Shown here: positions 1 to 22,405 of the stretch, piece by piece
Layout of the letters: each line of letters starts with the position of its first letter
Position numbering within the stretch: position 1 is the first letter of the stretch
Notes under the pieces: model-generated
Seen by the model: only the letters and a program-made list of their open reading frames with translations
The model's database searches: none
What the model was told of the DNA's origin: nothing
Made by a program: the position numbers and the translations under genes
Source: a virus
IMG/VR virus record: IMGVR_UViG_3300037070_004891
Coordinates: 1-22,405 of that record
DNA length: 22,405 nt
Strand: one strand, 5' to 3'

Positions 1-20
1 AAAAGGCTCCCACCTGGCCA

Positions 21-39
21 GATACCCCCGAAGGGTATC
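21..39. repeat. 19-bp dyad GATACCC-N5-GGGTATC before terminase
   Basis: A perfect 7-bp inverted repeat with a 5-base spacer lies upstream of the terminase start. Its layout (7-N5-7, core ACCC/GGGT) matches the three tandem dyads at 21943-22009. It could be a protein-binding site (repressor, terminase or cos-associated) or a short hairpin. The dyad is directly visible; any role is inferred. Confidence 0.5.
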
Positions 40-78
40 GAACCGGACGACACCGAACCGGACGACCCGGACCCGCCC

Positions 79-1587
79 GTGGAATCCCCGGCCCCGTCCG
101 ATCCGATCTGGATGGACCGGGCTCCGTGGCTGGAGCCGCTGCTGGCGGTGCCTGTGAATGCCACGTGGCCGCGTCTCATGTCGCCACCGCACCCGGACGC
201 GGTGGGGACGTACGGGTGGGAGGCGGTGGAGGCGTCCCGGGCCCGGGGTGTGGAGTTGCGGTGGTGGCAGCGTCTGGCGCTGGTGCGGTTGCTGGAGCAT
301 GACGCGCTAGGGCAACTGGTGTGGATGGACGCGCTGGTGACCACGGCCCGTCAGGTGGGGAAGTCGGTGGGGTTGCGGGAACTGGCCATGTGGCGGCTGC
401 ATTCCGAAGCGCTGTTCTGTGAAGAGCAACTGGTGATGCACACCGGGAAGGATGTTCAGGTGTGCCGGGAGGTGCAGCGGCCGGCCCGGGCGTGGGCGAA
501 GGCCGCGGGTGGGTACACGGTTCGGGAGGCGAACCATCAGGAGGAAATCGGGGTGCCGGACGGGTCCCGGTGGCTGGTCCGGGCCGGTGGTGCGGTGTAC
601 GGGTACGCGGTGACCGAAGCGCTGGCGGACGAAGGGTGGGGGATTCCGGCACAGGTGGTGGAAGAGGGGCTGGAGCCCACCCTGTCGGAACGGTTGTCGG
701 GGCAACTGGTGATCTTTTCGACGGCTCACCGCCGGGCCACGGCACTGGTGCCGGTCCGCCGGGCCGGCATGTTGGCGGCGTGGGCGGCTCCCAAATCTTC
801 GTTGCTGCTGGAGTGGTCCGCGGCCCGGGGGTCTGACCTGGGGGACCGGGACGCGTGGCGGCAGGCTTCCCCGCACTGGACCCCGGGCCGGGAGCGGATG
901 CTGGAAGCGAAGTTGTCGCGGGTTCAGGACGGGCACAGCGAAGACCCGGACGAAGACGACCCGGAAGAGTCTTTCCGGTCCCAGTATCTGAACGTGTGGC
1001 CGGCCCGGCGGCTGGTGTCCACCACCCGTTCCGAGCTGTTGCTGGACTCGGACCAGTGGGTGTCCGGGACGGACCTGTACGCGGTGCCCCCGCCGGCGGA
1101 ACTGCCGGTGTGTGCGGTGGAGGATTTCTATGGGTTGGGTGCGGCCGCTGCTGCCGCGGTGCCGTTGCCGGATGGGCGGGTGCTGACCTGGGGCGGGATT
1201 TGCGCGACCCGGACGGAGGCTTACCAGTGGGTGGCTGGCATCGCCCGGCCGGGTTCCACCCTGTGGTTGGGCGGGTCGCTGCCCACCCCCGAAGCGCGTT
1301 CCTTCCTGCCCGAAGGTGTGGTGATCGAACAGGCGGGGACCCGGGTGTCACAGGGTGCGTTGCCGATGCTGCGGGCTGTGGTCCGGGCCGGGAAGGTTGC
1401 CCACCCTGGGGACCGGGGGCTGTTGGCACAGGTGCGGAGTTTCCGGGTAGTGCCCACCACGTCCGGGGGACTGATGCCGGCCCACAAGGGTGTCCGGTCT
1501 GACCTGTTGCGGGCTACGGCGTGGGCGGTGGCCGCGGTGGCTGCCCCCGAGCTGGACGCGGCCCCACTGGATTTCTTCGTCTACTGA
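79..1587 (+). CDS. terL: Terminase large subunit
   Basis: This is the ATPase/nuclease motor that packages phage DNA into the prohead and cuts it. The 502-residue product has a Walker A-like TTARQVGKS at residues 88-96, a Walker B ending in Asp184-Glu185, and a motif III-like VIFSTAH near 211-217. The C-terminal half carries the acidic and ESFRSQYLNVW-type sequence seen in actinophage terminases and should hold the RNase H-fold nuclease. The start shown is GTG at 79. The frame stays open back to base 1 through an Asp/Glu/Pro-rich stretch, so the protein could begin outside the window. No small subunit gene is recognisable upstream. Portal follows after 12 bases, the standard head-gene order. 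The family call is firm; the start is uncertain. Confidence 0.93.
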   Translation: MESPAPSDPIWMDRAPWLEPLLAVPVNATWPRLMSPPHPDAVGTYGWEAVEASRARGVELRWWQRLALVRLLEHDALGQLVWMDALVTTARQVGKSVGLRELAMWRLHSEALFCEEQLVMHTGKDVQVCREVQRPARAWAKAAGGYTVREANHQEEIGVPDGSRWLVRAGGAVYGYAVTEALADEGWGIPAQVVEEGLEPTLSERLSGQLVIFSTAHRRATALVPVRRAGMLAAWAAPKSSLLLEWSAARGSDLGDRDAWRQASPHWTPGRERMLEAKLSRVQDGHSEDPDEDDPEESFRSQYLNVWPARRLVSTTRSELLLDSDQWVSGTDLYAVPPPAELPVCAVEDFYGLGAAAAAAVPLPDGRVLTWGGICATRTEAYQWVAGIARPGSTLWLGGSLPTPEARSFLPEGVVIEQAGTRVSQGALPMLRAVVRAGKVAHPGDRGLLAQVRSFRVVPTTSGGLMPAHKGVRSDLLRATAWAVAAVAAPELDAAPLDFFVY

Positions 1588-1599
1588 TCGGAGCACGTG

Positions 1600-2850
1600 A
1601 TGGCTACACGGGACGACGTGGCGGCACTGGCCGGCGGCCGGACCGCCGGCTGGTATGGCCGCGGGTACGGGTTGCGGCCCCGGTCCGACTGGGCCGCGCT
1701 GACGGGGGAGCCGTACCCGGATCGGCCGTATCCGGCCACGGAGGCGGAAGCCATGGGGCTGCCCCCGTTCGGCCGGGGTGTGGCGCTGTTGGCTAACGCG
1801 GTGGCGGCCACGGCATGGCACGCGGTGAAGTGGGACGCGGCCGCAAACGTCAACATGCGGGTGGCGGACCAGCCGGCGGTCCTGACGGACCCGGACCCGA
1901 TGACCACCCCGTGGAACTACCGGTGGGCCGCGGTGGAAGACCTGATCCTGTACGGAAACCACTTTGCCCTGTACGGGGAGCCCGATTACCGGACGCTGCG
2001 GCCGGCGTGGCTGGTGCCGGTGCCGGCCGATGACGTGTGGCTGATCGTGGACCCGGAGACGTTCCGGTGGAACTTCACCATGGGCGGCACGATGGTGGAC
2101 CCCGGGGACCTGTTGCACGCGTCCGCCGGCAACCGGTCCGGGAACCCGTTGGGCCGCGGGGTGCTGGCACAGTACGGGGAATCCCTGGGCGGGGCACTGG
2201 CCGCGGAGACACACGCCGGCTCTTACTTCACCGGTGCCGCGCTGCCCCCGGCGGTGCTCCAGTCCCCCACCATGCTGACGGAGGAACAGGCGGCAGACCT
2301 GAAGCAATCGTGGCGGGACATGACCAACACCCGGGAGCCGGTGGTCCTGCCGTCCGGGTACGTGCTGACTCCGGTGGTGTCCAGTGCGGAGTCCGCGCAA
2401 CTGGTGGAGTCCCGACAGTGGAACGCGTCCGCGGTGGCCATGATGCTGGGCATCCCCTCTTACAAACTGGGGCTGGAAGGTCCGTCCATGACCTACCAAA
2501 CGGTGGAGACAGCGGACATTGATTTCGTCCGGGACTCGGTGGACCGGTACGCGTCCCCGCTGGCCGAAGCGTTCACAAAATGGCTGATGCCCCGCGGCTG
2601 GACGGTGGTCTGGGACTGGGCATCCCGCATGCGGGCCGACACGAAGACGACGGCCGAAGTGATCGGGTCGCTGGTCACGTCAAAGGTGCTCACCGTGGAC
2701 GAAGCCCGGGCCATGATGGGCCGCCCCCCGATGCCGGAATCTGAGAAGCCGGCGGCCCCCGAAATTCTCGAGCCCCCCGAACCTGGGCCGGAAGAGTTGG
2801 GGCCACAGCCGGCCCCCGATGCACTGGAGGAAGTGACCCCGAATGCCTGA
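1600..2850 (+). CDS. Portal protein
   Basis: The product would form the dodecameric portal ring at the capsid vertex through which DNA enters and leaves. The 416 residues fit the HK97-type portal family. Supporting stretches are the N-terminal FGRGVALLANAVAA helix region, NHFALYGEPDYRTLRPAWLVPV, the LLHASAGNRSGNPLGRG loop and AMMLGIPSYKLG near the middle. The C-terminus is Pro/Glu-rich and probably disordered. ATG 1600 is preferred over GTG 1597 because GGAG at 1590-1593 gives a 6-base spacing. The gene sits between terminase and protease and its end overlaps the protease start by 8 bases, implying translational coupling. Confidence 0.92.
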   Translation: MATRDDVAALAGGRTAGWYGRGYGLRPRSDWAALTGEPYPDRPYPATEAEAMGLPPFGRGVALLANAVAATAWHAVKWDAAANVNMRVADQPAVLTDPDPMTTPWNYRWAAVEDLILYGNHFALYGEPDYRTLRPAWLVPVPADDVWLIVDPETFRWNFTMGGTMVDPGDLLHASAGNRSGNPLGRGVLAQYGESLGGALAAETHAGSYFTGAALPPAVLQSPTMLTEEQAADLKQSWRDMTNTREPVVLPSGYVLTPVVSSAESAQLVESRQWNASAVAMMLGIPSYKLGLEGPSMTYQTVETADIDFVRDSVDRYASPLAEAFTKWLMPRGWTVVWDWASRMRADTKTTAEVIGSLVTSKVLTVDEARAMMGRPPMPESEKPAAPEILEPPEPGPEELGPQPAPDALEEVTPNA

Positions 2851-3424
2851 GCTGGTGATCCAACGAAGCGCGGCCGCGCTGGAGCCCGTGGGGGACGGGT
2901 GGACCGTGACCGGTCTGGCGGTGCCGTACGACCGGGAACAGCGCGTGTCCGACGACGGTAAACAGTTCTACTGGGAAGGGTTTGAGCGGGAATCATTCTC
3001 ACGTGACGTGGCGAAGGGTGGCCGGTGGGTGAACCTGATGCTGGGCCACACGGGTGACGAAGGGGACCGTTTCCTGGGGCGGTGTGTGGAACTCCGCGAA
3101 GACTCCGAAGGGCTGTGGCCATCGTTCCGGCTGGACCGGACACACCCGTCCGCGGAAGCGGCCCGGGCTGGGGAACTGACGGGCTGGTCCGTGTCGGCCC
3201 GGGTGTACCGGTCCCGGTCCGTCCAGCGGGCCGATGGGGAACGGATGGTGTGGCGGCAACTGTGCGGGCTGTCCCACGTGGCCGCCACCGCACAGCCCCA
3301 GTACGCCGGGGCCGGCGTGACGGTGGCCCGGGACCACCGGCTGGTGTACGCGCCTAGCGCCACCCCGCGGCTGGACGCGCTCCGGGAGATTGCGGCCCAC
3401 CTTCCGACCCGGCCCACACCATGA
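2843..3424 (+). CDS. Prohead (capsid maturation) protease, HK97 U35 type
   Basis: This serine protease would process scaffold or capsid during prohead maturation. The 193-residue protein shows the family pattern: an N-terminal strand region (VTGLAVPYDRE), then the His motif in LMLGHTGDEGDRFLG near residues 68-82, then the Ser motif in GWSVSARV near 113-120. The LSHVAATAQPQYAGAGV stretch corresponds to the family's E-x-S-L-V-x-x-P-A-Y region, with unusual residues (SHVAATAQPQY). It overlaps portal by 8 bases and the next small ORF by an ATGA. Its length is typical for stand-alone HK97-type proteases, and the position between portal and capsid supports the call. Confidence 0.88.
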   Translation: MPELVIQRSAAALEPVGDGWTVTGLAVPYDREQRVSDDGKQFYWEGFERESFSRDVAKGGRWVNLMLGHTGDEGDRFLGRCVELREDSEGLWPSFRLDRTHPSAEAARAGELTGWSVSARVYRSRSVQRADGERMVWRQLCGLSHVAATAQPQYAGAGVTVARDHRLVYAPSATPRLDALREIAAHLPTRPTP

Positions 3425-3597
3425 CCGTGGACGCGGAGTTGGGGGACCTGTCCCGGCTGTCCCGTGTCGAGCTGGAGCCCGTGCTGGAGCGGCGTGTGGA
3501 GGTTGGGGACATGGACGGGGCGGCCATCATCGCGGAGGAACTGGAAGCCCGGACCTGGCAGAATCTGAACCCGTACGCGGACGGGGTGGTCCCGTGA
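3421..3597 (+). CDS. Small hypothetical protein in head module
   Basis: This 58-residue ORF starts with ATG overlapping the protease stop (ATGA) and ends overlapping the next start (GTGA). The product is acidic, predicted mostly helical (ELGDLSRLSRVELEPVLERR) and ends EARTWQNLNPYADGVVP. I do not recognise a family. The two coupled overlaps and the GC-rich third codon positions argue that it is translated. Its place between protease and capsid could suit a small scaffold-like or head-completion protein, but nothing in the sequence shows this. Confidence 0.6.
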   Translation: MTVDAELGDLSRLSRVELEPVLERRVEVGDMDGAAIIAEELEARTWQNLNPYADGVVP

Positions 3598-3815
3598 TCA
3601 CCGTCACCGAGTCCCTGATCACCGGGGTGCTGATCGGTGGGACCTGGCTGAACGTGCGGGACGTGACCGTGGACTGGGCGGAGTATCAAACCCCGGGGCC
3701 GCTGCGGTTCGCCCGGGGGATGCACCTACAGGCAACGATCCGGACGGGCCCCAACTCCGGGGACAGGGTGGTGGCCGCGCTGGAGCGGGTGGAGGCGGTC
3801 CGGTTCACCGTGTGA
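3594..3815 (+). CDS. Small hypothetical protein upstream of capsid
   Basis: A 73-residue product begins at GTG 3594, sharing a GTGA overlap with the previous stop. It looks like a compact beta-rich domain (ITGVLIGGTWLNVRDVTVDW, then LQATIRTGPNSGDRVVAALERVEAVRFTV). No family is recognised. The same frame is open further upstream to 3390, but the coupled GTG is the more economical start. It is the last gene before the non-coding capsid leader, so it probably ends the terminase-protease transcription segment. Confidence 0.6.
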   Translation: MITVTESLITGVLIGGTWLNVRDVTVDWAEYQTPGPLRFARGMHLQATIRTGPNSGDRVVAALERVEAVRFTV

Positions 3816-3841
3816 GCGGCCCACAATCGGCCCCTGCCGGC

Positions 3842-3866
3842 CCGGGGCCCCTTCCCCGGGCCCCGG
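3842..3866 (+). terminator. GC hairpin between head genes and capsid
   Basis: Arms CCGGGGCCC (3842-3850) and GGGCCCCGG (3858-3866) form a perfect 9-bp all-GC stem with a 7-base CTTCCCC loop. No U-tract follows, as is common for actinobacterial hairpin terminators. It could reduce upstream readthrough or stabilise the 5' end of a capsid transcript. The hairpin is visible; termination is inferred. Confidence 0.4.
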
Positions 3867-3898
3867 TGCCGGGAGTAGCGTGAGAAGCCGTTAGGGAG

Positions 3899-3981
3899 CC
3901 GCCACCCGGTGCCCGTGCCACCCGCCACCCGGCCCAATCTGGAGCCGCCACCCGGGGACACGTAGACAAACCGCCACCCGG
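3899..3981 (+). repeat. Four direct copies of CCGCCACCCGG in capsid leader
   Basis: The 11-mer occurs at 3899-3909, 3922-3932, 3945-3955 and 3971-3981, with start-to-start distances of 23, 23 and 26 bases. An extra partial copy (GCCACCC) sits at 3917-3923. The array ends 33 bases before the capsid start codon, in the longest gene-free stretch of the structural region. It could bind a protein on DNA or RNA, or space the capsid leader mRNA. No coding explanation was found. Confidence 0.75.
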
Positions 3982-4014
3982 CCAGAGATAGCAACTCTGG
4001 AAGGTGGCCCCCCA

Positions 4015-5220
4015 ATGGGCGCGTACCTGGACCGACTGAACGCACAGTTTGACGAAATCACCAACGGCATCACGTCCCTGATCGACCGGGCCGCCACCGA
4101 AGACCGGGACGTTTCCGAAGCCGAACAGGCACAGGTGGACCGGGACCGGTCCCGGCTGGAGGAACTCCAGACCGCCATCGGTCACTACTCCGAGCTGGAG
4201 ACGCGGGCCGCGAAGGTCGGGGAACTCCGCCGGTCCCTGCCGGTGCCGCCGGCTGCCCCCCGTTCCACCGGTGGCCCCGCCCCGGAGGAATACGACGTGG
4301 CCCGGGAGTTCCCCACCCCGGGTGACTACGCCATCACGGTCCACCGGGCACTGATGCTCCGGGACCCGGTGGCCCGGGAGGCACTGGAGCGGGCCACCGC
4401 GCACCAGACCACCGCGGACAACCCCGGGATCATTCCCCGCCCGGTGCTGGGCCCGGTGCTGAACTTCCTGAACGCAACGCGGCCGTTTGTGAACAGTTGC
4501 ACCCGCCGGCCGCTGCCGGCCGGGAAGTTTGACCGGCCGAAGATTTCCCAGCACGTGGCCGTTGGGGTACAGGCTGGGGAGAAGACCCTCACCGAGTCCC
4601 AGAAGATCATCATTGGGTCCATCCCCACCACCGCGAAGACGTTTGCCGGCCACCTGAACATTTCCCGGCAGGACATTAAGTGGACCAGCCCCGCAATTCT
4701 GAACATCGTCTTTGACGATTTCGCTGCCATGTACGCGCTGGCCACCTGTGAAGACGCGGCCGCGGAGTTCCTGGCCACGGCCGGCGGCCCCAACCCTGAC
4801 GTGCCGATCCCGACCTGGGATTTCGCTGGGATCAATGAAGCCCTTTACACCGCTGCCGCCACTGCCATGGCGGCCGGTGGGGCACTGGCAGACACCATGT
4901 ACGCGTCCCCGGACGTGTGGGGCCGGCTGGGCGGACTGACCAACACACAGTCCGGCGCTCCCGCGTTCCCCGGCATGTCCGTCTCCGGTGCTGCCGGGTC
5001 CCCGCTGGGGCTCAACATGGTGGTGGATGAGCACTTCCCGGCTAACACCCTGATCACCGGCCCGGCCCGCTTTACGGAGTGGTACGAAGACGTGGACGGG
5101 CTGTTGCAGGTCGGGGAGCCGGACGTACTGGGGCAGTTGGTCGGGTACGCCGGCTATGGCGCATTTGTGAACGTGAACCCCGAAGCGTTCACCGTGTTCA
5201 CCGTGCCGGCCCCGGTCTGA
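4015..5220 (+). CDS. Major capsid protein, HK97 fold
   Basis: This is the shell protein. The 401 residues begin with an Asp/Glu/Arg-rich coiled-coil segment (about residues 1-75, e.g. AEQAQVDRDRSRLEELQ), equivalent to the HK97 delta/scaffold domain that the protease would remove. A Pro-rich linker follows, then the HK97-fold body. The body has the usual E-loop/P-domain features (GEKTLTESQKIIIGSIPTTAKTFAGHLNISRQDIKWTSP) and a C-terminal EAFTVFTV strand. Start ATG 4015 has GGAAGG at 3999-4004. The leader has a hairpin and four direct repeats, suggesting its expression is set separately from the upstream head genes. The adaptor gene follows after 2 bases. Confidence 0.93.
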   Translation: MGAYLDRLNAQFDEITNGITSLIDRAATEDRDVSEAEQAQVDRDRSRLEELQTAIGHYSELETRAAKVGELRRSLPVPPAAPRSTGGPAPEEYDVAREFPTPGDYAITVHRALMLRDPVAREALERATAHQTTADNPGIIPRPVLGPVLNFLNATRPFVNSCTRRPLPAGKFDRPKISQHVAVGVQAGEKTLTESQKIIIGSIPTTAKTFAGHLNISRQDIKWTSPAILNIVFDDFAAMYALATCEDAAAEFLATAGGPNPDVPIPTWDFAGINEALYTAAATAMAAGGALADTMYASPDVWGRLGGLTNTQSGAPAFPGMSVSGAAGSPLGLNMVVDEHFPANTLITGPARFTEWYEDVDGLLQVGEPDVLGQLVGYAGYGAFVNVNPEAFTVFTVPAPV

Positions 5221-5222
5221 TC

Positions 5223-5549
5223 GTGACCACACGCCCGGACGTTGGGACCGTGCGGGGATACCTCCGTATCCCCGCCACGGCGCTGACGGACGAAGACCTA
5301 CAGCGGATGATGGACACCGCTTCCGGGGATCAGGATGCCCGGTGCAAGTGGCCGGACCCCGACACCACGTACCCGGCCCCGCTAGAACAGGCGTGGCTCC
5401 GGCGTATCCAGCGGGAGGTAGCCGCCCGGAACCTGCCGCTGGGCATGGTGGGGCTGGACGCCGCGGAGTTTGGCATCCAACGGCTTCCGTTTCTGGACGC
5501 CCTGGTGGAAGAGCATGAGCGCGCCTACCGGCGGCAGGTGCTGGCATGA
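5223..5549 (+). CDS. Head-tail adaptor (connector) protein
   Basis: The 108-residue product is predicted helical and fits the gp6/gp15-like head-tail adaptor family that docks under the portal. It has an N-terminal LRIPATALTDEDLQRMMDTASGDQDARCKW helix pair and a helical AWLRRIQREVAARNLPLGM segment, which is the usual actinophage pattern. Start GTG 5223 lies 2 bases after the capsid stop. The end overlaps the next start (ATGA). Position directly after capsid and before the tail genes supports the role. The sequence match is by pattern only. Confidence 0.72.
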   Translation: MTTRPDVGTVRGYLRIPATALTDEDLQRMMDTASGDQDARCKWPDPDTTYPAPLEQAWLRRIQREVAARNLPLGMVGLDAAEFGIQRLPFLDALVEEHERAYRRQVLA

Positions 5550-5920
5550 GTCTCGCGGCCCGCACCGTCCACACGTCCACCGCCGCACGTGCGGAGCTGG
5601 TGGCCGCACTGGATGCCGTGGACGGGCTCACCGGATACGCGGTGGTCCCCGACACGGCTACGGCCGGGGCCGCGTGGCCGAAGTGGGTTCAGTCCACGTA
5701 CGCCGGCAAGTTGTGTGAGCTGAGGGTGGACGTTTGGGAAATCTACGCGGTGCTGCCGGCCAACTATCTGGAGGAAACAGCGGATCAGGGGGACCAGTTG
5801 CGGGACGTGCTGGCACCGGTGCTGCTGGACCTGGGCCGCGTGGAATATGTGGAGCCGGTGGCCATCGGCTTTTCCGATAACCAATACATGCCGGGGCTCC
5901 GCGTCCGGCTGACCACGTAA
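5546..5920 (+). CDS. Tail terminator / head-tail joining protein
   Basis: The 124-residue protein sits between the adaptor and the major tail protein, the standard slot for a head-closure or tail-terminator protein. It begins with a helix (AARAELVAALDAVDGLTGYAVVPD) and continues as alternating strands and helices (KLCELRVDVWEIYAVLPANYLEETADQGDQLRDVLAPVL). This helix-plus-sheet layout is typical of lambda gpU/HK97 gp10-neighbour tail terminators. It is coupled to the adaptor by ATGA. A strong SD (GGGAGG) precedes the next gene. Tail terminator is favoured over head closure because of the adjacent tail tube gene. Confidence 0.6.
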   Translation: MSLAARTVHTSTAARAELVAALDAVDGLTGYAVVPDTATAGAAWPKWVQSTYAGKLCELRVDVWEIYAVLPANYLEETADQGDQLRDVLAPVLLDLGRVEYVEPVAIGFSDNQYMPGLRVRLTT

Positions 5921-5934
5921 GGGAGGCGGCCCCG

Positions 5935-6399
5935 ATGGCTGCTGGAGACGTTCACAAGTTGGGGCCCGGAACCCTCACGATTGGGGCCACCGGGACGGAA
6001 CACGACGTGTCATGCCTGATCAATAACGCGGTGATTTCCGCGGAGAAGGATCAGGGAGACGACACCACGAAACTGTGCGGGACGGTGCGGTCCGGGGCCG
6101 TGACGTATTCCTACACGCTGTCCGGCAACATGGACGTGGACATTTCGGACCCCGCGGGAATTTTCGCGCTGTCCCAGTCCGCCCCCGGTTCGGAACAGGA
6201 CTACGTGTTCACCCCGTCCACCGAAGCCGGCACCGAAGCCGCCGGCACCCTGATTATCGACCCGCTGGATTTCGGCGGTGACGAAATGGGCGCGGACATG
6301 GCATCTGATTTTGAATTTGCGCTGGTGGGCAAGCCCGTTTACACCATCGGTGGGGTGGCCCTGTTGGCGGACACGGAAGAGGAAGAGCCGGCCGCCTGA
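5935..6399 (+). CDS. Major tail protein (tail tube)
   Basis: The 154-residue product should polymerise into the tail tube. It shows the N-terminal KLGPGTLTIGATGTEHDVSCLINNAVISAEKDQGDDTTKLCG pattern of actinophage tube proteins, followed by beta strands (VTYSYTLSGNMDVDIS) and a FALVGKPVYTIGG strand. The extreme C-terminus is acidic (DTEEEEPAA). GGGAGG at 5921-5926 gives a strong SD, fitting a highly expressed structural gene. The neighbours (tail terminator before, gp10-like and chaperones after) support the call. Confidence 0.82.
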   Translation: MAAGDVHKLGPGTLTIGATGTEHDVSCLINNAVISAEKDQGDDTTKLCGTVRSGAVTYSYTLSGNMDVDISDPAGIFALSQSAPGSEQDYVFTPSTEAGTEAAGTLIIDPLDFGGDEMGADMASDFEFALVGKPVYTIGGVALLADTEEEEPAA

Positions 6400-6764
6400 T
6401 GGCCGATCAGGTACAGGTCATCGGTGGGGCCCGGCTGGCGGCCACACTGGCGGCCGCTGCCGCCCAACTGGATCACCTGGACGGAGCCACCACCGCCACG
6501 TCACGACAGGTGGCCCAACGTGCCGGCGGCCGGGCCCCGAAGCGGTCCGGCCGTCTGGCGTCGTCGCTGCGGCCGTCCCACACCGGCTCCGAAGCGGTGG
6601 TGGGGTCCGGTGTCGTCTACGCCGGGGTCCAGCACTACGGATGGCCGGCCCGCAACATTCGGGCTCACCCGTTCCTAGTGCCCGTGGCCGAAGCGTCCAG
6701 CACGTGGCGGCCGTTCTACGTGGCGGACGTGAACCGGGTGCTGACAACTGTGAAGGGGGCATGA
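6399..6764 (+). CDS. HK97 gp10-like head-tail/tail completion protein
   Basis: The 121-residue protein matches the HK97 gp10 family pattern: a helical N-terminus (RLAATLAAAAAQLDHLDG), then RAPKRSGRLASSLRPSHTGSEAVVGSGVVYAGVQHYG, then the conserved RAHPFLVPV near residues 89-97. In most siphoviruses this gene lies before the tail tube; here it lies after it, a small departure from the usual order. It starts in a TGATG overlap with the tube gene. The family assignment is good; whether it acts at the neck or in tube completion is not visible. Confidence 0.78.
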   Translation: MADQVQVIGGARLAATLAAAAAQLDHLDGATTATSRQVAQRAGGRAPKRSGRLASSLRPSHTGSEAVVGSGVVYAGVQHYGWPARNIRAHPFLVPVAEASSTWRPFYVADVNRVLTTVKGA

Positions 6765-6765
6765 C

Positions 6766-7086
6766 ATGGGAGACGTGAAGATCACAAGCCCGCGGGTGTC
6801 CATCGTCCGGGAGGGCATGGACCCGCTGGAGGTGCAGACCGCAAACCCTGACCTGGTGCTGTGGGACATGACCCGCGTGAAGCACCGGTGGCCGAAGTTT
6901 GATGAAGCCCCGTTCCTGTGGCTGACGTTCATTTCCTGGGCGGCCGCCCGGCGTACCGGAGCCATTGAACCCGCCTACACATTCGAGCGGTGGCGGGACG
7001 AAGTGCTGGACGTGGCGGACGTGTCGGTCCGGGACGACGACACCGAGCTGGGGAGCCCTACCGGGCCGGGAGCCGATCCCGGCTGA
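6766..7086 (+). CDS. Tail assembly chaperone G
   Basis: The 106-residue protein lies directly before the tape measure gene, the slot of lambda gpG-like chaperones. It contains the typical WDMTRVKHRWPKFDEAPFLWLTFISWAAARRTG segment, then WRDEVLDVADVSVRDDD, and ends in a Gly/Pro-rich tail. Start ATG 6766 follows AAGGGGG at 6754-6760; an alternative ATG at 6761 is in another frame. The last 12 or so codons overlap a second frame that continues with a conserved-looking helical extension, pointing to a frameshifted GT product. Confidence 0.8.
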   Translation: MGDVKITSPRVSIVREGMDPLEVQTANPDLVLWDMTRVKHRWPKFDEAPFLWLTFISWAAARRTGAIEPAYTFERWRDEVLDVADVSVRDDDTELGSPTGPGADPG

Positions 7087-7211
7087 TCGTGGAAATAGCG
7101 GTGGCCACACAGACCGCCCCGTCCCAGTGGTGGGAGGAAACGGACGAAGTGCTGGCCACCGTGCTGGACGTGCTGGAGAAGCAAGCGGAACGGATGAAAC
7201 GGAAGCGGTGA
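7050..7211 (+). CDS. Tail chaperone GT extension via -1 frameshift
   Basis: In the -1 frame relative to G, codons from about 7050 to 7211 read EPYRAGSRSRLIVEIAVAT, then QWWEETDEVLATVLDVLEKQAERMKRKR. This strongly resembles the T extension of actinophage GT chaperones. Four consecutive G bases at 7050-7053 let a GGG-decoding tRNA slip back one base before codon AGC. The fusion would then be about 148 residues. The alternative is separate initiation at GTG 7089, five bases past the G stop. The frameshift is favoured because the extension already looks family-like before that GTG, but no textbook X-XXY-YYZ heptamer is present. Confidence 0.65.
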   Translation, partial: GEPYRAGSRSRLIVEIAVATQTAPSQWWEETDEVLATVLDVLEKQAERMKRKR

Positions 7212-7215
7212 GGTC

Positions 7216-8925
7216 ATGGCGGACGCTGTTCTGGTCATCAAGATCCTTACCGATGCCGCACAGGCACAAAAGGGCATGGCTGCCACGTCCACGAAGGTGG
7301 GCCGGGTACAGGCGGGCCTAGGGAAACTGGCGGCCCCCGCGGCCGGTGCCGCGCTGGCCATCGCGGCTTTTGGCAAGTCCGCTGTGGAAGCCGCGTCCCG
7401 CACGGAGCAAGCCATCGGGGCCGTGGACTCCGTGTTCGGCAAAAACGCGGGACAGGTGAAGAAATGGGCCGGCTCCGCTGCCACGGACGTGGGGCTAGCC
7501 AAATCCGAATACATGGAACTGGCTTCCGTGATGGGTGCCCAACTGAAAAACATGGGCATCCCGCTGGATCAGGTGGCCAGTAAGACCAACGATCTGGTGG
7601 GGCTGGGGGCCGACCTGGCAGCCACGTACGGGGGCACCACTAAGGAAGCGGTGGAAGCCCTAGGGTCCGCACTCCGTGGTGAGACGGACCCAATCGAGCG
7701 CTACGGCGTGTCCGTGAAACAGGCGGATATTGCTGCACAGCAAGCCGTGGACGGCACCGACAAACTGACCGGGGCCGCCGGCAAGCAAGCCAAAACGATG
7801 GCGCTGCTGGAGCTGGTCAACAAACAGACCGCGGACAGTCAGGGGCAGTTTGCCCGGGAATCGGACAGCGCGGCCGGGTCCGCACAGATAGCGGCCGCCA
7901 AATTCGAAAACATGCAGTCCGCGCTAGGGACCGCGCTGCTGCCGGCCGTGACCATGGTGACCAACATGCTGGGGTCCCTGTCCGGTGCCATGGAACGAAA
8001 TAAGACGCTGACACAGGTAATCATCGGGGTAATTTTCGCGCTGTCCGCGGCCATCCTTGTGGCCGTAGCCGCGCTGAAGGTCTACACCGTGGTGACCAAA
8101 CTGGTGGGGATCGTCAGTAAGGCAACCTGGCTGGCCAACCCGATTTTTCTGGTGGTGGCCGCGCTAATCCTGGTGGGTGTGGCGCTGGTGGTCGCCTACA
8201 AAAAGTCCGCCACGTTCCGGAAGATCGTTAACGGGCTGTGGGCCGGGATCAAGTCCGGAGCCCGGGCGGCCGCGAACCTGGTAAAGGCCGTGTTCGGTGC
8301 CGTGTGGCGGTTCCTGTCCGCGGCTGCCCGTGGGTTCGGCAACGCTGCCCGAGCTGTGTGGCGTGCCATTTCGGCCGTGGGCCGCTCCGTGGCCGGTGCC
8401 ATCCGGGGGACGTGGAATTCCCTGTGGGGGGCCCTGAAGTCCGGGTCCCGCGGGGCCATGGCCGTGGTGAAGTCCGCCATAACCGCGATCAAGGGGGCGG
8501 TGTCGTCCACCGTGACCAGCATCAAAAATCTGTTCTCGGGCATGTGGTCCACGATCAAGGCTGGAGCCCGTGGCGTGGGGTCCATCCTGTCCGCACCATT
8601 TGAGACGGCCAAAAATGCGGTGCAGTCCCTGATCAATCTGGTGGAGTCGCTGCTGTCCAAAATCCGGTCCATCAAAATGCCCAAACTGTCCATGCCGAAA
8701 ATCCCCGGGCTGGGCAAGTCCACCGCGGCCGTTGCCCCGGGTGTACCGGTGGGCAGGTACGCCGCCCCCACCGGCCGGTCCGGGCGGATGGCCACCACCA
8801 CGGCCGTCCCCGCGGCCGGCACCACCATCGTGATACAGGGGGCCCTAGACCCCGAAGCCGTGGCCCGTCAGGTACGCCGGCTGCTGGTCCGCCACGACGT
8901 GCGGATGGGCGGGGCCCCCGCATGA
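7216..8925 (+). CDS. Tape measure protein
   Basis: This 569-residue protein sets tail length and aids DNA ejection. The N-terminal third is Ala/Gly/Lys-rich helix with the typical EAASRTEQAIGAVDSVFG and ELASVMGAQLKNMG stretches of TMP/TP901-type proteins. Two hydrophobic stretches lie around residues 263-320 (e.g. VIIGVIFALSAAILVAVAAL). The second half has helical repeats rich in W, K and A (GLWAGIKSGARAAANLVKAV, then AVWRFLSAAARGFGNAARAV). A Pro/Gly linker and a short beta tail (TTIVIQGALDPEAVARQVRRLL) end it. At about 1.5 angstrom per residue a tail near 85 nm is expected. It is the largest ORF in the window. Confidence 0.92.
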   Translation: MADAVLVIKILTDAAQAQKGMAATSTKVGRVQAGLGKLAAPAAGAALAIAAFGKSAVEAASRTEQAIGAVDSVFGKNAGQVKKWAGSAATDVGLAKSEYMELASVMGAQLKNMGIPLDQVASKTNDLVGLGADLAATYGGTTKEAVEALGSALRGETDPIERYGVSVKQADIAAQQAVDGTDKLTGAAGKQAKTMALLELVNKQTADSQGQFARESDSAAGSAQIAAAKFENMQSALGTALLPAVTMVTNMLGSLSGAMERNKTLTQVIIGVIFALSAAILVAVAALKVYTVVTKLVGIVSKATWLANPIFLVVAALILVGVALVVAYKKSATFRKIVNGLWAGIKSGARAAANLVKAVFGAVWRFLSAAARGFGNAARAVWRAISAVGRSVAGAIRGTWNSLWGALKSGSRGAMAVVKSAITAIKGAVSSTVTSIKNLFSGMWSTIKAGARGVGSILSAPFETAKNAVQSLINLVESLLSKIRSIKMPKLSMPKIPGLGKSTAAVAPGVPVGRYAAPTGRSGRMATTTAVPAAGTTIVIQGALDPEAVARQVRRLLVRHDVRMGGAPA

Positions 8926-10187
8926 TCGGAACCCACACCGTGACGCTGACCCCGCTAGGCGGGGCCGCGGTGGACGTGACGTGCCTCGTGGATCAGGTGT
9001 CCGTCAACCATGGCCGGTCCGACACAGACGGGCAGCCGGAAGCGTCCAGCGCCACGCTGGAGCTGTCCACGGACACGGACGTGGACGTGATCCCCGCCGG
9101 GCTGGAGGTAGGGGCCCGCGTCACGGTGGCCACCACCGTGGCCGGCACCACGTACACCCGGTTTACCGGGGCCGTGACGGACGTGTCCCACGGGTGGGAC
9201 GAAGCCGGCCCGGACACCCCGGACCGGGTGGTGTCACAGGTCATTGCGGTGGGCCCGCTTGCCGACCTGGGCCGCCGGATCGTTGGGGACACCCCGTGGG
9301 CACAGGAACTGGACGGGGCCCGGGTGGCCACGGTGCTGGCGGCCGCGGGGGTGATCCTGGACCCGCTGTTCAGTGACCCGGGCACGGTGCAGATTCTGCC
9401 GCGGGACGTGGACTCACAACCCGCGCTAGAGGTAGCACAAGGGACCGCGGAATCCGCCATGGGGCTGCTGTGGGAGACGCGGGCCGGGGAAGTGCGATAC
9501 GCGGACGCGGCCCACCGGCGTGGCGTCCAGTCCGCGCTAGAACTGGACTCATGTGACGTGCTGGTGACCCCGGTGTGGTCCCGCACCACTGAAGGGCTGC
9601 TGAACCGGGTGTCCATCGGCTACGGGGCCGTCCCGGAGGAAGGGGAACAGCCCCGGTACGTGGCGGACCGCCCGGACTCCGTGGCCCGGTACGGCCGTTA
9701 TGAGCTGTCCACCGCCACCGAGCTGGCCGCACAGGCGGACGCGGAAGCGCTAGGGAATCTGCTGCTGACCCGTAACGCGTTCCCGGTGTGGATCATGTCC
9801 GAATTGCCGGTGGACGTGAAGGGGCTGGACGCGGCACAGACGGCCGCGCTGCTGTCCATGGACATGCACTCACTGGTGACCCTGACGGGGCTGCCGTCCG
9901 CCGGCAACGCGCCCACCACCGCCCACCTGTGGGTTGAGGGATGGACGGAGACGCTGCTGTGGGGTGACCACGAAATCACGCTGGCCGTGTCGGGGTACTG
10001 CCGCACTGTGCCGGCCCCCCGCTGGAATGACGTGGACCCGGCCGTCACGTGGGATGACGCGGCCGGCACGTGGGACGAAGCCGCGTGCATGGGCCCCCCG
10101 CTCCAGTTGGGCCGATGGGACGACACACCCGCGTCCACCCGGTGGGACCTGGTGCCGCCGGCCACCACATGGGACTCATGGAAGTAG
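8922..10187 (+). CDS. Minor tail / tail-tip (baseplate hub-like) protein
   Basis: The 421-residue protein follows the tape measure with an ATGA overlap, where Dit and hub proteins normally lie. The N-terminal about 120 residues are beta-rich (TVTLTPLGGAAVDVTCLVDQVSV, TRFTGAVTDVSHGWDE). The middle resembles gp37/hub-like tail proteins (DVDSQPALEVAQGTAESAMGLLWETRAGEVRYADA). The last 55 or so residues contain seven Trp in short WND/WDD/WDE/WDL units. No separate Dit, Tal or large fibre genes exist here, so this one protein probably covers most of the tip. Assignment to tail is firm, exact role inferred. Confidence 0.75.
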   Translation: MIGTHTVTLTPLGGAAVDVTCLVDQVSVNHGRSDTDGQPEASSATLELSTDTDVDVIPAGLEVGARVTVATTVAGTTYTRFTGAVTDVSHGWDEAGPDTPDRVVSQVIAVGPLADLGRRIVGDTPWAQELDGARVATVLAAAGVILDPLFSDPGTVQILPRDVDSQPALEVAQGTAESAMGLLWETRAGEVRYADAAHRRGVQSALELDSCDVLVTPVWSRTTEGLLNRVSIGYGAVPEEGEQPRYVADRPDSVARYGRYELSTATELAAQADAEALGNLLLTRNAFPVWIMSELPVDVKGLDAAQTAALLSMDMHSLVTLTGLPSAGNAPTTAHLWVEGWTETLLWGDHEITLAVSGYCRTVPAPRWNDVDPAVTWDDAAGTWDEAACMGPPLQLGRWDDTPASTRWDLVPPATTWDSWK

Positions 10188-10196
10188 GGAAGCGAC

Positions 10197-10550
10197 ATGC
10201 CAGCGAACACACCGAAGGGTTACACGTACCCCGTGGGCACGGACCGCGTGATGGACGGGGACAACAGCATCCGGACGCTGGCGGAACAGGTGGACACAAA
10301 CCTGGGCCGCGCTGCCGGCGGTCTGGTGACCATCACCCCGTCCGGTGCTGGGGCTGCCACCCCGGTGGCGGTCACATTCCCTGCCGGCCGGTTCACCGTG
10401 GCCCCGTACATGGTGAGCAACATGTCCGCCGGATCGAACACGGACCGCCAAACAGGTGTGACCGGGGTGACCACCACCGGAGCCACCATCACCCTGACCA
10501 GCGCCACCGCCGCGGCCGTCCCGGTCTACTGGCTTGCCCTGCAAATCTGA
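10197..10550 (+). CDS. Short tail fibre / H-type-lectin-like receptor-binding protein
   Basis: The 117-residue product opens with TPKGYTYPVGTDRVMDGDNSIRTLAEQVD, the usual N-terminus of actinophage tail-fibre and minor tail proteins. It continues into a compact beta domain (VAVTFPAGRFTVAPYMVSNMSAG, then GVTTTGATITLTSATAAAVPVYWLALQI). The F-x-V-A-P strand and terminal VYWLAL strand recall H-type lectin domains used to bind sugars. SD GGGAAG at 10188-10193 precedes ATG 10197. It is the last structural-looking gene before the lysis region and the only receptor-binding candidate besides the hub-like protein. Confidence 0.65.
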   Translation: MPANTPKGYTYPVGTDRVMDGDNSIRTLAEQVDTNLGRAAGGLVTITPSGAGAATPVAVTFPAGRFTVAPYMVSNMSAGSNTDRQTGVTGVTTTGATITLTSATAAAVPVYWLALQI

Positions 10551-10567
10551 CGACGAAGGGATGCACC

Positions 10568-10741
10568 GTGACCACCGTGACGTGTCACACCGAAGGGTGT
10601 GGAAACGAAGGGATCGGGCTGGAGCTGGACCTGACCTGGACCGACGAAGAGGGAACGGAACACGCCGTGGATCAAGTGGTGTGCGGCGTGTGTGGACAAA
10701 CGATCACCGACACAGGAGGCAACGCGGATGACGAAGCGTAG
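10568..10741 (+). CDS. Small zinc-ribbon-like protein
   Basis: A 57-residue ORF starts at GTG 10568 behind a good SD (AAGGGA, 10556-10561). It has a CHTEGC motif near the N-terminus and CGVC in the second half, separated by an acidic LELDLTWTDEEG strand region. This is consistent with one structural zinc site. The acidic tail ends in an overlap with the next start. No specific family or function is recognised. Small Cys-pair proteins recur throughout this genome. Confidence 0.6.
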   Translation: MTTVTCHTEGCGNEGIGLELDLTWTDEEGTEHAVDQVVCGVCGQTITDTGGNADDEA

Positions 10742-11018
10742 GCGCGAAGAGACGGAGACGACGGAGACGGAGACGGTGGAAGAGACGGAGACGGTGGAAG
10801 CCGCCCCGGAGCCGGCCCCGGAGCCCGAGACGGAGACGGACCAGCCCGAGACGGACCAGCCCGAAGAGCGGCCCGAACCGGACCAGCCGGACCCGGACGC
10901 CGGCACCCCGGAGGGAAACGACAGCGCGGCCGCCGGCCGGGTCAACCCGGAGGCTTCCGACACCGATGGGGACAACTCCGGGCCGTCTGGGGACCGCGGA
11001 GACGATGACCCGGCGTGA
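10728..11018 (+). CDS. Acidic low-complexity protein (Glu/Thr then Pro/Glu/Asp repeats)
   Basis: The 96-residue protein starts MTKRRREE and then runs through short acidic repeats (ETETTETETVEETETVE), Pro-Glu/Asp repeats (PEPAPEPETETDQPETDQPEE) and an Asp/Gly/Ser-rich tail. At DNA level GAGACGGAGAC units are repeated, so slippage may vary its length. ATG 10728 is chosen over an upstream in-frame start because of AGGAGG at 10713-10718. It is expected to be disordered with no fold visible. It lies between the fibre gene and the lysis genes, and its end overlaps the one-TM protein (GTGA). Function unknown. Confidence 0.7.
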   Translation: MTKRRREETETTETETVEETETVEAAPEPAPEPETETDQPETDQPEERPEPDQPDPDAGTPEGNDSAAAGRVNPEASDTDGDNSGPSGDRGDDDPA

Positions 11019-11170
11019 CCACACAGGCGGGCACCGTGGCGCTGGTGGCCGTGGTGGCCATCGCACCGGTGGCCATCGTGCTGGTGGTGGCCATGCTCCG
11101 CGGCTACACGGTGACGCTTCACCTACACCGACCCCACCACCACCGAAGGGAAGACGATGACAGCCCCTAA
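11015..11170 (+). CDS. Small one-TM membrane protein, holin candidate
   Basis: This 51-residue ORF begins GTG 11015 in a GTGA overlap. It has one strong hydrophobic segment at about residues 7-28 (Val/Ala/Ile/Leu-rich) and then a His/Arg/Asp-rich charged tail (RPHHHRREDDDSP). A short single-span protein with a charged C-terminus just upstream of an endolysin suits a class III-like holin or a pinholin-type protein. No second TM protein lies near the lysin, which supports it as the holin. The assignment rests on topology and position only. Confidence 0.55.
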   Translation: MTTQAGTVALVAVVAIAPVAIVLVVAMLRGYTVTLHLHRPHHHRREDDDSP

Positions 11171-11369
11171 GCCACCCAATGTGCCCGGGGAGGAAGACCC
11201 CCCGGACGTGGAACTGGCGCTGCTGGTGGTGCTCCGCCTGTTGCGCGACCTGGCGGAGCACCTAGACGGCCGCGGGACAGACACCCGAGCTGACCTGACA
11301 CTCCGGGTCAAGGCCGTGGCACAGGTGATCTACCGACTACGGGAAAGGCTGGCCAATGGCAGCACCTGA
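11157..11369 (+). CDS. Small hypothetical protein in lysis cassette
   Basis: The 70-residue product has an N-terminal Pro/Glu-rich part (KPPNVPGEEDPPDVE), then two likely amphipathic helices (LALLVVLRLLRDLAEHL and LTLRVKAVAQVIYRLRERL). The first is hydrophobic but short and followed by charges, so it is not a convincing TM segment. SD GAAGGGA at 11145-11151 lies in a leader nearly identical to that of the internal endolysin start at 11758. It overlaps the TM protein before it and the endolysin after it. A holin-regulating or lysis accessory role is possible but unproven. Confidence 0.65.
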   Translation: MTAPKPPNVPGEEDPPDVELALLVVLRLLRDLAEHLDGRGTDTRADLTLRVKAVAQVIYRLRERLANGST

Positions 11370-12171
11370 CCCCGCCACCGCGGTGAGCAACGGGCACGCG
11401 GTGTCTTCGTATGACACCGGCATGTGCCAGAAATTCGTCCGGGACCAGTGCTGGCGGGTGCCGTCCCTGTACGGCTCCGCGATAGAGGCATGGAACGGTT
11501 CCGCGGACAAACACCCCGGGGACCGCACCCCGCCCAACGGGGCCCCCGTCTACTACCGCGGGGGCCAGTACGGCCACGCGGTGCTCTATTGCCACGGGGG
11601 CATCCGGTCCACCGATTGCCAGTCCGGTGGCCGCGTCTCAGACACAGACCTGGACTGGCCCGTCCGTAACTGGGGCTACACCTATCTGGGGTGGACCGGA
11701 GACATTAACGGCGTGGACCTGCCACTGGGCGGCACGGCACCACCGAAGGGAGACGACATGCCCGAGTACGTGCACATGGCGCTGAAGAAAGACGCGACCC
11801 TGGCCGGCGACACGTGGGAATTTCTGGAGTGGGACACCGTGGTGTCCGACTCCACCGGCAAGGCTGGTGTGAAGGGTGAAGCCGGTATCCGGATCGGTGG
11901 CCGGCGGTACCTGGCCACGCTGGCCGTGACCGCACAGGTGGGGTCCGGGGAGCGGATCAATACCCGGACCAGTGAGTCCGCCCCCAACAACTCCGGGGGC
12001 TACGACCGCGCCGAAACCAACCCGGTGGTGGAGCATCTACGGACCAGCGGTGGGACGGCCCTGCAAGACACCCGGGCCGGGTCCGTGCGGGAAGACGGCC
12101 GGCTACGGTTTGAGATTCTGCTGCCGGTCAAGGGGACAGTGACGGCTGACCTGGTGGTGCTTTACTGGTGA
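11356..12171 (+). CDS. Endolysin with CHAP-like N-terminal domain and beta-rich C-terminal domain
   Basis: The 271-residue protein probably cleaves host peptidoglycan. Its first 130 or so residues look like a CHAP/NlpC-type cysteine amidohydrolase: Cys24 in TGMCQKFVR, His74 in QYGHAVLY, the IRSTD element at 83-87, and a WGYTYLGWTGDINGVDLP end typical of actinobacterial members. A Pro/Gly linker (GGTAPPKGDD) leads to a beta-rich domain from Met135 (e.g. RRYLATLAVTAQVGSGE, LRFEILLPVKGTVTADLVVLYW) that may bind cell wall. No signal peptide is seen, so export would need the holin. Met135 has its own consensus SD, suggesting a separately made C-terminal product. Confidence 0.72.
   Translation: MAAPDPATAVSNGHAVSSYDTGMCQKFVRDQCWRVPSLYGSAIEAWNGSADKHPGDRTPPNGAPVYYRGGQYGHAVLYCHGGIRSTDCQSGGRVSDTDLDWPVRNWGYTYLGWTGDINGVDLPLGGTAPPKGDDMPEYVHMALKKDATLAGDTWEFLEWDTVVSDSTGKAGVKGEAGIRIGGRRYLATLAVTAQVGSGERINTRTSESAPNNSGGYDRAETNPVVEHLRTSGGTALQDTRAGSVREDGRLRFEILLPVKGTVTADLVVLYW
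11745..12171 (+). CDS. Probable internally initiated C-terminal endolysin product
   Basis: In-frame ATG 11758 (endolysin residue 135) is preceded by GAAGGGA at 11745-11751 with 6-base spacing. The surrounding leader, CACCACCGAAGGGAGACGAC, is almost the same as the leader of the 11157 gene. The start lies exactly after the linker that ends the catalytic domain. It would give a 137-residue protein equal to the C-terminal domain. Some endolysins are known to be made as full-length chain plus extra binding domains in this way. The feature span includes the SD. Confidence 0.5.
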
Positions 12172-13010
12172 CCCGCCGGGGATGGTGGGGGCTGGGCCTA
12201 GTGGCCGCGTTCCTGTGCATCCCGGGCACCACGGGGGCAGGGGCACCGTCTGCTGCCGCCCCTGCCCCCGTGGTCACAATCACCACCGCGAACATTCGCA
12301 CCGGCACACCGCCGGCCGGTGTGCGGCATGATCTAAGGCGTGCCCGTTCCGGTTCCACGACGGTGGTGCTCACTCAGGAACTGTGGCACGTGGATGCCGC
12401 CCGGCTTGCCCCCCCGGGCTGGGCGGTATTCCAAACGGCCCGGCCGGTGCCCGGGTGCCGCGGGACCGCCGTGTGGTGGGACCGGTCCGTGTGGCGGTTC
12501 CTCCGCGGACACGCGGTGGTCCTAGCCCGAGCTGGCTACCGCAACGGGACCCGGTGCGCGTCCGTGGTGATCCTCCGGCACCGGGCCACCGGGCTACGGC
12601 TGCCGTTGCTGGACGTGCACATGACCAGCCATGTGGAAGTGGCTGGCCGGGCCCGTACCTGTTGCCCGGACCGGGTGGCCGCGTACGGCCGGGCCATGGG
12701 CCGCGTCACCGAGCTGGGCGGCCAACTCCGCCGGAGGTACGGCCGGGCCATCATCGGAGGGGACTGGAATGTGGACTGGCCGGCGGACCACCGCGTCCAG
12801 TCCCGCGTCTTCCCGTACGCCCACCTGTGGCGAACCTGGGACACCCATTGGGCCAAACTGCCGGCCACCGGGCCCACCCATGGGAGCCGGCGGATAGACG
12901 CGCTGTGGTGGACGGAGCGGTCCATCCGGCCGGTGGACTCGGACACCCTCCGGCGTACGGCATCGGACCACAATTTCATCCGGCTGACAGTCCGGCTTTT
13001 GGGCACTTAG
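12168..13010 (+). CDS. Secreted endonuclease/exonuclease/phosphatase (DNase I-fold) protein
   Basis: The 280-residue protein has an N-terminal signal sequence (MTRRGWWGLGLVAAFLCIPG, cleavage likely within residues 23-34) and then a complete EEP domain. All key residues can be placed: Asn42 (TANIRTG), Glu71 (VLTQE), His151 (DVHMTSH), Asp199/Asn201 (GGDWN), Asp244 (RRIDALWW) and Asp267/His268 (SDH). The family cleaves phosphodiesters in DNA/RNA or phosphoinositides using Mg2+. A nuclease outside the cell fits a role in degrading released DNA or a cell-envelope target. It is coupled to the endolysin by GTGA and is last before a strong terminator. Confidence 0.85.
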   Translation: MTRRGWWGLGLVAAFLCIPGTTGAGAPSAAAPAPVVTITTANIRTGTPPAGVRHDLRRARSGSTTVVLTQELWHVDAARLAPPGWAVFQTARPVPGCRGTAVWWDRSVWRFLRGHAVVLARAGYRNGTRCASVVILRHRATGLRLPLLDVHMTSHVEVAGRARTCCPDRVAAYGRAMGRVTELGGQLRRRYGRAIIGGDWNVDWPADHRVQSRVFPYAHLWRTWDTHWAKLPATGPTHGSRRIDALWWTERSIRPVDSDTLRRTASDHNFIRLTVRLLGT

Positions 13011-13031
13011 ACTCCCTGTTGGGGGATTGCT

Positions 13032-13068
13032 ACCGGGCCCCGTGTCGTACGCCGGCACGGGGCCCGGT
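13032..13068 (+). terminator. Terminator at end of late operon
   Basis: Perfect 13-bp arms ACCGGGCCCCGTG (13032-13044) and CACGGGGCCCGGT (13056-13068) enclose an 11-base loop, 21 bases after the EEP nuclease stop. Only TTGT follows, so this is a hairpin-type actinobacterial terminator rather than a classic U-tract one. It marks the end of the structural/lysis transcription unit. Confidence 0.65.
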
Positions 13069-13087
13069 TGTCGTATCGTGCCGGGGT

Positions 13088-13267
13088 ATGACGGAATCGG
13101 GATCGGGACCGGTAGACATTTCAGTGGACCGCGTGACGGCACCGGACGGGTCCACCCGCGTCCGGCTCCAGTTGCCTGACGGGTACGTGCTGCTGTGGCC
13201 GTGGGATGCCCGGACGGTGGCGGTGCTGCTGCTACAGGTTGCGGAAGAGACGGACGGGCCATGGTGA
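13088..13267 (+). CDS. Small hypothetical protein
   Basis: A 59-residue ORF starts ATG 13088 just after the late terminator, with CCGGGG as a weak SD. It reads as a small beta-beta-alpha unit (TRVRLQLPDGYVLLWPWDARTVAVLLLQVAEE). Its stop overlaps the start of the next ORF (ATGGTGA). I do not recognise a family. Codon bias and tight linkage to neighbours make it likely to be expressed. It begins a group of very short ORFs between the late operon and the integrase region. Confidence 0.6.
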   Translation: MTESGSGPVDISVDRVTAPDGSTRVRLQLPDGYVLLWPWDARTVAVLLLQVAEETDGPW

Positions 13268-13431
13268 AACTTCCGGAAGACCCGCACCTACGCCAGTGCG
13301 TGTCATGCGGCCACGTGTGGGACCAGTACGAAGAGCCAACGGCGTGCCCGTGGTGCCGCTCCCCGGACATAGTGGAGCCCCCGAACGATGACCCGGACGT
13401 GATGCCGCCACTCAATGAGTGGGACGGGTGA
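13261..13431 (+). CDS. Small zinc-ribbon (rubredoxin-like) protein
   Basis: The 56-residue product contains two Cys pairs, CVSCGHVW near residues 13-20 and CPWC near 30-33, in the layout of a single zinc ribbon. An acidic/proline tail follows (EPPNDDPDVMPP). ATG 13261 overlaps the previous stop; GTG 13264 is an in-frame alternative. The end overlaps the next ORF by one base (TGATG). The fold is likely, the function unknown. Confidence 0.65.
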   Translation: MVKLPEDPHLRQCVSCGHVWDQYEEPTACPWCRSPDIVEPPNDDPDVMPPLNEWDG

Positions 13432-13517
13432 TGGACTGGGCCGTGGTGATCGGGTGGCCCGCCTGTTTCGCGCTGGGGTGGCTGGGCGCGCTGCGGTGGG
13501 TACGCGGGAGACTGTGA
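13431..13517 (+). CDS. Tiny one-TM peptide
   Basis: A 28-residue ORF is coupled to the zinc-ribbon gene by a TGATG overlap. It is almost wholly hydrophobic with many Trp and ends in basic residues (MDWAVVIGWPACFALGWLG, then RWVRGRL). This is the layout of a single-pass membrane peptide with a positive cytoplasmic end. Functions such as lysis inhibition or superinfection exclusion can be imagined but are not supported by sequence. It could be a chance ORF; the coupled start is the main argument for it. Confidence 0.4.
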   Translation: MDWAVVIGWPACFALGWLGALRWVRGRL

Positions 13518-13538
13518 CGCAACGCACAGTGATTCAGA

Positions 13539-13578
13539 GTGTTTGGATGAGACAAAACACCCTAAAAGACAGTAGGCT
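13539..13578 (+). promoter_or_regulatory. AT-rich control region with GTGTTT-N10-AAACAC dyad and -10-like TAGGCT
   Basis: The segment is much richer in A/T than its surroundings. GTGTTT (13539-13544) and AAACAC (13555-13560) form a perfect 6-bp dyad. TAGGCT at 13573-13578 fits a TAnnnT -10, with TGAGAC at 13548-13553 as a possible weak -35 overlapping the dyad (19-base spacer). This could be a promoter and operator for the 13626-15732 genes including the integrase. The repeat is visible; promoter activity is inferred. Confidence 0.35.
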
Positions 13579-13625
13579 GGGGCTCCGCCCGGACAGCCCG
13601 GGAGGAACACCCCGGGAGGGTAATC

Positions 13626-13796
13626 ATGCAAGAAATCCACACCCCTGACTGCGACCTGGTTGTCTACCGTGACGGCATCCACACCTGTGACTGTGCCGCT
13701 TCCGCTGCCCCCGTCCGCTGCTCCGAGCACCCCGCGTATGACGCTGACTACTGCCCCGTTTGTGGCACCGCCCGCGTGATCGGTGGGACCGTCTGA
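13626..13796 (+). CDS. Small Cys-rich protein
   Basis: The 56-residue product has Cys at TPDC, TCDC, RCSEH and YCPVCG, enough for one or two zinc sites. The start ATG 13626 is 5 bases after GGAGGG. The leader holds two copies of CCCGGGAGG (13597-13605, 13611-13619), that is, two SD-like sites in a row. The stop overlaps the next start (TGATG). It is the first gene after the probable promoter at 13539-13578 and may be an early regulator; no family is recognised. Confidence 0.65.
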   Translation: MQEIHTPDCDLVVYRDGIHTCDCAASAAPVRCSEHPAYDADYCPVCGTARVIGGTV

Positions 13797-14245
13797 TGGC
13801 CACCACGTACCGCGTGAACTTCCGTCTGCACTCCGACCCCGCCCGGGCCATCCGTACTGCGGAGTTCAATCTGGACCAGTCCGATGCGGAGTCCGCGTGG
13901 GACCGCCGCATTTCCATGGAAGACGTGGTGGCGATTCAGACCGCCTACGTGGCCGGCTGTGAAGACGCTGACGACGTGGACATGCTTTCGTACTACGTGA
14001 CCCGCGGCCCGGTGCTCCGGCCCGGCCCCCACCCCGCGGCCGCCATGGACGCCTACGTCCGCATGGTGCGCGCCATCGGTGACGGGTTCCACCCCGACAC
14101 CCGCGGGGCTGACTACGCCAACCTGCCGGCCCCGTACACGCCCGAGCTGGTGGACGAAACGGTGGAGTCCGCCGGCCGCGTCTGTGACCCGTACATCGTG
14201 GCGCTGGACGTGCTCAACGGTGGCACCGGCCACGGTGACGCATGA
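13796..14245 (+). CDS. Hypothetical protein upstream of integrase
   Basis: A 149-residue ORF starts in a TGATG overlap and ends in an ATGA overlap with the integrase. The N-terminus is strand-like (TYRVNFRLHSDPARAIRTAEFNLDQ) and the rest mixed helix (SMEDVVAIQTAYVAGCEDADDVDMLSYYV). Its C-terminal third is rich in Asp/Glu (ELVDETVESAGRVCDPYIVALDVL). No family is recognised. Tight coupling to the integrase means it is made along with it; a role as integrase accessory cannot be tested here. Confidence 0.6.
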   Translation: MATTYRVNFRLHSDPARAIRTAEFNLDQSDAESAWDRRISMEDVVAIQTAYVAGCEDADDVDMLSYYVTRGPVLRPGPHPAAAMDAYVRMVRAIGDGFHPDTRGADYANLPAPYTPELVDETVESAGRVCDPYIVALDVLNGGTGHGDA

Positions 14246-15732
14246 CCGCCACCCTGACAGCCCCCGCCCACACGGGCGGGGGCTTTCCCCGTTCCGGGGA
14301 AGCCGTGGCATATGAGCGGATCAGTCAATTTCGGGAGATGCGTACGGACGTGGAAGTGATCCGCGGCGTGGACAAACAGACCGCCGATAACGCGGCGTGT
14401 GCGTCCCTGCTCCAGTTGGGGCCCGTCAGGCACTTCACCGACAACAACCGGTCCGCCTCACAGTTCGCCACGAAGGCACGGGAAGAGTGGGACGCGCTGC
14501 TGGACCACGTGCGGTCCGGGGCCGCCTCACACGTGCTGGTGTGGCTGCTGGACCGGGCCGCCCGCACCACCGAAGGGACCGAAGCCCTGTTGGCCGCGTG
14601 CCGGCAGGGTGGGGCCCTGATCGTCCAGACGGCCGGGTCCCCGGTCATCGCTGACCCCAACAACCCGGACGACATTTTCCGGCTGAAGATGGCCGCACTA
14701 CTGGCCGAATATGAGGTAGCCAAAATGAGCATCCGACAGAAGCGCCACAAGTTGGCCACCGCCGAAGCGGGGAAGCCTCACGGGGGCCGCCGGCTGTTCG
14801 GGTACGAGACGGACCGCACCATCCGCGAGTCCGAAGCGGCCGTGGTGCGCGACCTGGCCGCCCGATTCCTGGCCGGGTCCAGCCTCCGGTCACTGGCCGC
14901 GTGGCTGAACGAAGAGGGTGTCCCCACCCCGAGCACGGAAGCGCGTCTGGCGGCCGGTGAGAAGCCGGCACAGTGGACCGGGCCCAACCTGCGGGGGATG
15001 CTCCGCCGGCCCGCGTACGCGGCCCTACGCGTCCACAAGGGGGCCGTGGTGGGGGACGCGGCGTGGGAGCCGATCATTAGCCGGGCGGAGCATGAGCGGA
15101 TCATGGCTATCACCGATGACCCGGCCCGGCGGATCAATAAGACGGGCAACGCACGACGGCACCTACTCACGTCTCTGGCCACCTGTGCCACCTGTGGGGA
15201 GCACCTGAAGAGCCACAGCGCCACCGGCAAAAACCTGGCGGCCGCGTACCGCTGTGCCACCGGGCAGCACTGTTACCGGACCATTACGCTGGTGGACCGG
15301 GTGGTGGTGGACCGGGTGGTGGACCGCCTCCGGTCCATGGACGCGTCCGGGCTGCTGCCGCTGGACGACGGGGACACCGAGCTGGAAGACGCCACCCGGG
15401 ACCGGGACGCGCTGGACGCCCGGCTGGTGGAGTACGGGGCACTGGCCCACACCATGCCGCCGGCCGCGTACGCCGCTGCCGTCACGGGCATCACCGCGGA
15501 ACGGGACGCGCTGGCGGCCCGGGTGAAGACGCTGGCCGCGGGCCGTGCTGCCCCGTCCACGGTGCTGGAGAACATGACCGGGGAGGCGGCCCCGGCCGCG
15601 TGGGAGGCGGCCGACCTGGGCCGGCGGCGTGCCGTGCTGGCGCTGCTGGCGGAGTCCATCCAACTGCGGGGGGCCACCCTCACCGGGGACCGGAAGTTCC
15701 ATGCCAGTGACGTGGTGATCGTCTGGCGGTAG
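14242..15732 (+). CDS. int: Large serine integrase (site-specific recombinase)
   Basis: The 496-residue enzyme would integrate the phage between attP and attB through a Ser-DNA intermediate. Ser28 lies in the AYERISQ catalytic motif. The resolvase-type domain (to about 175) includes VWLLDRAARTTEG and ends in EYEVAKMSIRQKRHK. The recombinase domain follows (GGRRLFGYETDR, LAAWLNEEGVPTPS, TGPNLRGMLRRPAYA). A zinc ribbon (CATCGEHL, then YRCATGQHC) and a coiled-coil C-terminus (DATRDRDALDARLVEYG) complete it. ATG 14242 is coupled to the upstream ORF; GTG 14305, just before the catalytic motif, is a possible second start. A terminator-like hairpin lies between the two starts. Confidence 0.93.
   Translation: MTATLTAPAHTGGGFPRSGEAVAYERISQFREMRTDVEVIRGVDKQTADNAACASLLQLGPVRHFTDNNRSASQFATKAREEWDALLDHVRSGAASHVLVWLLDRAARTTEGTEALLAACRQGGALIVQTAGSPVIADPNNPDDIFRLKMAALLAEYEVAKMSIRQKRHKLATAEAGKPHGGRRLFGYETDRTIRESEAAVVRDLAARFLAGSSLRSLAAWLNEEGVPTPSTEARLAAGEKPAQWTGPNLRGMLRRPAYAALRVHKGAVVGDAAWEPIISRAEHERIMAITDDPARRINKTGNARRHLLTSLATCATCGEHLKSHSATGKNLAAAYRCATGQHCYRTITLVDRVVVDRVVDRLRSMDASGLLPLDDGDTELEDATRDRDALDARLVEYGALAHTMPPAAYAAAVTGITAERDALAARVKTLAAGRAAPSTVLENMTGEAAPAAWEAADLGRRRAVLALLAESIQLRGATLTGDRKFHASDVVIVWR
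14259..14287 (+). terminator. Hairpin inside the integrase 5' end (attenuator candidate)
   Basis: AGCCCCCGCCC (14259-14269) and GGGCGGGGGCT (14274-14284) form a perfect 11-bp stem with a 4-base ACAC loop, followed by TTC. It spans integrase codons 6-15, between ATG 14242 and GTG 14305. It may act as an intragenic attenuator or block to ribosomes, or as a true terminator if translation starts downstream. Confidence 0.5.
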
Positions 15733-15767
15733 CCTGATCGTCTGCTGTCCCTCCCGGGGCACAGCGA

Positions 15768-15812
15768 AGAGCCCCAACACCCGACCCGAGACGGCGTGCT
15801 GGGGCTCTTTTG
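15768..15812 (+). terminator. Rho-independent terminator after integrase
   Basis: Arms AGAGCCCCAACAC (15768-15780) and GTGCTGGGGCTCT (15796-15808) pair over 13 positions with one mismatch, around a 15-base loop, followed by TTTTGTG. It is the most classic terminator in the window and ends integrase transcription 36 bases after its stop. A smaller TCTCAC-GGA-GTGAGA hairpin follows at 15815-15829. Confidence 0.8.
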
Positions 15813-15870
15813 TGTCTCACGGAGTGAGAAGAGCAAACCGAAGCAAAGTGGTGCAACCTATAGCGGTGAG

Positions 15871-15929
15871 CGCCGCTGTTTGCGGCGTGTCGGCCGGCGT
15901 GTCGTGATTTCTCCACAGACTTTTCCACA
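15871..15929 (+). promoter_or_regulatory. Hairpin and two DnaA-box-like sites downstream of integrase
   Basis: CGCCGC-TGTTT-GCGGCG (15871-15887) can form a 6-bp hairpin. TTCTCCACA (15909-15917) and TTTTCCACA (15921-15929) are same-direction near-matches, each 8 of 9, to the DnaA box TT(A/G)TCCACA, separated by three bases. In a phage without visible replication enzymes they could recruit host DnaA. The attP core may also lie in this 15733-15968 gap, but I cannot identify it. Confidence 0.4.
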
Positions 15930-15968
15930 CGTGGACGCCAGACCTGGGCGGCCGGCACCGTGGCCGGC

Positions 15969-16133
15969 ATGGCAGACGAAGACGACACACTGGCCGCGGA
16001 AATCGCGGCCCTACAGGAACAGGACCGGGCCAACCCGCCACGGCTGTCACCGCCCGAGCTGGCCCGGCTCCGGGAACTACTCCGCCCCCGGATCACCCGT
16101 CCCCGTCAGTCCCCCGAACCGCGGACCCCGTGA
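15969..16133 (+). CDS. Small hypothetical protein
   Basis: The 54-residue product starts MADEDDTLAAEIAALQEQ and continues with a second helix LSPPELARLRELLRPRI and a basic Pro/Arg tail. This two-helix pattern is common in short actinobacterial phage and mobile-element ORFs of unknown role. ATG 15969 is used; GTG 15960 is an in-frame alternative and no strong SD is visible for either. Its last 28 bases overlap the end of the convergent reverse-strand gene. Function unknown. Confidence 0.55.
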   Translation: MADEDDTLAAEIAALQEQDRANPPRLSPPELARLRELLRPRITRPRQSPEPRTP

Positions 16134-16573
16134 GTACGGAAGCGGTGGGCACCGCGTCCCTGTGGGGTGTCGAACTTCCGGGAGCACTCCGGGCACGTGT
16201 AGTCCCCGGCGTCCCCGGTCAACTCCCCCAGAGTCTTTTCGTGGCTCCGCCGGGTGTGGTCCCGAAGAGCCTTCCGCGTGTTACCCACGTACCCGCACTC
16301 CGGGCACGTCAGGGAGTCCACCGCGGTGGCCGTGGCCGCCGGGGGCCCCGTCTGGATGGCCCGGGCCGCCCGGACCCCACCATCCTTGCGGCCGTGCTCG
16401 GTGAGCAACCGCTGTACCTCCGTGATCGGGTCCGTGTGCTGCCCGCACAGGTCCACCGTCCACGTCTGGGGCTTCACCCCCGGCCCCGTAATCGTCAGGG
16501 TCCATGTCTGCCCGTCTACGTCTTTCCCCTCCGCTTCGTGGGGATCACACGTGGTCACAATCTTTTGCGCCAT
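16106..16573 (-). CDS. Zinc protein: CDxH/DLCxxH N-terminal domain plus two C2H2 fingers; repressor candidate
   Basis: The 155-residue product begins MAQKIVTTCDPHEAEGKDVDG and has a CDPH (9-12) and DLCGQH (41-46) pair. This recalls actinobacterial small DNA-bridging, Lsr2-like proteins of the MAxKIVTT type. A flexible linker leads to two classic C2H2 fingers, C90/C93/H106/H111 and C127/C130/H143/H148, each C-x2-C-x12-H-x4-H. It and its upstream partner are the only reverse-strand genes, opposite the HTH/recombination operon, the position usual for an immunity repressor. ATG 16573 is preferred over GTG 16576. DNA binding is well supported; repressor role is inferred. Confidence 0.75.
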   Translation of the reverse strand: MAQKIVTTCDPHEAEGKDVDGQTWTLTITGPGVKPQTWTVDLCGQHTDPITEVQRLLTEHGRKDGGVRAARAIQTGPPAATATAVDSLTCPECGYVGNTRKALRDHTRRSHEKTLGELTGDAGDYTCPECSRKFDTPQGRGAHRFRTHGVRGSGD

Positions 16574-16576
16574 CAC

Positions 16577-16912
16577 CTAAACCGCTTTCAATTGGCTAGG
16601 GGAGGTTTCCGCTATAGACCTGTGGAGGCTTTCCAGACGGAATATGGAACGGTCCACATGACCTTCCACGGCCGTGGCCAGATAGCCGGCCGGATAGGCG
16701 TAGTGATTGGACAGGACCGCGCCGTCCATGGTGAGCACCTGATGGCGCATGGTCCGGCAACTGGAGCACCGAAGCGTCCGGTCGTAGCACCGGGCCTTCC
16801 GGTCCAGTGTGACGGTCCATGCCCGCCACACGTGCCCCAGTTCCCTGCAATGCAGCCGGCCGGCGGACAGACCGGCCGCGAAGGTGTCTGGCGATACAGC
16901 GTCACGGGTCAT
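16577..16912 (-). CDS. Actinophage zinc-ribbon protein, first gene of reverse operon
   Basis: The 111-residue protein has the pattern C22-RELGH-W near the N-terminus and RCSSC (48-52) followed by RTMRHQVLTMDG and YAYPAGYLA. This resembles a recurrent actinobacterial phage/prophage protein with one zinc ribbon. The start is fixed by GGGAGGGA upstream on the reverse strand (leader CCCCGGGAGGGAATCGC). Its TAG is directly followed by GTG ATG of the next gene, so the two form an operon. Function is unknown; location suggests involvement in lysogeny control. Confidence 0.7.
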   Translation of the reverse strand: MTRDAVSPDTFAAGLSAGRLHCRELGHVWRAWTVTLDRKARCYDRTLRCSSCRTMRHQVLTMDGAVLSNHYAYPAGYLATAVEGHVDRSIFRLESLHRSIAETSPSQLKAV

Positions 16913-16940
16913 GCGATTCCCTCCCGGGGAGTGAAGCGGC

Positions 16941-17020
16941 CGCCCGAATGCTGGCCGCCCTGGCGACACCGTACCCATGCGCGCACTAACTGACCAGCGT
17001 TTCGCCCGAATGGTGGGCCG
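16941..17020. promoter_or_regulatory. Divergent control region with long direct repeat
   Basis: CGCCCGAATG occurs at 16941-16950 and 17003-17012. Both copies continue as a near-match (CTGG-CCG versus GTGGGCCG). A TGCGCGCA palindrome lies between them at 16978-16985. The interval separates the reverse operon from the forward HTH gene, so both promoters should be here. I see no convincing -35/-10 pair. The repeats are candidate operators. Confidence 0.45.
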
Positions 17021-17062
17021 GCGTGTCCCGGCTTTCGCCACAAATCTCGACAGGAGAAATCC

Positions 17063-17422
17063 ATGCCAGAAATCTGGACAGGCAATTCCGCGCACCGGAA
17101 GAATCCGGGGCCCCCGCCGAACCTGGCGGGAACCACACGGGGCCCGGACCCTGCCACGTGTGCCCGACTCGGAGGGAAAAGGGTGATGCCCCGGGAAATC
17201 CAGCATTACGACATGTCCGGCAGACCGCTGCTGGACGACGCGGGCCGCCCGGTGGTGACGCTCCACTACACCATCACCGAAGTGGCCGAAGCCATCGGGG
17301 TGCACCGGTCCACGGTGCTCCGGATGGCGGAACGCGGAGACGTGGCAACGGACCTGATCGGGTCCCGGTGGTACGTCTCCGGTACGGAGTTGGCCCGCCT
17401 CACCGCTGAAGGTCTGTGGTGA
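17063..17422 (+). CDS. Excisionase/MerR-like HTH DNA-binding protein
   Basis: The C-terminal 60 residues hold a winged/MerR-type helix-turn-helix (TITEVAEAIGVHRSTVLRMAERGDVATDLIGSRWYVSGTELARL). This is the pattern of excisionases, recombination directionality factors and small Cro-like regulators. Two starts are possible. ATG 17063 (119 residues, SD AGGAG at 17052-17056) adds a Pro/Gly-rich N-terminus. ATG 17186 (78 residues, SD GGAGGG at 17171-17176) gives the core domain. Both have good SD sites, so two forms may be made. It is the first gene of the forward right-arm operon, divergent from the repressor candidate, and overlaps the exonuclease gene. Confidence 0.75.
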   Translation: MPEIWTGNSAHRKNPGPPPNLAGTTRGPDPATCARLGGKRVMPREIQHYDMSGRPLLDDAGRPVVTLHYTITEVAEAIGVHRSTVLRMAERGDVATDLIGSRWYVSGTELARLTAEGLW

Positions 17423-18195
17423 GCGGGATGGCTTCACGGGTTGTTTTCACGGAGGGCCGGCACACGTACTCCCTTGACGGGAAGTGGGTGCCGGGTGTGA
17501 CAACGGTGGCGAAGTTGGCCACAGGATCGGGCGGCTTGATCAACTGGGCCGCCCGGTCCGCCGCACAGTGGGCGGCCGCAAACCGGGAACTGTACGACCA
17601 ACTGGGCGAAGACGCGTGGGTGGCACAAGCCACGAAGGCATCGGAGCGGATCAGGGACGAAGGTGCCGCCCGCGGGACCCGGCTGCACACCATGGCCGAA
17701 GCGCTGCTGTACGGGGACGCGCTCCCCGAGCTGGACGCGGACGGGGTGCCGATCCCTGACGAAGAGCGCCGATCCGCACAGCAAATGGCCCGCTTCATGG
17801 ACGCCCACCGGCTGGAGCCGGTGTGCCACGAAGCCATCGTCTTCCACGAAGAGCACCGGTGGGCCGGCCGGCTGGATGCCATCGCTGACCTGGCGGACGG
17901 CCGCCGGTGGCTGCTGGACTGGAAGACCGGGGCATCCGGTATCTGGCCGGACACCGCGCTCCAGTTGGCCGCCTACAGGCACGCGTCCCACATTTGTGTC
18001 CGGGACCGTGACCTACTGATGACGCCCGTTTCGGAGGCGGCCGCGGTGTGGATCAGACCCGACTCATGGCAACTGATTCCGGTGCTGACGGACGCGGACG
18101 CGTACGCCGCGTTTCGGTCCGCCCTGGGCGCGTACACGTGGGCGAACCGGCACCGCCGGGACGCGGTGGGGGCTCCCCTCCCGGTGCCGGCATGA
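17419..18195 (+). CDS. RecB/Cas4-like PD-(D/E)XK exonuclease
   Basis: The 258-residue protein is the likely 5'-3' exonuclease partner of the RecT-like protein next to it. Motifs: GTRLHTMAEALL (His90, Glu94), GRLDAIADL (Asp153), LLDWKTG (Asp167, Lys169) and QLAAY (Gln182, Tyr186). These form the complete RecB-family nuclease signature. No Cas4-type FeS cysteine cluster is seen. GTG 17419 overlaps the HTH stop (GTGA) with GAAGG at 17408-17412; ATG 17428 and GTG 17416 are alternatives. The end overlaps the next gene (ATGA). Strongly supported. Confidence 0.88.
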   Translation: MSGMASRVVFTEGRHTYSLDGKWVPGVTTVAKLATGSGGLINWAARSAAQWAAANRELYDQLGEDAWVAQATKASERIRDEGAARGTRLHTMAEALLYGDALPELDADGVPIPDEERRSAQQMARFMDAHRLEPVCHEAIVFHEEHRWAGRLDAIADLADGRRWLLDWKTGASGIWPDTALQLAAYRHASHICVRDRDLLMTPVSEAAAVWIRPDSWQLIPVLTDADAYAAFRSALGAYTWANRHRRDAVGAPLPVPA

Positions 18196-19316
18196 CCATG
18201 GAACTGAGGGACGAAGCCGGGCTGGCCCGGTGGGTGGGTGTGCTGGTGCCGGCGTCACAGTTGGCGGAACGGATTGCCGGTACGGAGTTTGTGCCCACCG
18301 CCATGCGTGGCAAGCCGGACGTGGTGACGGCCGCCATCATGTACGGCGACGAAATCGGGGTGGGCCCGATGCAGGCACTGGCCGGCATCCACGTGGTGGA
18401 GGGCCGCCCGCAACCGTCCGCGGAACTTATGCGGGCACTGATCCTCCGGGACGGGCACAGCATCACCGTCCACGAAGCCACCGGGGACCGGTGCCGTATC
18501 TCCGGGCTCCGTGCTGGCCGCCCGGAATCGGAGCGCGCCTATGTGGAGTGGACCAAGGAAATGGGCCGGGCCGCGGGGCTGCTGGGCCGGAGCAACTGGC
18601 AGCGATACCCGCGGGCCATGCTGCTGGCCCGGGCCACGTCCGACCTGGCGCGGATGCTGTTCCCGGACGTGGTGAAGGGGCTGTCCTATGTGGCGGAGGA
18701 TTCTGCCGCGGATGACAGCGCGTGGGCCGGCGTCACGGAGCCCGAGCTGGAAGCCCCGAAGCCTGCCCGTAAGGCTGTGCAGCGGAAGACCCGCCCCCGG
18801 GCGAAGCCTGACACCGAAGACGTGGCGCTACCGGACGCTGGTCCCCCCCCGCCGGTAGCGCCACCCCCGGACCGGCCGGCAACCGAAGACGTGCCCCTAC
18901 CGGGCACGGAGCCGGAGCCGGCCCGGTCCGTGGACCCGCCCCCACCATCGGAAGCGGTGGAAGACCCGCCCGCGGACCGGTTCGGAATCGACGCACAGCC
19001 CGAACCTGGGCCCGAAGAGCCCGTCCCCGGGGCCGGGGAACGATCCATAGCCCCACCGGTGCTCCGGGCCCTACACGCCCGGCTAGGGAAGGTGCTGGGC
19101 CACGGCACCGATGACCACGTGACCCGGGAAGAGAAACTGGCACTGGTGTCCGCGGTGGTGGGCCGGCTGGTGGACTCCACCGGCAACCTGACCCGGGCGG
19201 AGGGCTACCGGGTGCTGGATTTCCTGACCGCCTGTGAAGCCGGGGAAGCCACGTGGGAAGTGGACGACGAAACTGGCGTCTACCACGTGCTGGACCTGCG
19301 GGAGCCGCCGGCATGA
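18192..19316 (+). CDS. RecT-like single-strand annealing protein
   Basis: The 374-residue protein likely anneals ssDNA made by the adjacent exonuclease. The first 175 residues follow the actinophage RecT-like pattern: AAIMYGDEIGVGPMQALAGIHVVEGRPQPSAELM, then WQRYPRAMLLARATSDLARMLFPDVVKGLSYV. A long Pro/Glu/Asp-rich linker (about 185-285) leads to a small helical C-terminal domain (VLRALHARLGKVLGHG, LTRAEGYRVLDFLTACE) common in this family. ATG 18192 overlaps the exonuclease stop. The exonuclease-annealase pair is the Red-like recombination module. Confidence 0.8.
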   Translation: MTMELRDEAGLARWVGVLVPASQLAERIAGTEFVPTAMRGKPDVVTAAIMYGDEIGVGPMQALAGIHVVEGRPQPSAELMRALILRDGHSITVHEATGDRCRISGLRAGRPESERAYVEWTKEMGRAAGLLGRSNWQRYPRAMLLARATSDLARMLFPDVVKGLSYVAEDSAADDSAWAGVTEPELEAPKPARKAVQRKTRPRAKPDTEDVALPDAGPPPPVAPPPDRPATEDVPLPGTEPEPARSVDPPPPSEAVEDPPADRFGIDAQPEPGPEEPVPGAGERSIAPPVLRALHARLGKVLGHGTDDHVTREEKLALVSAVVGRLVDSTGNLTRAEGYRVLDFLTACEAGEATWEVDDETGVYHVLDLREPPA

Positions 19317-19549
19317 CCGGGGACCCGCTGGACGTGTGGTGCCCGATCTGTCAGGCGGGCCCGGCCGAACGGTGCCGGTCTGTGCTGATCGGGCTGGACC
19401 CGATGCGGACACTGGTGCACCGTGCCCGAGCTGTGGACGCGGCCCCGGCCCCGGCCGGCGTGTGCCAGAACTGTGGCAACGAAGACGCGGACGAAGTGCT
19501 GGCCCTGTGCCGGCCCTGTGCGGAGTCCATCCCGGACGTGGCGACATGA
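19313..19549 (+). CDS. Phage zinc-binding protein (CPxC...ERC...H type)
   Basis: The 78-residue product has WCPICQAGPAERCRS, a later H-x2-R, and then CQNCG and CRPC pairs. The first part matches the small phage zinc-finger unit C-P-x-C-x-A-x-P-x-x-x-C...H-x2-R. The second part is an extra ribbon. The same two-part plan recurs in the 19886 gene, so the two look like paralogues. ATGA overlaps tie it to the annealing protein before and the resolvase after. It probably binds nucleic acid, role unknown. Confidence 0.7.
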   Translation: MTGDPLDVWCPICQAGPAERCRSVLIGLDPMRTLVHRARAVDAAPAPAGVCQNCGNEDADEVLALCRPCAESIPDVAT

Positions 19550-19893
19550 CCCCCCGGAGCCGCGGGGACTATTTCGAGCGGCAAGCCCGGGCAGCGCTGG
19601 CCGCGGACGGGTGGGTGGTGATCCGGTCCGCCGGCTCTTACGGGCCGGCCGACCTGGTGGCACTGAAAGACGGGGCCACGCCCATGCTGATCAGTTGCAA
19701 ACTGTCCGGCCGGATCGGGCCCGGGGAACGGGCCGACCTGGTGACCACGTGCCGGGCCGCCGGGGCCGCCCCCGTGATGGCCCAACGGACCCGACCTGGG
19801 GAAGTGGGGTTGTCCGTGGTGGGCATCGGAGCCGCCCACACCGTGTCCGTCCACCTACCCGCACCACGTGACGGAGTGATGACCAATGGATGA
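19546..19893 (+). CDS. Holliday-junction resolvase-like nuclease (Hjc-type PD-(D/E)XK)
   Basis: The 115-residue protein fits the small Hjc/VRR-like nuclease fold. RGDYFERQARAAL places Glu11, SYGPADLVAL places Asp36, and MLISCKL places Lys52, the usual E...D...xxK catalytic set. It would cut branched intermediates made by the exonuclease/RecT pair. It sits between two related zinc-binding genes and overlaps both (ATGA at the start, 8 bases at the end). Length and motif spacing are typical. The strand at LISCK lacks the acidic residue of many family members, which is common in phage homologues. Confidence 0.78.
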   Translation: MTPRSRGDYFERQARAALAADGWVVIRSAGSYGPADLVALKDGATPMLISCKLSGRIGPGERADLVTTCRAAGAAPVMAQRTRPGEVGLSVVGIGAAHTVSVHLPAPRDGVMTNG

Positions 19894-20140
19894 CGACGTG
19901 ATGGAACAGTTTGGGTGGAAGTCCGTGCTACTCACCTACGAATGTCCCCACTGTGCGGCCGCCCCGGGGGAACGGTGTGTCACGTCCACCGGCCGCGCTT
20001 CCAACGTCCCCCACGTGAAGCGGGCCGCTGCTGCCGTCCGCTGCCAGTCCTGTGGGGATCGCCTCCCCTCCACCCATGACGGGACGCTGTGCGGCTACTG
20101 CCGCATGGTGTCGAAACTGACGGAAGAGCGCTACCGATGA
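19886..20140 (+). CDS. Phage zinc-binding protein, paralogue of the 19313 gene
   Basis: The 84-residue product has YECPHCAAAPGERCVTSTGRASNVPHVKR, the full phage zinc-finger pattern. CQSCG and LCGYC then make a second ribbon, and the end is basic (TEERYR). The arrangement matches the 19313 product. It overlaps the resolvase by 8 bases and the next gene by ATGA. A DNA- or RNA-binding role is likely. Confidence 0.7.
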   Translation: MDDDVMEQFGWKSVLLTYECPHCAAAPGERCVTSTGRASNVPHVKRAAAAVRCQSCGDRLPSTHDGTLCGYCRMVSKLTEERYR

Positions 20141-20379
20141 CACCGAGTGTGTGGGCCGCGGAGCCCCCCGACTACTGCCACGTATGCGGGACACACGGTG
20201 CCCCGATCTACCTCCGGCTATGTGATGCCTGTGCCGCGGACGGAGCATCCGCCACCGATGACACCGCGGACGAAGCAATCCTGGCCGTGGACCTGTCCGC
20301 CCGAGACGTAGACGTACTGGTCAAGTTGGCCGACTACATCACCCGGGCCCTGGACGACAAAGGAAGGGCCGGACTATGA
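20137..20379 (+). CDS. Small zinc-ribbon protein with helical C-terminus
   Basis: The 80-residue product has YCHVCG (14-18) and LCDAC pairs for one zinc site, then an acidic linker and a C-terminal helix (ARDVDVLVKLADYITRALDDKG). It lacks the CPxC-A-P-x-ERC unit of the two genes before it but shares the second-ribbon style. ATGA overlaps join it to both neighbours. Function unknown. Confidence 0.65.
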   Translation: MTPSVWAAEPPDYCHVCGTHGAPIYLRLCDACAADGASATDDTADEAILAVDLSARDVDVLVKLADYITRALDDKGRAGL

Positions 20380-20540
20380 CCCGGACACACCGACTCGGAC
20401 CCATCACCCGTCACGTAATCGCCATGCGCCGTGACGGCCGGCTGGACGTAGCCGCGGAAGACCCGCTGGTGTACCTGTTGCTGCTGCGGTGTGCCGTCTC
20501 CGCGGATCGTGCCATGGCCGCGGATCGGGCCCGTGCCTAA
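20376..20540 (+). CDS. Small hypothetical basic protein
   Basis: The 54-residue ORF begins ATG 20376 (ATGA overlap) and reads MTRTHRLGPITRHVIAMRRDGRLDVAAEDPLVYLLLLRCAV, ending in a repeated ADRA motif. It is basic and mostly helical. Its end overlaps the methyltransferase start by 8 bases, so it is probably translationally coupled to it. No family recognised. Confidence 0.55.
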   Translation: MTRTHRLGPITRHVIAMRRDGRLDVAAEDPLVYLLLLRCAVSADRAMAADRARA

Positions 20541-21573
20541 TGTCGGGGCCCTGTTTGCCGGGACAGGCGCGCTGGAGCTGGCGCTGGCGGACGTGTTCCC
20601 CAACACCCGCACCGTGTGGACCGCGGACAGCAACCGCAACGCGGCCGCGGTGCTCGGAGCCCGGTTCCCCGGAGCCCCGAACCTGGGGGACGTGTCCCGG
20701 GCACGGTGGGACCGTGTGGAGCCCGTGGACATACTCACCGGCGGCTTCCCCTGTCAGGATTTGTCCGTGGCCGGCAACCGGGACGGGCTCACCGCCGGCA
20801 CCCGGTCCGGGGACATGTGGACGTGGATGGCCACCGCGGTGGACCGCCTACAGCCCGGGCTGGTGGTCATAGAAAATGTGCGCGGACTACTCACCGCAAC
20901 GGCACATAGCCCGGTGGAACCCTGCCCGATCTGTATGGGAAACCACGGACGCCCAAATCTGCGGGCACTGGGCGCTGTACTCGGAGATTTGGCCGGCATG
21001 GGGTATGACGCACGATGGGGAGGCATCCACGCTGCCGCCGTGGGAGCACCCCACCTACGCTTCCGCGTCTTCGTTGTTGCCCACCCCCACGGTTCAGGAT
21101 GGGGAGAACAATGGGGGCCCGTCCCAGTACGAACGGAACACCCTCCCCCTGAATGCACGGGTGAACCGGCTGGACCCGTAACCCTGCTCCCCACACCCGT
21201 CGTCAACGACATGGGGGCCGGGAAGACGGTGGACGAATGGGACGCGTGGACAGACACCATGTTGGCCACCACCACCGCCGGCAACGGGCACGGCCCGTCC
21301 CTGTCCGTGGAAGCGATCCGGCCTGGCTGGGGCCGGTACGCGGAAGCGGTCCACCGGTGGGAACACCTGACCCGCCCGGCACCGGAACCCACCGAGCTGG
21401 GCCCCGAAGGTCCATGGCTGTCCGCCCGCTTCGTGGAATGGATGATGGGGCTCCCGGACGCATACGTAACCGGGGTATCGAACGTCTCCCGGTCCGCCAT
21501 GCTCCGGCTACTGGGCAACGGGGTAGTGCCCCAACAGGCTGCCGAAGCGGTACGCCGGCTGCTGGCGGTCTGA
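20533..21573 (+). CDS. C5-cytosine DNA methyltransferase
   Basis: The 346-residue enzyme would methylate cytosine C5 using S-adenosylmethionine, probably to protect phage DNA from host restriction. Visible motifs: I LFAGTGALEL (7-16), IV GGFPCQDLS with catalytic Cys74, VI ENVRG (114-118), VIII VGAPHLRFRVFVVAHP (170-185), and IX/X LLGNGVVPQQAAEAV near the end. A CPICMG Cys pair follows motif VI. GTG 20533 is chosen because motif I should be near the N-terminus; GTG 20491 is open in the same frame. From about 20880 to 21180 its third-position GC falls sharply, where another frame carries a second conserved-looking reading. The target site cannot be read. Confidence 0.88.
   Translation: MPNVGALFAGTGALELALADVFPNTRTVWTADSNRNAAAVLGARFPGAPNLGDVSRARWDRVEPVDILTGGFPCQDLSVAGNRDGLTAGTRSGDMWTWMATAVDRLQPGLVVIENVRGLLTATAHSPVEPCPICMGNHGRPNLRALGAVLGDLAGMGYDARWGGIHAAAVGAPHLRFRVFVVAHPHGSGWGEQWGPVPVRTEHPPPECTGEPAGPVTLLPTPVVNDMGAGKTVDEWDAWTDTMLATTTAGNGHGPSLSVEAIRPGWGRYAEAVHRWEHLTRPAPEPTELGPEGPWLSARFVEWMMGLPDAYVTGVSNVSRSAMLRLLGNGVVPQQAAEAVRRLLAV
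20876..21181 (+). CDS. Alternate-frame ORF within methyltransferase with methyltransferase-tail motifs
   Basis: In the +1 frame, ATG 20876 opens a 101-residue ORF. It contains RWNPARSVWETTD, ALYSEIWPAWGMTHDGEAS, SSLLPTPTVQDGENNGG and YERNTLPLNARV. These recall the tail region found after motif VIII in many phage C5 methyltransferases. From 20942 to 21181 its third-position GC is 65 of 80 codons, against 44 of 80 for the methyltransferase frame over the same bases, while adjoining methyltransferase codons reach about 90-100%. No clear SD precedes the ATG. It may be a real overprinted product, a frameshift product, or a relic of rearrangement. Confidence 0.45.
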   Translation: MCADYSPQRHIARWNPARSVWETTDAQICGHWALYSEIWPAWGMTHDGEASTLPPWEHPTYASASSLLPTPTVQDGENNGGPSQYERNTLPLNARVNRLDP

Positions 21574-21574
21574 C

Positions 21575-21904
21575 ATGGGATACCGGCTGGCCAAACAGGT
21601 GGCGGACGCTAGCCCGCACCTGAAGGGGCTGTCCCTCCGCCCGCTGCTGCTGCTCCACATCGTGGCCCTGTACGCGCTGGACACACCCGGCACCGATGGC
21701 CCGTACACCCTGCCGGCCGGGTTCTACGGGTTCGGGAATGACTGGCTGATCACCCATACCGGGAGGGAGCGGACGCCATCCAACCGGGCGAAGTTGGCCA
21801 CGGAACTGCGGACCCTGAAAGACATGGACCTGGTGGTCCGCTGCCCCGATCCGCGGCCATTCGTCCATACCACCGGGCTTATGGTGCGGATCGACAATTT
21901 GTAG
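21575..21904 (+). CDS. Winged-helix-like DNA-binding protein
   Basis: The 109-residue protein has an N-terminal helical part (AKQVADASPHLKGLSLRPLLLLHIVALYAL) and then RTPSNRAKLATELRTLKDMDLVVRC, a recognition-helix and wing-like arrangement. It starts one base after the methyltransferase stop. The three tandem 19-bp dyads begin about 40 bases after its stop, so it could bind them as a regulator or replication initiator. The fold call is moderate; the functional link is inferred from position. Confidence 0.55.
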   Translation: MGYRLAKQVADASPHLKGLSLRPLLLLHIVALYALDTPGTDGPYTLPAGFYGFGNDWLITHTGRERTPSNRAKLATELRTLKDMDLVVRCPDPRPFVHTTGLMVRIDNL

Positions 21905-21942
21905 GGTCCGGACAAACCGACCAGTAACCTACGGATCACCGA

Positions 21943-22009
21943 GTATCCCGCCACGGGATACTCACCAGTTACCCGTCACGGGTAGAACCAGTTACCCATA
22001 GCGGGTAAC
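21943..22009. repeat. Three tandem 19-bp dyads (7-N5-7)
   Basis: GTATCCC-GCCAC-GGGATAC (21943-21961), GTTACCC-GTCAC-GGGTAGA (21968-21986, second arm imperfect) and GTTACCC-ATAGC-GGGTAAC (21991-22009) share one architecture. They are spaced 25 and 23 bases apart, about two or more helical turns. They lie in the 214-base gap between the winged-helix gene and HNH. Candidate roles are operator cluster, replication origin, or terminase/cos-binding sites. As RNA they could be tandem hairpins. Confidence 0.7.
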
Positions 22010-22078
22010 CCCTCTATCAAGAACAAGAGAACAACCAAGATGGGGTGCTGTGGTCTGTCAACCCACCGTCCCTCCACA

Positions 22079-22101
22079 GTTGTTGCTATCAGACAAACAA
22101 C
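22079..22101. promoter_or_regulatory. GTTGTT-N11-AACAAC dyad upstream of HNH
   Basis: A perfect 6-bp dyad in an AT-rich stretch 18 bases before the HNH start. Its right arm context CAGACAAAC resembles GAGACAAAAC in the dyad at 13539-13560. It could be an operator or part of a promoter for the HNH/terminase genes. No clear -35/-10 pair is seen. Confidence 0.3.
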
Positions 22102-22118
22102 AGGACCACACTCCGACC

Positions 22119-22405
22119 ATGGCCCAACGTAAGTCCAGCAATCAGGTGATCGCTGGACAACGGGTAACCCTCACCCAATGGCGGGCCCTACGCAGACGCT
22201 GGCAAGCCCGCCTCCCCCAGCCCTGCCCCCGCTGCTCCCAACCCGTACAACCCGGGGACGACTGGCACCTAGACCACGTGGGCGATCCCGTTGCCCTAGG
22301 TGGAAACACCGTGGACATACGACCAGCACACGCAACCTGCAACACCCGAGCTGGTGGCCAACTAGCACAACAACTAGCCGCCCTGGGCCGCGAAACTGCA
22401 CGGAT
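22119..22405 (+). CDS. HNH endonuclease (3' end beyond window)
   Basis: The visible 95 codons encode a small HNH nuclease. It has a CPRC zinc knuckle pair, the LDHVGD motif (catalytic His), ALGGN, and RPAHATCNTRAGG, which is the full HNH core. Such genes lie next to terminase in many cos phages and assist DNA cleavage during packaging. The frame is still open at base 22405. If the window is circular it would read on to a stop at 155-157 and overlap the terminase start. No good SD is seen before ATG 22119. Confidence 0.85.
   Translation, partial: MAQRKSSNQVIAGQRVTLTQWRALRRRWQARLPQPCPRCSQPVQPGDDWHLDHVGDPVALGGNTVDIRPAHATCNTRAGGQLAQQLAALGRETAR

Follow-up and report, generated by a model that had tools for sequence, protein, structure and literature searches.

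The locus analysed here raises the question of whether the same bases can encode two proteins in different frames, both of them maintained by selection. It lies at the right end of the window, by which we mean the whole stretch of 22,405 nucleotides that was analysed, where a cytosine methyltransferase gene overlaps an open reading frame (ORF) in the +1 frame (Table 1). We refer to the main-frame product as alpha and to the +1-frame product as beta. A sequence-only reading had proposed that both frames are selected, as codon choice in the overlap appeared to follow the alternate frame, and the counts on which it relied were reproduced. Between 20941 and 21180, GC at third codon positions (GC3) is 44/80 in the main frame and 65/80 in the +1 frame, with 47/80 in the third frame, and the main frame is high on both flanks (20/20 at 20761-20820 and 18/20 at 21181-21240). 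The +1 ORF with its peptides, and the methyltransferase motif VIII that the main frame carries inside the overlap, were also found as that reading had described them.

In profile searches, alpha matched Pfam PF00145 (1.6e-29, spanning motifs I-VIII), phrog_363 (3.7e-58, residues 16-358) and the NCBIfam dcm superfamily, the last at 2.9e-25, which is under the cut-off of that model. Its conserved start is probably GTG 20533. Upstream of the methyltransferase, genes for a phage exonuclease (phrog_298) and a RecT-like annealing protein (phrog_4171) occupy 17416-19316, an early recombination region. A small ORF at 19253-19549 has a weak Phage_zn_bind_8 match just under the cut-off, and an HNH-endonuclease-like ORF (22050-22403) leaves the record at its right end.

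Table 1. Positions of the methyltransferase gene, the overlapping ORF and their parts in the window
Feature	Positions	Strand	Remarks
IMG/VR virus record IMGVR_UViG_3300037070_004891 (the window)	1-22,405		GC 68%
Alpha, C5-cytosine DNA methyltransferase, single ORF, 360 aa	20491..21573	+	motifs I, IV (PCQ), VI, VIII, IX and X in order
Shine-Dalgarno-like GGTG (weak), 5' of ATG 20876	20860..20875	+	4-nt match, spacing 10
Motif VI (ENV) of alpha, where the overlap begins	20872..20886	+	
Beta, +1-frame overlapping ORF, 101 aa	20876..21181	+	ATG start, TAA stop (21179-21181)
Beta core (IARWNPARSVWET ... YSEIWPAWGMTHDGEASTLP), predicted small beta-sheet domain	20906..21037	+	AlphaFold2, homologue alignment
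Motif VIII of alpha, VGAPHLRFRVFVVAHP	21040..21087	+	overprinted by beta PWEHPTYASASSLLPTP
Beta tail module LLPTPTVQDGENNGGPSQYERNTLPLNA, target-recognition type, read in the +1 frame	21074..21157	+	
Motif IX of alpha, LSARFVEWMMGLPDAYV, 3' of the overlap	21418..21468	+	aligns with a conserved segment of split-type ORF B
Motif X of alpha, LGNGVVPQQA	21511..21540	+	GNGV invariant in split-type ORF B

Homologues of the +1 product are numerous. A tblastn search returned 207 phage records, mostly from Mycobacterium, Arthrobacter and Gordonia phages, and in the six records fetched first the match lies directly over motif VIII of the other frame. Arthrobacter phage Juno112 and Mycobacterium phage Phanphagia carry two overlapping annotated 'DNA methylase' genes. 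The first ends a short way past motif VIII; the second (ORF B) begins inside it, in the +1 frame, and carries the remainder. When viral sequences were scanned with the beta core alone, all 80 loci recovered had an open alpha frame over the same bases with ENV upstream; motif VIII matches the pattern in 70 of them and is a GAAH variant in nine, while one contig ends too early. A free-standing origin of the beta core was rejected, as none of these 80 matches lies outside an open alpha frame. Because motif VIII is common to all C5 methyltransferases, we infer that alpha is the ancestral frame and that beta was overprinted on it. Beta also matches phrog_1008 (3e-13, profile positions 71-150), and positions 159-319 of the same profile match the C-terminal part of alpha; this profile, listed in PHROGs as 'DNA methyltransferase' with 329 positions and marked as neither overlapping nor a second subunit, therefore models ORF B of split loci. 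The ORF B of Juno112 matches it at 2.7e-63 over 71-321.

Four gene layouts occur across phages and Actinobacteria. In the split layout (about 37 tree rows, including Juno112 and Phanphagia), alpha ends 7-41 residues after motif VIII and the +1 ORF B comprises the target-recognition region and motifs IX and X. In a second, nested layout, motif IX is read with beta and motif X with alpha (L009, L011-L018 and Paenibacillus phage Jacopo gp56/gp57). A third, found in most chromosomal actinobacterial loci, nests a long beta in a complete alpha. The fourth, to which the window belongs together with prophi104-2, ChadMasterC and others, nests a short beta, and is represented by 15 tree rows from both phages and bacterial genomes. 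On a tree of the non-overlapping region, which is poorly resolved and places the window on a long branch, the layouts require about 15 changes. Swaps of LPTPT...D modules whose lengths are not multiples of three may have caused such switches. Indels and module exchange 3' of the overlap would set which of the two polypeptides contains motifs IX and X; in the window it is alpha, and beta is left as a short putative partner of 101 aa.

Several of these loci deserve mention in their own right. The Jacopo locus (L294; 718-1773 and 920-1624) places a 234-aa gene entirely within the gene of a 351-aa methyltransferase, in its +1 frame. The inner gene begins far ahead of motif VI, differs in its N-terminal segment and ends with motif IX, and with a GC content of 44% it is not a GC-rich artefact. 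In L009 and L011, a THTHTHTH run directly ahead of the PCQ motif of the alpha ORF reflects a short tandem repeat of CA type, possibly a phase-variable tract. In Gordonia phage McKinley (MK977702.1, L181; 1210-1617), the beta frame is annotated instead of alpha, as gp4 'hypothetical protein', and in Mycobacterium phage Doomphist (L182; 1204-1941, gp73/gp74) the beta frame was called across the overlap and alpha is truncated. Methyltransferase annotation in such phages is unreliable. Gordonia phage Hans (L183; 733-1188) has an annotated LAGLIDADG endonuclease gene in the methyltransferase locus just 5' of the beta ORF, consistent with the lone LAGLIDADG insertions described previously (PMC11855218).

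Is the +1 frame itself under selection? Openness alone is uninformative in the window, where long spurious ORFs are common and 60% of synonymous shuffles, which preserve the alpha protein and the codon usage of each gene, are also stop-free. The +1 ORF of the window is notable for the content of its frame, and not for being open. Scored with a profile built from split loci only, without the window, its translation reached 93.3, compared with 17.2 +/- 12.7 for 5000 shuffles (maximum 61.8; z = 6.1), none of which attained the observed value. To this we can add 80 viral loci (L020-L099) that were fetched by main-frame peptide patterns only, and thus were not chosen for their +1 frame; with the loci collected earlier, they were thinned to 53 non-redundant ones (under 85% identity). 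All 53 score z > 2.8 in the overlap with a +1 profile from split loci, whether alpha is short or long. They contain no +1 stop in the overlap, where about 95 would be expected, and 143 in the upstream control region, where shuffles predict about 180; the loci share ancestry and so cannot be counted as independent trials, but the control region has that ancestry too and shows little depletion. Larger and redundant sets gave 0 stops against 156 expected (82 viral loci) and 6 against 54 (72 bacterial loci), with stops in the third frame near expectation.

The main frame bears the complementary mark. Across the 53 loci, codon identity at shared residues exceeds expectation 1.69-fold in the overlap, against 1.09-fold upstream of it, so that synonymous variation is reduced only within the overlap; the rise sets in at ENV, with synonymous constraint from about 10 codons downstream, and constraint is also present in AT-richer loci (control GC3 0.48). 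The ratio of differences between codon positions, 1.49 in the overlap against 1.73 in the control, has overlapping intervals and does not discriminate at these distances; the nearest relative of the window reaches at best 56% over the tree columns. A chance open frame in a GC-rich genome was excluded by the conserved content of the frame together with the AT-richer relatives. The overprinting that the sequence-only reading had suggested is thus supported on each of these counts: the +1 translation has homologues, its frame lacks stops in relatives, and the main frame varies less at synonymous positions.

The 3' part of beta shows the effect most clearly. Over the tail module, identity between the window and its 18 closest loci (L008-L020, L059, L068, L078, L105 and L002) is 69-86% in the +1 frame and 15-47% in the main frame, which forms a poorly conserved linker there, and the differences are concentrated at the third codon position of beta. 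In L010, this module falls in the main frame of the methyltransferase; it is therefore a target-recognition-type module able to sit in either frame. The +1 peptides had been likened to the tail segments of phage C5 methyltransferases. This calls for one correction, since they are not tail segments in general. In split or nested C5 methyltransferases the second polypeptide starts with the beta core, and it is to this start that the peptides correspond, with one LPTPT...D target-recognition module after it. Judged by sequence comparison, the locus is a same-strand overlapping gene pair with conservation in both frames, the overlap being an ancient and obligatory feature of the methyltransferase family.

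Structure prediction gives some indication of what the +1 frame encodes. An AlphaFold2 model of the window product, computed with 80 homologues, has mean pLDDT values per block of 85-96 at residues 11-50 and low confidence in the remainder. Beta strands are predicted at residues 9-15, 20-23, 43-46 and 49-52, and W14, W21, G43 and G48 are nearly invariant in the homologue alignment. The N-terminal part of a split-type ORF B was likewise modelled as confident and strand-rich. On these models, we are confident in predicting that the beta core is a small beta-sheet protein domain. It corresponds to no Pfam or NCBIfam model; a search by sequence found no solved relative of beta, only antibody matches at E 0.4, and structural comparison with the PDB gave no fold match (best Foldseek E 1.9; no VIA-align Z of at least 2). 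Matches to the beta model in BFVD were other phage beta or ORF B proteins. A likeness between the model of a split-type ORF B and DNMT3 chains, over the C-terminal part of the model, was weak (Z about 3) and was set aside.

Start signals for beta are strongest in chromosomal loci. Among those from Actinobacteria, 51 of 59 have a Shine-Dalgarno match before beta, mostly AAGGAG exactly 6 nt from an ATG or GTG, located inside alpha. In phages the signals are weaker, with at least four matching Shine-Dalgarno bases in 35/48 split loci and 21/26 loci with a complete alpha. In the window, GGTG at 10 nt is the sole ribosome-binding signal and is much weaker than the chromosomal AAGGAG. Because of this difference, independent initiation of beta is well supported for the family, while for the window phage it is uncertain.

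Taken together, we consider it likely that beta is an overprinted second subunit that completes a C5 methyltransferase in trans. Alpha would be the catalytic polypeptide of the C5-cytosine methyltransferase, and beta a small second polypeptide, encoded over motifs VI-VIII and consisting of a beta-sheet core followed by target-recognition-type LPTPT...D modules. Started independently within the alpha gene, beta would bind alpha and complete DNA recognition and activity in trans, like the second subunit of M.EcoHK31I. In split loci, where alpha has neither motif IX nor motif X, an enzyme can form only if ORF B joins alpha. The alpha of the window already has motifs I-X, and the need for beta is not obvious, which is a point against the subunit reading; by analogy with the two-polypeptide precedents, beta would here most likely be a second subunit that aids alpha in recognizing or binding DNA. 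Going one step further, we lean slightly towards a large, unrecognized two-component family of phage and actinobacterial C5 methyltransferases with an obligatory subunit that was overprinted de novo and is required even beside an alpha with motifs I-X. The beta core was never found without the overlap with motifs VI-VIII in this data set.

It might be argued instead that beta worked in a split ancestor until, in this phage, a frameshift fused alpha to the C-terminal half. The +1 ORF would since have gone untranslated, its seeming conservation reflecting the short time elapsed and the shelter given by the main frame. The weak ribosome-binding signal and complete alpha of the window, as well as the repeated changes of layout on the tree, are in line with such a relic. 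However, the 20 non-redundant loci in which alpha continues past motif VIII, the window included, score as highly in the +1 frame as the split loci (mean z 6.4 versus 6.3) and contain no +1 stops where 21.6 would be expected. Moreover, the short beta recurs in phages and in bacteria, and chromosomal relatives with a complete alpha retain AAGGAG-ATG for beta. We therefore regard a relic as unlikely.

Another concern is that a one-base error in the assembly or sequencing of the contig feigns the fusion, the real gene being split and beta continuing into the target-recognition domain (TRD) and motifs IX and X. Indeed, the beta stop (21179) falls within a few codons of the point where conserved TRD sequence re-enters the main frame (21184), and the IMG/VR contig has no second copy with which to compare it. 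Yet the same short-beta layout is found in cultured phages (ChadMasterC and prophi104-2) and in bacterial genomes, which makes such an error quite improbable, and its correction would turn the window into a split-type locus and leave the overlap unaffected. Programmed ribosomal frameshifting, by which alpha and the +1 ORF would be read as one fusion protein, might be suggested by the +1 register of the split ORFs and by the fact that they jointly make up one complete methyltransferase. A frame change late in the overlap, however, would leave the beta core of about 50 codons upstream of it functionless, although it is conserved up to the region of the start codon; in addition, the embedded pairs of Shine-Dalgarno sequence and start codon indicate independent initiation, and in loci with a complete alpha the fusion would lose motifs IX and X. 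We consider this mechanism very improbable. Finally, that the +1 similarity merely mirrors a conserved main-frame protein at high GC, under which long spurious ORFs arise readily, has a negligible chance of being correct, since it does not arise in shuffles that leave the main-frame protein and codon usage intact, AT-richer loci behave alike, and the +1 core was not found in five canonical C5 methyltransferases of the same bacterial genomes.

The family offers a clear and widespread example of a protein domain that arose by overprinting of a catalytic motif and has persisted in phages and bacteria alike, and its layouts illustrate both the splitting and the fusion of overlapping genes. If beta is a second subunit, many methyltransferase genes now annotated as single, as two 'methylases' or in the wrong frame would be alpha/beta pairs, and where phage anti-restriction enzymes are cloned and tested, alpha expressed alone may be inactive. 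In a literature search that covered few subscription journals, we found no account of the overprinted beta core, of its obligatory overlap and embedded start sites, or of the four layouts.

Overlapping two-polypeptide C5 methyltransferases are already known in principle. The beta polypeptide of M.EcoHK31I is reportedly encoded inside alpha in another frame, and Lee, Kam and Shaw are said to have found in 1995 that both polypeptides are required. Alternative-frame ORFs have another precedent in actinobacteriophage methylase genes, the out-of-frame HNH insertion of the ShiLan type. That HNH is a mobile insertion, and most copies lack it. Beta occurs in essentially all members of its family and overprints a catalytic motif; it has no HNH or other Pfam match, and its frame is open in 82 of 82 viral loci. 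In M.AquI, the large subunit carries motifs I-VIII and the small subunit part of the variable region and motifs IX-X, while M.EcoHK31I has motifs I-VIII and X on one polypeptide and motif IX on the other (PMC3404938). The split loci share the motif division of M.AquI, but they differ from it in the +1 overlap across motifs VI-VIII and in the conserved overprinted core of ORF B. The window is not of the M.AquI type, as its alpha carries motifs IX-X. It resembles M.EcoHK31I (and M.EaeI) in layout, in that a catalytic alpha with motifs I-VIII is paired with a putative smaller second polypeptide. When E. coli genomes were searched at the nucleotide level with an L009-type gene, no M.EcoHK31I-like match came up. 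The window shares with M.EcoHK31I a conserved alternative-frame ORF inside alpha, and differs from it in having motif IX in alpha and a shorter beta that ends before that motif. The loci L009, L011-L018 and Jacopo have exactly the motif split and nesting reported for M.EcoHK31I, in which beta carries motif IX and alpha carries motif X.
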